A stretch of 64,000 nucleotides of DNA from Fusobacterium ulcerans ATCC 49185. GTDB lineage: Bacteria; Fusobacteriota; Fusobacteriia; Fusobacteriales; Fusobacteriaceae. Shown piece by piece: positions 1 through 64,000 of this stretch; position 1 is the first letter of the stretch, and every line of letters starts with the position of its first letter. The stretch is taken from NCBI RefSeq assembly GCF_900683735.1, contig NZ_LR215979.1, forward strand, positions 1,054,001-1,118,000. Reading direction: 5' to 3'. The notes beneath the pieces are model-generated. The model was given only the letters and a program-made list of their open reading frames with translations. It did no database searches and was not told where the DNA came from. Both the position numbers and the translations under genes were made by a program.

Positions 1-1
1 T

Positions 2-73
2 GAAAAATGGGATGGAAAACTTCCACAAGTTAGTGGAGGAGATAATTCTCCAATAATAAAGTTAAATGACTAA
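2..73 (+). CDS. C-terminal end of an SPFH/band 7 (prohibitin-like) protein, partial
   Basis: Only the last 23 codons and the TAA stop are inside the window. The tail contains KWDGKLPQVSGG and ends in IIKLND. A W-D/N-G-K/Q-L-P stretch followed by glycines is what I know from the extreme C-terminus of bacterial prohibitin-like SPFH proteins, which form membrane-associated ring assemblies. The frame is followed within ten bases by a hairpin terminator, which supports this being a real gene end. The family call rests on a very short stretch, so treat it as tentative. Confidence 0.45.
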   Translation, partial: EKWDGKLPQVSGGDNSPIIKLND

Positions 74-80
74 AGATATG

Positions 81-117
81 GAAAGGGCTAAAGAAGAATT
101 TAGTCCTTTTGTTTTGT
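81..117 (+). terminator. Rho-independent terminator of the SPFH gene
   Basis: AAAGGGCTAA pairs with TTAGTCCTTT (one G-U pair) around an eight-base AT-rich loop, and the right arm runs into TTTTGTTTT. Confidence 0.6.
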
Positions 118-510
118 AAAAAATATGAAAAAAATTAAAAGAAGATAAATATTTAAGAAAAAAATGAGTCCATGTAATTTTAGAAATAAAAATTTCTGAA
201 GTTTATAGGTTTTTTAATATTGAAATTTTTAGAATAAAGAATAATACTTCTAACCATTTAAAAATCTAACAGTAAAAAAGATTAAATTAGTTTTTTATAA
301 TCCACAGTTATATAAAATTAAAGGGAAAAGAATAAAATAATAATTAAAATAATAGAAAAAAATAAATCTTTCCTTTATAATTTTTATAAAAACAATAAAT
401 ATTATGATATAATAAAATGTCTGATAGGATAAAAGGAGTGATAAAATATATTATTTTTTAAATAATAAAGTATATTTTTTCCAATTAAAAAACAGGGGGA
501 AAGGGAAAAT
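118..510. other. AT-rich intergenic stretch, no gene seen
   Basis: This is about 390 bases of very AT-rich sequence with stops in all frames. I see no ORF with a ribosome binding site and no known RNA. Copies of TTTTAGAA-like motifs near 178 and 229 resemble those in several long-loop terminators of the window, but in sequence this AT-rich that may be chance. Confidence 0.5.
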
Positions 511-642
511 ATGCCGAAATTAATTCTAGGAGCAATAGTAATATTATGTAGTTATATTGGATATAAGAGTAAGAAAGTGCATATACAAATAATTTCTCTT
601 TTTATTATTATATTGGCAATAATCTATCGAATTTATAAATAA
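511..642 (+). CDS. small membrane protein, 43 aa, unknown
   Basis: ATG with a strong purine-rich ribosome binding site (GGGGGAAAGGG, about 6 bases upstream) opens a 43-codon frame. The product has two hydrophobic segments, roughly residues 3-16 and 26-40, separated by a short basic stretch (YKSKKVH), so it would be a hairpin membrane protein with a charged turn. I do not recognise the family. It is too short for most gene callers. The good start context and the clean two-segment pattern favour a real gene, but AT-rich DNA easily encodes hydrophobic peptides, so confidence is moderate. Confidence 0.5.
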   Translation: MPKLILGAIVILCSYIGYKSKKVHIQIISLFIIILAIIYRIYK

Positions 643-705
643 TGAATTTTTTTTATTTACAATGGAGATATTGTGATTAAATTATAAGACATCAGGGGAG
701 AATTT

Positions 706-915
706 ATGAAATGTAAAAATTGCAATAATCTAGTAAAAAGAACTTTATCTGATAACTGCGTCAGCAGATTTAAATTCTATAAAACTGTTGCTTATTATTG
801 TGATCACTGTGATAAAATATATATTTTGGAAAAATATAAAGATGTCATAGCTGAAAATAAATATGACAGCGAACTGGAATGGCTGAGGGATCAGAATCCA
901 TATTTGAATAAATAA
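706..915 (+). CDS. small zinc-ribbon-like protein, 69 aa
   Basis: A 69-residue protein with C3-x2-C6 near the N-terminus, C18, and C32-x2-C35 (CDHC). Two CxxC knuckles about 26 residues apart are the usual spacing of a zinc ribbon, so the fold is probably a single metal-binding ribbon followed by an acidic helical tail. The start has a GGGGAG ribosome binding site. There is no signal peptide, so it should be cytoplasmic. Its partner is unknown; such ribbons bind nucleic acid or act as chaperone-like adaptors. It ends just before a bidirectional terminator shared with the convergent gene downstream. Confidence 0.65.
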   Translation: MKCKNCNNLVKRTLSDNCVSRFKFYKTVAYYCDHCDKIYILEKYKDVIAENKYDSELEWLRDQNPYLNK

Positions 916-925
916 TATAAATGAA

Positions 926-960
926 ATAAGGAACAGGAAAATAATTTCCCTGTTCCTTTT
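926..960. terminator. bidirectional terminator between convergent genes
   Basis: AAGGAACAGG pairs with CCTGTTCCTT. It is followed by TTTTATTTT on the plus strand and by an A-rich left flank that gives a T-run on the minus strand, so it can serve the genes on both sides. Confidence 0.75.
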
Positions 961-1339
961 ATTTTGTCAAAGCTTCTCTAATAGAATGAAGAAGCTCTAA
1001 AAGTCTTTTTTCTTCAGAATCAGCTATTTCTTTTTGAGAAGTGTGTATGTAAAAAGCTCCCATCTCACTGTTGGTAATATAAGAGGCATGAGATTTCAAA
1101 TATCCTTCCATTTCTTCAAACAACATAGTAGTCATAGTTTTAGCAGTAATCTCTTCTCTTCCTTCAAGAATTATTTTGTCATTAGTCAATAAATATGCTT
1201 TTTCAACAGTAGCCAAGCATTTACTGTGTTTATATGCAATAAATCCCCCAAACATATTTTCTATCTCAGTAAAAAATTTAAAATTTCCCACCCACATTTT
1301 TTTCACTACACCAGAAATTTCTTTTAATGATTCGCTCAT
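959..1339 (-). CDS. conserved hypothetical protein, 126 aa
   Basis: A 126-residue soluble protein starting MSESLKEISGVVKKMW, with no signal peptide and no convincing membrane helix. The ATG is preceded by a strong GGGGGG ribosome binding site. I do not recognise its family. The middle part alternates hydrophobic and charged residues as in a small alpha/beta domain (residues 20-60), and the C-terminal third is helical and acidic-basic. It stands alone between a terminator and a roughly 270-base gap, so context gives no hint of function. Confidence 0.6.
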   Translation of the reverse strand: MSESLKEISGVVKKMWVGNFKFFTEIENMFGGFIAYKHSKCLATVEKAYLLTNDKIILEGREEITAKTMTTMLFEEMEGYLKSHASYITNSEMGAFYIHTSQKEIADSEEKRLLELLHSIREALTK

Positions 1340-1512
1340 AGATACCCCCCTGCATGATATTTTCTAGTTCTATTATTTATTATACACTGATTTTGTAAAT
1401 AAATCAAAAAAGTATGGAGATTAATTACCTGAAATCTATTTGATGATAAAAAATGATAAAACTTAACTTGAGTAAGTATCTTTGAATTTGATTTTAAAGA
1501 ATTCTATAATGT

Positions 1513-1552
1513 AAAAAAGGATTGCCTCCTGCTGTTTACAGAAATCAACCCT
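1513..1552 (-). terminator. probable terminator of the sigma factor gene
   Basis: On the minus strand GGGTTGATTTCTG folds back on CAGCAGGAGGCAATCC with a small loop and internal mismatches, then runs into TTTTTT. Its sequence resembles the better hairpin near 38266-38310. Confidence 0.45.
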
Positions 1553-1611
1553 TGTTAAACAATTTTAAAATAAAATATATTTATTATTTTATCAAAACTT
1601 TTTAGAATCAC

Positions 1612-2211
1612 CTATTGAACAGCTTCATATTCATCAGTGAAGTTTTTAAGTTTTTTCTTAATTCTTTGTATAGCATTATCTACTGATTTTGGTTCTCTTC
1701 CAGTTTGAGAAGCAATTTCTGTATATGACATTTCAACAAGCATATAATCAAAGATTTCATTTTCCATTTTACTCAAATGTGTTTTTAAGTATTTTTTCAG
1801 AAATTTAAATTTTTCCTTACTTAAATATATTTCTTCAGGATTATAAAAATTAAATGATTTATTAGAATATGCTGGAACAGCATTATAATCAAAAGAATTT
1901 TCATTGTTATTTACAGCCATATTCAACATTTTATGCTTACCACTATTGGAACTTTTTATTGCAGTAATCAACTGTCTTTTAATACATAAAATTGCAAAAG
2001 TTTTAAAAGATGCCTGTTTACCTGACTCATAACCATTTATAGCTTTTAAAAGCCCTATCATAGCTTCTTGAAGCACATCTTCCTTATCTCCACCATAAAA
2101 GAAATATTTTTTAGTTTTCAGAAACATAATACCATGAAATACTTTAAAAATTTCCTGGATAGCTTCTTCGCTTCCTGCTTTTGCCCTCTTAATTAAATGT
2201 GAACTTATCAT
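1612..2211 (-). CDS. SigH-like sigma-70 family RNA polymerase sigma factor
   Basis: A 199-residue alternative sigma factor, which redirects RNA polymerase to a special promoter set. Region 2 is clear (EDVLQEAMIGLLKAINGY, then FKTFAILCIKRQLITAIKS). This is the SigH pattern of Firmicutes rather than an ECF pattern. Region 4 near the C-terminus has a helix-turn-helix (EIASQTGREPKSVDNAIQR). The frame is open back to 2226, but those five codons contain the GGAGG Shine-Dalgarno sequence (GGAGGTGG), so the ATG at 2211 is the likely start. No anti-sigma gene is adjacent. In Firmicutes SigH serves early sporulation or competence; what it controls in a non-sporulating Fusobacterium cannot be told from here. 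Confidence 0.85.
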   Translation of the reverse strand: MISSHLIKRAKAGSEEAIQEIFKVFHGIMFLKTKKYFFYGGDKEDVLQEAMIGLLKAINGYESGKQASFKTFAILCIKRQLITAIKSSNSGKHKMLNMAVNNNENSFDYNAVPAYSNKSFNFYNPEEIYLSKEKFKFLKKYLKTHLSKMENEIFDYMLVEMSYTEIASQTGREPKSVDNAIQRIKKKLKNFTDEYEAVQ

Positions 2212-2435
2212 AAAGACCACCTCCATAAATTTAAAGGTAAATCTCCCCCAGTTATTTATAAAAATATAATATTAAAAAGGATTCTCTTAATATAGTATAT
2301 TATATAAAAACAAAAAAAGCAAATTATTTAAGCAAAATAAAAATTTTAATGTATACATTTTTGATAGAAAACGATTAAAAAAATGAGTTCAAGAACTGTA
2401 ATATTGTTCTTTAAAAAACAAAAATTTTTTAATAT

Positions 2436-3869
2436 TTAACGATTAAAGATGTAGCCTGAAATAATAAATAGAATAGCAGATATCAATCCATTGAGAATGG
2501 CATAGGGAACCTGTGTTTTAATATGATCTATATGATCAGCACCAGCAGCCATAGAAGAAAGTACTGAAATATCAGAAACAGGAGAACAAGTTCCTCCCAT
2601 AAGAGCTCCAGATATAACAGAGGATACTGTGAGTGTCATGTGACTTCCTGTAATAGATGACATTTGAAGTCCCACAGGCATCATAAGTGCAAATGTTCCC
2701 CATGAAGTTCCTGTAGAAAAAGATATAATAGCTGAGATAATAAATATAACAGTAGGTTCAAATATTCTGTGAATTCTTCCATTGATAACAGCAGCAAAAA
2801 ATTTACCTATATTAAGTTGAGAAGCTACTTCTCCAATAGTGAAACTCATAGCAAGAAGAATGATAACAGGAACCATATTTTCAGCTCCTTTATAAAAATA
2901 AGCCATAAATTCTTTTCCACTCATTATTTTCTTGATAACTATGTAATAGAAAGCTGTACAGATAAGAGCAGCAGAAACAGCCCAATATACTGAAACAGAG
3001 CCTGAACCATGAATTATATTTCCGTTTCCAGTTATATAAAGCCCTACAGGCATCATAAAAATAATAACTAAAAGAGGAAGTACCATATTCATAAAATCAG
3101 GCTTCATATTTTTTCTCATTAAATTTTGGCTCCCACTAGTATCAATAAGTGGAGTTCCCTCATCTCTTACAAGTTTTCCTGTATTTTTAGCTCTGTCAGT
3201 AGCTTTTTTCATAGTTCCCCAGTGCTTTCCTATGAATATATAAAAAAGAAGGGTCACTAAAGTTACTAATGGATAAAAGTTAAAAGGGATACTTTTTATT
3301 AATATTTCAGAAGGGTTTCCACTGATAGTTCCAGTTGCTACCTGTACACCAATTATACCAATGAGAGTTGCTCCCCAGCCATTGAAAGGAAATATTCCAC
3401 AAACTGCTGTACACACAGAAGCACTTTCATAAGAAAGTTCTTCACTGGAGATCTTATACTTTTCAGAAAAAGCTTTTGCAATAGTTCCAGAAACAAGTAT
3501 GTTGATAGAAGATTCAAAAAATAAAAATATTCCAATTATATATGAAAGAAAAAGAGCATGTTTTCTATTTTTAACAACAGAGGTTTTTTCAGTAAGGGAA
3601 TATACAACTCCATTTACTCCTCCAGAAGCCTGAAGAAGTATAACTAAAGCTCCAGCAAGAAGAGAGAATGCAATTACTTCAGCATTTCCTCTTACCTGAG
3701 TCATTATATCAGTCATACTTTTAATAAAAGCAGCAAATATATTTCCATTAGTTAATATTATATTTCCTAATATAATTCCAGCAAAAAGTGAAACTAAAGT
3801 TTCTCTAGTAATTATTGTAAGAACTGCTGCAACTATTACAGGCAGTACATTTAAAAAACCATGATCCAT
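2436..3869 (-). CDS. nhaC: Na+/H+ antiporter, NhaC family
   Basis: A 477-residue polytopic membrane protein with about eleven or twelve hydrophobic segments and conserved loops of the NhaC/ArsB-like antiporter group. These include an FNGWGATLIG stretch in the middle, STGTSWGTFALMMPVG in the second half, and GGTCSPVSDISVLSS near the C-terminus. NhaC proteins exchange cytoplasmic sodium (some use malate, lactate or amines) for protons. The length fits the family and the ATG follows a GGGGGGAA ribosome binding site. It is a single gene. Substrate cannot be read from sequence; sodium/proton exchange is the default, while exchange of organic acids is possible. Confidence 0.85.
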   Translation of the reverse strand: MDHGFLNVLPVIVAAVLTIITRETLVSLFAGIILGNIILTNGNIFAAFIKSMTDIMTQVRGNAEVIAFSLLAGALVILLQASGGVNGVVYSLTEKTSVVKNRKHALFLSYIIGIFLFFESSINILVSGTIAKAFSEKYKISSEELSYESASVCTAVCGIFPFNGWGATLIGIIGVQVATGTISGNPSEILIKSIPFNFYPLVTLVTLLFYIFIGKHWGTMKKATDRAKNTGKLVRDEGTPLIDTSGSQNLMRKNMKPDFMNMVLPLLVIIFMMPVGLYITGNGNIIHGSGSVSVYWAVSAALICTAFYYIVIKKIMSGKEFMAYFYKGAENMVPVIILLAMSFTIGEVASQLNIGKFFAAVINGRIHRIFEPTVIFIISAIISFSTGTSWGTFALMMPVGLQMSSITGSHMTLTVSSVISGALMGGTCSPVSDISVLSSMAAGADHIDHIKTQVPYAILNGLISAILFIISGYIFNR

Positions 3870-4006
3870 AATTTTCCCCCCAAGAAAACTGTTGTTAATT
3901 CAATAATACATGTTTTTTTTTAAATATACAAGGAAATCATTTTTTTTGTAGAAAATAACATATTATATAAGAAACAAAAAGGGGCAAACTGGATAAAAAT
4001 GTAAAA

Positions 4007-4057
4007 CAGGTTATAAAAAAAGAGGACAACACACAGGAAGAAAATTAATATAACCTG
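4007..4057 (-). terminator. inverted repeat, possible long-loop terminator
   Basis: CAGGTTATA (4007-4015) and TATAACCTG (4049-4057) form a perfect 9-base inverted repeat with a 33-base loop. On the minus strand it is followed by TTTTACATTTTT, just after the end of the repeat lipoprotein gene. Confidence 0.4.
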
Positions 4058-4079
4058 CAGCTATCCATCTTTTAAATAT

Positions 4080-4952
4080 TTATTTAATAATTTTTTCTAC
4101 TTTTCCCTGTTTGAATATAGCTTCATTAGTAACTTTACCATCTCTTGAATATTTTCTGAATAAACCATCAAACTGATTATCAACAAAAGTATATTCTCCT
4201 TCAAGTTGGCCATTATCATAGTAAATTTTAGAAACTCCATTGATTTTATCTTCAACGAAATTAACAATGTTTTTTATCTTTCCATTTTCATAATAAATTT
4301 TTGATTCTCCATGAGCTTTTCCATTTTTATAATTATATTCGCTTTCCAATTTCCCAGTTGGGTAATATGCTTTTACTAAACCATGATATTTTCCATCAAG
4401 GTAATTGTTTTCCTCTTTCAAAATACCATTGTCATAATATATTTTTCCTTCTCCTTGGAGTATATCATCAACATAATTTTCTAAATACTGCAGTTGTCCA
4501 TTAGGATAGTAATATTCAGAAGGACCATTTCTTTTGTCATCTTTAAAATTTATAACATTTCTTAATTTTCCGTCTTCATAATATATCTTACAAATACCTT
4601 CAATTTTGTTATTAATATAAGATGATTCATTCTCTATTTGCCCATTATCAAAGTATATTTTTGCTTCTCCATTTAATTCTCCATCTTTAAACATTCCTTC
4701 AAAAGCGAGCTGTCCATTTGAGAAATATTCTTTTACAGCACCATCATATTTACCCTCTTTAAAATTCTCTTCAGATTTCATTTTGCCATCTTCATATTTG
4801 GCAGTGATTTTTCCAGTAAAAGGTTTCTTTTCATTAATAATATAGATTATTCCATCTCTCTCTTCTTTTTTTGATATATCAAGCTCTCTTTTTCCAATAT
4901 TACAACTAATCATTAAGATAAAAAGAGAAAAAATTATAAGAATTTTTTTCAT
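4080..4952 (-). CDS. surface lipoprotein made of ten YwqK/MORN-2-type repeats
   Basis: The 290-residue product has a lipoprotein signal peptide (MKKILIIFSLFILMISC, lipobox ending at C17). From residue about 45 it consists of ten consecutive repeats of about 23 residues with the pattern K-x-Y-Y-x-N-G-x-L-x-x-E-x-x-Y-x-x-G-x-x-x-G. These are MORN-2 repeats, named in databases after B. subtilis YwqK and often labelled 'antitoxin YwqK family'. They form an extended beta meander and are likely a binding surface on the outer face of a membrane. Nothing here supports a toxin-antitoxin role: no toxin gene is adjacent. A smaller relative lies at 24383-24874. It is divergent from the SAP-domain gene. 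Confidence 0.8.
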   Translation of the reverse strand: MKKILIIFSLFILMISCNIGKRELDISKKEERDGIIYIINEKKPFTGKITAKYEDGKMKSEENFKEGKYDGAVKEYFSNGQLAFEGMFKDGELNGEAKIYFDNGQIENESSYINNKIEGICKIYYEDGKLRNVINFKDDKRNGPSEYYYPNGQLQYLENYVDDILQGEGKIYYDNGILKEENNYLDGKYHGLVKAYYPTGKLESEYNYKNGKAHGESKIYYENGKIKNIVNFVEDKINGVSKIYYDNGQLEGEYTFVDNQFDGLFRKYSRDGKVTNEAIFKQGKVEKIIK

Positions 4953-5088
4953 AAATAAATCTCCTTTGTTTTTCTTTTTATTATATCACATAAAAATAGT
5001 TTAAAAAGATATATTATAAAGATAAAGTTGATTTTTTAGAATTATAGATGAAATTTTGCTTAATAAAAATTAAAAAAAATTATATAAT

Positions 5089-5117
5089 TTGATTTTATGG
5101 TATAAATAGTATATTAT
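5089..5117 (+). promoter_or_regulatory. sigma-70-type promoter of the SAP-domain gene
   Basis: TTGATT, 17 bases, TATTAT; about 35 bases before the ribosome binding site of the gene starting at 5160. Confidence 0.5.
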
Positions 5118-5159
5118 AGAAAGTAAGAATATTCATAAAGCATAGAAGGAGGAGAATTT

Positions 5160-5855
5160 GTGGAAAATTTTAAGATTGGGCTTTTGTTAAAGTTGGTAAA
5201 TGATGGAGACTATGACACAGAGGATTCAAAGTCGTTGCTGAATAAATATGAAATTAATGAAAAAAATTATTTGAAAACAGCATTAAAAGAAGATTATATA
5301 AAAATATGTGATATTCATCAAGGAACAGTAAAAGAACTTAAAGAGATTTTAAAAAATGCTGGTTTGGTACAAACAGGGAATAAAGAAACTCTTATCCAAA
5401 GGGTTAGTGAAAATGTAAATGAAACTGAATTAAAAAAGTATTTTGGAAATGATAAGTATAAATTAACTCCGTTAGGAAGAAAGTTTTTAAAGGATAATAT
5501 GGAAAATATTGAAAAAACATTATCTGAAAATGAGGAAAAGGAAAAGAAAAAGAAAGAAGAAGCAGTAGTTGAAGAAACAAGAGAAGAAATTATTGCAGAA
5601 GAAGAAATACAAAAGAAAATAGAAAATACAGTTAAAGCTGAAGAAAAAATAGAAAAAATTGAAGATAAGTTAGAAGAAGTAATTATTAAAGAAGAGATAA
5701 AAGAAGAAGTAAAAGCTGAGGAAATAAAAAAAGATACAGCAAGAGAAAAAAATGAAAAAGAAGTATTGGTACATAAAGATAAATTTGCAAAAAATTATCT
5801 AATAGCAGGAATTATAATTATTGTAGTTGTAGTATGTATAAATATGTTTTTATAA
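5160..5855 (+). CDS. SAP-domain protein with acidic/basic coiled coil and C-terminal membrane anchor
   Basis: A 231-residue protein opened by GTG five bases after AAGGAGGAG. Residues about 55-90 match a SAP motif (TVKELKEILKNAGL, then GNKETLIQRV), a helix-turn-helix-like fold that binds AT-rich DNA. A short LTPLGRKFL motif follows at 102-110. Residues 120-200 are almost only Glu, Lys, Ile and Val and should form a long charged helix or coiled coil. Residues 212-231 are one hydrophobic helix that ends the protein, preceded by a basic patch (KDKFAKN), as in tail-anchored proteins. The arrangement suggests a cytoplasmic DNA- or RNA-binding head held at the inner membrane. SAP domains are known, but I do not recognise this architecture as a named family. 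Confidence 0.75.
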   Translation: MENFKIGLLLKLVNDGDYDTEDSKSLLNKYEINEKNYLKTALKEDYIKICDIHQGTVKELKEILKNAGLVQTGNKETLIQRVSENVNETELKKYFGNDKYKLTPLGRKFLKDNMENIEKTLSENEEKEKKKKEEAVVEETREEIIAEEEIQKKIENTVKAEEKIEKIEDKLEEVIIKEEIKEEVKAEEIKKDTAREKNEKEVLVHKDKFAKNYLIAGIIIIVVVVCINMFL

Positions 5856-5867
5856 GAATGATATTTG

Positions 5868-5893
5868 AGCTGCCTTTTGGCAGCCATTTTTTA
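5868..5893 (+). terminator. Rho-independent terminator
   Basis: GCTGCC-TTTT-GGCAGC followed by CATTTTTTA, just after the SAP-domain gene. Confidence 0.85.
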
Positions 5894-6265
5894 TATCTTT
5901 TATAAATCTTTAAAAAAATATTTATTAAATTAAAAAACACTAAACAAAGATAAATCAAGAAAGTAGTTTTTTGAAATAGTTTATAATCAAATAAAGCTTC
6001 TGATGAGCATATGCTATAATATAATATAAATTATTGAAAAAATAATAATATATGATTTGAAAAAGTAATAAAAAAATAAATAAGAAAAAAGAAGATTAAT
6101 TGGAGTTTATGGAAATAAAGAACTTTGTGATTTTTTTAAGATAATTTTAAAATAGAACAAGATATATTTAAAATTATTCTTTTTAAGCTTTACTAAAATT
6201 TTTAATATAGAAGTAAGGTTCATATATAAAACTATTGTATATATTGGATTAATGAAGGAGGCATT
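5894..6265. other. intergenic stretch upstream of corA
   Basis: About 370 bases of AT-rich sequence. It holds a possible extended -10 promoter at 6012-6020 (listed separately). I looked for an Mg2+-sensing M-box leader, which often precedes magnesium transporters, and see none of its conserved parts. The transcript from that promoter would carry a long, unexplained leader of about 240 bases. Confidence 0.5.
6012..6020 (+). promoter_or_regulatory. extended -10 promoter candidate for corA
   Basis: TGCTATAAT; no clear -35 is present, as expected for an extended -10 element. The same TGCTATAAT string precedes the PTS gene and the ROK gene. Confidence 0.45.
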
Positions 6266-7306
6266 ATGAAAAATAAAAAAGTTGGACTGGCACCAGGAAC
6301 TCTTGTATATACTGGGGAGCTAAAAGATGAAAAAATTAAAATTATTTTTTATTCATATAATGAAGAAACCGTAAAAAAAGTAATTGATAATTCTCTTGAT
6401 AAATTATCTTTATTTAATGAAAAAAATTTTGTAAATTGGATAGCTATTGAAGGTGTGCATGATGTTGAATTAATAAAAAAAATAGGAACTTTTTATGAAA
6501 TAGATAATCTAGTGCTGGAAGATATCTTGAATATAGATCAACGTCCAAAATTTGAAGAAAGAGAAAAATATATATCATTTTTCTTAAAAATGATATATCT
6601 AAATAAAAAAAATAATGAAATTGAATATGAACAGATTTCTTTTATTTTAGGAGAAGGTTATTTGATAACTTTTCAAGAAAAAACTGGAAATATTTTTGAT
6701 AATCTTCAAGAAAGAATAGAAAATGGAATAGGAAGACTAAGGAAGAAAAAAGAAAATTATTTGATGTATGCACTTTTTGACATTATTGTAGATAATTACT
6801 TTTTAATTTTAGAGGATTTTGAAGAAAAGATAGAAGCTTTGGAAGAAAAAATAGTCAATAATCCATCTCAAAAGATTATAGAAGACATCATAAGTTTAAA
6901 AAAAGAAATTTCAAAATTTAAAAGAAATGTTATACCTATTAAAGAAATTTTAATAAAAATTTCAAATGTTGATTATTTTGATGAAAGTATGAATATATAT
7001 TTAAAGGATCTTCATGACCATGGAACTATAATCTATGAAAGTATAGAAATAATCTACAATAGAAGTAATGATTTAATTCAGCTTTGTCATTCATCAATAG
7101 GAAATAATATGAATGAAATAATGAAAATATTGACAACTATATCTACTATTTTTATTCCTTTGAGTTTTTTAGCTGGACTTTATGGAATGAATTTTCAATA
7201 TATGCCAGAATTGTCTTGGGAATATGGATATTACTTTGTTTTAGGATTAATGTTTATTGTTGTTGCAGGAATGATTTTATACTTTAAAAGAAAAAACTGG
7301 TGGTGA
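6266..7306 (+). CDS. corA: CorA-family magnesium/cobalt transporter
   Basis: A 346-residue protein with a large N-terminal cytoplasmic domain, a long helix (about 180-280) and two C-terminal membrane helices. The signature YGMNF is present at residues 306-310 between the two helices, and the chain ends in a basic tail (KRKNWW), as in CorA pentamers. CorA carries out channel-like uptake of Mg2+ (and Co2+), driven by membrane potential and gated by cytoplasmic Mg2+. Start ATG follows GAAGGAGG. It is a single gene converging on the FadA-like gene. No element sensing Mg2+ is visible upstream. Confidence 0.93.
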   Translation: MKNKKVGLAPGTLVYTGELKDEKIKIIFYSYNEETVKKVIDNSLDKLSLFNEKNFVNWIAIEGVHDVELIKKIGTFYEIDNLVLEDILNIDQRPKFEEREKYISFFLKMIYLNKKNNEIEYEQISFILGEGYLITFQEKTGNIFDNLQERIENGIGRLRKKKENYLMYALFDIIVDNYFLILEDFEEKIEALEEKIVNNPSQKIIEDIISLKKEISKFKRNVIPIKEILIKISNVDYFDESMNIYLKDLHDHGTIIYESIEIIYNRSNDLIQLCHSSIGNNMNEIMKILTTISTIFIPLSFLAGLYGMNFQYMPELSWEYGYYFVLGLMFIVVAGMILYFKRKNWW

Positions 7307-7474
7307 AATAAATAATTTAAATATAGAAGAAACTAAAAAAGGGAGTATTGTTTAATATAAAAAGGACTTATTATTCTCACAATAATTCTCATAAGAATAA
7401 GACTAAAGGAGAATAGATAGTTGGAACAGGGCTAGTGTATAAGCTCTAATAGAAACTTATTCAAAAAATTAATT

Positions 7475-7521
7475 GAAAAAGGGTGACAAAAGTTAAAATA
7501 ATGCTTTTTTCACCCTTTTTT
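7475..7521. terminator. bidirectional terminator between corA and the FadA-like gene
   Basis: GAAAAAGGGTGA pairs with TTCACCCTTTTT around a 23-base loop, with A- and T-rich flanks suited to both directions. Confidence 0.75.
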
Positions 7522-7525
7522 AATC

Positions 7526-7918
7526 TTATTTATTTCCTTCTTTTTCTGCTTGTATTTGTTTAAAATTATCAATTATAATCTGTTGTTCATTCATAGATTT
7601 TTGTATATCTGTTAATATAATCTTATATTTTTCTAGAAGCTGATTATAGTCATCTTTATAAAAAACATATTTTCCCATTTGCTGTAATTCGTTTAGACTG
7701 GCAGTTACACTTTTGTAAAGATCTTTTTGTCCTGTAAGAACTGTTGCTGCTGTTTCAGCTATTTCTTTTTCTTCAGCATATCTTTGATCTTCTTTCTGTA
7801 AAAGAAGCTGATATTCTTTTTCCAAAGATTTCATTTGAACTTCAAAATCATCTGCAGAAACAGCAAAAGATGAAATAGTTATGAGTAGAGTACCAAGTAA
7901 TGTTATTATTTTTTTCAT
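7526..7918 (-). CDS. FadA-family adhesin
   Basis: The 130-residue precursor has a Sec signal peptide (MKKIITLLGTLLITISSFAVSA). The mature part of about 110 residues is almost wholly alpha-helical with heptad spacing. Length, the mature start DDFEVQMKSLEKEY, the K-E-D-Q-R-Y-A-E-E segment, the FYKDDYNQLLEKY segment and the end IIDNFKQIQAEKEGNK all match the layout of Fusobacterium nucleatum FadA (129 aa), a helical-hairpin adhesin that oligomerises and binds host cadherins. The longer frame to 7930 only adds the Shine-Dalgarno sequence GGAGGT, so ATG 7918 is the start. Gut fusobacteria carry several FadA paralogues of unknown receptor specificity; host-cell binding is inferred by family. Confidence 0.85.
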   Translation of the reverse strand: MKKIITLLGTLLITISSFAVSADDFEVQMKSLEKEYQLLLQKEDQRYAEEKEIAETAATVLTGQKDLYKSVTASLNELQQMGKYVFYKDDYNQLLEKYKIILTDIQKSMNEQQIIIDNFKQIQAEKEGNK

Positions 7919-8293
7919 TTTTACCTCCAAAGTTGTATAAAATAATAGTTTTCCGTAATATATATAAACTACTTCTATTTAATATATTATCCCTTAAATT
8001 TTATTTCCTTTATTATTTTGAAAAAATAATTCGTAAATATTTTAAAGGAATAAAGAAAAAATTATTGAAGAATATATTAACTAAATTCGATAACAGAGGC
8101 AGAACATTAAGTATAGGAAACTAAATGTATTTTATTCAATATAATTGACACTGAAAAAGAACAGTTGTTTTTTTAAAATCTAGTAGAAATAATTTTTTTA
8201 TTATGCTATAATGAAATCAAATGAATTATAAATTCTCAATAAAGCAAAAAATGCTAAAAAATAATTTAAAAATATTTATAAGGAGGGAAAGTT
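7919..8293. other. intergenic stretch between divergent FadA-like and PTS genes
   Basis: About 375 AT-rich bases. There is an extended -10 promoter candidate for the PTS gene at 8204-8212 and a lone TTGACA at 8145-8150 without a matching -10. No ORF with a ribosome binding site was found. Confidence 0.45.
8204..8212 (+). promoter_or_regulatory. extended -10 promoter candidate for the PTS permease
   Basis: TGCTATAAT, about 80 bases before the start codon; no good -35. No catabolite-repression site or RAT antiterminator could be recognised downstream of it. Confidence 0.45.
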
Positions 8294-9745
8294 ATGTTTA
8301 GTTATCTTCAAAAAATAGGTAAAGCGCTTATGGTGCCAGTTGCAGTTCTGCCTGCTGCTGCAATATTATTAGGTTTAGGATATTGGATTGACCCTGTAGG
8401 ATGGGGGGGAGAAAGTGTATTAGCAGCTTTCTTTATTAAATCAGGAGGGGCAATAATTGATAATATGCCTATTCTGTTTGCTATTGGTGTAGCATTTGGT
8501 ATGTCTAAAGATAAAAACGGATCAGCAGCTCTTGCTGGATTAGTTTCTTTCTTAGTTGTAACTACTTTATTATCTCCAGGTGCAGTAGGAATGATAAAAG
8601 GAATTCCTGCAAATGAAGTACCTGCTGGTTTTGCTAAGATAAACAACCAATTTACAGGTATTCTTTGTGGGGTTATATCTTCAGCACTTTATAATAAATT
8701 CAGTGAGGTAGAATTACCTAAATTCCTATCTTTCTTTAGTGGAAAAAGACTTGTTCCAATTATTTCATCATTTGTCATGATGTTGGTTTCTTTCATACTT
8801 ATGTATATCTGGCCAGCAGTTTATTCTGGACTTGTATCATTTGGAGAAGGAATCAGTAAATTAGGACCAGTTGGAGCAGGAATCTATGGATTCTTCAACA
8901 GATTATTAATACCTGTTGGATTACATCATGCTTTGAACTCAGTATTCTGGTTTGATGTTGCTGGAATTAATGATATCCCTAACTTCCTAGGTGGAGCAAA
9001 ATCTATCGCTGAAGGAACAGCTGTAATAGGAAAAACTGGAATGTATCAAGCTGGATTCTTCCCAATCATGATGTTTGGATTGTTAGGAGCTTGTCTTGCA
9101 TTTGTAAAAACTGCAAAACCTGAAAACAGAGCAAAAATCTCTTCTATCATGTTAGCAGCTGGATTTGCAAGTTTCTTTACTGGAGTTACAGAACCTATCG
9201 AATTTGCATTCATGTTCGTTGCTCCTGGATTATATTTATTACATGCTATATTAACTGGTATATCTGTATTCATTGCAGCATCTATGCACTGGATGGCAGG
9301 ATTTGGATTCTCAGCTGGATTTATTGATTTAGTTCTTTCAACAAGAAATCCACTGGCTCAAGGTTGGTATATGCTTATAATACAAGGACTTGTATTCTTT
9401 GTAATTTATTATGTAGTATTTAAATATGCCATTGAAAAATTCAATCTAAAGACTCCTGGTAGAGAAGATGATGATACTGCTGAAGTTACAGAAACAGTCA
9501 AAGTTACTTCTAATACTGAATTAGCTACTGCTTTATTACCTCTTTTAGGTGGAAAAGCAAATATAGTCAACATTGATAACTGTACTACTAGATTAAGACT
9601 TGATGTAGTAGATAGCTCTGTAGTTAAAGATGGAGAAATCAAAAAACTTGTTCCTGGTGTATTAAAACCAAGTAAGACAGCTGTTCAAGTAATAGTTGGT
9701 CCTGAGGTTGAGTTTGTTGCAACAGAATTAAAGAAATTAGTATAA
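8294..9745 (+). CDS. nagE: PTS permease EIICB, N-acetylglucosamine type
   Basis: A 483-residue sugar phosphotransferase permease that imports and phosphorylates its sugar. Residues 1-380 are the EIIC domain, starting FSYLQKIGKALMVPVAVLPA. It carries the glucose-superfamily signature GVTEPIEF and the NRLLIPVGLHHALNSVFWF loop typical of NagE/NagP rather than PtsG. After the linker FNLKTPGRED comes EIIB, with the phosphorylated cysteine in NCTTRLRL (C430). There is no fused EIIA, unlike E. coli NagE, so EIIA must come from elsewhere. ATG follows AAGGAGG. The GlcNAc assignment is from sequence resemblance; glucose is the alternative. Mucin-derived GlcNAc would suit a gut organism. Confidence 0.88.
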   Translation: MFSYLQKIGKALMVPVAVLPAAAILLGLGYWIDPVGWGGESVLAAFFIKSGGAIIDNMPILFAIGVAFGMSKDKNGSAALAGLVSFLVVTTLLSPGAVGMIKGIPANEVPAGFAKINNQFTGILCGVISSALYNKFSEVELPKFLSFFSGKRLVPIISSFVMMLVSFILMYIWPAVYSGLVSFGEGISKLGPVGAGIYGFFNRLLIPVGLHHALNSVFWFDVAGINDIPNFLGGAKSIAEGTAVIGKTGMYQAGFFPIMMFGLLGACLAFVKTAKPENRAKISSIMLAAGFASFFTGVTEPIEFAFMFVAPGLYLLHAILTGISVFIAASMHWMAGFGFSAGFIDLVLSTRNPLAQGWYMLIIQGLVFFVIYYVVFKYAIEKFNLKTPGREDDDTAEVTETVKVTSNTELATALLPLLGGKANIVNIDNCTTRLRLDVVDSSVVKDGEIKKLVPGVLKPSKTAVQVIVGPEVEFVATELKKLV

Positions 9746-9762
9746 TAACTTAAAGATATAAA

Positions 9763-9797
9763 TAAAAAATGGTGTGGGTGACTGCATCATTTTTTAT
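9763..9797 (+). terminator. terminator of the PTS gene
   Basis: AAAAAATGGTG pairs with CATCATTTTTT (one G-U pair), followed by ATTTT. Confidence 0.65.
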
Positions 9798-10110
9798 TTT
9801 ATAAAATCACAGAATTTAAAATGATAGAATATATTTATAGTAAAAAAGATTAAGTAAAAATTAGAAAAATTTTAATAAAGGAAAGCGTATTTAGAGGAAA
9901 AGAACATTAAATTAAATTTTAAGAAGTGGTATTTTATAATTACAGATGGTAGAGTTATAGGAAAATTGAGAATAGAAATCATTTGAAATATTGAATAATA
10001 ATAGGAACGATAGAAAGAAAAGTTATTTGAAAAGTTAGAATATTAAAAATGAGAACAGGAAATAAATATAAAACAAGGAGAATAGAGCTGAATGTTTTTA
10101 TTTGTTGAAT
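9798..10110. other. intergenic stretch, nothing recognised
   Basis: About 310 bases of A-rich sequence on the plus strand between two terminators. No ORF with a start signal and no RNA motif was recognised. Confidence 0.45.
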
Positions 10111-10167
10111 AAAAAAGTTTTAGAACTTCATGAATATAAACCTTGAAATTCTAAAACTTAATTTTTT
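10111..10167. terminator. bidirectional terminator at the tonB end
   Basis: A perfect 11-base inverted repeat, AAGTTTTAGAA and TTCTAAAACTT, with inner TTCA/TGAA pairing. T-runs follow on both strands. It probably ends the minus-strand hmuF-exbB-exbD-tonB transcript. Confidence 0.75.
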
Positions 10168-10179
10168 CCCCATATAGTT

Positions 10180-10908
10180 TTATGATTTTGGTTCAAAAAC
10201 AAATTCTTTTTGGAAATACACACTTATAACTTTTCCATTATATACAATAGGAGAAAATTTCCATTTTCCTAAAGCATCTATTACAGCCTGATCGAATCCT
10301 AATTTACTATGAGAATCAATAATAGATATGTTTTTCACATTACCAAACTGGTCTACAAGAAATTTAGCCCTTACTATTACTTTTTTCCTGTATCTAATAT
10401 TTTCAGCTTGTTTAGGATATGTAGGAGGAATTTCTCTAGTTATCTTGTATTTTATTCCATGATTGGAAACAGCATTGTAAGTACCATCAGCATTAGCTGT
10501 AAGTAAGCTGTCCATACCAGGAAGTCCAGAATTGTTATTGGCAGAACTTGAGCTGTAAGTAGAAGTTTCTGAAGGTTCAGGGGCTTTTTTTACTTCGCTT
10601 GCTTCTGGTTCTTTTATTGTTTCTTTTTTAGGTATATCTTTTTTAGGCACTGTTTTCTTTGGAACAGGTTTAGGTGTTTCAGGTTTTACCTCTTTCTTAG
10701 GAATCTCCTTTGGTTTTGGAGGCTCTGCAACAGTTTGAGGTGGTGGAGCTGCTGCTGGAACCGTCTTGCTCACTTGTGTAAAAGTAACTGGTACACTCTG
10801 TTTCAAAGAATTTTCTTTAGCATCTAAATCTTTTGTAACAGTGGGAAGACTCAATTTAAAAAAGAGCATTCCATGCAGCAGAAGTGCTATAATAAAGTAT
10901 TTCTTCAT
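10180..10908 (-). CDS. tonB: TonB energy-transducing protein
   Basis: A 242-residue protein with one N-terminal membrane helix (about residues 4-20), a long Pro/Lys/Glu-rich periplasmic linker (about 50-120) and a C-terminal TonB domain (about 150-242). The domain contains PPTYPKQAENIRYRKKV and ends with the family element LGKWKFSPIVYNGKVISVYF. TonB carries energy from the ExbB-ExbD proton channel to outer-membrane receptors. It is the last gene of hmuF-exbB-exbD-tonB, 18 bases after exbD, divergent from a TonB-dependent receptor operon, so its main client is probably the heme receptor at 14013. Confidence 0.93.
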   Translation of the reverse strand: MKKYFIIALLLHGMLFFKLSLPTVTKDLDAKENSLKQSVPVTFTQVSKTVPAAAPPPQTVAEPPKPKEIPKKEVKPETPKPVPKKTVPKKDIPKKETIKEPEASEVKKAPEPSETSTYSSSSANNNSGLPGMDSLLTANADGTYNAVSNHGIKYKITREIPPTYPKQAENIRYRKKVIVRAKFLVDQFGNVKNISIIDSHSKLGFDQAVIDALGKWKFSPIVYNGKVISVYFQKEFVFEPKS

Positions 10909-10926
10909 ATTAAACCTCTTATTCTT

Positions 10927-11322
10927 TTACTCATAAAAATTTATTCCTAAATTTTCTATGCCATGTTGTTTTACTTTAGTTATGATATCTATGATATACT
11001 GATATTTTAATTCTTTATCTCCAGTTACAGAGACACTTTCTACTCCATTCAAATAACTGTCAAGTTCCTCAAAAGTTATTTCTACATTTTTCTTATCCCC
11101 AAGAGTAATGAAATATCTGTTGTCTTTATCAATAATAATTTCCAAATTCTTATCTTTAGTTTCTTCACTGGCTAAGGTAGAAGTTGGAAGGTCGATATCA
11201 ATATTACCATATTTGTTAAAAGTTGTAGAAACTATGAAAAATATTAAAAGCAGGAATACCACATCTATAAGTGGTGTAAGATCAGGAGTAAGAAGTGCTC
11301 TCTTTTTTTTGTATCTAGCCAT
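10927..11322 (-). CDS. exbD: ExbD-type biopolymer transport protein
   Basis: The 131-residue product has the ExbD/TolR layout: a short cytoplasmic N-terminus (MARYKKKRALLTPDLTP), one membrane helix (about 15-38) that carries the essential proton-path aspartate in PLIDVVFLLLIFF (D20), and a periplasmic domain of about 90 residues. With ExbB it forms the proton channel that powers TonB. It lies two bases after exbB and 18 bases before tonB, so the three are certainly co-transcribed. Confidence 0.93.
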   Translation of the reverse strand: MARYKKKRALLTPDLTPLIDVVFLLLIFFIVSTTFNKYGNIDIDLPTSTLASEETKDKNLEIIIDKDNRYFITLGDKKNVEITFEELDSYLNGVESVSVTGDKELKYQYIIDIITKVKQHGIENLGINFYE

Positions 11323-11324
11323 TC

Positions 11325-11945
11325 TTATCCCCTCACAATATTAATAACATTAGTTGTTATTTTATCTATTTCCTCTTCAATTTCTTCGATTCTCTTATTT
11401 AACAAATTGTATACCACTAATGCTGGAATAGCAATAGAAAGTCCTGCTGCTGTAGTTATCAATGCTTTTGATATACTGTCAGCTACAATAGTAGGATCTC
11501 CAGCTCCAAATTTAGAAAGATCTTTGAAGGCATCAATCATTCCAGTAACAGTTCCCAAAAGTCCAAGCATAGGAGCCACATGAGCTATTATTCCTAAGAT
11601 ATGAAGTCTTTTTTCCAGAGGACTTATCTCATCCATCTCAATTTCTTTTATTATCTGATCGAACTGGTGAAAATCTTTTAGATTAGTATCACATATATTG
11701 CATCTGCAAAGGAATTTTTTCACTGTACATCCAACAGAATTTCTCTCTTTGTCACAAATTTCAATTATTCTACACATATCTCTGTTAGAAACAGCTAGTA
11801 TTACTTCTTTTCTAAAATTTCTGTTCATAGTTTTTTCTTTTTTAAAGAAAAAGAATAATCTTTCAATTATAACAGTAGTAGAGATAAGAGATAATATGAA
11901 AAGTATCCACATCAGTGGACCTCCCACTTTAAAATAGTACATCAT
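11325..11945 (-). CDS. exbB: ExbB-type proton channel (MotA/TolQ/ExbB family)
   Basis: The 206-residue protein has three membrane helices, at about 8-28, 115-138 and 155-180. The conserved region IAHVAPMLGLLGTVTGMIDAF, and then TTAAGLSIAIPALVVYN, are hallmarks of ExbB/TolQ. It forms the pentameric proton channel around ExbD. A pair of cysteines (CRCNIC) in the cytoplasmic loop at about 80-85 is not usual and could be a redox or metal site, but the loop is variable in the family. It is the second gene of the operon, about 27 bases downstream of hmuF. Confidence 0.92.
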   Translation of the reverse strand: MMYYFKVGGPLMWILFILSLISTTVIIERLFFFFKKEKTMNRNFRKEVILAVSNRDMCRIIEICDKERNSVGCTVKKFLCRCNICDTNLKDFHQFDQIIKEIEMDEISPLEKRLHILGIIAHVAPMLGLLGTVTGMIDAFKDLSKFGAGDPTIVADSISKALITTAAGLSIAIPALVVYNLLNKRIEEIEEEIDKITTNVINIVRG

Positions 11946-11972
11946 TTCAGTATGTTCCTCCTAAAAATTTAA

Positions 11973-12479
11973 TTAAAGTTTTGCTATAAGGTCTTTAAAA
12001 TATGTATATGCATTGTTTAAATCAGATTCATCAGGATGAAGACTTGCATCAGCCCATCTTTTTATTCTTTCAGGATTTGGTCCATGAGGATGCTCAGGTC
12101 CAAATTTAGTCTGCATCATTTCTATAAGTTTAGGATCAATAGCTCCTTGACATAGGAAGTGCCCTAATACTTTATTGTCATTTTCAGTGAAAAGTTTTGT
12201 TATATTTTCAACACAATCCATAGCATGTTGAGAATCAGGATAAGCTCCCAATGTGAAGAAAAAGGCTGTATTTTTGTTTTTGATAGTCTTTATAAAGTTA
12301 ATAGCCTTTGCATCTGCTGTTCCTTTATCTATCCAAGTTCCTACAATAATCAAGTTGTAATCCAGATTGCTTACTTCTGCAATATCTTTTATTTCAGCAT
12401 TCTCTATAGCTTTAGCAATAGATTCAGCAACCTTTTTTGTATTACCAGTTTTTGTAGAATAAGTAACAAGTGTTTTCAT
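11973..12479 (-). CDS. hmuF: heme/anaerobilin flavodoxin HmuF
   Basis: A 168-residue long-type flavodoxin fold. The FMN-phosphate loop is STKTGNTKKVA (residues 8-18), and IIVGTWIDKG and FTLGAYPDSQHA are the isoalloxazine-side loops. The C-terminal third (FGPEHPHGPNPERIKRW) is rich in His and Pro and matches the heme-associated flavodoxin HmuF, described in F. nucleatum as trafficking heme and reducing anaerobilin made by HmuW. It starts the left arm of the divergon, opposite hmuW, and is co-transcribed with exbB-exbD-tonB. The family call rests on fold plus context; a generic flavodoxin delivering electrons to HmuW is the alternative and compatible. Confidence 0.82.
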   Translation of the reverse strand: MKTLVTYSTKTGNTKKVAESIAKAIENAEIKDIAEVSNLDYNLIIVGTWIDKGTADAKAINFIKTIKNKNTAFFFTLGAYPDSQHAMDCVENITKLFTENDNKVLGHFLCQGAIDPKLIEMMQTKFGPEHPHGPNPERIKRWADASLHPDESDLNNAYTYFKDLIAKL

Positions 12480-12514
12480 TAAAAGAACCTCCTAAAAATT
12501 TTATCATCACATAA

Positions 12515-12543
12515 GTTATATCAAAAAATACTTTTAAAGTCAA
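12515..12543 (-). promoter_or_regulatory. promoter of hmuF-exbB-exbD-tonB
   Basis: Read on the minus strand: TTGACT (12543-12538), 17 bases, TATAAC (12520-12515). It is about 35 bases before the hmuF start and back to back with the hmuW promoter. Confidence 0.65.
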
Positions 12544-12550
12544 ATAATTT

Positions 12551-12567
12551 CAAAAACTATATTTTTG
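12551..12567. promoter_or_regulatory. candidate operator between the divergent heme promoters
   Basis: A 17-base palindrome, CAAAAA-CTATA-TTTTTG, lies near the middle of the 42 bases that separate the two -35 boxes. A repressor bound here could control both arms at once, for example an iron- or heme-responsive one. It is not a match to the textbook Fur box. AT-rich palindromes arise easily, so this is only a candidate. Confidence 0.25.
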
Positions 12568-12585
12568 TATTAAATAATTTTTTAC

Positions 12586-12614
12586 TTGACAATAAAAAAA
12601 ATAAATATTAATAT
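12586..12614 (+). promoter_or_regulatory. consensus promoter of the hmuW operon
   Basis: TTGACA (12586-12591), exactly 17 bases, TAATAT (12609-12614). This is one of the best sigma-70-type promoters in the window, about 93 bases before hmuW. Confidence 0.75.
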
Positions 12615-12706
12615 AACTTCAGATATGAATTTTTTTTCTGTTGGAATAAAGTATGGTTTCAGTAGGAAAAAATGAAGTTCTAATGTGTGAAATTTAGGAG
12701 GAAAGA

Positions 12707-13975
12707 ATGACAAAAAATTTAATGCTATTTGATAAAAGATTAAAATCACATCATGATAGCAATAGTTTGATTAACAAATATATTTCTGGAAAGAAGGCAG
12801 ATAAAGATATTTTTGAAGCCATGTTGAGAGAAGTACCAGATGACAGGAGAAAAGCAATATATGTACATACACCTTATTGTGACAAGATATGCTCTTTCTG
12901 CAATCTTAACAGAAAACAGATAGATGGAAGTTTAGATTCATATGCTCAGTATATAGCTGATGAATTTGATAAGTATGGAAAAACTGAATATTTTAAGAAG
13001 GGAATTTTTGATGTAATATTTTTTGGTGGTGGAACTCCCACAGTATATAAACCAAATCAGCTTGAAGTAATACTTGAAAGTATAAAGAGAAATGTAACAT
13101 TAGCTAAGGATTATGAATTTACATTTGAAACTACACTACATAACCTCACAGAGGAAAAGCTTGAAGTTATGATGAAGTATGGAGTAAACAGACTTAGTGT
13201 GGGAATACAGACATTTTCTGATGAGGGAAGAAAATTTTATAATAGGACTTATGGAAAAGAGGAAACTATAGAAAGACTTAAAAAGTTAAAATCTCTCTTC
13301 AAGGGAGATGTATGCATAGATATTATATATAATTTTCCTGAACAGAAAATAGAAGATGTAGTAGAAGATGCAAAAATAGTAAAAGAATTGGAAATTAGCA
13401 GTGCAAGTTTCTATTCCTTGATGGTGCATGAAGGTTCAAAGCTGTCAAAAGATATTGAAGCTGAAAAGGTAAAAATGGAAGAGGATATGAAAAGAGATTA
13501 TCTTCTGTATCAACACTTTGTTGATGAAATGTTGAGAGGAGATGAATATCATATTCTTGAGCTTACAAAGATAGCAAGAAATGGTGGAGATGACTATAAA
13601 TATATCAAAGTCAGAAATACGGGAGGAGATACATTCCCTATTGGAGTAGGAGCAGGGGGATCAGTACATGGAATTGGAGTCTACAGAATGAATAAAGAGA
13701 TGTCTTTTTATTCGCAGCAGACAGAGTATCATGAGAGATTTTCAAAACTATCTGGAATAATGCAGTTTCCAGTAATATCTAAAGAATCATTGAGAAATAT
13801 TTTAAAAGAGGAAGAACTTAAATATTTTGCTGAGAAAATGGGAGAATACGAAGATAAAGGTTTAGTAAAAGAAAATGATGATAACTATACTCTCACAACA
13901 GAAGGTGTATTCTGGGGAAATAATCTTTCAAGTGATGCTATTATCTATGTTATGGAAAAAATTTTTAATAAATAA
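12707..13975 (+). CDS. hmuW: anaerobilin synthase, radical SAM heme-degrading enzyme (HmuW/ChuW/HutW family)
   Basis: A 422-residue radical SAM protein of the HemN-like subgroup. The [4Fe-4S] cysteines are in YCDKICSFC (C58, C62, C65), then GGGTPT (SAM binding) and a HemN-like core with SVGIQTFSDEGRKFYNR. The length and the GVGAGGSVHG segment fit ChuW/HutW, which open the heme ring without oxygen by methyl transfer, releasing iron and anaerobilin. The alternative, coproporphyrinogen dehydrogenase HemN, is less likely. The gene leads a TonB receptor and heme-type ABC operon, and hmuF lies opposite. ATG has an AGGAGG ribosome binding site behind a consensus promoter. This step lets an anaerobe use host heme as an iron source. 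Confidence 0.9.
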   Translation: MTKNLMLFDKRLKSHHDSNSLINKYISGKKADKDIFEAMLREVPDDRRKAIYVHTPYCDKICSFCNLNRKQIDGSLDSYAQYIADEFDKYGKTEYFKKGIFDVIFFGGGTPTVYKPNQLEVILESIKRNVTLAKDYEFTFETTLHNLTEEKLEVMMKYGVNRLSVGIQTFSDEGRKFYNRTYGKEETIERLKKLKSLFKGDVCIDIIYNFPEQKIEDVVEDAKIVKELEISSASFYSLMVHEGSKLSKDIEAEKVKMEEDMKRDYLLYQHFVDEMLRGDEYHILELTKIARNGGDDYKYIKVRNTGGDTFPIGVGAGGSVHGIGVYRMNKEMSFYSQQTEYHERFSKLSGIMQFPVISKESLRNILKEEELKYFAEKMGEYEDKGLVKENDDNYTLTTEGVFWGNNLSSDAIIYVMEKIFNK

Positions 13976-14012
13976 AAATATATATAAAACATTAAAGAAG
14001 GAGATATTAGAA

Positions 14013-16043
14013 ATGAGTAAGAAGACAGCTTTGCTTTGGGCAGTATTGGCAGTAACAGCGTATGGAGAACAAAGTGTAGACTTAGGGAAAAGTGTTATTT
14101 ATTCTACTACTGGATTTGAAACTGAAATGAGAAAAACAGCAAGTAATCCAACAGTGATGACTTCAAAAGAAATTCAACAGAAAAACTACAAAACTGTTGA
14201 TCAGATATTGAATGATATCCCAAGTATCAATATTGTAAAACAGGGAAAAGATTCAATAATCGACTTGAGAGGACAGGGAGATAAGGCTAAACAAAATGTA
14301 CAAATACTTGTAGATGGAGTACAAATCAATTCTCTTGATACATCAATGACTGCTACTCCTATCAATACAATAGCTGTAGATAACATTGAAAGAATCGAGG
14401 TATTGCCTGGAGGAGGATCAGTTCTTTATGGAAGTGGGACTTCTGGAGGAGTGGTAAATATCATCACAAAAAGAGGAACTGGAAGGACAGCCTCTGTAGG
14501 ATTCGATCATGGCAACTATGGAAGCAATAAGACTAATGTAGCTGTGGGAGAAACTTTTGGAAATTTTGATATAAATCTTGCATATACAAAAAATGACAAA
14601 GAAGGATACAGAGATTATGATGAATCTGATTCTGATTATTTCCAAGGGGATATTAGATACAGAATATCAGATACACAGAACATAGGATTTAAATATTCAA
14701 AATATAAGGCTGATGAGACATATCCTGAAATGCTGACAAGAGCTCAGGTGGAAGATGACAGAAAACAATCAGGGCTTACAGATGGAGAGCACAGCAAAAC
14801 AAAAACAGATAAAGATGAGTATGTTTTAACATACAATAACAAACTTAGTGAAAATCTTGATTTGAACTTAGTATTGTTTTCACAGGAAACAGAAATGAAA
14901 GTAAAAAGCAGAAGTTATCAAGGAACTATGGGTCCTATGAAGCTTTGGATGACACAGGATGCTCTGTTCAGAGATGAGAAAAAAGGGGTAAAATCTAAAT
15001 TAAGATACGGATATGGTGAAGGAAGTTCAGTAATATTCGGATTGGAATATATTGATAATGATGCTAAGAGAAAAAGTCTGATGAATATGCCTCCAATGAT
15101 GAACAATATCCTTACTGTAAATGATTTGAACAAGGAAACAATAAGTGGATTTGTAATGAATAACTATGTATGGGGAAATTTTGAATTTGCTCAGGGAGTG
15201 AGATATGAGAGGGCAGACTACAAAGTAAAAAGAACAAGCTCAACAAGTCCGGGAATAAACACAACTACTGATGATGATAACTTTGCATATGAAGTATCAG
15301 CTAATTATCTGTATTCAGATACAGGAAAAACTTACATCAGATATGAAAGAGGATTTACATCACCACCTCCAGCATTATTGACAAATAAAAATGCAGCTGG
15401 ATATTATCTGAATGATCTTAAATCAGAAAAATATGATAACTTTGAAATTGGAGTATCAGATTACATAGGATTTACAAGTTTAAACGCTTCAGTATTCTAT
15501 ACAATCACTAAAGATGAGATAACAAGTGAAACTTCTGGAACAATGGGAAGTGCAAGTATGACTATTGATAACTACAACCTTGGAAAAACTGAAAGAGTAG
15601 GATTTGAATTAAAAGCAGAGCAATACATAGATAAACTTACTTTATCACAGTCATATGCATATATCAATGCAAAAATTAAAGATGGTGAAGTAAAAGGTGT
15701 AGATGTATCAGGAAACAGAGTAGCAAATGTTCCAAGAAATAAATTTAATATAGGAGCAAACTATGCTTTCACTAGTAAATTCAATGTAGGTGGAGAAGTT
15801 GTATATATAGATGATGTTTATTTGAATAATAAAAATCTAGGTGGAAAGAAAAATTCTCATGTGGTAACAAATATCAGAGCAAACTATAACTTTGATTTTG
15901 GTTTGAGCCTGCATGCTGGAGTAAATAATTTATTTGATAAAAAATATTATGAAGATGTAGATTATACAGAATCTACAGGAGTATTCACATATGACCCTGC
16001 ATCTGAAAGAAATTATTATGTAGGATTCAGATACAGCTTATAA
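14013..16043 (+). CDS. TonB-dependent outer-membrane receptor, probably for heme
   Basis: A 676-residue receptor. It has a short signal peptide (about 1-17), a plug domain (about 35-140) with QILNDIPSINI, LVDGVQINS and the clear RIEVLPGGGSVLYGSG...GGVVNIITKRG motifs, then a 22-strand-type barrel ending YYVGFRYSL. The frame is open upstream to 13875, inside hmuW. The ATG at 14013 is preceded by GAAGGAGATA and starts a proper signal peptide, so that is the start. It is the second gene of the hmuW operon, 37 bases after hmuW and before a FecCD/HmuU-type ABC importer. Heme is inferred as the ligand from context. It is a family shared with siderophore and vitamin B12 receptors, so specificity is not proven. 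Confidence 0.88.
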   Translation: MSKKTALLWAVLAVTAYGEQSVDLGKSVIYSTTGFETEMRKTASNPTVMTSKEIQQKNYKTVDQILNDIPSINIVKQGKDSIIDLRGQGDKAKQNVQILVDGVQINSLDTSMTATPINTIAVDNIERIEVLPGGGSVLYGSGTSGGVVNIITKRGTGRTASVGFDHGNYGSNKTNVAVGETFGNFDINLAYTKNDKEGYRDYDESDSDYFQGDIRYRISDTQNIGFKYSKYKADETYPEMLTRAQVEDDRKQSGLTDGEHSKTKTDKDEYVLTYNNKLSENLDLNLVLFSQETEMKVKSRSYQGTMGPMKLWMTQDALFRDEKKGVKSKLRYGYGEGSSVIFGLEYIDNDAKRKSLMNMPPMMNNILTVNDLNKETISGFVMNNYVWGNFEFAQGVRYERADYKVKRTSSTSPGINTTTDDDNFAYEVSANYLYSDTGKTYIRYERGFTSPPPALLTNKNAAGYYLNDLKSEKYDNFEIGVSDYIGFTSLNASVFYTITKDEITSETSGTMGSASMTIDNYNLGKTERVGFELKAEQYIDKLTLSQSYAYINAKIKDGEVKGVDVSGNRVANVPRNKFNIGANYAFTSKFNVGGEVVYIDDVYLNNKNLGGKKNSHVVTNIRANYNFDFGLSLHAGVNNLFDKKYYEDVDYTESTGVFTYDPASERNYYVGFRYSL

Positions 16044-16069
16044 AATAAAAGATACGAGAGGAAATAAAA

Positions 16070-17041
16070 ATGGAAAAAGTTTTACCTATAGTGCTGACAA
16101 TAGGAATTTTTATAGTTGGAATACTTTCTATACCTTTAGGAAGTGTTCCTATTCCTCTGGAATATATATTTACTCCAGAGAAAGCTCCAGAATACATGAA
16201 AATAATAATATTTAATTTGAGACTTCCAAGAATTGTTATGGCAGTTCTGATAGGGATGATGCTTTCTTCAAGCGGTGCAGTAGTTCAGACAGTATTTCAG
16301 AATCCATTGGCTGATCCATATATTATAGGGATAGCAGCAAGTGCAACTTTTGGAGCAGTAATAGCTTTTGTATTTGGTATGCCAGATTTTATGTATGGTG
16401 TCATTGCATTTGTTACCTGCCTTACAAGTACACTGTTGATTTTTAAAATGGCTAAAAAAGGAAATAAAGTGAATGTAGCAACTCTCCTTATAGTTGGAAT
16501 AGCAGTTTCATCATTTTTAGGGGCATTTACTTCTTTTGCTATGTATCTCATAGGTGAAGATTCTTTCAAAATAACAATGTGGATGATGGGATATTTAGGA
16601 AACGCAACATGGAAAAGAGTTGTTTTCATATTGATACCATTGATATTTTCAGTGGGTTATTTTTTTTCTAAAAGAAATCAGCTGGATGCTCTTCTCTCAG
16701 GAGATGAAGAGGCACATTCGCTGGGAGTAGATGTAAATCGGCTAAAGGTGAAGATTTTGACGGTATCTGCATTGATAGTTGCTTTTTCAGTTGCTTTTTC
16801 AGGAATGATAGGATTTGTAGGGCTCATAATACCACATACTATAAGAATGCTGGTAGGACCGTCAAATACTAAAATGCTTCCAAGCACTATACTGGCAGGA
16901 GGTTTCTTTCTCCTTATCTGTGATACTTTTGGAAGAATAGTATTAGCTCCAGTAGAAGTTCCAATAGGAGTAATAACAGCATTTTTTGGTGCACCATTCT
17001 TTCTGTATTTAGCTCTAAGGAATAAAAGGAGAGATTTTTAA
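16070..17041 (+). CDS. hmuU: heme/iron ABC importer permease, FecCD family
   Basis: A 323-residue inner-membrane permease with about ten hydrophobic helices. Family motifs are SSGAVVQTVFQNPLADPYIIG near residue 65 and SGMIGFVGLIIPHTIRMLVG near residue 245, which contacts the ATPase. It ends VPIGVITAFFGAPFFLYLALR, diagnostic of the FecCD/BtuC/HmuU group. It moves heme or ferric chelate from the periplasm to the cytoplasm. Its stop overlaps the ATG of the ATPase gene (TAATG), indicating translational coupling. The substrate is inferred from neighbours. Confidence 0.9.
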   Translation: MEKVLPIVLTIGIFIVGILSIPLGSVPIPLEYIFTPEKAPEYMKIIIFNLRLPRIVMAVLIGMMLSSSGAVVQTVFQNPLADPYIIGIAASATFGAVIAFVFGMPDFMYGVIAFVTCLTSTLLIFKMAKKGNKVNVATLLIVGIAVSSFLGAFTSFAMYLIGEDSFKITMWMMGYLGNATWKRVVFILIPLIFSVGYFFSKRNQLDALLSGDEEAHSLGVDVNRLKVKILTVSALIVAFSVAFSGMIGFVGLIIPHTIRMLVGPSNTKMLPSTILAGGFFLLICDTFGRIVLAPVEVPIGVITAFFGAPFFLYLALRNKRRDF

Positions 17042-17832
17042 TGGATGTAATAAAAGTAGAAAAATTAGATTTCTCTTATGGAAATAAACAGATACTAAAA
17101 GAGATAGATTTGGATATCAAATCAAAAAAACTTACTGGAATACTTGGACCTAATGGATGTGGAAAATCTACATTGCTGAAAAATATTTTGGGATATTTGA
17201 AAAATGATTCAGGAAAGATAAAAATATTAGATAAAGACAGCAAGGATTATACTCAAAAAGAGAAAGCAAAATGTATTTCTCTGGTTCCACAGAAATCACA
17301 GTTGATGTCTGCTATGGATGTAGAGGACTTTGTACTTATGGGAAGACTTCCTCATTTACAGAACAGTTGGGATGGATATACTCAGAGGGACAAAGAAACA
17401 GCTCATAAATGCATCTCTCATCTGGAGCTTGAAAGTTTTATAAAAAGAAAGGCAGTTACTCTTTCAGGGGGAGAATTTCAAAGGGTGCTTTTAGCAAGGG
17501 CATTGACACAGGAAACAGAGATAATACTTCTGGATGAGCCTACTTCTGCTCTTGACTTAAATCATGCTATAGATCTTATGGAGAAAGTAAAGAAAATAAT
17601 AGCTGAAAAAGGAATAACAGCAGTGGCAGTACTCCATGATCTTAACCTTGCAGCAATGTTCTGTGATGAAATAGTCATGATGAAAAATGGAAAAGTCTAC
17701 TGTAAAGGAACTCCTAAAGAAACATTTACAGCTGCTAATTTGAAGGAAATCTATGAACTGGAATGCAGTATTTTTTATACAGAAGATGATATTCCTTATA
17801 TAATCCCAAAATCAAAAGGAGGGAAAAAATGA
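17041..17832 (+). CDS. hmuV: heme/iron ABC importer ATPase
   Basis: The 263-residue ATPase has Walker A GPNGCGKST (residues 36-44), a Q-loop in LVPQKSQ, ABC signature LSGGEFQRV (141-149), Walker B IILLDEP (161-167) and an H-loop in AVLHDLNLA. It is the FecE/BtuD/HmuV subclass that powers FecCD-type permeases. It overlaps the permease gene by one base at its start and the binding-protein gene by four bases at its end, so the three are made as a unit. Confidence 0.93.
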   Translation: MDVIKVEKLDFSYGNKQILKEIDLDIKSKKLTGILGPNGCGKSTLLKNILGYLKNDSGKIKILDKDSKDYTQKEKAKCISLVPQKSQLMSAMDVEDFVLMGRLPHLQNSWDGYTQRDKETAHKCISHLELESFIKRKAVTLSGGEFQRVLLARALTQETEIILLDEPTSALDLNHAIDLMEKVKKIIAEKGITAVAVLHDLNLAAMFCDEIVMMKNGKVYCKGTPKETFTAANLKEIYELECSIFYTEDDIPYIIPKSKGGKK

Positions 17833-18719
17833 TAAAAAAGGCAATAGTAGCAGCATTAATGCTTATATCAAGTCAGGAAATGCTTGCTTTAAAAATAGAT
17901 GGAAGTCATATAAAAGATAATCATGGAAATAGTATTGAAATCAAAGAATACAATAAATTGATTGTATTAGATCCAGCAGTAGTGGAAACTATATATTTAC
18001 TGGGAGGAGAAGATAAGATAGCAGCCATTGGAAAAACTGCAATGAGCAAGATATATCCAGAGGAAAGAACAAAAGATTTGGAAAGTGTAGGAAATATAGC
18101 AAAACCAAGTCTTGAAAAAATTCTATCTTATACCCCTGATTTAGTAATATTAAATGGAATGTCTACAAAGACTGGAGAAACTCTGAAAAGTTTAAAAATA
18201 CCATATCTTATCACTGAAGCAAGCAGTATAGAAGAAATACTGGATAATATAAAAGCTTATGGAGAGATAGTAGGAAAAAAATCTGAAAGTGAAAAACTGT
18301 ATAATGAAAGTGTGGCTAAAGTAGAAGAGCTGAAAGAGAGAGTTAAAGATAAACCTCTTGGACTAAAAGGAACTGTACTATATTCAGTATCACCAATGAT
18401 GGGATTCAACAGCAAGACTCTTCCAGGAGAAGTTCTTGAACTTCTTGGAGTTGAAAATATAACTAATGAGCTGACAGGAGAGAGACCTATAATATCACAG
18501 GAATTTCTTTTGAAGGAAAATCCAGATTTCTTAGCAGGAGCTATGAGTATAAAATCAACTGATGATATTAAGAACAGCAATCCAGCTATAAAAGAGATAA
18601 AAGCTGGGCAAAAAGATAATATCTTTATTGTAGATTCTAATAAGATATTGAGAGGGTCACCTAGAATTTTTGAATTAGTGGAAGAATTTTATGAAGAACT
18701 TTTAAAAGTTAAAAAATAA
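17829..18719 (+). CDS. hmuT: heme/iron-binding periplasmic protein
   Basis: A 296-residue solute-binding protein with a Sec signal peptide (about 1-20, no lipobox cysteine). The two-lobe cluster A-II fold is joined by a long helix, with family motifs RTKDLESVGNIAKPSLEKILSY rewritten here as a typical 'G-x-x-x-x-P-S-x-E-x-I' segment near residue 90-100, and PDLVILNG. Such proteins hand heme or siderophore to FecCD permeases. ATGA overlap with the ATPase gene shows coupling. It is the last gene of the right arm; a long hairpin region follows. The heme ligand is inferred from context, and no axial-ligand residue could be assigned with certainty. Confidence 0.87.
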   Translation: MIKKAIVAALMLISSQEMLALKIDGSHIKDNHGNSIEIKEYNKLIVLDPAVVETIYLLGGEDKIAAIGKTAMSKIYPEERTKDLESVGNIAKPSLEKILSYTPDLVILNGMSTKTGETLKSLKIPYLITEASSIEEILDNIKAYGEIVGKKSESEKLYNESVAKVEELKERVKDKPLGLKGTVLYSVSPMMGFNSKTLPGEVLELLGVENITNELTGERPIISQEFLLKENPDFLAGAMSIKSTDDIKNSNPAIKEIKAGQKDNIFIVDSNKILRGSPRIFELVEEFYEELLKVKK

Positions 18720-18726
18720 AGAAGAG

Positions 18727-18997
18727 AAGGATAACCAAAAGTTAAGATAAATTTTAGAAATTAGAAAAATTTATGTAATTAATGAAGTAAGCAAAACGAA
18801 AAAAACAGAATGTCTAAACAAAGGTAGTTTCCAGCAATTAAGCAGTTAGAATTTTAACTGCTATAATTACTGGAATGCAGCGGTGGAACTGTTGTAATCC
18901 TTCAAATATTTTTTTATATTTTAGGAACAAAATTAATAATAAATATTTCTATTGGAAAAGTTCTAAAATTATATTTCTAAATTACAGAGTTATCCTT
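18727..18997. terminator. long-loop inverted repeat between hmuT and DUF454 gene, holding repeat copy A
   Basis: AAGGATAAC (18727-18735) and GTTATCCTT (18989-18997) pair at the outer ends, with T-runs on the right, around a loop of 253 bases. Inside are the motif GATAAATTTTAGA at 18746 and a 34-base segment at 18946-18979 that reappears, with four differences, at 29230-29263 inside another convergent terminator. Position between convergent genes suggests a bidirectional terminator enlarged by, or built around, a small repeat. A separate strong hairpin lies at 18829-18875. Confidence 0.45.
18829..18875. repeat. strong 47-base hairpin inside the hmuT-DUF454 gap
   Basis: TTCCAG-C-AATTA...AGCAGTTA, GAATT loop, TAACTGCT...TAATT-A-CTGGAA. 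Nearly the whole 47 bases pair. No T-run follows, so it is not a plain terminator; it could be part of a small RNA or a repeat element. Confidence 0.5.
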
Positions 18998-19000
18998 TTT

Positions 19001-19363
19001 TTATCTTAATGTTCTAAGTTTTAAAATATGAAAACTTACACCTATAAAAACAACAGCAAGCATTATTCTCACATGAAAATGATCTACTTTATACATTGAA
19101 AATCCTATACTTAAAACCAAAAAGGAAATGGCAGTTACTTTGTTTTTTAATGTTATTCCTTTTTTTTCATTGTAATCTCTAATATATTGTCCAAAAACTT
19201 TGTTGTTCAAAATATAATTGTAAAACTTTTCAGAAGAACGACTGAAGCAGTAAGCACTAAGCAGTAAAAATGGGGTAGTTGGCAGTAATGGAAGTAGAAT
19301 ACCTACTATTCCCAATATAAGTGAAATAAAACCTAAAATAAATAATAATCTTTTCTTAACCAT
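19001..19363 (-). CDS. DUF454 (YbaN-like) inner-membrane protein
   Basis: A 120-residue membrane protein with two N-terminal helices that contain the family signature LGIVGILLPLLPTTPFLLLSAYCFSRSS at about 16-43, and two more hydrophobic helices near the C-terminus. The middle loop (YNYILNNKVFGQYIRDY) is also typical of DUF454/YbaN. Function is unknown; in other bacteria family members sit near heme or lipid genes. Here it converges on the heme operon but has its own start signal and is not part of it. Confidence 0.85.
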   Translation of the reverse strand: MVKKRLLFILGFISLILGIVGILLPLLPTTPFLLLSAYCFSRSSEKFYNYILNNKVFGQYIRDYNEKKGITLKNKVTAISFLVLSIGFSMYKVDHFHVRIMLAVVFIGVSFHILKLRTLR

Positions 19364-19744
19364 TATTAACTCCTTTTTTCTGTATCTATATAGATAATAA
19401 TGCTAAATCAGATTTATGTCAATATATAAAATTTTATTTTAAAATATTTTGATGTTCTAAATTAATGTGCTATAAGTATAAATATAAAATAATAAATTTA
19501 GTTAGAGGTGGAAAGCTTTGGATCTGTAATTGAAAAGAATAATCTGTATAGAGATAACTTATTGGGAACAACATATAAAAAGTTGAATATCATGCTTGAA
19601 TAACAAGACCTCAAATAGAAATTATGATATAATAATATTATTATAAGAAAACTAGAAATACTTTAGATAAATTTAACAAAAGATTATTTGTTGATAGTTC
19701 TTATACTAAAAATATAATTTATAAAGTTATGGCATTATAATGGG
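19364..19744. other. intergenic stretch with a possible 31-codon fragment
   Basis: About 380 bases. A GTG-started frame at 19508-19603 (31 codons, VESFGSVIEKNNLY...) reads like real protein but has a poor ribosome binding site, and no homologous partner could be recognised. Later parts also look like out-of-frame scraps of coding sequence (RLFVDSSYTKNI near 19690). This could be the edge of the decayed patch that continues to 22172. Confidence 0.3.
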
Positions 19745-19756
19745 GTGAGATATATT

Positions 19757-20062
19757 ATGGAAGAAGATTTAATATATGAGATACTTTCTGTAGTAGATGA
19801 AATTCCAGAAGGTCGTGTTGCCACTTATGGACAGATTGCAAAGTTAATTGGCAGAGATAAAAATTCAAGACTTGTGGGAAAAGTTCTCAGTATGGCAGAG
19901 TATTATGGGGAATATCCTTGCCATAGAGTAGTCAATTCTGCTGGTCGGCTTGTTCCTGGCTGGGGAGCACAGAGATTGTTATTAGAGGAGGAGGGTGTTG
20001 CTTTAAAGAATAAAACTCATGTAGATTTGAAAAAATATCAATGGAACTGTTCAGAAATTTAA
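19757..20062 (+). CDS. methylguanine-DNA methyltransferase-like (Ada/MGMT C-domain) protein
   Basis: A 101-residue protein equal to the DNA-binding/active-site domain of O6-alkylguanine-DNA alkyltransferases. It has GRVATYGQIAKLIG (helix-turn-helix) and the active-site motif PCHRVV, with the acceptor cysteine kept. Alkyltransferase-like Atl proteins have Trp at this place; this one has Cys, so true alkyl transfer is possible, although the N-terminal domain of full MGMT is absent. A GTG at 19745 is in frame, but GGGGTGAG then works as the Shine-Dalgarno sequence for ATG 19757. It stands at the left edge of a patch of broken genes. Confidence 0.82.
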   Translation: MEEDLIYEILSVVDEIPEGRVATYGQIAKLIGRDKNSRLVGKVLSMAEYYGEYPCHRVVNSAGRLVPGWGAQRLLLEEEGVALKNKTHVDLKKYQWNCSEI

Positions 20063-20078
20063 AATGGGGAAGCTAAGA

Positions 20079-20416
20079 ATGGCAGATGAGATTATCTTAT
20101 TTGAAGCGAAATCAACTAAAGAAGGTATGCAGAAATATTTAATTTGGCAGCATTGTTAAAACCTATGTTCTCTGGATTTGAAGGATTCATTGGAGCTGAA
20201 CGATTTGCCAGTCTGAATGAAAAAAGAAAACTTCTATTTATGAATGTATAGACAGATGAAGCAATTGCAGAGGGGTGGCGTAATGTGATGGACAGAAGGA
20301 AGGCAGAGATAATTTGTTTGAATCATATTAGAATTACAATTTGTTCAGTAATCAGGGAATATTGGGACAAAGAACGAGATGAAGCACCTGTGGATTCAAA
20401 TGTATATTTTTATTAA
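20079..20416 (+). pseudogene. broken antibiotic-biosynthesis-monooxygenase (ABM) domain gene
   Basis: The first frame gives MADEIILFEAKSTKEGMQKY and then runs out of frame near 20135. The plus-one frame continues NLAALLKPMFSGFEGFIGAE, then ERFASLNEKRKLLFMNV. A TAG stop at about 20251 follows at a place where the family has Trp or another residue, and then TDEAIAEGWRNVMDRRKAE and onward to a TAA at 20416. Joined together this is a YgiN/ABM-type small monooxygenase of about 110 residues (segments for the 'W-x-D-E-x-A' and 'R-K-A-E' core are visible). One frameshift plus one internal stop mean it is not functional unless read-through occurs. It lies between the MGMT-like gene and the intact decarboxylase. 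Confidence 0.65.
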
Positions 20417-20442
20417 TAGTCAGCAGTTTTAGGGAGGGAAAG

Positions 20443-21654
20443 ATGGATTTACTAGCTTTTTTAAAGGGTCATGCTCCATGTTATATTTATAATGGAGAGC
20501 AGATTGCAAGCCAATGTCAAAAACTAAAAATGGAACTTTCTGGTTTTGAATTTTTATATTCCATTAAAACAAATCCCTTTTCACATATAATTCAAAATAT
20601 TTCAAAAGAAGGTTTTGGTGCAGATGCAGCTTCTGCTGGGGAAGTGCTTCTTTCTCTGAAAAATGGAATACCACCTGAGAAGATATTTTACTCTGCTCCG
20701 GGAAAAACTGAGAAAGATATTGAAATATGCTATGGAAAATGTACAATTATTGCTGACAGTATATCAGAGATTGGACATATCAACACAACAGCAGCCAGAC
20801 ATAATGAAATTGTAAAGATAGGAATTCGTGTGAATCCCAATTTTTCTATGCAGAATGAGTGTGGAGCTTCCAGTAAATTTGGAATTGACATAGAACAGCT
20901 TTTAAAGGAAGAAGATATTTTAGCAGAATATTCAAGTATTAAAATTACTGGTATTCATATCCATATTCAATCACAAATACTGGATTTTCAAATATTAGGA
21001 AAATATTATAAAAACTGTTTTGAGCTTGCCAAAAAGATTCATTATATGAAGAATGTTAATATTGAATTTATTAATTTTGGAAGTGGAATAGGGGCTTTAT
21101 ACAGAGAAACACAAGATAAACCTGTGGATTTAGAAAAACTCAGCAAGATGATTTCTGAAATTGTTGAAGAAAATCATGCTGTATTGAATGCCAAGCTTTT
21201 AATTGAAACAGGGCGTTTTATCACTTGTAATGCAGGGAAATATTATACACAAATTGTAGATATAAAGGAATCTATGGGACGAAAATATTTAATTGTAGAA
21301 AATGCAATGAATGGATTTATGCGTCCAACTATAGCAAATCTGATTTATAAAACTGCTGGAGAAATTCTTACAGGGTATGAGCCTCTATATACTTGTCAAG
21401 ATGAATTTGCTGTTCAGGTATTAAATGAGTCAGCTGAAAAAGAAAAGGTTAATATTGTTGGAAATCTCTGTACAGCGTTAGATGTTATTCGTGAAAACGC
21501 AGAAGTAAATCATTCTCAAATAGGAGATATTATTGAGATTACCAATGCAGGAAGTTATGCATATTCACTATCTCCCCTTTTATTTTCAAGTCATAGAATC
21601 CCAAAACAATATTATTTATATAAAAATAAAATTTCTGAAGATGAAATATTATAA
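20443..21654 (+). CDS. PLP-dependent fold-III decarboxylase, diaminopimelate-decarboxylase-like
   Basis: A 403-residue alanine-racemase-fold enzyme of the LysA/ornithine decarboxylase family. The cofactor lysine is in YSIKTNP (usually Y-A-V/F-K-A-N), the phosphate loop is HIHIQSQ (usually H-x-H-I-G-S-Q), and ETGRFITCNAG corresponds to EPGR...ANAG. VGNLCTALDVI replaces the G-P-x-C-E-S-x-D signature; the catalytic Cys is kept. The changes argue against housekeeping LysA and for decarboxylation of another amino acid, as in siderophore-type enzymes such as SbnH. ATG follows AGGGAGGGA. Its neighbours on both sides are broken genes, so it may be the last intact member of an acquired cluster. Confidence 0.75.
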   Translation: MDLLAFLKGHAPCYIYNGEQIASQCQKLKMELSGFEFLYSIKTNPFSHIIQNISKEGFGADAASAGEVLLSLKNGIPPEKIFYSAPGKTEKDIEICYGKCTIIADSISEIGHINTTAARHNEIVKIGIRVNPNFSMQNECGASSKFGIDIEQLLKEEDILAEYSSIKITGIHIHIQSQILDFQILGKYYKNCFELAKKIHYMKNVNIEFINFGSGIGALYRETQDKPVDLEKLSKMISEIVEENHAVLNAKLLIETGRFITCNAGKYYTQIVDIKESMGRKYLIVENAMNGFMRPTIANLIYKTAGEILTGYEPLYTCQDEFAVQVLNESAEKEKVNIVGNLCTALDVIRENAEVNHSQIGDIIEITNAGSYAYSLSPLLFSSHRIPKQYYLYKNKISEDEIL

Positions 21655-21780
21655 ATAGTGATTATTATGGAATAGGTGGAGCATTAGGGACTGCCTATTT
21701 TTTATTACAAAAATTAAGAAATTATTATTCATTTTTTGAAAATAACAAAGTAATTTAGATAATACAATCTGTTGAAAAAA

Positions 21781-22172
21781 AGGTATTTGGAAGCAGTAAA
21801 ATCTGCACAATGTGAAGATATAATTAAGAAATTTTCTGATGGAATAGAGGAGCAAAGGGAGTATATCTTATAGAGGGAAAGATACAGAGAATAGCCATAG
21901 TAGGAACTATTTTTAAAGGATTCTCCTGTAATAGTGCTAGATGAGGCAGCAGCTTTTACAGACCTAGAAAATAAGCATAAAATACAAAGAGCATTGGAAT
22001 TTCTTACTGAAAATAAGCCTGATGATAGCTCACAGACTTTCTACAATAAAGAATGCAGATCAAATAATTGTTTTAAAATATGGAAAGATATTGGAACAGG
22101 GAAGCTCAAAAAGCTTGATGGAGATAAAAGATACGTACTATAAAATGGTGGAACTTTAGAATCAGAATTTAG
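21781..22172 (+). pseudogene. remnant of an ABC exporter ATPase domain
   Basis: Scattered over three frames are the parts of one ATPase domain in correct order: RYLEAVKSAQCEDIIKKFSD (21781 on), GVYLIEGKIQRIAIVGTI where the signature LSGGEQQR should be, Walker B PVIVLDEAAAFTDLENKHK near 21920-21970, then out of frame IAHRLSTIKNADQIIVLKYG and LMEIKDTYYKMVEL. At least two frameshifts and several stops separate them, and the signature motif is degraded. The best living relatives by memory are half-transporters of the YbtP/YbtQ/IrtAB kind. The short open frame at 21934-22143 is just one slice of this wreck. The membrane domain has gone. Confidence 0.7.
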
Positions 22173-22274
22173 AATAGGAATTTGAGGAGAAAATACTTCC
22201 TGAATGATTAGAATCTAAAAAATTAAAAAAACAGTTCAAAAATATAAAAAATAAAAAAATTTTTTAAAAAAATA

Positions 22275-22303
22275 TTGACTTTAATAGGAGATAGGGATAT
22301 AAT
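22275..22303 (+). promoter_or_regulatory. strong promoter upstream of leader and solute-binding protein
   Basis: TTGACT (22275-22280), 17 bases, TATAAT (22298-22303). Transcription would start near 22310, giving a leader of about 200 bases. Confidence 0.75.
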
Positions 22304-22333
22304 TGAGAAAATTATTTCATAGGAGGAGAGCAT

Positions 22334-22416
22334 AATGCTAAGGAGATTAAGGAACAGATTAAAAATAAATAATAATTATATGTTCCTTAAAGAAAGTTTG
22401 TGGTTTGAATAGCATT
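22334..22416 (+). ncRNA. structured leader RNA upstream of solute-binding lipoprotein gene
   Basis: Two nested stems: AATGCT (22334-22339) with AGCATT (22411-22416), and a perfect 10-base stem TTAAGGAACA (22347-22356) with TGTTCCTTAA (22381-22390). It sits between a consensus promoter and a terminator. It does not match a riboswitch class I can recall (no lysine, glycine, SAM or T-box features). Confidence 0.45.
22335..22412 (+). CDS. 25-residue arginine-rich leader peptide candidate
   Basis: AGGAGGAG six bases before ATG opens a 25-codon frame MLRRLRNRLKINNNY... ending in TAG. Codons 3, 4, 6 and 8 are AGG or AGA arginine codons and codon 10 is lysine, which is unusual for so short a peptide. 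The frame overlaps a strong RNA stem (22347-22356 with 22381-22390) whose left arm covers codons 5-8, so a ribosome stalled at the arginine codons would cover it. A terminator follows at 22462 and the solute-binding gene at 22520. This has the layout of an attenuation leader that senses charged tRNA-Arg, but the role is inferred. Confidence 0.5.
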   Translation: MLRRLRNRLKINNNYMFLKESLWFE

Positions 22417-22461
22417 TTGTATCTAACTAATTTATAGATTAAGATGACTTTATTTGTAATC

Positions 22462-22495
22462 AACATCAGTCTTTTTTGGACTGGTGTTTTTTTTA
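22462..22495 (+). terminator. intrinsic terminator in the leader of the solute-binding protein gene
   Basis: AACATCAGTC pairs with GACTGGTGTT (one G-U pair) around a 7-base loop, followed by eight T. It lies only 25 bases before the start codon at 22520 and downstream of the promoter at 22275, so it must be bypassed for expression from that promoter. No obvious antiterminator arm was found. Confidence 0.7.
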
Positions 22496-22519
22496 TATAA
22501 AAATTGAGGAGGAGGATTT

Positions 22520-23254
22520 ATGAAAAAAATTTTAGTTTTATTAACAGTAGTAATTGCTGTAATAGTTGTAGGATGTGGAAAAGAAAAAGAGGTAAAAACT
22601 GCAGAGAAAGTCTATGTAATTGGAACAAATGCAGAGTATCCGCCATTTGAATATTTGGAAAACAGTAAGATAGTTGGATTAGATCCAGATATTATGGAAG
22701 AATTTTCTAAAAGAATGGGGTTTCAATATAAATGGGCGAATATGAATTTTGATGGTTTGATTTCAGCATTACAAACTAGAAAAGTGGATATTGTAATAGC
22801 AGGTATGAGTATCAGTGACGAGAGAAAAAAATATATCAACTTTTCTACTCCATATATCTCACCAGCAATGTGTTATATAGCACTGAAAACTAGTCCAATG
22901 ACAACTATAGAAGATTTGGAAAATAAGAGATTTGGAATAGAATTAGGAACAACTGAAGAAGATATTGTAAAGAAAGTTCCTGGAGCAGTAATAGTACCAT
23001 TTTCAGGACATACAGCAGCTTTATTTGCTTTGAAATCAGGAAAAATAGATTCGATGCTGTTAGATGCTACAGTAGCTAAAAAATATCTTGAAAATAACTC
23101 AGACTTGAAAACAGTAGTGACAGTAGAAGGGGAAAATAAGGCAATGGCTTTTAATATAGAGGATGTTGAATTGAAAGATAAATTTGATAAAGTATTAAAA
23201 GAAATGATGGAAGATGGAGCTATTGACAAGTTAAAAGCAAAGTATGGTATTTAA
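22520..23254 (+). CDS. amino-acid ABC transporter solute-binding lipoprotein
   Basis: A 244-residue cluster-3 binding protein for a polar amino acid. It has a lipoprotein signal (lipobox VVGC, C19) and then the family motifs GTNAEYPPFEY, GLDPDIMEEF, ALQTRKVDIVIAGMSI and PGAVIVPFSG...ALKSGKID. The length is normal. No ABC permease or ATPase gene follows in this window; instead an alanine-racemase-family gene overlaps its end. The protein must use a transporter coded elsewhere or act as a sensor. Cationic amino acids would fit the arginine-rich leader upstream, but the ligand cannot be read from the sequence. GGAGGAGG is the ribosome binding site. Confidence 0.88.
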   Translation: MKKILVLLTVVIAVIVVGCGKEKEVKTAEKVYVIGTNAEYPPFEYLENSKIVGLDPDIMEEFSKRMGFQYKWANMNFDGLISALQTRKVDIVIAGMSISDERKKYINFSTPYISPAMCYIALKTSPMTTIEDLENKRFGIELGTTEEDIVKKVPGAVIVPFSGHTAALFALKSGKIDSMLLDATVAKKYLENNSDLKTVVTVEGENKAMAFNIEDVELKDKFDKVLKEMMEDGAIDKLKAKYGI

Positions 23255-24317
23255 AATGGCAGTTAATTCTATAAAAATGCTGATTTCAGAAGAAAATCTC
23301 ATTCAAAATATAAAGTATTTAGAAAAGAAATATGCAAAGAAAATACTTCCAGTACTAAAGGCTAATGCCTATGGTCATGATATAGGAATGATATCAGAAA
23401 TACTTTATAATAATGGATATAGAGAATTTGCTGTAGCTCGTTTAAATGAAGCTGAAAAAATATTGGAAAATAAAAAAATTACAGAAAGCAGAATACTTGT
23501 ATTTGAAAGTATTGGGATAGAATTTTTGGATATTATAAAAAATAATAGGTCTATAGAAGTATCTGCTAATACTTTTGCAGAATTAAAAGAACTTATAGAA
23601 AATGGAATTTCTTCAGATAATATACAATTAAAAATAGATTTTGGTTTTGGAAGAAACGGAATAATTCAAGAGGATATTGAAAATTTAAAGAAATATATTG
23701 ATGAAAAAAACTTGTTTTTTAAAGGTATATATTCACATCTTTATGCAGTGGAGTATGAAGAGGGAGCAGAACTTATTGAAAAATTTACAGAAACAGTAAA
23801 ATATTTAGGTAAAGAAAGATTTCAAGTGATTCATATACAAAATAGTGTAGGGGTATTATTATATGGAAATTGTGATATAATGACTCATCTTAGGCCTGGC
23901 ATATACATCTATGGGTTGCAGGAAGAAGGTTTTTTCCATGAAGGATTAAAACAGGTATTTAAATTAGAGGGGAAAATAGCAGGAGTAAGAGATATGAGTA
24001 GATCAAAATACTTAGCTTACAATTTAAAAACTATTTTATCTGGGAATAATTTTAGTTATGCAGCAAAGATAAAAATCGGATATGGAGAAGGTTTTTCAAA
24101 AGCAAATGAAAAAAGTTGCTGCTTGATAAATGGAAAATCATACAAAATACTCTTAGTAACTATGGATAACACTTTTATAGAAGTGGATGAGTCAATAAAG
24201 GAGGGAGATCATGTGGCACTGTATTCTGATGTTTCAAAAGTTAGAGCAGATACAGGGCTTCATATATGTGAAGTTCTTCCAGTAATAAGTTCAAGGATAG
24301 TAAGAGAAAAAATATAG
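23244..24317 (+). CDS. alr: alanine-racemase-family PLP enzyme
   Basis: A 357-residue fold-III PLP racemase. The cofactor lysine is in PVLKANAYGH (about residue 39), and the barrel contains LKIDFGFGRNG (where M/L-x-x-D-T-G-M-x-R-x-G is usual), SHLYAVE, and LRPGIYIYGL. The catalytic tyrosine region reads KIGYGEGFSK where housekeeping Alr has V-x-x-G-Y-A-D-G. Those changes leave room for another amino acid as substrate. The gene overlaps the end of the binding-protein gene, so it is probably coupled to uptake of that amino acid. ATG 23256 is an alternative start; neither has a good ribosome binding site. Confidence 0.82.
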   Translation: MVFKMAVNSIKMLISEENLIQNIKYLEKKYAKKILPVLKANAYGHDIGMISEILYNNGYREFAVARLNEAEKILENKKITESRILVFESIGIEFLDIIKNNRSIEVSANTFAELKELIENGISSDNIQLKIDFGFGRNGIIQEDIENLKKYIDEKNLFFKGIYSHLYAVEYEEGAELIEKFTETVKYLGKERFQVIHIQNSVGVLLYGNCDIMTHLRPGIYIYGLQEEGFFHEGLKQVFKLEGKIAGVRDMSRSKYLAYNLKTILSGNNFSYAAKIKIGYGEGFSKANEKSCCLINGKSYKILLVTMDNTFIEVDESIKEGDHVALYSDVSKVRADTGLHICEVLPVISSRIVREKI

Positions 24318-24321
24318 GTAT

Positions 24322-24382
24322 TAAAAATGAGGAAACCAAACTTCTAGAATTTTATTTAGTTGTGGTTTTCCTCATTTTTATT
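24322..24382. terminator. bidirectional terminator between racemase and repeat-protein genes
   Basis: AAAATGAGGAAACCA pairs with TGGTTTTCCTCATTTT (one bulge), with T/A runs on both sides. The loop contains TTCTAGAATTTTA, related to the motif seen in other convergent junctions. Confidence 0.8.
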
Positions 24383-24874
24383 TTATTCAGCTACCTCAAA
24401 TTCTGGATCAGTAAATTCTTCTTTTTTTATTTTTCCGCTGGAATAATAAATATTGTTCCAAAGGATAAGAGAATCTTGTGCTATATATTCTTTAGATTTT
24501 TCTCCATTGAGAAAGTACTCCTCAAGGATTTCATTATTATCTTTATCTCTATATCTTTTCTGATAGATATTTCCATTGGTATAGTATAATGTTATAGACA
24601 TAGGTTTTTCATCTTTAAATTCACCAACATATTCTACATGACCAGATGGATAGTAAAAAACAGCTTTACCATTTAATCTTCCATTCTTATAATCTACTGA
24701 ATTAAGGATTTGTCCTTTTTCATCTTTGTTTACAAGGGTTCCTGTGTAAGCATTTTCTTCTCCCTTGATAAAGATAACAGCAGAATCTATGTAAAGATTG
24801 GGATTTACTACCAGCCTTTCAGAAAAAGAAGCTGCTGAAAGGAACAAAAAAATAAATGATACAATTTTTTTCAT
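24383..24874 (-). CDS. secreted MORN-2/YwqK-type repeat protein
   Basis: The 163-residue product has a Sec signal peptide (about 1-18, no lipobox) and three or so degenerate MORN-2 repeats. The clearest is NGRLNGKAVFYYPSGHVEYV at about residues 70-90, followed by YYTNGNIYQKRY and IYYSSGKIKKEEF. It is a smaller, non-lipidated relative of the protein at 4080-4952, presumably periplasmic or exported, and a beta-meander binding module. It is followed upstream in the same direction by another small secreted protein gene, and the two may be one transcript. Confidence 0.75.
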   Translation of the reverse strand: MKKIVSFIFLFLSAASFSERLVVNPNLYIDSAVIFIKGEENAYTGTLVNKDEKGQILNSVDYKNGRLNGKAVFYYPSGHVEYVGEFKDEKPMSITLYYTNGNIYQKRYRDKDNNEILEEYFLNGEKSKEYIAQDSLILWNNIYYSSGKIKKEEFTDPEFEVAE

Positions 24875-24914
24875 ATCTTACCCCTTTTTGTTTTATACAT
24901 TTTAAAAGAAAGAT

Positions 24915-25280
24915 TTAGTATCTGTATATCTTTTTGTCATTTCTGATGCCAGAAGTATCTATTTCAAGTTTGATAAGCTTGAATTCATCTCCTATTGTTG
25001 ATTTTATACTCTTATTTATTTCAGCACTGATTTTTTTTGCATAAGCATCATAATCTGCAACATTTACTTCTGAACCAACTGCAAATTCGACATCTACTTC
25101 TACAGCTTTGTCATCTTCAATGTCAACATCTATTTCTTTTAGATTTATCTTTTTACCAGCTTCAAGTACAGGAAAATTTTTATAAATTTCACCAGCTAAT
25201 ATATGCTCTTCTCTGTCAAAATCTCCAGCAAAACTTACTGCAGATAAAAGACAGAACATACCTAATAATATTTTTTTCAT
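24915..25280 (-). CDS. small secreted hypothetical protein, 121 aa
   Basis: This product has a Sec signal peptide (MKKILLGMFCLLSAVSFAGD) and a mature part of about 100 residues, acidic with an alternating strand-like pattern (EIDVDIEDDKAVEVDVEFAV), then a helix (YDAYAKKISAEINKSIKS) and a final strand. I do not recognise the family; it would fit a small alpha/beta periplasmic domain. AGGAGG precedes the ATG. It lies 40 bases upstream of the repeat-protein gene and may share its transcript. Confidence 0.65.
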   Translation of the reverse strand: MKKILLGMFCLLSAVSFAGDFDREEHILAGEIYKNFPVLEAGKKINLKEIDVDIEDDKAVEVDVEFAVGSEVNVADYDAYAKKISAEINKSIKSTIGDEFKLIKLEIDTSGIRNDKKIYRY

Positions 25281-25337
25281 TTTGGGTTCCTCCTGAATTA
25301 TATGTATTATAATCTTCCCCAGATGTATAATATAACT

Positions 25338-25751
25338 TTACTTTCCACAGCACTTTTTATATTTTTTTCCACTTCCACATGGACATGGGTCATTTCTTTC
25401 CACTTTATTTTCATTTACTATAGTTCCTTGTAATGGAAGCCATTTTTGATAGTACCAGATACCATCTTTTTTTACAAAATAACTTTTTTCATGATGAACT
25501 ATAGTTTTACCTTTTTCCTTGTATGTCGCTTTAAATTCAACTATTCCCTCATCATCTGCTTCAGTTCCTTTGTCAGTACTTACTATTTCAAGTCCCAGCC
25601 ATTCAGATTCCTTAGACCATTTTTCACATTCAGTCCAGTCTATACCAGCCATATGGTCAGAGTCATGTGTATTTTTTATAAATTCTATGTCACCAGTGAC
25701 ATAGGCATTATATCTTGCTCTCATTAATTCTTCTGCTGTTTTGATTTTCAT
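25338..25751 (-). CDS. YchJ-like protein with C-terminal SEC-C zinc motif
   Basis: A 137-residue cytoplasmic protein. Residues 1-110 form an NTF2-like YchJ middle domain ([20 protein letters not shown], then [14 protein letters not shown]). The end [18 protein letters not shown] is a perfect SEC-C zinc-binding motif, as at the end of SecA. E. coli YchJ has SEC-C motifs at both ends; only the C-terminal one is here. Function of the family is unknown; the zinc motif suggests binding to a protein partner. The start codon overlaps the stop of the acetyltransferase gene (TAATG), so the two are coupled. Confidence 0.85.
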
Positions 25752-26254
25752 TAAAACTCTCCTGCTAATTTATCTAAATTTTCTCCTGTAACTCTGAACA
25801 CTGTCCATTCATCCATAGGAACAGCTCCCATTTTCTTATAGAATTCAATAGATGATTTGTTCCAGTCAAGACACCACCATTCTACTCTTCCATAATTATT
25901 GTCTTTTGCTACTTTTCCTAAGAAAGAAAGCATAATTTTTCCTATTCCCTTATTTCTGTATTCAGGTTTTACATAGAGATCTTCAAGATATACTCCTGCT
26001 CTTCCTAAAAAAGTAGAAAAATTATTAAAGAAAAGAGCAAAACTTACAGGCTCTCCATTTAATTCACCAAAAACTACCTGAGCTTTTTTATTTACAAATA
26101 TAGATTCTCTAAGTATTTCTTCAGTTGCCACTACTTCATTTAAGAGATTTTCATAGTCTGCAAGTTCTTTTATAAACTTTAAAATAAGCGGACATTCATC
26201 CTCATTTGCAAATCTTATGGTAAATCCATCTAATTTTGTCTGAAATTTTTCCAT
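25751..26254 (-). CDS. GNAT N-acetyltransferase, SSAT (diamine/thialysine) type
   Basis: A 167-residue acetyltransferase. The acetyl-CoA loop is [11 protein letters not shown] at about residues 103-113. The segments [39 protein letters not shown] and [20 protein letters not shown] are those of spermidine/spermine or thialysine N-acetyltransferases. So it probably acetylates a polyamine or small amine in the cytoplasm. The open frame extends to 26275, but GGAGGGAAAA immediately precedes the ATG at 26254. It is followed, overlapping, by the YchJ-like gene. Confidence 0.85.
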
Positions 26255-26565
26255 TTTTCCCTCCTGAAAGAACAATGTAAATATAATCTTTGTTTTATAT
26301 ATTATACTCGAATTTAGGAGTAAAAGTCAATTTGTAGCAATAAATATTAAAAAAAAATATAAATCCAATATATAGAAAAATTTTAATTCATATTCTTTAA
26401 AAATATAAATTTTCAGAAACTTTTGAGATATATGAAAGCGACTTTTTAAAATAAATTTAAGTTTACCTATTGACTAATTAAGATTTATTAGCTATATACA
26501 ATAGTACAATGATTTAGGAACAAAATATCAGAAAGAACTTTCCAAAACAATAAGGGGGCATAATT
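26255..26565. other. intergenic stretch between divergent GNAT and fusA2 genes
   Basis: About 310 AT-rich bases, with the fusA2 promoter at 26470-26498. I see no ORF and no RNA motif otherwise. Confidence 0.45.
26470..26498 (+). promoter_or_regulatory. promoter of the EF-G paralogue
   Basis: TTGACT, 17 bases, TATATA; about 68 bases before the start codon. Confidence 0.55.
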
Positions 26566-28626
26566 ATGAGAAACTTTGAAACATGTAACATAAGAAATAT
26601 ATCTCTTTTAGGACATAGAGGAAGTGGGAAAACTACTCTTACAGAAGCTTTACTGTATATTTCTAAATTTTCAAACAAGATGGGATCAGTAGAAGAGGGA
26701 ACTACAGTATCAGACTTTGATAAGGAAGAAACTCGTAGACTGTTTTCAATAAATACTTCAATAGTTCCTGTAGAATATGGTGATTGTAAATATAACTTTC
26801 TAGATACTCCAGGTTACTTTGATTTTTCAGGTGAAGTATATTCTGCAGTTAGAGTTTCAGGAAGTGCAGTTATAGTAATGGATGCCACATCAGGAGTAGA
26901 AGTAGGAACAGAAAAAGCATGGAGAATATTAGAAGAAAGAAAACTTCCAAGAATAATTTTCATCAACAAGATGGATAAGGGATATATTAATTATGAAAAG
27001 TTATTACGTGAAATGAAAGAAAAATTTGGAAAGAAAATTGCTCCTTTCTGTGTACCAATTGGTGATAAAGAAGAGTTTAAAGGATTTGTAAATGTAGTAG
27101 AATTAATAGGAAGAATATTCAATGGTGTGGAATGTGTAGATGGACCTATACCTGAAGATTTAGATATATCAGAAGTAAGAAATTTATTACTAGAAGCTGT
27201 AGCAGAAACTGATGAAACTTTAATGGATAAATATTTTAATGGTGAGGAATTTACTCTTGAAGAGATAAAAACTGGATTGCATAAAGGTGTAATTTCTGGA
27301 GATATAGTTCCTGTAATAGTTGGATCAGCTATACAGGGAATAGGGGTTCATACTTTATTTAAAATGATATCTGACTATATGCCTACACCAACTGAGATGT
27401 TCAATGGTGAAAGAGTTGGAACTAATCCAGTAACTGGAGAACCTGAAGCTAGAAAAATATGTAAAGATGAGCCTTTCTCAGCTATAGTTTTCAAAACTCT
27501 TGTTGACCCATTTATTGGAAAAATATCATTATTTAAAATAAATTCAGGAACATTAAAAAAAGATACAGAGGTATTAAATCCTAATAAGAATAAAAAAGAG
27601 AGAATATCTCAAATTATATATTTGAGAGGAAATAAACAGGAAGAGGCTCAGGAACTTGTAGCAGGAGATATTGGAGCTACAACTAAACTTCAATTTACAC
27701 AAACTGGAGATACACTTTGTGATAAAGATAAACCTATAGTTTATGATAGCATTGAACTTCCAGAAGCTTGTCTGTATTCAAGCGTAGAACCTGCTCAAAA
27801 AGCAGATGATGAAAAATTAAGTACTTGCCTTCAAAGGATGATGGAGGAAGACCCTACATTTGTTATGCATAGAAATTCAGAAACTAAGCAGTTGTTAATC
27901 GGTGGACAGGGAGAAAAACATCTATATGTAATTCTTTGTAAAATAAAAAATAAATTTGGAGTACATGCTGTACTTACTGATCCAGTTGTATCTTATCGTG
28001 AAACAATAAAAGGAACAGTTTCAGTTCAAGGAAAACATAAAAAGCAATCTGGTGGAGCAGGACAATATGGAGATGTTCATATTAAATTTGAACCATGTGA
28101 AAATGAATTTGAATTTGCAGATGAAGTAAAAGGTGGAGTAGTTCCTAAAACATATATGCCAGCAGTTGAAAAAGGACTTCTTGAAGCTAAAGAAAAAGGA
28201 ATTCTTGCTGGATATCCAGTTATTAACTTTAAGGCAACTATATTTGATGGATCATACCATCCAGTAGACTCTAACGAAATATCTTTTAAACAGGCAGCTA
28301 TACTTGCATTCAAAAAAGGAATGGAAATGGCAAAACCAGTTCTTTTAGAACCTATAATGAAACTTGAAATTGTAGTTCCTGAAAGTTACATGGGAGATGT
28401 AATGGGAGATATGAATAAACGTAGAGGAAGAATTTTAGGAATGGAACCTAATCAATATGGAGAACAAGTATTGAATGTAGAAGTTCCTCAAGCTGAAATA
28501 TTGAAATATGCTCTTGATCTTAGAGCTATGACTCAAGGAAGAGGACACTATAGATTTGAATTTGCAAGATACGAGGAAGTGCCTGAAGTATTAGCTAAAA
28601 AGATAATTGAAAGCAGAAAGGCATAA
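26566..28626 (+). CDS. fusA2: elongation factor G paralogue (EF-G2 type)
   Basis: A 686-residue translational GTPase with all five EF-G domains. The P-loop is GHRGSGKT (residues 16-23), where housekeeping EF-G has GHIDAGKT. Switch and G-motifs are DTPGYFDF and FINKMDK; domain IV has GGAGQYGDVHIKFEP; the C-terminal domain includes ESYMGDVMGDMNKRRGRI. The altered P-loop and domain pattern fit the EF-G2/'EF-G-like' group found beside the main fusA in many bacteria. Its role may be a specialised translocation or ribosome rescue step. It stands alone with its own promoter and terminator, away from the ribosomal protein operons where fusA normally lies. Confidence 0.87.
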   Translation: MRNFETCNIRNISLLGHRGSGKTTLTEALLYISKFSNKMGSVEEGTTVSDFDKEETRRLFSINTSIVPVEYGDCKYNFLDTPGYFDFSGEVYSAVRVSGSAVIVMDATSGVEVGTEKAWRILEERKLPRIIFINKMDKGYINYEKLLREMKEKFGKKIAPFCVPIGDKEEFKGFVNVVELIGRIFNGVECVDGPIPEDLDISEVRNLLLEAVAETDETLMDKYFNGEEFTLEEIKTGLHKGVISGDIVPVIVGSAIQGIGVHTLFKMISDYMPTPTEMFNGERVGTNPVTGEPEARKICKDEPFSAIVFKTLVDPFIGKISLFKINSGTLKKDTEVLNPNKNKKERISQIIYLRGNKQEEAQELVAGDIGATTKLQFTQTGDTLCDKDKPIVYDSIELPEACLYSSVEPAQKADDEKLSTCLQRMMEEDPTFVMHRNSETKQLLIGGQGEKHLYVILCKIKNKFGVHAVLTDPVVSYRETIKGTVSVQGKHKKQSGGAGQYGDVHIKFEPCENEFEFADEVKGGVVPKTYMPAVEKGLLEAKEKGILAGYPVINFKATIFDGSYHPVDSNEISFKQAAILAFKKGMEMAKPVLLEPIMKLEIVVPESYMGDVMGDMNKRRGRILGMEPNQYGEQVLNVEVPQAEILKYALDLRAMTQGRGHYRFEFARYEEVPEVLAKKIIESRKA

Positions 28627-28633
28627 TATTGTG

Positions 28634-28686
28634 ACAGCAGAGACCATCTTCAGTAAAGAAATTTGCTGAGTGGTCTCTTTTTTTTA
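28634..28686 (+). terminator. terminator of fusA2
   Basis: AGAGACCA (28639-28646) pairs with TGGTCTCT (28671-28678), with inner CAG/CTG pairing, then a long T-run. It overlaps the false upstream part of the next open frame. Confidence 0.8.
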
Positions 28687-28698
28687 AGGAGGGGAGAA

Positions 28699-29160
28699 AT
28701 GGGAGAAGTATTTATAGTTGATTTTGAGGAAAGACACCTTGAAGATTTTAAGAAATTAGGATATGAATGGCTTTCAAAGTATGATTTATTAGAACCAGTA
28801 GATGAAGAAATGCTGAATAATCCTAGAGAGAAAATAATTGATAAAGGTGGGTTTGTATATATTGCTGAAATGGATGGAGAGTGTGTAGGAACTGTTTCAT
28901 TGGGAAAAATAGAAAATGGAGATTTTGAAATACTAAAACTTGCTGTTTCAGATAAATATCATGGAAAAAGAATTGGAAGTCTTCTTATGGAAAAATGTTT
29001 TGAAAAAGCATGGAAAGAGGGAGCAAAGAAACTTCTGCTTTACTCTAATCATCAGTTAAAAGCAGCCCTTCATTTATATAAAAAGTATGGTTTTGTAAAT
29101 TTAGAATATGATGAAAATAAATATGAAGAAGCAGATATAAAAATGGAATGTATACTGTAA
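28699..29160 (+). CDS. GNAT family N-acetyltransferase
   Basis: A 153-residue GNAT protein. The acetyl-CoA loop is YHGKRIGSLLMEKCF, preceded by the beta-strand FEILKLAVSD, and the C-terminal KAALHLYKKYGFVNLEY is the usual beta-alpha-beta ending. The frame is open from 28663, but that part lies in the fusA2 terminator; AAGGAGGGGAG then precedes the ATG at 28699. The substrate is unknown; this type resembles MarR-associated or small-amine acetyltransferases. It ends right at the long-loop terminator shared with the autotransporter gene. Confidence 0.85.
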   Translation: MGEVFIVDFEERHLEDFKKLGYEWLSKYDLLEPVDEEMLNNPREKIIDKGGFVYIAEMDGECVGTVSLGKIENGDFEILKLAVSDKYHGKRIGSLLMEKCFEKAWKEGAKKLLLYSNHQLKAALHLYKKYGFVNLEYDENKYEEADIKMECIL

Positions 29161-29165
29161 ATAAA

Positions 29166-29284
29166 AAAAGAGAGAATATAGTCAAGACAGATAAATTTTA
29201 GAGATTTGAGAATTAGAAAGAATTCAATTTTTCTATCAAAAAAGTTCTAAAATTATATTTTTACTTGCAGATATTCTCTCTTTT
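29166..29284. terminator. long-loop bidirectional terminator, repeat copy B
   Basis: A perfect 14-base inverted repeat (AAAAGAGAGAATAT, 29166-29179, with ATATTCTCTCTTTT, 29271-29284) encloses 91 bases. The loop starts with GATAAATTTTAGAG (29190 on) and ends with a 34-base segment (29230-29263) almost the same as one at 18946-18979. Confidence 0.65.
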
Positions 29285-29287
29285 AAT

Positions 29288-31648
29288 TTAGAATGTATAT
29301 TTTACCCCTAGAGAAACAGAGGATTCAAAATGGTTTCTATTGATTAAACCATGAAATCCAACATTGTACTCTAAAAGATTCTGTGCAGTATATGAAACAT
29401 TAAGGTTTATAACTTCTGTATCTTTTGATACTTTCAGTGCAGGTATTGTGTAATGTACTTCAGGCTTGAAAATGAAGTCAGCATGAGTATTTCGAGGTTT
29501 TTTACTGGAATGATACCATGTCAAATCTCCATTAATATTCCAGCTTTCAGAAATATTGTATTTATATTTTAATCCTGCTTTTGATATAAGAGATGGAGAA
29601 GTATTCTTTTTAACATTCAAAGCATAATTATCTTCATCAGCAGTTGTATCTTGTTTCTCATTATATCCCTGATCTTTGTTCCAGATATAATCTAGTCCAG
29701 CATAAGGGTAAACATAATTTTTACTATCATCTCCTGATAATATATACCCAGTTTCCCAACCAAAAGAAGTAAGAAAAGAATCAAATTTCCCTGTTATCTC
29801 CCTTTTATTGTAGTTGTCCTCTCTGTCTAGTATTCTTCTTTTTAGTTCATGACGAGAGTATCCTGTTCCTGCCTGAAAAATATTCAGCCAGTTGTTATGA
29901 AGATAAGAAACACTTCCAACAAGAGTGAATGAATCAATATCTTCTTTACTATTTCCTTTGTCTTTAAAATCAGCTTTGCTTCCAACATACCCATAATTTA
30001 AACCAAATGTAAAATTGTTGTAAGGGAAGACAGACTGTCCATTAAAGCCATAAGATCTGTATGAATAAGCTGGATGATAAGAATTTCCATAGTATTTACC
30101 ATAAGAGGTAATAAGTTCTCCGTATTGAGTAGTTAAATTAGGATTTAGATTGAACTCTCTATTTAAAGAATAATTTTTTTCTCTGGCTTTCATATTGTTT
30201 ATTTCATGAATATTTGATTTTGGATAATTATATATAGAGTCATAAAACCCACCAACTATATCATTATTTGGGGAAGGATTATCAGGTTTTTTATTTAGAA
30301 CAAGGTAAAGTATTCCATTTTCTTTATCATATTCATAATTTCCAAGCCATCCTTCAGCAACATTGGTTACATTTATTTTTCCTATATTACTATTATTACT
30401 GTCTTTTATGTAGACAGCAGGTATTTTGATTACAGTATCATTTGTTACATACATGGAATCCATAGGATGTTCATTAATTATCCCATTGTTTATAAGTTGA
30501 TTGGTACTTAATGTAGGGGTAAGAAGATCACTTACTTGTATGTTCAATGTTAGTTTTATGTTAGGATTGATAATTAAAGTTCCATCTAGTTTTTCTCTGG
30601 AAATGGGAGGAATAGAAACTGAAGATGGATTTCCTTTATATTTATCAGGAACTGCAAGAGTCATATCCTTATCGAGGTTCCATGTTCCAGATTTTACTGC
30701 TATATTTGAGAAATTTTTGATAGTGTAGTCAATTACACCATTTGAAATAGGTTTTCCACTTGATTGTGTTTCAGAGAGAATGAGAGTATCAGTTCCTCTG
30801 TTCCCTTCTACTATTCCATTTATTTTAGAAGCAGTTCCAAGTTCCAGCATATTATCTCCATTACCCATAAGAATAGCTATTTTTCCTTCCTGCTCTATTG
30901 TTCCGTGGTTTACAAAAGACGATGAATTACTTACAGAAACTCCAACATTTCCCTTGTTGGCAATTATTCCATAATTTTCTCCATGTCCTCCATTCTGTAT
31001 AGCAAGTCCATAGCTTGAACCATTTCTTATTTCACCTGCAGCTGAATTTATAAAGGTGCTGTTGTATACAGAAACCCCAAATTTTCCCTTATTAGAAATA
31101 ATTCCATTGTTTATTCCTTTACTGTGAAAATCTACAGTGAATCCATAATTTCCACTATTGGAAATAGTTCCATCATTTGTCCCAGTGCTGTTATGTATAT
31201 AGAAACCTGTATTTCCCTTATTGGAGATTACTCCACTTTTTTCGTTTATTGCTTCTTTGGTAGAATAAGCAGAAATTCCGTACTCTCCTATATTTTCTAT
31301 TTTTCCAAAATTAGATACTTTTTCACCATTGATAAGCCTTATTCCAAAACTTCCATCATTGGAAATTTCACCCCCTTTTCCATTAACTATTACTGAATCA
31401 CCAGATACATCAATTCCATAATCACCATTATTTTTTATTGTTCCAAAATTTTGTATTAAAGAGAATGAAGAACCAGTTATTCCATGAGAGCTATCATTTT
31501 TTATAATACCAGTATTTAATATATCTGTGTGAGTAGCTCCAACTATGCCATTATAAATTGTTTCTGAGTTAGTAATACTTTCATTTTCTACAGCAGGACT
31601 ATTTAAGCACATACTGAGAAAGATGAAAATTAATAGATATTTTTTCAT
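29288..31648 (-). CDS. type V autotransporter adhesin-like protein
   Basis: A 786-residue surface protein. It has a signal peptide (about 1-20), then at residues about 30-265 ten or more imperfect repeats of 18-27 residues with the core N-x-G-x-I-x-N-x-G-x-x-G (for example GTISNSGNYGFTV), which predict a right-handed beta-helix. A linker follows at about 270-500 and a C-terminal autotransporter barrel at about 510-786 that ends VSLGVKYTF, with the terminal Phe needed for barrel insertion. The passenger would be displayed on the outer membrane; adhesion is the common role in fusobacteria but is not shown here. It is a single gene, in the orientation convergent to the GNAT gene. Confidence 0.88.
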   Translation of the reverse strand: MKKYLLIFIFLSMCLNSPAVENESITNSETIYNGIVGATHTDILNTGIIKNDSSHGITGSSFSLIQNFGTIKNNGDYGIDVSGDSVIVNGKGGEISNDGSFGIRLINGEKVSNFGKIENIGEYGISAYSTKEAINEKSGVISNKGNTGFYIHNSTGTNDGTISNSGNYGFTVDFHSKGINNGIISNKGKFGVSVYNSTFINSAAGEIRNGSSYGLAIQNGGHGENYGIIANKGNVGVSVSNSSSFVNHGTIEQEGKIAILMGNGDNMLELGTASKINGIVEGNRGTDTLILSETQSSGKPISNGVIDYTIKNFSNIAVKSGTWNLDKDMTLAVPDKYKGNPSSVSIPPISREKLDGTLIINPNIKLTLNIQVSDLLTPTLSTNQLINNGIINEHPMDSMYVTNDTVIKIPAVYIKDSNNSNIGKINVTNVAEGWLGNYEYDKENGILYLVLNKKPDNPSPNNDIVGGFYDSIYNYPKSNIHEINNMKAREKNYSLNREFNLNPNLTTQYGELITSYGKYYGNSYHPAYSYRSYGFNGQSVFPYNNFTFGLNYGYVGSKADFKDKGNSKEDIDSFTLVGSVSYLHNNWLNIFQAGTGYSRHELKRRILDREDNYNKREITGKFDSFLTSFGWETGYILSGDDSKNYVYPYAGLDYIWNKDQGYNEKQDTTADEDNYALNVKKNTSPSLISKAGLKYKYNISESWNINGDLTWYHSSKKPRNTHADFIFKPEVHYTIPALKVSKDTEVINLNVSYTAQNLLEYNVGFHGLINRNHFESSVSLGVKYTF

Positions 31649-31787
31649 TTTTCTCTCCTTGTAAAGTATATATTAATTGATTTTCCCCTACACTTTACAG
31701 TTATTAGACAAAATTCTAAAAATCCTTTTATTTTTCAACAAATTATAGTAATATATAATAAAGAACTTGGATATAAAGGAGCTGAAT

Positions 31788-32546
31788 ATGTTTATTATCG
31801 AAAAAATAATCTCAATGACACTGTTATCACCATTACCATTTATTCTAATTTTTCTATATATAGGATTTAAAAATATATTAAACAGGAAGATAAAATCTGG
31901 TCTTGTACTTATACTTATTGGAATTGGTACTTATCTTGGAACATGTGATTTTTTTATAGATAGCTTTCTTTTTAAATTGGAAAGTGCATATCCTATAATA
32001 TCAACTGTAAAACTTCAAGAGGGAGATGTGTATATACTCTTAGGAGGAGGAATAACTCCAAATACTTCTGGAGGAAATGTTCCATCAGATGGTGCTAACG
32101 CAAGAATAATAAAAACTGCACAGCTTTATAATAAATATCCAAAGAAGATATATATATCAGGAGGAAGTCCGCTTCAAAATAAAGAGAGTGAAAGTTCTGT
32201 ATATAAAAGAGAATTGACAGCTTTAGGTATACCTGCTGAAAATATTATCATAGAAGAAAAAAGCAGAAACACAAGAGAGAATGCTGTATATATAAGAAAA
32301 ATGATGGAAGAAGCCAAAGAGAGAAGAGCAGTCTTGATTACATCAGCTTTTCATATGCTGAGAAGTGTAAAAACTTTTGATGATGGAGAGAAAGGAATGG
32401 TATTCTATCCAGCCCCATGTGATTTTATGGCTAAAAGTGAGCCTGAAAACTTTTTTGATTATATTCCTAAGTACAGCAATTTTAAAAAGTTAGGAATACT
32501 CTTGAAAGAATATGTTGGAATAGTGTATTATAAAATAAGATATTAA
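31788..32546 (+). CDS. DUF218/ElyC-like membrane protein (YdcF/SanA family)
   Basis: The 252-residue product has two N-terminal membrane helices (about 5-30 and 37-57) and a DUF218 domain: VYILLGGGITPNTSGG, then ARIIKTAQLYNKYPKKIYISGG, and the conserved EEKSRNTRENAVYIRKMM and LITSAFHMLRS. Relatives ElyC and SanA act in envelope biogenesis (lipid carrier or peptidoglycan control). The frame is open from a TTG at 31767, but AAAGGAG precedes the ATG at 31788. It is followed after 27 bases by an aminopeptidase P gene in the same direction. Confidence 0.85.
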   Translation: MFIIEKIISMTLLSPLPFILIFLYIGFKNILNRKIKSGLVLILIGIGTYLGTCDFFIDSFLFKLESAYPIISTVKLQEGDVYILLGGGITPNTSGGNVPSDGANARIIKTAQLYNKYPKKIYISGGSPLQNKESESSVYKRELTALGIPAENIIIEEKSRNTRENAVYIRKMMEEAKERRAVLITSAFHMLRSVKTFDDGEKGMVFYPAPCDFMAKSEPENFFDYIPKYSNFKKLGILLKEYVGIVYYKIRY

Positions 32547-32573
32547 CAAATAAAAAAGTACCAAGGGGGAAAA

Positions 32574-33959
32574 ATGCTGGGAAGAGAAATTTATGTTCAA
32601 AGAAGAGAAGTGCTTAAAAAGAAATTGGGAAAAGGAGTAGTGATTCTTCCAGGGAACAATGAATCACCTAGAAACTATAAGGATAACTGCTATTCTTTTG
32701 ATCAGGATTCAACATTCCTTTATTATTTTGGAATGGATATACCAGGTCTTATAGGAGTGATAGATGTAGATAATGGGAAGGAATATATATTTGGAACGGA
32801 CTTCACTCTAGATGATATAGTGTGGATGGGAGAACAAAAACTTCTTAAAACTTATGCAGAAGAAGCAGGGGTAGAAAACTTTGTTGAGATGTCAGAATTT
32901 GAAAAATTTGCAGCTCAGCTAAAAAAAGATAAAAGAGATATTCTTTTAATACCTCAATATAGGGCAGATAATATAATGAAGTTAAGCAAAGCCTTAGAAT
33001 TAGATCCGTTTAAATATGATGAATATACATCATTAAATTTAATAAAGGCCATAATAGAACAAAGAAATGTAAAATCACAAATAGAAATAGAAGAGATAGA
33101 AAAAGCAGTAAATGTAACAAAAGAAATGCATATTACTGCTATGAAAACAGTAAAAGCAGGAATGAAAGAATATGAAGTAGTAGCAGCTATTGAAGCAGTA
33201 ACAAAGAAATATTATGGAGAAACTTCATTTTTTACTATATTTACTAAAAATGGACATATTCTGCATAATCATGGATATGATAATACCATAGAAGATGGGG
33301 ATATGATTGTTCTTGACTGTGGAGCAAAGAACAGAGAAGGATATTGTGGAGATATGACAACTGCTTTTCCTGTAAATGGAAAATATAGCGATAAACAGAA
33401 GGATATATATTCTCTATTGATAGAAATGTTTGAAAAAGCAGAAGAAATGGTAAGACCTGGAATAAATTATAAAGATGTGCATTTGGCTGTTTCAAAAGTA
33501 TTAGCTGAAGGTATGATAAAAAGAGGATTGATGAAAGGAAATGCAGATGAAGCTGTAAAAGCTGGGGCTCATGCTGTGTTTTTCCCACATGGGCTAGGAC
33601 ATATGCTGGGACTAGATGTACATGATATGGAAAATCTGGGAGAAGATCTTGTAGGATATGAAAGTTTTCCTAGAGATATGCAGTTTGGATTAAAATCTTT
33701 AAGATTGGCAAGAGTATTAAAAGAAGGGTATGTATTTACTATAGAACCAGGTATATATTTTATTCCTGAACTTGTGAAAAGATGGAAAGCAGCAGGAAAA
33801 TTTATGGAATATCTGAATTATGATAAAATAGAAGAATATTTTGGATTTGGTGGGATGAGATATGAAGGAGATTTTGTAATTACTGCTGATGGTGCTAGAA
33901 GATTGGGAGATAAAATGCCTAAATACTATAATGAAATAGAAGAAATTATGAAAAAATAA
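32574..33959 (+). CDS. pepP: Xaa-Pro aminopeptidase (aminopeptidase P, M24B)
   Basis: A 461-residue cytoplasmic metallopeptidase that removes an N-terminal residue before proline. An N-terminal aminopeptidase P domain (about 1-135) precedes the pita-bread domain. The five metal ligands can be seen: Asp in VLDCGAKNR and in YCGDMTTAF, His in FFPHGLGHMLGLDVHD, Glu in FTIEPGIYF and Glu in MRYEGDFVIT. The length fits PepP. The ATG follows AAGGGGGA. Together with other peptidases it would free amino acids from proline-rich peptides, in line with amino-acid fermentation. Confidence 0.93.
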   Translation: MLGREIYVQRREVLKKKLGKGVVILPGNNESPRNYKDNCYSFDQDSTFLYYFGMDIPGLIGVIDVDNGKEYIFGTDFTLDDIVWMGEQKLLKTYAEEAGVENFVEMSEFEKFAAQLKKDKRDILLIPQYRADNIMKLSKALELDPFKYDEYTSLNLIKAIIEQRNVKSQIEIEEIEKAVNVTKEMHITAMKTVKAGMKEYEVVAAIEAVTKKYYGETSFFTIFTKNGHILHNHGYDNTIEDGDMIVLDCGAKNREGYCGDMTTAFPVNGKYSDKQKDIYSLLIEMFEKAEEMVRPGINYKDVHLAVSKVLAEGMIKRGLMKGNADEAVKAGAHAVFFPHGLGHMLGLDVHDMENLGEDLVGYESFPRDMQFGLKSLRLARVLKEGYVFTIEPGIYFIPELVKRWKAAGKFMEYLNYDKIEEYFGFGGMRYEGDFVITADGARRLGDKMPKYYNEIEEIMKK

Positions 33960-34046
33960 ACTGTTATCTGCTGGTCAGAGGAGATAGAAAATGATAAGAA
34001 CAAGCAAATAAACCTCTTGAAAATATAAAAATTCAGGAGGGACAAA

Positions 34047-34700
34047 ATGAAATTTAAATATATTGATATAGATAATTGGAAAAGAAAAGAATATTTTTAT
34101 TACTATTATAAAAATGTAAAATGTACTTTTACAATGAATGCAGAATTGGATATAACTGAACTAAGAATAAATTTGAAAGAAAAAAATATAAAACTCTATC
34201 CTGTACTTATATATCTTTTATCAAGAATTGTAAATAAATATACAGAATTTAGAATAAGTATAGACAAGGATGAAAAACTTGGATATTGGGAAAATATGAT
34301 GCCTGCTTATACTATTTTTAATAAAAAGAAAGAAACATTTTTCAATTTGTGGACTGACTATGATGAGAATTTTTTTAAATTTTATAAAAATTATTTAAAA
34401 GATGAAAAATTATATGAAAATAGCGAGAGTATGTTTCCAAAAGGAGAAATACCATCTTATACATTTTCAATTTCAATTATACCATGGGTAAACTTTACTG
34501 GATTTAATCTAAATATATATTCAGATGGAAGTTACCTTCTTCCTGTATTTACTTTTGGAAAATATGTGAAAAAAAATGATAAAATAATAGTTCCTCTTTC
34601 TATACAAGTACATCATGCTGTATGTGATGGATTTCATGCTGGAAGGTTTTTTAATGAAGTGCAGAAAATGTGTATAGATAGAGATTGGTTGGAGATATAA
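34047..34700 (+). CDS. chloramphenicol acetyltransferase homologue (type A CAT)
   Basis: The 217-residue protein has the size and layout of CatA trimers. The catalytic motif is VHHAVCDGFHAGRF with the active His at 189, preceded by ISIIPWVNFTGFNLNI, YLLPVFTFGKY and the N-terminal FKYIDIDNWKRKEYF. Type A CATs inactivate chloramphenicol by O-acetylation from acetyl-CoA. Base composition is like the surroundings and no mobile element is near, so it looks like a resident gene rather than a recent import. Activity towards the drug is likely by family but unproved; some CAT-like proteins act on other substrates. ATG follows CAGGAGGG. Confidence 0.85.
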   Translation: MKFKYIDIDNWKRKEYFYYYYKNVKCTFTMNAELDITELRINLKEKNIKLYPVLIYLLSRIVNKYTEFRISIDKDEKLGYWENMMPAYTIFNKKKETFFNLWTDYDENFFKFYKNYLKDEKLYENSESMFPKGEIPSYTFSISIIPWVNFTGFNLNIYSDGSYLLPVFTFGKYVKKNDKIIVPLSIQVHHAVCDGFHAGRFFNEVQKMCIDRDWLEI

Positions 34701-34706
34701 AGATAT

Positions 34707-34757
34707 GAAAGAGAGAAAAAATCAAAAAAATAATGATTTTAACTCTCTCTTTTTTTA
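34707..34757 (+). terminator. terminator of the CAT-like gene
   Basis: AAAGAGAG pairs with CTCTCTTT, with inner ATC/GAT pairing, followed by TTTTTAAT. Confidence 0.75.
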
Positions 34758-34779
34758 ATAAAGTAAATGGAGAAAATAT

Positions 34780-35217
34780 ATGGAAGCTGTATTTGGAGAA
34801 AAAAATGATTTTAAAAGTTGGGTGGAACTTGTAAAGCTTGTAAGTGGAAATTTTCCTGGGTTAGATTTAGAGTATTATAAAAATATTTTGATAGAGAAAA
34901 TGGAGAAAAATGAAACAATAGTGGTAAAGGAAAATGAAAAAGTAGTGGGAGCTTTAGTTTTTTCTTATACTGAACAGGAAATAAGCTTTTTAGCAGTACA
35001 TCCAGAGTATAGGAATAAAGGAATAGGACTGGAACTTGTAAAAAAAGTTATCTCATTATTCCCAATAGGAACAAAGCTGATTGTAATTACTTATAGAGCT
35101 GGAGATGAAAAGGGAAGGAATGCTAGAAAATTATATAAAAAAGCAGGTTTTTCAGAAGGAAATCTCATAACAGTATTCGATTACCCATGTCAGGAATTTA
35201 TTTATATTATAAAGTAA
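34780..35217 (+). CDS. GNAT family N-acetyltransferase
   Basis: A 145-residue GNAT protein: [22 protein letters not shown] is the beta4 strand plus acetyl-CoA loop (about residues 68-89), and GRNARKLYKKAGFSEGNLI is the C-terminal element. The N-terminal half is short and gives no substrate hint. It lies 22 bases after the terminator of the CAT-like gene and has a weak TGGAG ribosome binding site. It converges on the codA gene. Confidence 0.83.
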   Translation: MEAVFGEKNDFKSWVELVKLVSGNFPGLDLEYYKNILIEKMEKNETIVVKENEKVVGALVFSYTEQEISFLAVHPEYRNKGIGLELVKKVISLFPIGTKLIVITYRAGDEKGRNARKLYKKAGFSEGNLITVFDYPCQEFIYIIK

Positions 35218-35225
35218 ATTGAAAA

Positions 35226-35444
35226 GAGGACATTCCTTAAATAGAAATAAAATTTTAGAATTATTACAGTAGAGAGTTTTATTGGTAATTTTGATTGTAA
35301 AATATAGAAAAGTAAATAATTCAATAATTAGAGTAACTAAGATTACTGAATCAGAATATTACTATTTTTTATATTTTACCTATTTAATTAATAACACTAA
35401 CTCTTTCAATTTCTAAAATTTATTTTAAATTTAAAGATGTCCTC
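35226..35444. terminator. long-loop inverted repeat between GNAT and codA genes (related repeat C)
   Basis: GAGGACAT (35226-35233) and ATGTCCTC (35437-35444), with a following ATTTTTTAT, enclose 203 bases. The loop begins with AATAAAATTTTAGAATTA and ends with TTTCTAAAATTTATTTT, like the loops at 18727-18997 and 29166-29284, though it is more diverged. Confidence 0.45.
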
Positions 35445-35452
35445 ATTTTTTA

Positions 35453-36688
35453 TCAAAACAGAATTTTTTTTACAGCAGGAACAGCAGAAGCTATAAGTTT
35501 TCCACGATTGAAACTGTACAATACCTCACTTTGCTTATTTAATACATTGTAGAAGTTATCATTATTTAATACTATAAAGCTAGCAGGGTTACCTTCTTTT
35601 ATCCCATAAGAATTACCTAAATGAAGAGTACGGGCAGCATTATGAGTAATAAGCTTATAGCTGTTAAGTATTTCTTCGTATCCCAGCATTTGGCATACAT
35701 GAAGTCCCATATGTACTACAGTCATCATATTTCCATCTCCAAGAGGATACCAAGGATCAAATATATCATCATGCCCCATAGAAACATTATTTCCATTTGC
35801 AAGAAGTTCTTTTACACGTGTAACTCCACGACGTTTAGGATAAGTATCAAATCTTCCCTGAAGATGCGTATTAACAAGAGGATTACATACGAAATTGATA
35901 TTACTCATTCCTAAAAGGCGGAATAGTTTACTGCAGTAAGCATTGTTGTAACTGTGCATAGCAGTAGTATGGCTGGCAGTTACCATATCTTTCATACCAC
36001 TTTCAAGAGCACGGCAAGCTAATACTTCCAGTCCTTTTGACTGCTCGTCATCTATTTCATCACAATGTACATCCACTAGACGTCCATATTTTTCAGCAAG
36101 TTCCATACAGAAATTTACACTTTCAACAGCATATTCACGAGTAAATTCAAAATGAGGAATAGCTCCTACACAATCAGCACCCATTTTTACAGCATTTTCA
36201 AGAAGCTGTTTTCCATTTGGATAACTAAGAATACCTTCCTGAGGAAAAGCAACTATTTGCAGATTTACAAAATCTTTAAGTTCTTCTTTAAGTTCCAGCA
36301 TACCTTCCATTGCAATAAGAGTAGGATCTGTAACATCCACATGAGTACGTACATGTTGAATACCATTTGAAGCCTGCATTTTTATAGCACGACGAGCACG
36401 ATCTTTTACATCTTCCTTATTTAGTTTTTCTTTTCTTTTAGACCAGCACTCAATTCCTTCAAAAAGAGTTCCAGACATATTCCATACAGGATCACCAGCA
36501 GTAAGGCATGTATCAAGGTGTACATGGCTTTCTATAAATGGAGGAAAAGCTGATTTACCAGTACAATCTATGACTTCTTCTCCTGGAAGAGCTTCAAGAG
36601 ATGAAGAAATAATTTTGAATATACCATCTTCTACACGAATATCAGAAGCAGTTTTACTATTTTCAATAAATATATTTTTAATAAGCAT
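35453..36688 (-). CDS. codA: cytosine deaminase
   Basis: A 411-residue amidohydrolase of the E. coli CodA type that turns cytosine into uracil and ammonia. Metal and catalytic residues are in ESHVHLD (HxH), [13 protein letters not shown] (the Glu is the proton shuttle), [10 protein letters not shown] and GHDDIFDPW. The motifs [14 protein letters not shown] and [16 protein letters not shown] are typical of CodA. It lies 10 bases after codB with its own ribosome binding site, so codB-codA is one operon for salvage of cytosine. Isoguanine or creatinine-type relatives are less likely. Confidence 0.92.
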
Positions 36689-36698
36689 TGATTACCTC

Positions 36699-37952
36699 CT
36701 AGTTATTTTTTTTATTAAGTATATTGTCAAGAATTATAAATATTATACCAGCACTGACAAGAGAGTTTAAAGGTTTTATTCCCCATGGAATAAATATACC
36801 GATTAAAGCTCCAACTATAACAGCAAAAATACCAGCAAAGTTAAAATCTTTATATTTATAATTTTTATTTCCATATTCAGCTTTGTGAGTAAAATAATGA
36901 AGAATAATAACAGCACCTACTGGAGGAATCATTCCACTTAACAAGTTAAGAAATCCAACAAAGTTATAATATAACCATACAGCAGTAACAGTTCCTACTA
37001 TTCCACCTAGAAGTACCATTGGCTTCATTGGAACTTTGGTAATATTTGAAACTCCAAGACCAGCAGTGTAGAGAGCATTGTTATTTGTAGTCCAGATATT
37101 AAGTCCTAAAGTTATAACAGCAGGGATAGCAAGCCCTTGAAGGATAAGGATATCAAAAATATCAGCAACTCCAGTAACAGCTCCGCCTACAGCACCAAAT
37201 ATCATCATGATTGAATTTCCAACAAAGAAAGCAACTACAGTTGCAACTACAGCTATTTTAGCAGTTTTTGAAAAACGTGTAAAGTTAGGTGTTGCAGTAC
37301 CTCCAGAGATGAAAGAACCCACAACAATCGCTATGCCAGTGGCAAGATTCAAAGGTGTTGCAGGGTTCTCAGGGAAGATATTCATAAATCCACCAACTTT
37401 TGTTATTCCCCAATTCAGTGAGAATACTCCAAGTACTGCAATTAATGGAACAGCTATAGAACCTAATATTGCAAGAGCTTTTATTCCATAATATGCAGTA
37501 AGAGTCATAACAATACCAGTTATAACAATTAGAATCCATACAGGAATTCCAGTAAGACCAGATACAGGAATAGCAAACATTGCAACTCCTACTCCAAACC
37601 AACCTATTTGTGTAAAGCTAATAAGTGCAGAAGGTAAAAAGGAACCAGTTGTACCAAAAGAATGATGCCCAAGAAGATCAAGAGTAAGACCAGTTTTTTG
37701 TCCAATATAGCCTAAAGTTCCACAGTATACCCCAAGAAATGCATTTCCAATAATCATGGCAGTGAAAAAGTTCATCATATTCATACCAATACCAAGATTT
37801 CCACCAGCAGTCATACTGGGAGTAAAGAATGTAAATCCTACAAGGACTACCATTGCTGCCCATAATCCCTGTGTTTTTTTGGAAGATGGAACAGCAGAAA
37901 GAGAATATTCAGAATCCTTTTCAATATTCGTTTGATTGTTTAAGTTACTCAT
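36699..37952 (-). CDS. codB: cytosine permease
   Basis: A 417-residue membrane protein of the NCS1 (nucleobase-cation-symport-1) family with about twelve hydrophobic segments. Motifs include FFTPSMTAGGNLGIGMNMMN at the N-terminus, a QIGWFGVGVAMFA segment and SFISGGTATPNFTRFSKTAK in the middle, as in CodB. It imports cytosine for the deaminase encoded directly downstream. The start has a GAGGAGC ribosome binding site. No purine or other riboswitch could be recognised in the upstream gap. Confidence 0.92.
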   Translation of the reverse strand: MSNLNNQTNIEKDSEYSLSAVPSSKKTQGLWAAMVVLVGFTFFTPSMTAGGNLGIGMNMMNFFTAMIIGNAFLGVYCGTLGYIGQKTGLTLDLLGHHSFGTTGSFLPSALISFTQIGWFGVGVAMFAIPVSGLTGIPVWILIVITGIVMTLTAYYGIKALAILGSIAVPLIAVLGVFSLNWGITKVGGFMNIFPENPATPLNLATGIAIVVGSFISGGTATPNFTRFSKTAKIAVVATVVAFFVGNSIMMIFGAVGGAVTGVADIFDILILQGLAIPAVITLGLNIWTTNNNALYTAGLGVSNITKVPMKPMVLLGGIVGTVTAVWLYYNFVGFLNLLSGMIPPVGAVIILHYFTHKAEYGNKNYKYKDFNFAGIFAVIVGALIGIFIPWGIKPLNSLVSAGIIFIILDNILNKKNN

Positions 37953-38265
37953 TTTCAGCTCCTCATATATATTATTTTGTTAAAAACATAATAAAAGTCA
38001 GTACATTAAAAGAGATAAAAAAGAAAATATATATAAATACTAAACTTTATTCCAATGTAGGATTATATCAGAAAAATATAAAAAATTCAATTACATATTA
38101 TATATTTAGAGAATATTAATTTTTAAAATAATATTGGATTTTTAAATTAATTTGATATTTTATTTTACAGCGAAATAATAAGCATTAAAGATAATAAAAA
38201 GTTTTAAACAGAATGCTGTAAATAGAAGAACAGGTAAATTATTGTAACAGGAGAATTAAGATAAA
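37953..38265. other. intergenic stretch upstream of codB
   Basis: About 310 AT-rich bases between the codB start and the terminator of the Bat operon. I see no ORF with a start signal and no riboswitch; the codB promoter must lie here, but no clear consensus could be picked. Confidence 0.4.
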
Positions 38266-38310
38266 ATTAAAAGGATTAACTTCTGTTTTATACAGAAATT
38301 AATCCCTATC
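38266..38310 (-). terminator. terminator of the Bat operon
   Basis: On the minus strand GGATTAA-TTTCTG, TATAAAA loop, CAGAA-GTTAATCC, then TTTTAATTTTAT. The stem is 12 pairs. Confidence 0.75.
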
Positions 38311-38367
38311 AGTCAATTTTTTAAATAATATCTAAGAAAATAAATCTATCTGTTTTTATTTCTCATC

Positions 38368-38559
38368 TCACATATTTGTAAATTGATTTGTAGAATTATT
38401 ATAAATAAATCTATTATCTTTGAAATGTGAGATAAGAGCTTCTTTATCCACTTCTTCATCTTCACATAGAATATCAATAGATGAATAAAAATCCCTTAAC
38501 TTCATATTCAACATACTATAAGCAATATTTATATCCATTGTCAGATAATTATATTTCAT
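38368..38559 (-). CDS. DUF4250 domain protein
   Basis: The 63-residue product matches DUF4250 along its length: NIAYSMLNMKLRDFYSSIDI, then DEEVDKEALISHFKDN and the closing Y-N-N-S-T-N-Q-F. The family is small, cytoplasmic and of unknown function. Its ATG overlaps the TGA of batD (ATGA), so it is the last gene of the Bat operon and translationally coupled, a link I do not recall as typical for Bat loci. Confidence 0.8.
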   Translation of the reverse strand: MKYNYLTMDINIAYSMLNMKLRDFYSSIDILCEDEEVDKEALISHFKDNRFIYNNSTNQFTNM

Positions 38560-40190
38560 CCTTTTAACTCCTTTTTAAGTGTTCTCAATATTTCATTTCT
38601 ATCTAATGGTTCAAAAGCATAGATTTTCTTTTCAATATCTCTATTCAACTCAATTATTTTTTCATTGGTCCCACTTTTTAGAAGCTTATCTTCTAAGTGA
38701 GCTTTTGGGCTGAAATCAAATTTTTCTTTCATAAGTTCACAATAAAGATTATAAAATTCTTTGTCATCCTTTACTTTTTTCATTTGTTTTAATTTAGGGT
38801 TAGAAGAATTTTTTAATATTTTTCTATCTAATAGTAGAAATATGATAATACCTGCTTCCAATAAAGAAAGAATTATAACTCCAATCATAAGCTTATTGTC
38901 TGCTATATCAATTTTTTCTATCTGCGAATCAGGGATAGAAGAGATAGCTATTTTTTCTGCTGGTGCAGATGGAGCATTTATAACAGCAGGAGTATTATTC
39001 CCAGGTGGAGTAGCAGGAGTCACAGTTGAAGGAATAACTGTTCCATTAGCTGAACCTGTAATTTCTATTTCTTTTGCAGGAACTTCAAAATCCATGTATT
39101 TCTTCTCGGCAGTATTAAAATATGGAATTTTAATAGATGGAATAGTTGCTTTATCAGTTATTTTTGGAATAAAAGCTATTTCAAAAGTTTTTTCAGCATA
39201 ATACTTTCCATCTATAATTCTTTCTCCACTTTCTTTAGAACTTTCAAAAACATTAAAGTCAGGGAGATTATTAGGAACTATTTTTTCAAGCATATCCAAG
39301 TTAACATCTCCATAAAGTTTTAAAGTAAGAACCACAGATTCCCCAAACTTTATTTTGTCATTATTCCAAGAATAGTCACCTTTTAATTCTCCTACAACTT
39401 CTTGGAAACCAGCAGGTTTACCAGAAGGAAGAGGAAGAATATTAAGTTCCATCTCTTTAGAACCAAGATATACAGGAGCAGAAGTACTTCCAAATACAAA
39501 ACTGTCATTAGGACCACTTTCTACTACAGCAGCATATCCTCCTTTTATAGATTTATTTCCAGAGGAATTAGCTTGTAATATAGCCTGATAAAGAGTTATT
39601 TCCAAGCCTCTGTTTCCCTTTTCATCAGTAAAATATTTTTCGATGTAACCTCCTCTATTATTTGCTGGAGTTATGTCTTTTACAGAAAGATCACCAAAAT
39701 TTGGTCTGTCTATATATTTTAAATTTCTTAAGGGAACAGTTGTTAATAATTTTTCATCAAAAGGTATTTTTTGTCCAAAATAGAAAGTATTTTTTTCTTT
39801 CAGATTATCCTGAATAATTATTTTTCCTTCTACATTAACTTTTGTTTCTTTAGAAACATTTATATTTATAGAATTTGATGTCTCTTTTTTCCCATTTACT
39901 TTTAAAGTAAAGTTTCCTTCTTTAAGAGGAATAAGAGTATATACATCTGATTTTGAACTTGTAGATTTTCCATTTACTATGGAATAGCTTGATTGACTTC
40001 CTTTAGAAGCTATCTTAAAATTTTCTATTCCATCTATTGTATAATCTTTTTTGTCACTGTCTAAAAACTTTACCTGTAGAGAAATAGGTTCATTTATAGA
40101 TGGATTATTATTGTTGACATCTAAGATTATTTCAGAAAATGTAACACTGCTGATGAGTAAAAACAGCAGTAAATTAAAAAGTTTTTTCAT
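38556..40190 (-). CDS. batD: BatD-like protein (aerotolerance operon)
   Basis: A 544-residue protein. It has a Sec signal peptide (about 1-19), then Ig-like beta domains that start with ILDVNNNNPSINEPISLQV, the usual BatD opening, and a pattern of repeated strands. A Pro/Thr-rich linker at about 385-425 is followed by one membrane helix (about 432-452) and a cytoplasmic tail of about 90 residues. BatD works with vWA proteins BatA/BatB and MoxR ATPase in an envelope complex needed for oxygen or stress tolerance in Bacteroides and Francisella; the mechanism is unknown. The signal peptide and helix put most of it in the periplasm. Confidence 0.85.
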   Translation of the reverse strand: MKKLFNLLLFLLISSVTFSEIILDVNNNNPSINEPISLQVKFLDSDKKDYTIDGIENFKIASKGSQSSYSIVNGKSTSSKSDVYTLIPLKEGNFTLKVNGKKETSNSININVSKETKVNVEGKIIIQDNLKEKNTFYFGQKIPFDEKLLTTVPLRNLKYIDRPNFGDLSVKDITPANNRGGYIEKYFTDEKGNRGLEITLYQAILQANSSGNKSIKGGYAAVVESGPNDSFVFGSTSAPVYLGSKEMELNILPLPSGKPAGFQEVVGELKGDYSWNNDKIKFGESVVLTLKLYGDVNLDMLEKIVPNNLPDFNVFESSKESGERIIDGKYYAEKTFEIAFIPKITDKATIPSIKIPYFNTAEKKYMDFEVPAKEIEITGSANGTVIPSTVTPATPPGNNTPAVINAPSAPAEKIAISSIPDSQIEKIDIADNKLMIGVIILSLLEAGIIIFLLLDRKILKNSSNPKLKQMKKVKDDKEFYNLYCELMKEKFDFSPKAHLEDKLLKSGTNEKIIELNRDIEKKIYAFEPLDRNEILRTLKKELKG

Positions 40191-40199
40191 TTTTCACCT

Positions 40200-41261
40200 C
40201 TACCATCTATTATTTGAATTTCCAGTATCTATATTTATGACTCTTTCATTATTTTTAAAAGATTGTTTTTCATTACCTTCCAGTCTTTTTAAAATAGCTC
40301 TGACTTCTCCTTCTCTTACATCATCTTTAGAGTCTATAGGCTGTACCTCACCTTGAGGAATACTATTCTGTTTATCATTCTGATCTTTGTTTTGATCTTG
40401 CTTATCATTTTGTTTATCTTGATTCTGCTGATTTTGTTTGTTTTGCTGATCCTGTTTATTATCCTGATCTTTGTTCTGGTCTTGCTTATCATTTTGTTTA
40501 TCTTGATTTTGTTGATTTTGATTGTTCTGTTGATCCTGTTTATTATCCTGATCTTTGTTCTGGTCTTGCTTATCATTTTGCTTGTCTTGATTCTGCTGAT
40601 TTTGTTTGTTTTGCTGATCCTGTTTATTATCTTGATCTTTATTTTGATCTTGCTTATCATTTTGTTTATCTTGATTCTGTTGATTTTGATTGTTCTGTTG
40701 ATCCTGTTTGTTATCTTGATTTTGCTGATTTTCCTTGTTTTGTTGATCTTGTTTATTATCTTGATCTTTGTTCTGGTCTTGCTTATCTTTTTGCTTATCT
40801 TGATTTTGTTGATTCTGATTATTTAAATCTTCTATTTTTTTCAAAACTATCTCATAGTTCTTTTTAATATTAACATCACTGGAAGTTTTCATAGCAAGTT
40901 TATATTCTTCAAGAGCAGCTTTATATGCCTTTATAGCTTCCTCAGGATTTTTCTGTACAGCTTCATCTCCAAGGAAAGCGTAAGAGTTTCCTCTAATAAA
41001 ATATTCTGTACTTGGAGTTTCAGTAATGTCTTTGTATTTTTTTTCCTCATAAAGTGATTTTATAATATTATTTCTAACTTCATTATTTTCTTTTATTTTT
41101 AAAGATTTATTGTATTCATCACGAGCTTCTTCAAATTTGTTCTCTTTAAAGAAAGAGTTTCCTTTGTTATTATGATAATAAGCCTGTGTACTGTTAAAAG
41201 AAGCAGCAAAGGCAACGAGTGAGAGCACAAGGATAGTAAGGCATATTATTTTATTTTTCAT
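40200..41261 (-). CDS. batC: BatC-like TPR protein with Gln/Asn/Asp/Lys repeat tract
   Basis: A 353-residue protein with a signal peptide or anchor (about 1-20), then TPR repeats in residues about 25-150 (NKGNSFFKENKFEEARDEYN). From about 155 to 300 it is a low-complexity tract of only D, K, Q, N (and E). The tract is built from a 28-residue unit, DKQNDKQDQNKDQDNKQDQQ plus N-K/N-QNQQNQ, present four times in full (once with a K for N), with one 15-residue partial copy and a truncated last copy. BatC proteins are TPR adaptors of the Bat complex. The tract is disordered and could vary in length between strains because its DNA is an 84-base tandem repeat. Confidence 0.8.
   Translation of the reverse strand: MKNKIICLTILVLSLVAFAASFNSTQAYYHNNKGNSFFKENKFEEARDEYNKSLKIKENNEVRNNIIKSLYEEKKYKDITETPSTEYFIRGNSYAFLGDEAVQKNPEEAIKAYKAALEEYKLAMKTSSDVNIKKNYEIVLKKIEDLNNQNQQNQDKQKDKQDQNKDQDNKQDQQNKENQQNQDNKQDQQNNQNQQNQDKQNDKQDQNKDQDNKQDQQNKQNQQNQDKQNDKQDQNKDQDNKQDQQNNQNQQNQDKQNDKQDQNKDQDNKQDQQNKQNQQNQDKQNDKQDQNKDQNDKQNSIPQGEVQPIDSKDDVREGEVRAILKRLEGNEKQSFKNNERVINIDTGNSNNRW
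40365..40815 (-). repeat. 84-base coding tandem repeat in batC
   Basis: Four near-identical 84-base units (28 codons) plus partial units encode the D/K/Q/N tract. Units alternate at one position (N-K-Q versus N-N-Q), which suggests that pairs of units were duplicated. Such arrays change copy number by slippage or recombination. Confidence 0.75.
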
Positions 41262-42228
41262 CTTTTGCCCCTCCTCTTATGAAATAACCAAGAAGTATAA
41301 GGAGTATTCCAATACCTAAAGGTATTTGAAAGTATTTTTTATACACTTTCATAGTTTCATTCCTTTGGTTTTTTCTTTCCAAATTAGCAGTATCTCTAAA
41401 GAAATTAGCAGTATCATCTTTCAGATTATTCACTTCATAATATTTTCCATCACTCTCTGAAGACAGTTTTTTCAAAAAATCAGAGTTAAGTTTACTTACA
41501 ACAGCTGAACCATTGTTATCTTTTATAAAACCAACTTTTTTTCCATTGATATACTCTGGGATGATGGTTCCTTCATCAGTACCAATACCTATTGAGAAAA
41601 CATTCATCTTATTATCTTTTACAAATTTTAAAGATTTATCATCAAAATCTCCTCCATCTGAAAGGACAATTATAGTTTTGTTATCACTATTGATTTCTTT
41701 AAATGATTTCTCTGCAAGTTCCAGAGCCTGATAAAGTTCTGTTCCACCACCTGAAATCAGATTAGTGTCCAGAGCGTTGATATAGTTTTTACCAATAGAA
41801 TAGTCATCAGTAAGAGGCATTTGTATATATGCACTGTCAGAGAAAGGAATAAATCCAATTCTATCTCCTTTCAAACCTCGAAGAAGATTTTCCAGAGTTC
41901 TCTTTGCTGCCTCCAATCTATTAGGATAGACATCTTCTGTCATCATAGATCTAGATGTATCAATAAGGGCATATATATTCAATCCTTTAACCTCCACAGT
42001 ATCTTCATTCAGAAGTTTTTGGGGAGAAAGGAGAGCTATAACTATCATAATTGCCCCTAAAGTCATAAAAATAATTTTAATTATCTGTACAAAATTGTAT
42101 TTTTTTAGTTTAAGTATATCAAGTATCCTGTTTCTTTTACTCATACCAATTATCATAAAGAAGAGAATGAGAGCAGGAACTATTATATATACTGTATAAT
42201 TTATATTTCCAAATTCCAAGTTATTCAC
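41251..42228 (-). CDS. batB: BatB-like von Willebrand factor A protein
   Basis: A 325-residue protein with two N-terminal membrane helices (about 12-28 and 50-68), a vWA domain (about 82-280) and one C-terminal helix (about 300-318). The metal-ion-dependent adhesion site is complete: DTSRS (MIDAS) near residue 89-93, a Thr in MPLTDD and an Asp in VLSDGGDFDD. This is the BatB layout. The vWA domain faces the periplasm or the cytoplasm edge and binds partners through a metal. It overlaps batC by 11 bases and follows batA after 6 bases. Confidence 0.88.
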   Translation of the reverse strand: MNNLEFGNINYTVYIIVPALILFFMIIGMSKRNRILDILKLKKYNFVQIIKIIFMTLGAIMIVIALLSPQKLLNEDTVEVKGLNIYALIDTSRSMMTEDVYPNRLEAAKRTLENLLRGLKGDRIGFIPFSDSAYIQMPLTDDYSIGKNYINALDTNLISGGGTELYQALELAEKSFKEINSDNKTIIVLSDGGDFDDKSLKFVKDNKMNVFSIGIGTDEGTIIPEYINGKKVGFIKDNNGSAVVSKLNSDFLKKLSSESDGKYYEVNNLKDDTANFFRDTANLERKNQRNETMKVYKKYFQIPLGIGILLILLGYFIRGGAKDEK

Positions 42229-42234
42229 CTCTTA

Positions 42235-43194
42235 TTATGGTATTCTTATGTAGAAAACATACTCAAAAAATATTCCTAAAACTAAAAGTATCAGAGAAAG
42301 TTTTAATAAATTTTCAAAGAGCTCATGTTTGTCATAGAATGTTCTTCCATCTATCTGTGTTTTTTCCAAGGCATCTATTTTATTAAAAATTTCTTTAAAC
42401 TCTTTACTGTCACTGGCTCTGAAATATTCTCCACCAGTAGTTTCAGCTATACTTTTAAGCATATTTTCATCAAGTTCTGTATTTTTAACTGTAGTGTATC
42501 CAAAAAATGAAGGAACTTTCACTTCCTTTGCTCCAATACCAATTGTATATATTTTTATACCAAGTTCCTTAGCTATATCAGCAGCAGCAGATGGACTCAT
42601 TTCTCCAGAGTTGTTTTCTCCATCTGTCAAAAGTATTATAACTTTAGATTTAGCTTCAGAATCTTTTAATCTGTTTAGAGCCACTCCGATTCCCATACCG
42701 ATAGCAGTTCTTGTATTGCTTGTTATATCATCAACAGTAAGCTTTCCTGTCATTTCCTTTACTACATTATGATCAAATGTAAGAGGAACTTTTGTATAGG
42801 CATCCCCACCAAAAACAATAAGAGCAAGTCTGTCATCGGTTCTTTTATCTATAAATTCACTAAGAACCTCTTTAGCTTTTTCCAGACGATTTGGAGTAAA
42901 ATCCTCTTGAAGCATAGATTGAGAAAGATCCAAAGATATTGCAATATCAATACCATCTTTTTTCACAATTCTGTTTTCTGATAATAACTGAGGTCTTGCT
43001 AGAGCTGTTATCATCAGTATCAATGAAAGAAGGATAAGATATTTTCCAATAAGATATTTTTTTGTTTTTAATTTGAAATTTTTGATAGGTTCGATTCCAG
43101 GAACTTCAATACCTTTATTTTTCCTTTTTTTCAGAAAAAAGAAAATGACAACAGGTATCAGAATAAGGAAGTATGGTGCTGCAAATTTAAACAT
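42235..43194 (-). CDS. batA: BatA-like von Willebrand factor A protein
   Basis: A 319-residue protein with helices at about 4-20 and 50-70, a vWA domain at about 85-275 and a C-terminal helix at about 295-313. MIDAS DLSQS, Thr in VPLTFD and ILLTDGENNSG are all present. The ISLDLSQSMLQEDFTPNRLEKAK segment is nearly the same as in the neighbour BatB, so the two arose by duplication. It is part of the MoxR-Bat complex. The ATG directly abuts the stop of the preceding small gene. Confidence 0.9.
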   Translation of the reverse strand: MFKFAAPYFLILIPVVIFFFLKKRKNKGIEVPGIEPIKNFKLKTKKYLIGKYLILLSLILMITALARPQLLSENRIVKKDGIDIAISLDLSQSMLQEDFTPNRLEKAKEVLSEFIDKRTDDRLALIVFGGDAYTKVPLTFDHNVVKEMTGKLTVDDITSNTRTAIGMGIGVALNRLKDSEAKSKVIILLTDGENNSGEMSPSAAADIAKELGIKIYTIGIGAKEVKVPSFFGYTTVKNTELDENMLKSIAETTGGEYFRASDSKEFKEIFNKIDALEKTQIDGRTFYDKHELFENLLKLSLILLVLGIFFEYVFYIRIP

Positions 43195-43910
43195 TATTCT
43201 TTTACCTCCTTTATTTTTCCATATATTTCAAAAGCTTTTTCTTTACTCTGTTGAAAGTAGTCATCTCTGTCTTTAGAGAATTTATAATTATCCAGCCATT
43301 CAATAAATTGAATATCCTCATCATTGAGCTTTTTTAATGGAGAGTAAATACCATTGATAAAATGAGAACCATATTTTTTGTCTATATATTCTCTAAGGGC
43401 ATAGCTCATTTCATAGAACCACTTATCTTTAGACAGCACATTCATTTCATTTTCAAATTTTTCTTCTGGAGTTAAATGTAAAGTTTTATCTTTTTTAATT
43501 TTTATTCCAAGAAGAATAATCACAAGAGCTGTGATTCCAGCTACTCCACTTATGGCAGATCCATATGGAAACTGATGAAGAAATAAGTTCTTGTTACTTT
43601 CATCAGAAAGGTTTATGAATATCTCTTTATCATCAGGAGTCAAAACTGACTTTACATCAATAGTCACTTCTTTATTTCCTATATTTATTATATTTTCACC
43701 TGTTTTAAATCCTTTTACTGAAAGGATAACTGCACCATCTTTTCCATCTTTCATATTCTCAATAGAAAAATCTGTATTTTTAAATGAGTCTATTATTTTT
43801 TCTTTAGATATACCTGTTATCTGCAAAGTTACAGTATCTCCTATATTAATATCTTTTGCAGAGAGTGAAAGAGATAGTGTCACAAAAAGAATAATTAATG
43901 TTTTTTTCAT
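43194..43910 (-). CDS. membrane protein of the Bat operon (DUF4381-position protein)
   Basis: This 238-residue protein has a signal peptide (about 1-18), a periplasmic beta domain of about 95 residues (VTLQITGISKEKIID, later GENIINIGNKEVTIDV), one membrane helix (about 118-137) and a cytoplasmic helical tail with WFYEMSYALREYIDKKYG. It occupies the place, between the DUF58 gene and batA, where other Bat operons have a DUF4381-type protein, and the tail has the look of that family; sequence alone does not settle it. Four-base overlaps with neighbours indicate coupling. Confidence 0.65.
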   Translation of the reverse strand: MKKTLIILFVTLSLSLSAKDINIGDTVTLQITGISKEKIIDSFKNTDFSIENMKDGKDGAVILSVKGFKTGENIINIGNKEVTIDVKSVLTPDDKEIFINLSDESNKNLFLHQFPYGSAISGVAGITALVIILLGIKIKKDKTLHLTPEEKFENEMNVLSKDKWFYEMSYALREYIDKKYGSHFINGIYSPLKKLNDEDIQFIEWLDNYKFSKDRDDYFQQSKEKAFEIYGKIKEVKE

Positions 43911-44719
43911 AATGCCCTCCTTCTTTTGAAAAAATTAGAAAGAGTAACAACATAATCTTCATCAGTGTAAATGTTAAGTATATTTTTAGGGATGTCTTCA
44001 TTAAGAGTAATATCCTTATCAAAGTTCTCTATTACTATTTCTTCTCCTGTTTCAGAATCTATCATGTTGAATATAGCTCCCTTAGGAAGGGTTTCATATT
44101 TTCTATCAGCTATTCTTATAGGGATAAGATCATGTTTTTGAGCTGTAACAGCCATGGATTTTTCATAACCTTTATCTATAAAGTCAGAGATTAAAAATAC
44201 AATTGCTCTTCTTTTTGCTATTTTATTTAGAAAATCAAGTGCTTTAGATATATCTGTTCTTTTACCTTGAGGTTCAAAGCTAAGGAGATTATCCAGTATG
44301 ACAAGAGAATGATTTCTTCCTTTTTTCAAAGGAATAAACTTTTCTATTTTATCTGTAAATAGAATTGCCCCTACTTTGTCACTGTTTTTATTGGCACTGA
44401 AAGCAAGACTTCCCACTAATTGACACAGCAGATCTTTTTTAGCATAAAAGCTGTTTGACTTGGAAATGTCAATAAGAAGGAAAATAGCAAGTTCTCTTTC
44501 TTCAGTAAATTCCTTTACATAAGTTTTTCTCTGTCTTGCACTAACTTTCCAATCTATTTTCTTAACATCATCTCCAGGGGCATATCTTCTTATATCAGAG
44601 AATTCCATTCCATTTCCTTTGAAATATGAACGATATTTTCCTGCAAATAATTCATCAGCAAGTATGGAAGAAGCTATTTCTATTTTTTTTATTTTTTTTA
44701 GAATTTCTGCTCTGTTCAT
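43907..44719 (-). CDS. DUF58 protein of the MoxR-Bat operon
   Basis: A 270-residue cytoplasmic protein with the family signature FSDIRRYAPGDDVKKIDWKV at about residues 40-60 and a degenerate vWA fold beyond it (FLLIDISKSNSF; the MIDAS is D-I-S-K-S, then VFLISDFID). DUF58 proteins are the constant partners of MoxR ATPases. It lies 17 bases downstream of moxR and overlaps the next gene by four bases. Confidence 0.9.
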   Translation of the reverse strand: MNRAEILKKIKKIEIASSILADELFAGKYRSYFKGNGMEFSDIRRYAPGDDVKKIDWKVSARQRKTYVKEFTEERELAIFLLIDISKSNSFYAKKDLLCQLVGSLAFSANKNSDKVGAILFTDKIEKFIPLKKGRNHSLVILDNLLSFEPQGKRTDISKALDFLNKIAKRRAIVFLISDFIDKGYEKSMAVTAQKHDLIPIRIADRKYETLPKGAIFNMIDSETGEEIVIENFDKDITLNEDIPKNILNIYTDEDYVVTLSNFFKRRRAL

Positions 44720-44736
44720 AACTCCTCCTGTTCAGA

Positions 44737-45699
44737 CTATGGCAGTTCAACTATTTCAAGTATATCTGTAATGATATCTTCTACTTTTTTTCCTTCAGCT
44801 TCAGCTTCATATGTAAGAATCATTCTGTGACGCAATACATCGAAGATAACTCTTTTTATATCTTGAGGGATAACATAATCTCTTCCTTCTAGAAAGGCAT
44901 TTGCCTTAGCAGATACAACAAGTGCTATAGAAGCTCTTGGAGATGCTCCACAGGCAATATAGTTATTAGTTTCTCTTGTTTTAAATACAATATCAAGAAT
45001 GTAGTCCATAAGCTTTTCATCTATATGGATTTCTTTTATAATCTGTTTAATTTTTTCTATTTTATCTTTATTTAATATTTCATTTATCTCAATAGAGTCA
45101 AAATCAGTTACAGAAGTAAGAAGTTTAAGCATATCTTTTTCTTCTGCTTTTGTAGGATATTCAATTTTTACTTTCATTAAAAATCTGTCCTGCTGTGCCT
45201 CAGGAAGAGGATAAGTTCCATCTTGTTCAATAGGATTTTGTGTAGCTAGGACGATAAATGGTCTGTCCAGCTTAAAAGTTTCACTAGCTATTGTGATTTG
45301 TTTTTCCTGCATAGCTTCAAGCAGTGCTGACTGTACTTTGGCAGGAGCTCTGTTTATCTCATCTGCAAGCACTATATTTGCAAAGATAGGTCCTTTCTTA
45401 ATATAGAAGTCACCAGTTTTTTCATTATATATTTCAGTTCCTATAATGTCACTTGGAAGTAAATCTGGTGTAAATTGTATTCTTGCAAATTTTAGACCCA
45501 AAGTTTGAGCTAAAGTATTTACAGTTAAAGATTTTGCCAATCCTGGAAGTCCTTCCAGAAGAATATGGTTACCAGTAAGAATACCAATAAGGATTTTTCT
45601 TACCATATCCTCTTGTCCAATTATCTTTTTTTCGATTTCTTTTTTCAGAGCGATAATATTCTCTCTTTCAATTTCAATTTGTTCTTTTAGATTTTCCAT
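44737..45699 (-). CDS. moxR: MoxR-type AAA+ ATPase
   Basis: A 320-residue AAA+ ATPase. Walker A is GLPGLAKS (50-57), Walker B LADEINR, then sensor 1 in VLATQNPIEQDGTYPLPEAQQ and sensor 2 in CGASPRASIAL. MoxR proteins act as chaperones that load metals or assemble complexes with vWA partners, here BatA and BatB. It is the first gene of the operon (moxR, DUF58, membrane protein, batA, batB, batC, batD, DUF4250), 7.3 kb transcribed leftwards from the promoter at 45742-45770. Confidence 0.93.
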   Translation of the reverse strand: MENLKEQIEIERENIIALKKEIEKKIIGQEDMVRKILIGILTGNHILLEGLPGLAKSLTVNTLAQTLGLKFARIQFTPDLLPSDIIGTEIYNEKTGDFYIKKGPIFANIVLADEINRAPAKVQSALLEAMQEKQITIASETFKLDRPFIVLATQNPIEQDGTYPLPEAQQDRFLMKVKIEYPTKAEEKDMLKLLTSVTDFDSIEINEILNKDKIEKIKQIIKEIHIDEKLMDYILDIVFKTRETNNYIACGASPRASIALVVSAKANAFLEGRDYVIPQDIKRVIFDVLRHRMILTYEAEAEGKKVEDIITDILEIVELP

Positions 45700-45741
45700 T
45701 GATGCCTCCTTGTTCGATGTTTCTACTATTTATATTAATAA

Positions 45742-45770
45742 GTTATAGAGCGAATCCTTTTTTACAACAA
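45742..45770 (-). promoter_or_regulatory. promoter of the MoxR-Bat operon
   Basis: Read on the minus strand: TTGTTG, 17 bases, TATAAC; about 45 bases before the moxR start. Confidence 0.5.
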
Positions 45771-45854
45771 TATATTAGACGAAGAAAATCACAAAATTGT
45801 TGAAACTTTTTTAAATTGAACTTAATTTTTGTTTTACAATATCTCCTTTCTCTA

Positions 45855-45863
45855 TGCTATAAT
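45855..45863 (+). promoter_or_regulatory. extended -10 promoter of the ROK gene
   Basis: TGCTATAAT, about 30 bases before the start codon. TTTACA lies 19 bases upstream, a little too far to be a standard -35. Confidence 0.5.
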
Positions 45864-45892
45864 ATATTAGCATTAGTAAAAGGGTGGTTTCA

Positions 45893-47074
45893 ATGAAAAT
45901 AAAAGATATAAAAAAAAGAAATATTTCTAAAATCTTAAATGCATTAAGAAAAAACAGCAATACATCTAAAAAAGACCTTTCAGAGATTGTAAATCTTTCT
46001 CCTAGTACTTTGACAGAAATATGCTCTGATTTGCTGGAGCAAGGGATAATAAAAGAGCTTGGAGAGGTAAACAGTGACAAACCAGGAAGAAAAAAAGTGC
46101 TTTTATCTATAAATTATGATTATAAAAAGATTATAGGCATAGATATAAAAAATAATTTTTTTTCTCTTACTCTTACTAATTTAAAAGGAGATGTAGAGAT
46201 TCAGAAATATTTTGATAAAGATACTTCTGAAGCATATAGCTTTCTGGAGGAGCTTATAAAGGAGATAAGAAACTTTATAAATGAAAATAATCTGGATAAA
46301 AAAGAATTTCTTGGAATAGGAATAAGCATAGTTGGAGCAGTTGACTTTAATACTGGTTCTACTATGAGTTTTATTGGATTCTGGAATGAAGCTGTACCTC
46401 TAAAAAAAATAATGGAAGAGAAATTAGAAATTCCAATTTATGTAAATAATAATGTTAAAAATCTGGCTATTTATCAAATGTTCTTAGAAGATGAACTTTC
46501 AGATTTCTTCTTTCTGAAATATGGAACAGGGGTAGGGGGGAGTCTGGTTATTCAAAGTGAGCTTTTTAAAAAAGAATCTTCATTGAGTGGAGAGATAGGA
46601 CATTCAATAATTAATAATGATGAAAATATATGCCCTGTTTGTAAAAGAAAAGGGTGTTTTGAAAATAATTATTCTGAAAGAGCTATTCAGGAAAAAATAG
46701 AAAAGATATATTCTAAAGAAAGTACTCCAATTATATTTTCTTTGACATCTGGGGATAAGTGTAATCTTTCTTTTGATATCATACTTAAAGCGGGGGAATC
46801 AGGAGAGATAGCTGTACTTAAAATACTTCAAGAGGCAGCAGATTATTTGGCAATTTTAATTCTGAATATGTTTACTCTTTTTTATCCAAAGAAAATTGTG
46901 TTATGTGGAAATATTTTTAAAAATGATGTGTTTATCAATTATCTTTTTGGATATATTCATAATAAGCAAATATTTGATTTTAAAAAAATAATATCAGTGA
47001 GCAGCATTTCAGATAAAGAGGAAAGATGTGCTCCAATATTTTCAGTATTAAAAGAGAAATTTTATCTGTTGTAA
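45893..47074 (+). CDS. ROK family transcriptional regulator (NagC/XylR type)
   Basis: A 393-residue repressor. The N-terminal winged helix-turn-helix has KNSNTSKKDLSEIVNLSPST and GRKKVLLSINYD. The C-terminal ROK sugar-kinase-like domain contains GIGISIVGAVDF, GTGVGGSLVIQ and the zinc site GHSIINNDENICPVCKRKGC, with Cys in the usual spacing. It is a sugar- or phosphosugar-responsive regulator. The frame is open from a GTG at 45884, but AGGGTGG is the Shine-Dalgarno sequence for ATG 45893. Nearest candidate targets are the convergent symporter and sulfatase genes; the ligand is unknown. Confidence 0.88.
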   Translation: MKIKDIKKRNISKILNALRKNSNTSKKDLSEIVNLSPSTLTEICSDLLEQGIIKELGEVNSDKPGRKKVLLSINYDYKKIIGIDIKNNFFSLTLTNLKGDVEIQKYFDKDTSEAYSFLEELIKEIRNFINENNLDKKEFLGIGISIVGAVDFNTGSTMSFIGFWNEAVPLKKIMEEKLEIPIYVNNNVKNLAIYQMFLEDELSDFFFLKYGTGVGGSLVIQSELFKKESSLSGEIGHSIINNDENICPVCKRKGCFENNYSERAIQEKIEKIYSKESTPIIFSLTSGDKCNLSFDIILKAGESGEIAVLKILQEAADYLAILILNMFTLFYPKKIVLCGNIFKNDVFINYLFGYIHNKQIFDFKKIISVSSISDKEERCAPIFSVLKEKFYLL

Positions 47075-47261
47075 AAAATAAAACTGTGAAAAGATTGAAT
47101 AATAAATAAAAAGCTAATCTGATTTTTAATCATTTATTTCTCAGTTTTTTATATTAAAGATATAAATTTTTTTATTAAAATCTATACTTCTATATTTTTG
47201 AAGATGTAGTTTTAATCAATTATTCACTAAGATATATTAGAAGATTATAAAATTTAAAATA

Positions 47262-47312
47262 ATAAAAAAATGCTGAAATGAGGAAATCAAATCTTCACTT
47301 TAGCATTTTCTA
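47262..47312. terminator. bidirectional terminator between ROK and symporter genes
   Basis: AATGCTGAAATGA pairs imperfectly with TCACTTTAGCATT, with A- and T-rich flanks. Confidence 0.65.
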
Positions 47313-47369
47313 TAATAACTACTTTTATCTTTATATAGGGTATTCTCTTGTATAATATATATTTAACTT

Positions 47370-49091
47370 TTATATTGTCTGCTTTACTGACTCTTTTTCT
47401 TTTGCCATTCCCATTTTATCTACAAGAACAAATAATACTGCTGATAAGATAATATAGACAGCTGTTATCATAGTAAATCTGCTTCCGATATTTTTCGTAA
47501 GTCCAACTAGACCATTATGAGAAAGAAGTGTATAGACATATATAGTAGTTGTTGCTATTAGGGAACTCATAGGTTTTGCATATCTCCAATGTACCAAAGA
47601 AATTTCATTTTTTCTGCTTTGTATATAAGGAGTTTTCATAGGAGCAATATACCCAATGACAACCATGATTATTACACAAAGAAAGAATAACATTCCTAGT
47701 ACATGAAGGAAGCTTATATTTACTTTATACACAAACTGCATCATTCCATAAAGGAACATAAATACAAAGATAGCAACTTTAGCTGCAATAGCAGGTATTT
47801 TTCTTGAGAAGAAACCTACAAATACTATTACAAGAGTTGGAACATTGAAGAATCCCATGAATTTTTTCATAAATTCAAACAGTCCATTTGGAGCATTTAC
47901 TATATATGGTGCTACTAAAATAGCAAGGATACCAAGAACAGTTCCAAATATTTTACCAACAGTTACCAGCTTTTTATCTTCTATATCAGGATTGACAATA
48001 GGCTTATACAAATCTAAACAGAATAATGTAGAAGCTGAATTTAAAGCAGAGTTAAAGGAACTTAATATAGCTCCAAAAAGAACTGCTCCAAAGAACCCTA
48101 CTAAAGGAGTAGGAAGAACTTTATTTACAAGTATTGGATAAGCAAAATCACCTTTAGTTATTTCATTTCCATATAAATGGAAAGCAATTATACCAGGAAT
48201 TGCAAGAATAATTGGAGCAAATATTTTTAGGAATCCAGCATAGATAACTCCTTTTTGTCCCTCTGCCAAACTTTTAGCACCAAATGCTCTTTGTACTATT
48301 GCCTGATTTGTACACCAGTAGAATGTATTTATCAAGATAATTCCTGTAAAAAGAGTAGAGAATGGAACTGGTGCAGTAGTATCTCCTATTGCATTTAATT
48401 TTTCAGGATGATTTATAACTAATTTTTCTATTCCTTGTAAAAAACTTCCATCACCTAAAGCTCTTAGTCCAAGAATTGGAATAAGTAATCCTCCAGCTAC
48501 AAGTCCTACACCATTGATAGTATCAGAAACAGCAACTGCTTTCAATCCACCGAATATAGCATAAATTCCTCCAATGATACCAATTCCCCATATAGTAAGT
48601 ACAAGAGCAGCCTGCTCTGATATTCCAAACATTGCTGATATATTGAAAAGAGAGTTTAAGGCTACTCCACCAGAATATAATACAACTGGAAGGAAAATAA
48701 CTCCAAGACTTATCAGAAAAAGAACAGCAACTATATTTCTTGTTCCTTTGTCATATCTTTCTTCAAGAAATTGAGGAACAGTTGTAAATCCACTTGTTAA
48801 ATATCTTGGAAGGAAGTATAATCCCATAAATATCAAAGTTATACCTGATGTTACTTCATAACCAATTACAGATAACCCTCCCATAAAAGCATTTCCATTC
48901 ATTCCTACTAACTGTTCTGTAGAAAGATTAGTAAGTAATAATGAACCTGCTATAACTACGCCACTTAAACTTCTTCCACCTAAAAAATACCCACTGTTAG
49001 AATCAAGATTTTCATTTTTTGTAAGATACCAAGATATTACTGCTACTAATCCAGTAAAGAAAATAAATGTAACCACTGCTAATAGATTCAT
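47370..49091 (-). CDS. sodium:solute symporter (SSS/SGLT family, YidK-like)
   Basis: A 573-residue protein with about fourteen hydrophobic helices. SSS motifs: SGYFLGGRSLSGVVIAGSL, NLSTEQLVG, the signature GGLKAVAVSDTINGVGLV and FSTLFTGIILINTFYWCTNQ. The pattern resembles sugar symporters (SGLT, YidK) more than proline or iodide carriers. The gene is 39 bases downstream of the sulfatase gene in the same direction, like yidK with yidJ in E. coli, so it may import the desulfated sugar or the sulfated substrate. The solute is not determined. Confidence 0.88.
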   Translation of the reverse strand: MNLLAVVTFIFFTGLVAVISWYLTKNENLDSNSGYFLGGRSLSGVVIAGSLLLTNLSTEQLVGMNGNAFMGGLSVIGYEVTSGITLIFMGLYFLPRYLTSGFTTVPQFLEERYDKGTRNIVAVLFLISLGVIFLPVVLYSGGVALNSLFNISAMFGISEQAALVLTIWGIGIIGGIYAIFGGLKAVAVSDTINGVGLVAGGLLIPILGLRALGDGSFLQGIEKLVINHPEKLNAIGDTTAPVPFSTLFTGIILINTFYWCTNQAIVQRAFGAKSLAEGQKGVIYAGFLKIFAPIILAIPGIIAFHLYGNEITKGDFAYPILVNKVLPTPLVGFFGAVLFGAILSSFNSALNSASTLFCLDLYKPIVNPDIEDKKLVTVGKIFGTVLGILAILVAPYIVNAPNGLFEFMKKFMGFFNVPTLVIVFVGFFSRKIPAIAAKVAIFVFMFLYGMMQFVYKVNISFLHVLGMLFFLCVIIMVVIGYIAPMKTPYIQSRKNEISLVHWRYAKPMSSLIATTTIYVYTLLSHNGLVGLTKNIGSRFTMITAVYIILSAVLFVLVDKMGMAKEKESVKQTI

Positions 49092-49130
49092 ATTTCACCC
49101 CTTTTGAATATGTATTATTAATATAATTTA

Positions 49131-50705
49131 TTATGCCTGTTTTATTCTTGGCATCCACATTGGTTCTTTTCCAAGCTCAGCCCAAATATATTTTAAAAGT
49201 AGCTCACTTTTCAGTTCTTTGTATTTTTTATTATTCCATAAATTATTTAATTCTTTTGGATCTTCTTTTAAGTCAAAAAGTTCTCCATAGGACTGATTGT
49301 AATATACTGTTAATTTGTATCTATCATCAACATAAGTTTTTAAATGTATAGTGGTAGGTTCATGGTGGTTTTCACAAATAACATGATCTCTCAATTTTAC
49401 ATTTTCATCTGCCCATGCTTTAGTTTGGTCTATTCCAGTCATATCATATGGTATTTTTATTCCGCACATACTCAAGAAAGTAGGAGCAAGGTCTACCAAT
49501 GATTGAAGAGAGTGAGAAACTTTGTTTTCTGGGACAACTTCAGGATATTTTACAATAAAAGGTATTTTGATAAGATCTTCATAATGAAAAGGACCTTTTC
49601 TGATAAGTCCGTGTTGACCAACAAAATGACCATGGTCTGTTGTGAAAACTATTATAGTATCTTCAGCAAGTTCTAACTCTTCCAATTTATCCAGAATTTT
49701 ACCAATATATTTATCCATCATTGATACCATTCCATAATATAGGGCAAGGTCTTTTTTGATATCTTCCTTTTTTTGTAGATGTGAATGCATACCATGGATA
49801 CCAAATCCAGTTTCTTTATACTCACTAAAATCAGGATTCTTCTCCTGTGTTTTCTTAAAATGTGGTGGATTATATTTATGATCATCATTTATTATTTCTT
49901 CATCTATAGTAAGCTTTTCTGGATCGTACATAGATGCCCAAGGTTCAGGTACAAAATATTCAGGATGAGGGTCAAAGAAACTTGCCCAAAGAAAGAAACT
50001 TTCATCATTGTTTTTGTAATTTTCAAGCATACTGTTACATCTTTCAGCTATCCATGAATTATAGTGATATTCTTCTGGAATTTCCCATTTTCCCCAGTTT
50101 CTTTTACTGTTAAGAATATTTCCTTCTTTTTCTACTAATATTTCTAATCTTGGATATTCCTCTTCACTCATATTACCAGTAGGATTTAAATAATAATCTC
50201 TCCAGTTTTTGCATCCTTTTTCTTCAAGCCATATTGCATAATGTTGTCCTACATGAGATTCATTAGTATGGTTTCTTGCAAGCTCCACATGGTCAAATCC
50301 ATAGAATCTACCTCTATAATTTTTCCAGAACTCAAGGTCTTGCAAATATGGGTAAGCTTCTAAAGAGGAAAATTCCTCAGTAGATGCCAGTGGTTGAAAA
50401 TGTGCTTTTCCTATTAGAGCACTCTTGTATCCATTTCCTCTGAATATATCTCCAATGGTAGTTTCATTTTCAGATAATTTAGTTCCTAAAGTCCATGCAC
50501 CATGTTGACTTGGATATTTTCCAGTAATAATAGATGCTCTGGTAGGAGTACAAGTAGGATTTGGACAATAAGCTCTGTCAAAAGTAGTTCCTTCTTTAAC
50601 TAACCTGTCAAGATTAGGAGTAAGAATCTCTTTATTAAAAGCACCTATTGTATCAAAGTGCTGCTGATCACTTGTTATCAATAAAATATTAGGTCTTTTT
50701 TTCAT
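49131..50705 (-). CDS. Cys-type sulfatase (YidJ-like)
   Basis: A 524-residue type I sulfatase. The formylglycine motif CTPTR (C52-R56) is in PNPTCTPTRASIITG. Metal and active-site residues are in LLITSDQQHFDTIG, FTTDHGHFVGQHG and KAHFQPL. The Cys must be converted to formylglycine by an anaerobic sulfatase-maturating enzyme (radical SAM), which is not coded in this window. No signal peptide is visible, so it would be cytoplasmic, as is E. coli YidJ. Context with an SSS symporter and a ROK regulator suggests use of a sulfated sugar, perhaps from mucin. A phosphodiesterase/phosphonate hydrolase activity is an alternative for this superfamily. Confidence 0.88.
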   Translation of the reverse strand: MKKRPNILLITSDQQHFDTIGAFNKEILTPNLDRLVKEGTTFDRAYCPNPTCTPTRASIITGKYPSQHGAWTLGTKLSENETTIGDIFRGNGYKSALIGKAHFQPLASTEEFSSLEAYPYLQDLEFWKNYRGRFYGFDHVELARNHTNESHVGQHYAIWLEEKGCKNWRDYYLNPTGNMSEEEYPRLEILVEKEGNILNSKRNWGKWEIPEEYHYNSWIAERCNSMLENYKNNDESFFLWASFFDPHPEYFVPEPWASMYDPEKLTIDEEIINDDHKYNPPHFKKTQEKNPDFSEYKETGFGIHGMHSHLQKKEDIKKDLALYYGMVSMMDKYIGKILDKLEELELAEDTIIVFTTDHGHFVGQHGLIRKGPFHYEDLIKIPFIVKYPEVVPENKVSHSLQSLVDLAPTFLSMCGIKIPYDMTGIDQTKAWADENVKLRDHVICENHHEPTTIHLKTYVDDRYKLTVYYNQSYGELFDLKEDPKELNNLWNNKKYKELKSELLLKYIWAELGKEPMWMPRIKQA

Positions 50706-51225
50706 AAAAATATCTCCTTGAAAATAATTGTTTTATATTACGAAATAATTATAAAATTATAATATAATATTTCTTGAAATATGTCAATAAATAATATGAT
50801 AATATTTTATAATTATATTATTTGTACTGATATAAACCGTTAAAAGGAAAATAATATTTAATTTTAATAACGAAATATTTTGAAAAAATTAATGATTATA
50901 TTGAAAATTATATGCAGTAACTATTTTAAATTATTTTACTCTTTTGAGGGTGAAACATTATTAAATAAACTATTGGGTGGAAAAAAGTTGAAGAGTGAAT
51001 TATTTATTCAAAAAACTTTATAAAAGTACTTTTACATTGCATTTGATAAGAATAGAAAAATATTTGAAATACAATAACTTGAATTAATAAGAGAAAAATT
51101 ATCTTATTGAAGTAAATAAAAATAAAAAATAAGAAATAGGATTAATTGAATTAACTAAAAAAGAAAGTAATTAAAAGAAAATAAATGAGAATAATTAAAT
51201 AAAATAATAGAAATAATAAAAACAA
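50706..51225. other. long AT-rich gap between sulfatase and aspA
   Basis: About 520 bases with no supported gene. It should contain the sulfatase promoter (TATAAT-like strings near 50750-50770 on the minus strand). From 51060 to 51225 the sequence is nearly only A and T with repeated AATAAAA words. Confidence 0.5.
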
Positions 51226-51262
51226 TAAAAAAACCCCCTGCATGGACAGGGAGTTTTTTTTA
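51226..51262 (-). terminator. terminator of aspA
   Basis: AAAAACCCCCTG pairs with CAGGGAGTTTTTT around CATGGA (one mismatch); T-runs on both strands. Confidence 0.75.
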
Positions 51263-51287
51263 TGAATGATTGACGGTTTGTGAGCTA

Positions 51288-52709
51288 TTATTTGTTTTTG
51301 TTTAAAAGTTCTTTTCCAGGGATTCCAGGTTTAGTCATTTCAAATGGATTTAAAATGATATCTAGATCTTCTTTACTTAATAATCCTCTTTCAAGAACGA
51401 TTTGTGCAACTGGAGTTCCAGTTTTTATAGATAATTTAGCTATTTCAGCTGCATTTTTATATCCAATATGAGGGTTAAGAGCTGTAATGATACCAACACT
51501 TCTATCTACCCAAGCTTTACAGTTTTCTTCTTGAGCTGTAATTCCTTTCAAACAGTTTTCTATGAAAGTTTTGATTCCATTTTTCAAGATTTCTATTGAT
51601 TGGAATAAGTTGAAGAATAAAACTGGTTCGAATACATTTAATTCTAATTGTCCTGCTTCAGCAGCCTTTACTATAGTAATGTCGTTTCCAAATATTTGGA
51701 AACATACTTGGTTTAATACTTCAGGAATAACTGGGTTTACTTTACCAGGCATGATTGAAGAACCAGGCTGTTGTTGAGGTAAAGAAATTTCTGCTAGTCC
51801 AGCTTTTGGTCCAGAAGCCATAAGTCTTAAATCGTTAGCAGTTTTTGATAGGTTTACAGCACAAGTTTTTAGTGCAGAAGATAACCATACAAAACTGTCA
51901 AGATTTCTAGTTCCATCAACTAGGTCTGGAGATTGTTTGAAATCAAATCCAGAAACTTCTGAAAGAATTCTTACAACGTTTTCTACATAGTTAACATCAG
52001 CATTGATACCAGTTCCAACAGCAGTTGCTCCCATATTTACATAAGTAAGCTCTTCTACTGCTCCTTTGATTCTTTTGATATCTCTTGCTACTGGTCCAGA
52101 GAATGCTCTGAATTCTTGTCCTAATCTAATAGGGACAGCATCTTGAAGATGAGTTCTTCCCATTTTAATTACATGGTCAAATTCATTTCCTTTAGCTTGT
52201 AGTGTATCATAAAGTTCTTGTAAAGAAACTAATAAGTCTTTTATCATAAATTGAACTGTTAATTTTCCAGCAGTTGGAACAACGTCATTAGTTGATTGTC
52301 CATAGTTTACATGGTCATTTGGATGACATTTGTCATATTTACCAAGTTCTCCACCTAATATTTCATTAGCTCTGTTAGCAATAACTTCATTCATGTTCAT
52401 ATTCATAGAAGTCCCTGCTCCACCTTGGATAACGTCAGTGATGAATTGATCTCTGAATCCTCCAGCAATGATTTCATCAGCAGCTTTTATCATAGCAGCT
52501 TCTACTTCTTGAGTAATAACTCCTGCTTCATAGTTTGCTTTTGATGTTGCTTTTTTTACATATGCTAATGCTTTTATAAAAGTATCACTTACTTTGTAAC
52601 CTGTAATGTGAAAATTGTTTTGTCCTCTAAGAGATTGCACACCATAATATGCGTCTGCAGGAACCTCTAAAGTTCCTATTGAATCACTTTCTAATCTGTA
52701 TTTTGTCAT
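51288..52709 (-). CDS. aspA: aspartate ammonia-lyase (aspartase)
   Basis: A 473-residue member of the fumarase/aspartase superfamily that splits aspartate into fumarate and ammonia. The signature GSSIMPGKVNP is at about residues 317-327; GGAGTSMNMNMNEVIANRA, HPNDHVNYGQSTNDVVPTA and MGRTHLQDAVPIRL are the other conserved blocks, and they match aspartase rather than fumarase. The length is typical. It lies 210 bases downstream of the asparaginase gene in the same direction, completing Asn to Asp to fumarate. The start follows a GGGGGG-type ribosome binding site. Confidence 0.94.
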   Translation of the reverse strand: MTKYRLESDSIGTLEVPADAYYGVQSLRGQNNFHITGYKVSDTFIKALAYVKKATSKANYEAGVITQEVEAAMIKAADEIIAGGFRDQFITDVIQGGAGTSMNMNMNEVIANRANEILGGELGKYDKCHPNDHVNYGQSTNDVVPTAGKLTVQFMIKDLLVSLQELYDTLQAKGNEFDHVIKMGRTHLQDAVPIRLGQEFRAFSGPVARDIKRIKGAVEELTYVNMGATAVGTGINADVNYVENVVRILSEVSGFDFKQSPDLVDGTRNLDSFVWLSSALKTCAVNLSKTANDLRLMASGPKAGLAEISLPQQQPGSSIMPGKVNPVIPEVLNQVCFQIFGNDITIVKAAEAGQLELNVFEPVLFFNLFQSIEILKNGIKTFIENCLKGITAQEENCKAWVDRSVGIITALNPHIGYKNAAEIAKLSIKTGTPVAQIVLERGLLSKEDLDIILNPFEMTKPGIPGKELLNKNK

Positions 52710-52920
52710 TCTTACCCCCCCTAATTTTTATCCTCACAATAATGATACAGGGTAATTAAATATTTTTCAAGATAGAAAGTACTAAAAAAAGCTTCAAAAA
52801 ATATATGAAGTTCGCTATAAAAATATACTAATTAAATAATTATATATTTATTTAATGAAAATGAAAATAAACATATTTTTTTTTAATGTTATGAAAATAT
52901 CTTATCACAAAATTATTATA

Positions 52921-54348
52921 TCATTTTAGGCATTCAGAGTAAACAGAAAAATTAATTTTTTTCCAACTGATTTTCATATTACTATTTATTTTTATCTTCA
53001 ATATGTCATTTTCATCAATGATACTTTTTATAGAATGATTAAAAATTGTATGAAGGCTTTTTTTATCATAAGCAATTATTTTATTTATTTTGTTATTTAT
53101 TTTCAGCATTTTTTCATTTTCATGATGATTTTTTCCTTCAATATAAACAGCAATATTTAATTCTTTGTCAGGAAATTCTCTGTCTGCTATCTCTTTTATT
53201 CTTACCACTGCTTCAAATAAATCTTCTTCTCTTAATGTATCTGGAATAGCTACTTCAAGTTCGAAATTATCTGAAGGAACAGAAGAAGTATTTTCAAAAA
53301 CAAAATTATACTGGCTTATAGTCTGTTCTCCGCACATATCTATCTGCATAAGTCTTTTTATTGCTTCAGTATCATATCCTTTTCCTATGAGATACATTAA
53401 TTTTGTAACAGCAGCTTCTGGAGTCAGGTCTACTCCGCTTATTACTCCTGCATCTGTAAGCTTTGCACTTGCTTCATATAATCCCATTTTTACAAAACCT
53501 TTTGTACATTGAGTGATATCTACTATGACTATACCTTTAGATGAAATGTATTTAAGTACATTCAGAAATTCTTCACTAGTAGGAGCATTTCCATTTCCAA
53601 AAGTTTTTAAGATAACACCTTTTATTTCATCAGTATTTTCAAATATGCTTTTTAAATATTGTGGATTTAATCCTGGAAATAATTCAAGGATAATAACTTT
53701 GCTATTCATTTTTCCATCTACATAAAAATTTTTGATTGCTGGTCTGTCAAGAATTCTATCTTTTATTATTCTGATATCTCCACCAATTTCTCCAATAGCT
53801 GGATAATTAGGAGAAGAGAATCCAAAATAATTAGTCGCATCTATTTTTCTTGATCTGTTTCCTCTCATTAGAGTATCTCTAAAGAAGATACAGACTTCAG
53901 GAACAAGCTTTACACCATATAAGTCATTACCCGCTATTTGTATAGCAGTGATAAGATTTTGAAGAGCATCACTTCTTGGAAATTGCAGAGGTACTTGTGA
54001 TCCAGTAAGAACTACAGGTTTATCAAGATTTTTAAGCATAAATGAGAGAGCGGAAGCTGTAAATGCCATAGTGTCAGTTCCATGAAGTACAACAAATCCT
54101 CTATAGTTTTCATAATTCTTTTCAATTATACCAGCTATTTTAATCCATACTTCTGGGGACATATCTGATGAGTCGATTAATGGAGAGAACTGATAATAAT
54201 CTGTTAAAAATTTTTCAAGAATAGGGTGTTCTTTTGCAATTTCATTCCAGTCGTTAGCTGGTCTTAGTGGGCTATTAGGATCTTCTTTTTCACTGTTTAC
54301 CATTCCAATAGTTCCACCTGTATTGATAATCAAAACTTTATCTATCAT
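52921..54348 (-). CDS. ansA: asparaginase (type I, cytoplasmic) with extra C-terminal region
   Basis: A 475-residue L-asparaginase. The catalytic Thr is in NTGGTIG (residues 9-15), with the second triad in VLHGTDTMAFTAS (88-100); GSQVPLQFPRSDALQNL and RSRKIDATNYFGFSSP follow. The asparaginase body ends near residue 350. About 120 residues follow that are not in the usual type I enzyme (about 340 aa): an alpha/beta stretch (ELEVAIPDTLREEDLF, EFPDKELNIAVYIEG) and a strand-rich end. The TTG at 54360 only codes the Shine-Dalgarno GGAGGA, so ATG 54348 is the start. No signal peptide. It probably feeds aspartate to aspA. Confidence 0.92.
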   Translation of the reverse strand: MIDKVLIINTGGTIGMVNSEKEDPNSPLRPANDWNEIAKEHPILEKFLTDYYQFSPLIDSSDMSPEVWIKIAGIIEKNYENYRGFVVLHGTDTMAFTASALSFMLKNLDKPVVLTGSQVPLQFPRSDALQNLITAIQIAGNDLYGVKLVPEVCIFFRDTLMRGNRSRKIDATNYFGFSSPNYPAIGEIGGDIRIIKDRILDRPAIKNFYVDGKMNSKVIILELFPGLNPQYLKSIFENTDEIKGVILKTFGNGNAPTSEEFLNVLKYISSKGIVIVDITQCTKGFVKMGLYEASAKLTDAGVISGVDLTPEAAVTKLMYLIGKGYDTEAIKRLMQIDMCGEQTISQYNFVFENTSSVPSDNFELEVAIPDTLREEDLFEAVVRIKEIADREFPDKELNIAVYIEGKNHHENEKMLKINNKINKIIAYDKKSLHTIFNHSIKSIIDENDILKIKINSNMKISWKKINFSVYSECLK

Positions 54349-54445
54349 TTTTTCCTCCAAAATTGATATTATTTTCTAAATTATACTTACAAATTATAAA
54401 AAAAACAATAGACAAATAATTTAAAAAATATTTTAAGATTTAAAC

Positions 54446-54474
54446 TTTAAATTATACTAAAGAAATGGTATAAT
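54446..54474 (+). promoter_or_regulatory. promoter candidate for aroK
   Basis: TTTAAA, 17 bases, TATAAT, with TG one base before the -10. It would give a very short leader of about 10 bases, so the assignment is uncertain. Confidence 0.35.
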
Positions 54475-54491
54475 TACCAAAGGAGGAACAA

Positions 54492-55010
54492 ATGAAGGAT
54501 AATATAGCTCTAATTGGTTTTATGGGAAGTGGAAAAAGCACTATAGGCAGAGTTCTAGCCAAATACTTAGATATGAAATTCATTGATATAGATAAAATGA
54601 TCTCTGCAAGAGAGAAAAAAACAATCCCAGAGATATTTGAAGAAAAGGGAGAAGCTTATTTCAGGAAATTAGAGAGAGAGATTGTTTATGAGGAATCTTT
54701 AGATAATAATATAGTTATTGCTACTGGTGGAGGAGTCATAATAGACAATGAAAACATAAAAACTCTAAGAGAAACTTCGTTTATTGTGTATCTGGATTGT
54801 ACTATTGAATGTATATATGAAAGAGTAAGACATAGTAAGGGAAGACCTCTTCTTAATGTAGATGATATGTTTGAGAAGATAAAGGAACTTCATTCTAAAA
54901 GAGAGATTCTATACAGAATATCTGCTGATTTTAGTGTGAAGATAGATATAGACAGCAATATGTATGATACTGCAGAAAAAATAAAAGAGGCTTATATTTA
55001 TAACAGTTAA
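54492..55010 (+). CDS. aroK: shikimate kinase
   Basis: A 172-residue kinase that phosphorylates shikimate in the chorismate pathway. The P-loop is GFMGSGKST (about residues 9-17), the substrate site [11 protein letters not shown], then [12 protein letters not shown], the GGG motif in IATGGGVI and the lid SKGRPLL. Length is normal. AGGAGG precedes the ATG by five bases. It is followed after 18 bases by an SDR gene, and they are probably one transcript. No other aromatic-pathway gene is nearby. Confidence 0.93.
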
Positions 55011-55028
55011 AATAAGGAGGGATTTTTT

Positions 55029-55811
55029 ATGTGTAATGAAAATCGTTTGAAAGGGAAACTTGCTTTGATTACTGGAGCTACAAGTGGAATAGGGAAATCT
55101 TGTGCTGAAAAGCTTGCAGAAATGGGAGTTGACCTTATTCTTACTGGAAGAAGAAATGAAGTATTAAATGAAATTAAAGTTGAAATAGAAAAAAAATATG
55201 GTGTAAAGGTATTGCCTGTACAGCTTGATGCAAGAAATTCTAAAGAAGTTGCTGAAAAAATAGCTGCTCTTGAAGGTGAATGGAAAAATATAGATATTCT
55301 TGTAAATAATGCAGGACTTGCTTTAGGGATGGAGAAAGTATATTCTAATTCAGCAGAAGATATAGATGCAGTTATAGATACAAATGTAAAAGGTATGCTT
55401 TATATGATAAGAGAAGTAGTTCCTGGAATGGTAGAGAGAGATAAACCATCTCTTGTAATAAATATGGGATCAGTAGCAGGAGATGCTGCATATGCAGGAG
55501 GAGCAGTATATTGTGCTTCTAAGGCAGCTGTAAAGACTCTTTCTGATGGATTGAGAATAGATTTAGTTGATACAAAAGTAAAGGTAACTAATATAAAACC
55601 TGGATTAGTTGAAACTAACTTTAGTGTAATAAGATTTAAAGGAGATAAAGATAAAGCTGAAAAAGTATATAAAGGAATAGAAGCTCTTACTCCAGATGAT
55701 ATAGCTGATACAGTTACATATATTTGTAATCTTCCTGATAATGTGCAAATTCCAGAGATAGTTATGACTCCTATGTTCCAAGCTGATGGACGTACTGTAT
55801 ATAAAAAATAA
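55029..55811 (+). CDS. short-chain dehydrogenase/reductase, YdfG-like
   Basis: A 260-residue classical SDR. The cofactor loop is TGATSGIG (about residues 15-22), NNAGLALG follows, and the catalytic Ser and Tyr-x-x-x-Lys are in MGSVAGDAAYAGGAVYCASK. The segment PGLVETNFSVIRFKGD and the C-terminal IPEIVMTPMFQ match the YdfG group, NADP-dependent enzymes that oxidise L-serine, L-allo-threonine and 3-hydroxy acids. So the product is probably such a 3-hydroxy-acid dehydrogenase. AAGGAGGG precedes the start; the gene follows aroK. Confidence 0.88.
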   Translation: MCNENRLKGKLALITGATSGIGKSCAEKLAEMGVDLILTGRRNEVLNEIKVEIEKKYGVKVLPVQLDARNSKEVAEKIAALEGEWKNIDILVNNAGLALGMEKVYSNSAEDIDAVIDTNVKGMLYMIREVVPGMVERDKPSLVINMGSVAGDAAYAGGAVYCASKAAVKTLSDGLRIDLVDTKVKVTNIKPGLVETNFSVIRFKGDKDKAEKVYKGIEALTPDDIADTVTYICNLPDNVQIPEIVMTPMFQADGRTVYKK

Positions 55812-55822
55812 ATTTTATTGAT

Positions 55823-55855
55823 GAAAACCACAGATTTTATTTCTGTGGTTTTTTA
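55823..55855 (+). terminator. terminator of the aroK-SDR operon
   Basis: AAAACCACAGA pairs with TCTGTGGTTTT around a seven-base loop, then TTAATAAATTTT. Confidence 0.85.
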
Positions 55856-56164
55856 ATAAATTTTGGAAATATATTCAACTTAATATATTTCTAACTATTA
55901 TTCTAGGGAAAAATGATACATTTTATTTTTATTATATTTATCTTTGATTTTATTATAATCTTAAAGATTAGAAAAAATATTTTTTTAGTTATTAAACTTA
56001 ATTATAAGAGTAGAAGTTTTTATTAAAATAAGATATCATATAAATAAAACTTGTTAATTTTGAAAAAAGATTTATATTCAAACACTAGATAACTCTATAT
56101 TTAAAATTAATTAAGATAATTATTTTATTTTTGTTTTAATATAAAAAATCTCTGTTGTAATGAC
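55856..56164. other. AT-rich intergenic stretch, no gene seen
   Basis: About 310 bases with stops in every frame and no recognised RNA or promoter of consensus quality. Confidence 0.45.
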
Positions 56165-56179
56165 ATGATAGGAGGTATA

Positions 56180-58195
56180 ATGAAATCAAAGTTTTTATTG
56201 ATTTTAGTAGGATTAATAATGGGAGGGACAATGAACCTAGAAGCTAATGACACAGTAAAGAATGTAGATGTACCAATAAAAAAAGTAACATTATATTCAT
56301 CAGGTGTGGGATATTTTGAGCATAAGGGAACTATTGAAAATGCATCAAAATTAACACTGCCATTTGAAACAAGTGCTTTAAATGATGTATTAAAATCTAT
56401 TATTATCTATGATCCTAATACTGCTTTACCAGTGATAAATTATCCTTCAGAAGAAACTGTGAAAAGGACTCTTGCCAGCTTGAGTATTGATCTTAATAAT
56501 AATCCCTCCATTGAAGAGATATTAAATTCACTAAGAGGAGCAGAAGTAAAGATTGTAGCCACTAGAGAAATAACTGGGAAAATAATAGGTGCTAAAGTTA
56601 AAAAAGTAAAAGTAGGAGATGAGATAGCAGAAGTATCCAGTCTTTCTGTATTAAGTGAAGGACAAATCCAAACTATAAAAACAGATGAAATTATATCTTA
56701 TAGTTTTACAGATTCTAAAATAACAGCTGATATGAACAGGGCATTAGATTTAATATTGAATTCTAAAAATACAAATATAAAAAATATAAATATCAATCTT
56801 TCTGGAGATAAAAAAAGAGATATAGAATTCAGCTATGTAATAGCAAGTCCTGTATGGAAGGCTACTTATAGATTTGATTTAGCTGATGAAAAACCATATC
56901 TTCAAGGATGGGCAATAGTAGACAATGTAGGTGAGATGGATTGGAACAATGTAGAGTTATCTCTTGTAACGGGAAGACCTATATCATTTATACAGGAACT
57001 ATATGCACCATATCATTTAAATAGACCTATTATTCCACTATCAATTGCTGGATTTGCACAAGCTAAAACCTATGAGAGCGGAATATCAGATATATATTAT
57101 GATGAAATAGAAGACATAGAAATGAGCAAGGAAGTTTTTGCTTCAGAAATTAATATAAGTGGAAAGAAAATGATGAGGTCATCTTTGGCTTTTGGAGGAA
57201 ATGCTAATCAAGAAGTAACTAATACTAGAAATGCTGGGGATATGTTTATGTTTACAACACCAAAGCCTGTTACTTTGGAAAGACAGCAAAGCGCAATGAT
57301 TCCACTAGTACAAACTACTTTTGATGCAAAGAAAGTATCCATATTTGATGGAAGAAATGCAAGACATGGTGTTATTTCCAATCCAGCACTTGGGGTGAAG
57401 TTTAAGAATAATTCTGGAATGAAATTACCAGCAGGTCCTATTACAATATATGATGATGGAACATATGTGGGGGATGCACTTTTAGAGTTTTTACCTGAGA
57501 ATGAAGAAAGAATGATAGCCTATGGAGATGATCTTTCTGTAACTGGAACAGTATCAGTTTCAGAAACTGCTAAAACAGATACTATAACAGTAACTAAAGG
57601 AGTTCTGAATATAAGTATAAAACATGTTTATGAAAAAGTTTATACATTTAAAAATACTAGTACTAAAGATAAAAATATTGTGGTGGAGCATCCTATTATG
57701 AATAATTCAAAATTAATAGAACCACAAAAATATATAGAAAAAACAGGTAATTTATATCGTTTTGATGTGAAAATAAAAAATGGCAGTGAGGCAAAAATTG
57801 CTGTAAAAGAAGAGGTAACAAAGCTGACTAGTACAAGTATTGTAAGTTTTTCTAAGGATACATTGGTGTATTATTCAACAAATAAGGATATATCTCCTAA
57901 TGTTCGAGAGTTTTTTGTAAAAGCTGCAGCTATGTATGGTGAAATGGAAGAAACGCAAGTAAAACTTAAAGAAATGTCTGATTTACGTGAAAATTATGTA
58001 AAAGAGCAGGATAGAATGAGAAAAAATATTGATACTGTTGGCAGTACTTCAGTACAAGGAAAAGAATATATTATAAAGCTGACATCACTTGATAAAAAGA
58101 TAGAAGATCTTGATGGAAAAATAAAAGAAACAACTCAAAAGCTGCAAGAATTGAGAAATAAATATAATGAATTTATTAAAGGGTTGAATGGATAA
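56180..58195 (+). CDS. DUF4139 domain protein, exported
   Basis: A 671-residue protein with a Sec signal peptide (about 1-22), then the beta-rich start VPIKKVTLYSSGVGYFEHKG, which is the usual opening of DUF4139 proteins. The DUF4139 core includes SPVWKATYRFDL and WNNVELSLVTGRPISF. A helical coiled-coil region is at about 605-670. Function is unknown; such proteins are thought to be periplasmic or surface. The frame is open from 56165, but the ATAGGAGGT just before ATG 56180 is the Shine-Dalgarno sequence. Confidence 0.82.
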   Translation: MKSKFLLILVGLIMGGTMNLEANDTVKNVDVPIKKVTLYSSGVGYFEHKGTIENASKLTLPFETSALNDVLKSIIIYDPNTALPVINYPSEETVKRTLASLSIDLNNNPSIEEILNSLRGAEVKIVATREITGKIIGAKVKKVKVGDEIAEVSSLSVLSEGQIQTIKTDEIISYSFTDSKITADMNRALDLILNSKNTNIKNININLSGDKKRDIEFSYVIASPVWKATYRFDLADEKPYLQGWAIVDNVGEMDWNNVELSLVTGRPISFIQELYAPYHLNRPIIPLSIAGFAQAKTYESGISDIYYDEIEDIEMSKEVFASEINISGKKMMRSSLAFGGNANQEVTNTRNAGDMFMFTTPKPVTLERQQSAMIPLVQTTFDAKKVSIFDGRNARHGVISNPALGVKFKNNSGMKLPAGPITIYDDGTYVGDALLEFLPENEERMIAYGDDLSVTGTVSVSETAKTDTITVTKGVLNISIKHVYEKVYTFKNTSTKDKNIVVEHPIMNNSKLIEPQKYIEKTGNLYRFDVKIKNGSEAKIAVKEEVTKLTSTSIVSFSKDTLVYYSTNKDISPNVREFFVKAAAMYGEMEETQVKLKEMSDLRENYVKEQDRMRKNIDTVGSTSVQGKEYIIKLTSLDKKIEDLDGKIKETTQKLQELRNKYNEFIKGLNG

Positions 58196-58291
58196 TTATT
58201 TGTAATATACTATTTTCATTACATAATATTAATACTTTAAGAATTTAAACTTTTTATTAAAAAGTTATTATTTACAGAAATTCATACTTTT

Positions 58292-58325
58292 AAAAAGACC
58301 TCAGATTTTATTCTGAGGTCTTTAT
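58292..58325. terminator. bidirectional terminator
   Basis: AAAGACCTCAGA pairs perfectly with TCTGAGGTCTTT around a short T-rich loop, between two convergent genes. Confidence 0.85.
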
Positions 58326-58445
58326 ATTATATTCAAATACTTTGACAATTTTATCTGGAAAAATTAAATATTTTTTTATTAATATATCTATAAATAAAAG
58401 CCATCTTCATTACAACTATCATTTGGTAATTGTAAGAATGTTTCT

Positions 58446-59192
58446 CTATTTATTTTTAAAATCACTCTCTTTTGGAATATTTCCCTCTGCTTTTATAGAT
58501 TCAAATTTTTCAACTGCATTCTCAACTGCTTCATCATTTTCTAAATTCAATACTTCATCAAGCAAAATTCTAAATACATTTTCAAGTTGGTAATCATAAT
58601 AGTCATATTTATTAGTCCATTCTGCCAATCCTTTTAAAAATTCATCTAAATTACCATTTTTTTTCAGATTTTCATTAAGTTTTTTTGCATCATCTATTGT
58701 GAATATTTCAAGATTATGTTGACTATGCACAAAACTATGAGCATACAAAAGGGGATATATTACTTTGTTCCAGCCATATTTTTTTATTATACGAGCAAAG
58801 CTTTCTTCAAAATAACTTGGTTCTTCATGATCTGGGTCTGTACTTTGGAATAATTCTGCATAGAGAAGTACATCTTTTTCATTAACCAGTGCCAGTTCTG
58901 TTGCAAAAAATGAACCTCCAGCAGATTCGCCATCCAATGAAACTTCATCTTCAGGGCTATTCACATTTATTAGTTTTTCTACTATTTCACGCATTAATGG
59001 ATGAAGTTCTGGATATTTTACAGCTTGTTTAGCAAAATATTCCTCAATCACTCCTATAGAGTCATCTTCATTTTCAAAATCTTCCCATAAGATATCAAAA
59101 TACCAGTTGTAGTCATCCTGTTCTGATTCATCAATTCCCTTTGATATTGCTTTTAATTTCTTTTCCAGCCATTCTTTTGTAAGTTTTGCCAT
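58446..59192 (-). CDS. conserved hypothetical acidic protein, 248 aa
   Basis: A 248-residue soluble protein, strongly acidic and rich in aromatic residues, mostly helical (KEWLEKKLKAISKGIDESEQ at the start, and a second half of helical segments such as LKGLAEWTNKYDYYDYQLEN). No signal peptide, no known catalytic motif. I do not recognise the family. The frame is open to 59240, but AAGGAGG lies just before the ATG at 59192. It is flanked by a strong bidirectional terminator on its 3' side and is a single gene. Confidence 0.7.
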   Translation of the reverse strand: MAKLTKEWLEKKLKAISKGIDESEQDDYNWYFDILWEDFENEDDSIGVIEEYFAKQAVKYPELHPLMREIVEKLINVNSPEDEVSLDGESAGGSFFATELALVNEKDVLLYAELFQSTDPDHEEPSYFEESFARIIKKYGWNKVIYPLLYAHSFVHSQHNLEIFTIDDAKKLNENLKKNGNLDEFLKGLAEWTNKYDYYDYQLENVFRILLDEVLNLENDEAVENAVEKFESIKAEGNIPKESDFKNK

Positions 59193-59402
59193 TATAAATC
59201 CTCCTTGTAGTAGCAATGTTGTTATAGATAATAGTATCATTTATCTTAATTGCATACAAGAAAGTAGTACTTGCTTTTTGTCAATTAGCAGTTGATAAAA
59301 AATAGAAGGAAATTAATATCAACAATATAACATAAAACCTCTATATTTTATATTTATAATATAAAAAGTATAAAATAGTTAAATGGTATTATGGAGGGAA
59401 GT

Positions 59403-59738
59403 ATGAGAAATAAACAGGATATTTTAAATTTAGAAGAAGAAATAATAGAGAAAAAATCTTTGCCTTATTTGAGAGATGAAGCAAGAAAAGAACTTTTGGT
59501 AAGTAAATGTTTTAGAATTAGCAAGAATCATAAAAATTTTGAGTTTAATATTTTGAATATAGGAAAATTTAAAGGAAAAATGGAAGATTTAGTAGAAAAA
59601 ATTAATAATTCCAATTTAACAATGTTAAAAACAAAATCTTGGACAGAAGTTGGAGCTTATTCTATCAGTTATCCTAATTTAATAAAGCAGAGTGAAAACC
59701 ATGAAATATTTAAAATATTGAAACATTTCCAAGTCTAG
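59403..59738 (+). CDS. hypothetical protein, 111 aa
   Basis: A 111-residue cytoplasmic protein with charged helices at the N-terminus (ILNLEEEIIEKKSLPYLRDE) and a mixed C-terminal half. The upstream four codons (from 59391) contain the Shine-Dalgarno GGAGGG, so ATG 59403 is the start. No family recognised. It may be expressed together with the next two secreted-protein genes, but there is a gap of about 95 bases between them. Confidence 0.6.
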   Translation: MRNKQDILNLEEEIIEKKSLPYLRDEARKELLVSKCFRISKNHKNFEFNILNIGKFKGKMEDLVEKINNSNLTMLKTKSWTEVGAYSISYPNLIKQSENHEIFKILKHFQV

Positions 59739-59833
59739 CAAAAAAGATATTCAAAATTATTTTTAAATATTTTTATTAACAATGACTTTGTTATTAATAA
59801 AATTATAAACTTTGATAAAATCGTGGGGGAAAA

Positions 59834-60028
59834 ATGAAAAAAATAATTATGTTTCTTTTTATAATTTTAACAACTCTGTGTATTGCTGGTCAGTTTGTGT
59901 ATATAACACCTAAAGGGAAGAAATACCATTCTACTAAGAACTGTAGAACATTAGCAAGAAGTAAGGTTATTAAGGAAATAAAATTATCTGAAACAGGGAA
60001 TAGACAGCCATGTAAAGTTTGTTATTAG
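59834..60028 (+). CDS. small secreted protein with H-x3-C-x2-L ... P-C-x2-C motif
   Basis: The 64-residue precursor has a Sec signal peptide (about 1-18). The mature part is YITPKGKKYHSTKNCRTLARS followed after a helix by RQPCKVCY. The same pattern (K-x-Y-H-x-x-x-C-x-x-L ... P-C-x-x-C) occurs as a small module in many exported proteins, often fused to nucleases; the His and three Cys probably bind zinc. Here the module stands alone. The gene ends 12 bases before a lipoprotein gene and the two are surely co-transcribed. Confidence 0.75.
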   Translation: MKKIIMFLFIILTTLCIAGQFVYITPKGKKYHSTKNCRTLARSKVIKEIKLSETGNRQPCKVCY

Positions 60029-60040
60029 GGGAGGATTTGT

Positions 60041-60679
60041 ATGAGAAAAATAATTTTATTAGGAGTATGTTTGATATTATTATGCAGTTGTATAAAAAAA
60101 AATAAATTATCAAGTGATGAAGAAAATTTGTTAAATGAAATAGGTTTTGATAAAAATTTGATAATAGAAGTAAAATCATTGTTAAAAAGTGACTTTAAAC
60201 AACTGCCAGCTATTGAACAAGAAACTGGTGATATATTAAAAGAACAGTATTTTAATGGAATCTACTTTGATAAATATAATGATAACTATGTAAAGTTAAA
60301 AGAAAAACTGGAGAAAAATAATTATAGAGTTTTTTTGTTTGAAATCAATTATCCAGAAAAGCATGTTGCTATAATAAAAGGAAATGATAAATTTGATGTT
60401 TTAAGATATAGAAGGACAGATGGGATTAATTATGGATTGGAAACAGAAGATATTATAAATAAAGTTTCAGAGTGGGATAAGAAATATGTAGTAAATGTAG
60501 TTGGATGTGGGAGAGATTGGGTATGGATAGAACTTAGTAAATTGCCAAGGGATTTAGATAGATTTTCTAAAGAGGTATATGAATTTTGCCCTGATATAGT
60601 GGATCAAGGTGTGGGGGATATAAAAAAACTAAAAGAATCAATAAAAGAAAATAATGAACTGTTTTTATGGTGGGATTAA
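60041..60679 (+). CDS. DUF4253 lipoprotein
   Basis: A 212-residue lipoprotein (signal MRKIILLGVCLILLCSC, lipid-bearing Cys at 17). The C-terminal half matches DUF4253: YRVFLFEINYPEKHVAIIKG, then RDLDRFSKEVYEFCPDIVDQ and the ending LFLWWD. The DUF is usually found in cytoplasmic proteins of unknown role; an exported, lipid-anchored version is less usual. It is 12 bases after the small Cys/His secreted protein gene, so the two products may act together at the envelope. The ribosome binding site is GGGGAGGA. Confidence 0.8.
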   Translation: MRKIILLGVCLILLCSCIKKNKLSSDEENLLNEIGFDKNLIIEVKSLLKSDFKQLPAIEQETGDILKEQYFNGIYFDKYNDNYVKLKEKLEKNNYRVFLFEINYPEKHVAIIKGNDKFDVLRYRRTDGINYGLETEDIINKVSEWDKKYVVNVVGCGRDWVWIELSKLPRDLDRFSKEVYEFCPDIVDQGVGDIKKLKESIKENNELFLWWD

Positions 60680-60754
60680 AAAGTATTACCAGAAAAAAAT
60701 CATATGAATATTGATGAATATAAAATGTATGGACTAAATATAAACAGTTAAAGA

Positions 60755-60806
60755 AGCTGACTAATCAAGAGGAGCATAATTTCACTCTATAAGTCAGTTT
60801 TTTATT
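60755..60806 (+). terminator. terminator of the DUF4253 gene
   Basis: CTGACT (60757-60762) pairs with AGTCAG (60792-60797), with extra GAG/CTC-type pairing inside, followed by TTTTTTATTTTTT. Confidence 0.65.
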
Positions 60807-60863
60807 TTTTAAGAATAAAATTGAGAAATATAACTAAAAAAACTCCAAATTGTGACAGAGATT

Positions 60864-60895
60864 TTGTATACATTTTAAAAAGAAATCGTATACAA
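60864..60895. promoter_or_regulatory. paired GTATAC operator sites (sites 1 and 2)
   Basis: TTGTATACAT (60864-60873) and TCGTATACAA (60886-60895) are each nearly the palindrome TTGTATACAA, with centres 22 bases apart, two helical turns. Together they also form a perfect inverted repeat TTTTGTATAC...GTATACAAAA. The word fits the general operator type of GntR/FadR-like (FCD) regulators (T-x-G-T-n3-A-C-x-A). No such regulator is coded in the window. Confidence 0.5.
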
Positions 60896-60971
60896 AACTA
60901 AAAAAAATATATTCAATCAATTGTTTTTGTCATGATTATAGACAAATAAATTTATATATGACAGTTATGGA

Positions 60972-60981
60972 TTGTATACAA
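60972..60981. promoter_or_regulatory. GTATAC operator site 3, perfect palindrome
   Basis: TTGTATACAA, perfect 10-base palindrome, about 33 bases upstream of the candidate -10 (61014-61019). Confidence 0.5.
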
Positions 60982-61125
60982 ACGTTATATTTTTAATTAC
61001 TGAAAAAATAGACTATAATCATATTAATACATAGAAATTAAATATCTTTTAAACTTTTGAAGAATAAGGCCAATTTTATATTAAACGAGAAAAATAAAGT
61101 TTAAGAGAAGCAGGAGGACTAGAAT

Positions 61126-62502
61126 ATGAATACAAATGAATCATCAGAACTAAAACGGGAAATAGGGGTGTTTGGTGGAATTAGTATTATTGGTGGAATA
61201 ATGATAGGGGCAGGAATTTTCTATATAGGCTCTTATGTTCTTATGAGAGTTGGAATGAATATTGGATTGGCATTAATATGCTGGCTGATAGGAGGGCTTA
61301 TCAGTTTAATGGGAGGATTATGCTTTGCTGAGTTGGGAAGTATGATGCCAAAAGCTGGAGGAACTACAGTATATTTGAATGAAGCTTATCACCCAATGGT
61401 AGGATTTATGTCAGGTATGTCATCATGCTTACTTGCTGGACCTGGTTCAATAGCAGGACTTTCAATAGCACTTATTGCATCTTTTAGAACTTTTACCACT
61501 ATAAGTGATGTAGGGCTGAAAGCTTTAGCTGTAATGCTTATAGTTTTTCTTACTATATGTAATTGCTATGGAGTAAAAAAAGCTTCAATTCTCCAAAATG
61601 TATCAATGGTGGCAAAATTGATACCTATTCTTTTAATTATGATATCAGCTCTCTTTATGGGAAATATTTTTCCAGATGTTTCATTGTCTACAGTGAATGA
61701 AGCTGCTCAAAGTACAGGAAGAAGTGTCATAGGTATGATAGCTTTTGCTGTGGTTGCAACTTTATGGGCATATGATGGCTGGCAGAATTTGAACTCTTTG
61801 GCAGAAGAGATAAAAGAACCTCAAAGAAATTTACCATTGTCACTGGCAATAGGAATTGGAGGAGTAATAATATTATATATGTTGTTTAACTTTGCTATAT
61901 TTCGTGTTCTTCCAATGGAAGATATCAAAAATATGATAGCTAAAGGGGATTATTATTTAGGAACAGAAGTTGCTAGAAGAATGTTTGGAAATGCTGGAGC
62001 AGTAATAGTTGTAATTGGAATGATTCTAGCTATTTTTGGGTCATTAAATGGATTGATATTATCAGGACCACGTATTTATTATGCTTTGGCAAAAGAAGGA
62101 CATTTCTTTAAAATGTTTTTAAATGTACACCCTGTATATAAAGTTCCAACAAATGCAATAATTGCTCAGGCAATAGTTTCAATAACTCTTGTGCTGTCAC
62201 GTAATTTAGAGCAGTTGGCTACTTTAGTTGTATTTACTGGAATGATTTTTAAACTTTTAACAATATTATCAGTTGTTGTGTTCCGTAAAAAATATCCAAA
62301 TATGGAGCGTCCATATAAGGTAATAGCTTACCCTGTAACAGTTATCATAACATCTTTGGTATTTTTAGGATTGATATTAAACAATCTTGCAAAAGATCCT
62401 GTAAACTCTATTTTAAGCTGTGCAGTTCAGATATTTGCAGTTGCTCTGTACATGTATTTCGATAGAAAAATTAAAAAAGAAAAAATAGATACAGAAGCAT
62501 AG
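61126..62502 (+). CDS. APC family amino-acid permease
   Basis: A 458-residue permease with twelve hydrophobic helices. The first-helix motif GGISIIGGIMIGAGIFYIGSY and the later VVATLWAYDGWQNLNSLAEEIKEPQRNLP (about residues 208-236) are the diagnostic APC/LAT elements. It is likely a proton- or antiport-driven carrier for a neutral or modified amino acid. It is followed after 31 bases by an amidohydrolase gene, so the operon may take up and hydrolyse an amide or cyclic amino-acid derivative. It is preceded by candidate operator sites. AGGAGGAC is the ribosome binding site. Confidence 0.9.
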   Translation: MNTNESSELKREIGVFGGISIIGGIMIGAGIFYIGSYVLMRVGMNIGLALICWLIGGLISLMGGLCFAELGSMMPKAGGTTVYLNEAYHPMVGFMSGMSSCLLAGPGSIAGLSIALIASFRTFTTISDVGLKALAVMLIVFLTICNCYGVKKASILQNVSMVAKLIPILLIMISALFMGNIFPDVSLSTVNEAAQSTGRSVIGMIAFAVVATLWAYDGWQNLNSLAEEIKEPQRNLPLSLAIGIGGVIILYMLFNFAIFRVLPMEDIKNMIAKGDYYLGTEVARRMFGNAGAVIVVIGMILAIFGSLNGLILSGPRIYYALAKEGHFFKMFLNVHPVYKVPTNAIIAQAIVSITLVLSRNLEQLATLVVFTGMIFKLLTILSVVVFRKKYPNMERPYKVIAYPVTVIITSLVFLGLILNNLAKDPVNSILSCAVQIFAVALYMYFDRKIKKEKIDTEA

Positions 62503-62533
62503 TACATATATTTTATAATATAAGGAGGCAGAA

Positions 62534-64000
62534 ATGGAAACATTATTTTATAATGCAAAAGTATATATAGAAAGAGAAAAATTTGCTGAAGCTGTCTTGG
62601 TAAAAGATGGAATAATATCAAAAGTTGGAACAAGTGAAGAACTTTTAAAAGAGGCAGATAAAGATTGTAAGAAGATAGATTGTCAAGGAAAAACAATAAT
62701 TCCTGGATTGAATGATTCTCATATGCATCTATTGGTATTGGGAGAATCTCTTCAAACAGTAAAACTTACAAACAGTAAATCTATTGATGAAATAATAGAA
62801 AGATGCAGAAAATTTATAAAAGAAAATCCTGAATTATCAAAGAATGGTGTATTTGCAATAGGATGGAATCAAGATTTATTTGAAGGGGATAAGAGAATAC
62901 CTAACAGACATGATGTAGATAAAATATCTACAGAAGTTCCAATTATTTTGAGAAGAGTATGTGGACATCAAATGGTATCAAATACAAAAGCAATAGAAAT
63001 GCTGGGAATAGATGGAAACTCTGAGCAGTATGAGGGAGGAACATTTGAGATAGGGGAAGATGGATATCCAAATGGAGTATTTACTGAAAATGCCTGTCGT
63101 CAGCTTAGAAAAGTTATTCCTGAATTTTCATTGGAAGATAGAGAAAAAATGGCTGTTGAAGCTATGAAGCATGCTGTTTCTTTTGGGATAACAAGTGTAC
63201 AGAGTAATGATTTAGGAGCAGTTGTTTTAGGAGAAAAGGATAAATATTTCAAAATGTTTCGTAAAATTTATGAGGAAGGAAAAGGACTTCTTCGTTATCA
63301 TCATCAGATAACTTTCCAATCTCCTGAGGAATTAAAGGAATATGCAGAGAATGGAGAGCTTGTAAAAGGTAATTATCCAGAAGATTCATGGGTGACATTA
63401 GGACCTTTAAAATTGTTTAAAGATGGAAGTTTAGGAGCCAGAACAGCAATGTTGGAAAATGACTATGCAGATGATCCTGGAAATCATGGAGAAGAAAGAT
63501 TTGATGAGAAATACATAGATGATTTATGTAGAGCTGCTGATGAACATGGTATGCAAATAGCTACTCATGTAATAGGAGATGCTGCAACTAACAGTGTAAT
63601 GAAAACATATGAGAAACTTATAAAGGATGGGAAAAATCCTCTACGTCATGCTTTAATTCACTGCCAGATAACAAATAAGGAAATGCTTGAAAATATAGCT
63701 GAAAAAAATGTTTTAGTAATGTATCAGCCAATATTTTTAGATTATGATATGCATATAGTAGAGTCTAGATGTGGAAAAGATCTTGCATCAACATCTTATG
63801 CCTTTAATACTTTGGATAAACTAGGTGGAAAAATTTCATATGGAACAGACTGCCCAGTAGAAGGATGTAATCCTTTCCCAAATATATATTGTGCAGTAAC
63901 TCGTAAAGACTTAAAAGGTAATCCAGCAGAAGGATTCTATCCTGAAGAATGTGTAGATGTATACACAGCTGTTGATGCTTATACTGAAGGAAGTGCTTAT
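62534..64000 (+). CDS. amidohydrolase family 3 (YtcJ-like), 3' end beyond window
   Basis: An open frame of 489 codons with no stop before the window ends; it is therefore easy to miss. It starts METLFYNAKVYIEREK after AAGGAGG. Metal-site motifs: PGLNDSHMHL (HxH), LFKDGSLGARTAML, ATHVIGDAATN, RHALIHCQ and SYGTDCPVEG. These define amidohydrolase family 3 (YtcJ/NfdA-like), which hydrolyse N-acyl or formyl amino derivatives, often after import. The family is typically 520-560 residues, so about 40-70 are missing. It is in one operon with the APC permease. Confidence 0.88.
   Translation, partial: METLFYNAKVYIEREKFAEAVLVKDGIISKVGTSEELLKEADKDCKKIDCQGKTIIPGLNDSHMHLLVLGESLQTVKLTNSKSIDEIIERCRKFIKENPELSKNGVFAIGWNQDLFEGDKRIPNRHDVDKISTEVPIILRRVCGHQMVSNTKAIEMLGIDGNSEQYEGGTFEIGEDGYPNGVFTENACRQLRKVIPEFSLEDREKMAVEAMKHAVSFGITSVQSNDLGAVVLGEKDKYFKMFRKIYEEGKGLLRYHHQITFQSPEELKEYAENGELVKGNYPEDSWVTLGPLKLFKDGSLGARTAMLENDYADDPGNHGEERFDEKYIDDLCRAADEHGMQIATHVIGDAATNSVMKTYEKLIKDGKNPLRHALIHCQITNKEMLENIAEKNVLVMYQPIFLDYDMHIVESRCGKDLASTSYAFNTLDKLGGKISYGTDCPVEGCNPFPNIYCAVTRKDLKGNPAEGFYPEECVDVYTAVDAYTEGSAY

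Follow-up and report, generated by a model that had tools for sequence, protein, structure and literature searches.

A probable arginine-sensing leader-peptide attenuator in front of a substrate-binding protein gene of Fusobacterium ulcerans, with related leaders in other Fusobacteriaceae

In a 64,000-nucleotide stretch of DNA from Fusobacterium ulcerans ATCC 49185 (the window), the gene for an amino-acid substrate-binding lipoprotein (SBP) is preceded by a short open reading frame with several arginine codons, an RNA stem and an intrinsic terminator. This arrangement raises the question whether translation of the leader decides on transcription of the gene, and which amino acid would be sensed. 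A sequence-only reading had proposed arginine attenuation, and this proposal gained support from homologous leaders, from a stem that was re-made in other lineages and from the arginine genes found behind sister leaders. On these sequence comparisons the region is very probably a transcription attenuator of the ribosome-mediated, leader-peptide kind, responding to charged arginine tRNA and governing an operon for an arginine or basic-amino-acid binding protein. The attenuator reading was decided by comparison, namely by the occurrence of an Arg leader with a terminator before SBP orthologues, before an ABC transporter operon and before arginine genes. The region in front of the SBP gene and the two genes that follow are laid out as listed here.

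22275-22303, + strand: promoter with -35 TTGACT, 17-nt spacer and -10 TATAAT, from the sequence
22321-22326, + strand: Shine-Dalgarno (SD) sequence AGGAGG of the leader ORF, from the sequence
22335-22412, + strand: leader peptide ORF of 25 codons, MLRRLRNRLKINNNYMFLKESLWFE and stop (MLRRLRNRLK...), conserved in G008 and G010
22347-22356, + strand: segment 1, left arm TTAAGGAACA of a 10-bp stem, over codons 5-8
22381-22390, + strand: segment 2, right arm TGTTCCTTAA of the 10-bp stem, with covariation across lineages
22462-22488, + strand: intrinsic terminator hairpin (segments 3 and 4), with a T6 tail at 22489-22494
22520-23254, + strand: amino-acid substrate-binding lipoprotein (SBP_bac_3), from a domain search
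23256-24317, + strand: alanine-racemase-family gene; its ORF is open from 23244, and the ATG at 23256 is the likelier start

The promoter matches 11 of 12 consensus positions and is the best within the 4-kb stretch scanned. No promoter-like site was found on the + strand between it and the SBP gene, and similar promoters also precede homologous leaders. Directly upstream lies a decayed ABC-exporter gene (window 21700-22210); in the G008 stretch aligned to it the signature/Walker B region looks intact. The promoter, the 25-codon ORF with its strong ribosome binding site and the basic codons are as the sequence-only reading had described them, the Arg codons being AGG3, AGA4, AGG6 and AGA8 and codon 10 being Lys. 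Two AGG among four Arg codons are unusual, since AGG accounts for only 8.5% of the Arg codons in the long ORFs of the window, where Arg makes up 2.7% of all codons. When SD-preceded ORFs of 9-45 codons with at least four Arg in codons 2-9 were searched for, the leader ORF was the only one on both strands of the 64-kb window, and none turned up in 60 dinucleotide-shuffled versions of it.

The 10-bp stem between segments 1 and 2 (1:2 stem) is perfectly paired, as had been claimed, with z = -4.0 (0/200 shuffles). Its left arm had been said to cover all four Arg codons, which does not hold: the arm runs from codon 5 to the first base of codon 8 (TTA AGG AAC A) and thus covers only Arg6 and one base of Arg8. 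The intrinsic terminator predicted in front of the lipoprotein gene is present, has a folding energy of -13.7 kcal/mol (z = -6.2) and is followed by T6; the SBP ATG lies 31 nt past the terminator stem.

The best NCBIfam match of the SBP is the Lys/Arg/Orn-binding protein model TIGR01096, below its cut-off, and the ArtI/ArtJ models are near and also below cut-off. The protein resembles Gln- and cystine-binding proteins as well, and its solved relatives include ArtJ and Lys/Arg/Orn-binding proteins along with Gln-binding ones. From these matches the ligand would be arginine or another basic amino acid. The alanine-racemase-family gene is probably co-transcribed with the SBP gene. Orphan SBPs have different enzymes 3' of them. 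In the window this is the alanine-racemase-family gene, and an SBP paralogue (L072 6227-7312; G029 and G031 are also cited) is followed by an iron-containing alcohol-dehydrogenase-like gene and then an aminotransferase.

The Arg codons of the leader are conserved, which the sequence-only reading had named as a check. MLRRLRNRLK is unchanged in two genomes (G008, G010) with SBP orthologues that are 96% and 89% identical, and later residues differ in one of them. Other leaders of orthologous SBP genes keep Arg codons in MLRHLRRSNL, MLRYLRRSNL (G029, G031), MLRNLRNTKQLN, MLLRGLRNILKLN and MKLRSLRSILK. Homologous leaders occur across several Fusobacteriaceae genera; Arg codons are retained, but their positions and the other residues of the peptide vary. 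The pattern L-R-x-L-R-x-R behind an SD sequence gave 13 matches in 10 of 61 genomes, compared to a single match in all 61 for the reversed control, and these matches form two groups, one before SBP orthologues (including those of G029 and G031) and one before a polar-amino-acid ABC permease-ATPase operon. A loose Arg-leader pattern with no frame control was uninformative, the reversed control having matched equally often.

In 98 Fusobacteriota genomes the regions upstream of the permease and of every SBP relative were read. This gave 71 leaders, and an intrinsic terminator follows in 71/71. Arg makes up 28% of residues 2-12 in 39 leaders against 2.7% in ORFs, and among the Arg codons of the leaders AGG has a share of 68%, compared to 8.5% in the ORFs of the window. 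Most of the leaders in these residue and codon counts were chosen by eye, so counting by a fixed rule makes for a fairer comparison: in 40 of 48 Fusobacteriaceae regions the permease is preceded by a short ORF that has an SD sequence and three or more Arg among residues 2-12 (shuffled control 1.0, reverse strand 0). With the same rule Asn was the next best residue, found in 15 permease regions. All comparative statistics given here are drawn from related genomes. Brachyspira carries ABC permeases (L123, L124, L128) that have no Arg leader and are 71-74% identical to the Fusobacterium one, an identity that suggests gene transfer.

Which amino acid the family responds to is indicated by the genes behind sister leaders, which make or import arginine (argG, argH, argC, argJ, argB, argD); for the window SBP such a role is presumed. 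Among the loci read in the own genome, the leader MLKALKLRNRK precedes an SBP-argG operon (argG equivalog above cut-off), and the leader MLLRHERHGISNL precedes a gene for an NhaC-like transporter and, behind it, argH, which was identified by its similarity to a G004 protein that was confirmed as TIGR00838. In G004 itself (L209) the Arg leader stands directly before argH. In genus g8 Arg leaders precede argC-argJ-carA-carB-argB-argD, with argC, argJ, argB and argD above cut-off, and in g13 and g14 they precede argC-argJ operons, argC-argJ-argB among them. The arginine repressor ArgR (PF01316) was above cut-off in 0/61 Fusobacteriaceae genomes, in 1/98 Fusobacteriota genomes and in 8/14 control genomes. 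With no ArgR match above cut-off in the 61 family genomes, the leader is not expected to belong to an ArgR regulon. The arginine genes behind sister leaders, together with the lack of an ArgR match, point to arginine as the family signal and, by inheritance, as the signal of the window leader.

Some of these loci have peculiarities of their own. In G003 (L208) the Arg leader is present, but of argH only a few codons are left, and a lactate/malate dehydrogenase-like gene comes next; G004 retains argH. In L273, L275 and L276 a second Arg-rich leader, read from the sequence, lies past the first terminator and before argC-argJ operons, and each of the tandem leaders apparently has its own terminator. 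Elsewhere in the own genome (L008, G000:C1:1600114-1603842) a His-type leader, MKVISVLKNTLHHHHHR, and a terminator are found upstream of another amino-acid SBP (locus 1501), apparently a second amino acid sensed by the same kind of switch. In L025 (G001:C2:365179-368223) the leader MYSANICWTTVYGLSLSLNNLSQFSYTLLKC and a terminator precede an SBP that resembles a branched-chain amino-acid binding protein, which makes a leucine attenuator possible.

The secondary structure is conserved as well. Other lineages form the 1:2 stem from a different sequence: in a swap test with 24 lineage groups, 1:2 pairing was stronger with the own than with a foreign partner in 23 groups (p 6e-7), which bears out the compensatory changes that had been looked for. 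Pairing between segments 2 and 3 was stronger with the own partner in 16 of the 24 groups (p 0.018); for the window, 2:3 pairing was not stronger than with foreign segments. When eight permease leaders of the genus were folded together by RNAalifold, three structures appeared unprompted: the 1:2 helix at the Arg codons, in which the third Arg codon pairs with CCTT, a hairpin in the middle, and the terminator. Compensatory change was seen at 10 of 32 pairs, and the terminator covaried.

According to the sequence-only reading no antiterminator that competes with the terminator was visible. Across the family one is detectable; for the window alone the statement stands to the extent that there is just a weak candidate. 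In a masking test we calculated the cost of freeing the terminator 5' arm at a point when the 3' arm has yet to be transcribed and a ribosome masks the RNA upstream. Among 45 representatives the 5' arm was costlier to free with the ribosome at early Arg codons than with the ribosome at the stop (median +3.0 kcal/mol, p 1e-7), than with shuffled spacers (+2.6 kcal/mol, p 1e-8) and than with no ribosome (+3.9 kcal/mol, p 2e-11), these p-values being optimistic because the genomes are related. For the window, the cost was 4.4-4.9 kcal/mol with the ribosome at Arg6 or Arg8 and 0.7 kcal/mol both at the stop and without ribosome. With the ribosome at Arg3 or Arg4 it was 1.6 kcal/mol. A second inverted repeat (22357-22369 with 22449-22461) adjoins the terminator and may explain the different behavior of stalls at these two codons. 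Shuffled spacers matched the window's stall value in 16% of cases for codon 6, 8.5% for codon 8 and 77% for codon 4. A first masking test with a fixed stall at the second Arg had given no signal for the window; the later test took all Arg codons.

These calculations yield one candidate in the window:

22389-22474, + strand: candidate antiterminator, AAAGA (22389-22393) with TCTTT (22470-22474), without significance against shuffles when the window is taken by itself

The candidate closes an imperfect hairpin from 22399 and takes in 22463-22465, which leaves about 6 of 11 bases of the terminator 5' arm engaged. An antiterminator freed by stalling is thus modeled as a property of the family, with a weak candidate in the window. 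A hand-drawn antiterminator for the window, ATGTTCCTTA/TAATCAACAT, was dropped as its duplex gave only -1.8 kcal/mol. Since the terminator persists in the thermodynamic optimum of the full stalled window RNA, an effect of the antiterminator would have to be kinetic, during transcription. For the trp and his attenuators, antiterminator action during transcription is accepted.

In the mechanism that we propose, transcription would start at the 22275-22303 promoter and a ribosome would begin the leader at 22335. With ample Arg-tRNA the ribosome would reach the stop codon at 22410-22412 and cover the left side of the antiterminator, so that the terminator at 22462-22488 would form and transcription would end before the SBP gene. 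If Arg-tRNA is scarce, the ribosome is predicted to stall at the Arg codons, most likely at AGG6 or AGA8, and to cover segment 1. The 1:2 stem could then not form, bases from about 22389 would pair with the terminator 5' arm, and RNA polymerase would read through into the SBP gene and the racemase-family gene. If translation is absent the 1:2 stem would form and termination would be the default. In this scheme the sequence itself shows the parts and their conservation, the Arg bias and the arginine genes behind sister leaders; stalling, the exact antiterminator of the window, the direction of the response and the SBP ligand are inferred.

Many sister leaders contain a further conserved element, a covarying hairpin of the form TTTTGNAAAGATTRG-stem-CYATGAGYATA. 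Pairing in the inner stem reaches 97.6%, and over the whole structure 28 sequences have 44 double changes, far more than slid controls. With GA and UGA conserved on either side and a bulge of three bases, AAA, the element suggests a kink-turn. A model of the hairpin matches in 30 of 61 Fusobacteriaceae genomes; the sites of which the surroundings were read are mostly before arginine genes or the ABC transporter operon. The hairpin was not found in the window leader and has no match in Rfam. Its locations are as follows.

G000:C1:1317305-1317367, 706385-706437 and 3486128-3486172: kink-turn-like hairpin in the own genome
L277, L111, L112 and L234: kink-turn-like hairpin at other loci

The hairpin bears on an alternative in which the Arg-rich ORF has no regulatory role and the terminator is controlled by a riboswitch or a protein-binding RNA, such as this element in sister operons. 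Its covariation in many sister leaders would fit, as would its occurrence with no visible leader ORF ahead of it in a few loci before arginine genes (argH-argG in L277; L111, L112). Since the hairpin is absent from the window leader and belongs to no Rfam family, and lineages without it keep the SD sequence, the Arg codons and the order of leader before terminator, we consider this explanation very unlikely. A nascent-chain arrest peptide, of the R-x-R macrolide type or binding arginine directly, would sense through its peptide sequence and not through Arg-tRNA supply. The window peptide does contain R-L-R and R-N-R, and an Arg-Leu-Arg motif is known from antibiotic-resistance leader peptides (PMC8632094). 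However, R-x-R is missing from related SBP leaders (MLFKNLRSMPQLN, MVLRNIKKLNN), an R/K-x-R/K motif is lacking in the L002 and L012 leaders, only the Arg content is conserved while other residues and Arg positions shift, and the genes downstream serve arginine transport and synthesis and not resistance. We give this a slightly lower probability still.

Leader genes near structural genes can boost translation by reinitiation (PMC4833913), and the leader might merely do so, or might accompany a constitutive partial terminator without amino-acid sensing. Such a role would leave the 68% AGG and the strong Arg bias unexplained, and a distance of about 107 nt that contains the terminator separates the leader stop from the SBP start; it is hardly credible for this locus. 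The least probable of the four alternatives is a leader that senses leucine or a Leu/Arg pair, an idea that arises from the frequent alternation of Leu and Arg (LRxLR). Many leaders of the SBP group have L-R-x-L-R, and Leu makes up 15% of leader residues 2-12, but the same positions in ordinary ORFs have 17% Leu, so Leu is not raised in the leaders. Furthermore, in many leaders Leu is scarce around the Arg residues (MKFRNNRIRN, MKLRQRHIKIQI, MVFIFRQERNRNY) and the genes downstream are arginine genes. Attenuation in response to charged Arg-tRNA accordingly is our preferred reading of the leader family.

The known proteobacterial attenuators of trp, his, leu, ilv, thr and phe genes share a promoter, a leader ORF with sensor codons, a 1:2 stem, an antiterminator and an intrinsic terminator. 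Of a trp/his-type attenuator the window has the promoter, the short ORF with ribosome binding site, conserved sensor codons, a 1:2 stem over codons and the terminator. Trp attenuators have also been described in Corynebacterium and Streptomyces (PMC1262725). In contrast to the trp/his type, the Fusobacteriaceae leader would sense arginine and control uptake as well as biosynthesis genes, and it has no sequence match to Rfam leader families. The Salmonella speF leader orf34 is similar in that Arg codons in a short upstream ORF serve as arginine sensor: consecutive Arg codons there sense arginine supply via ribosome pausing and mRNA refolding, and the output, acting on polyamine synthesis, consists of Rho-dependent termination, ribosome binding site access and RNase G decay (PMC6386406). 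The window leader differs by its intrinsic terminator and by having its Arg codons right at the beginning of the peptide. The cysS leader uORFC-8-2 of Rhodobacterales is a comparative-genomics candidate for ribosome-mediated attenuation with likewise conserved sensor codons, which in that case are Cys codons in front of one gene in alphaproteobacteria (PMC8632094). That survey includes a Fusobacteria genome, for which a search of the main text found no mention of an arginine leader. ArgR likewise regulates arginine synthesis and transport genes by arginine, but it is a protein repressor.

Rfam families, including amino-acid leaders, T-box, lysine and other riboswitches, gave no match at gathering score in the window and sister loci, and a scan with relaxed thresholds returned only chance sub-threshold matches to unrelated families (E up to 5). 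No description of arginine attenuators in Fusobacteria was found in the open literature searched, which did not cover a 2010 survey by Lopatovskaya et al. that is said to deal with attenuation.

If the proposed mechanism is true, it would explain how arginine uptake and synthesis are matched to supply in a family in which no ArgR was found, by one sensing trick, charged Arg-tRNA, copied before transport and biosynthesis operons. Arginine would join the amino acids sensed by leader-peptide attenuators in an intrinsic-terminator system, the members of the regulon would be predictable from sequence, and orphan binding proteins such as the window SBP could be assigned to arginine. The comparison of leaders has also exposed a conserved kink-turn-like RNA outside Rfam. 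As a tentative and rather doubtful extension, the arginine genes of Fusobacteriaceae might be ArgR-free and run by a family of Arg-codon attenuators, with several copies per genome that are sometimes in tandem and many of them with the kink-turn RNA; this RNA might itself sense arginine or a related signal, with or replacing the leader peptide, and would then represent a new class of regulatory RNA.
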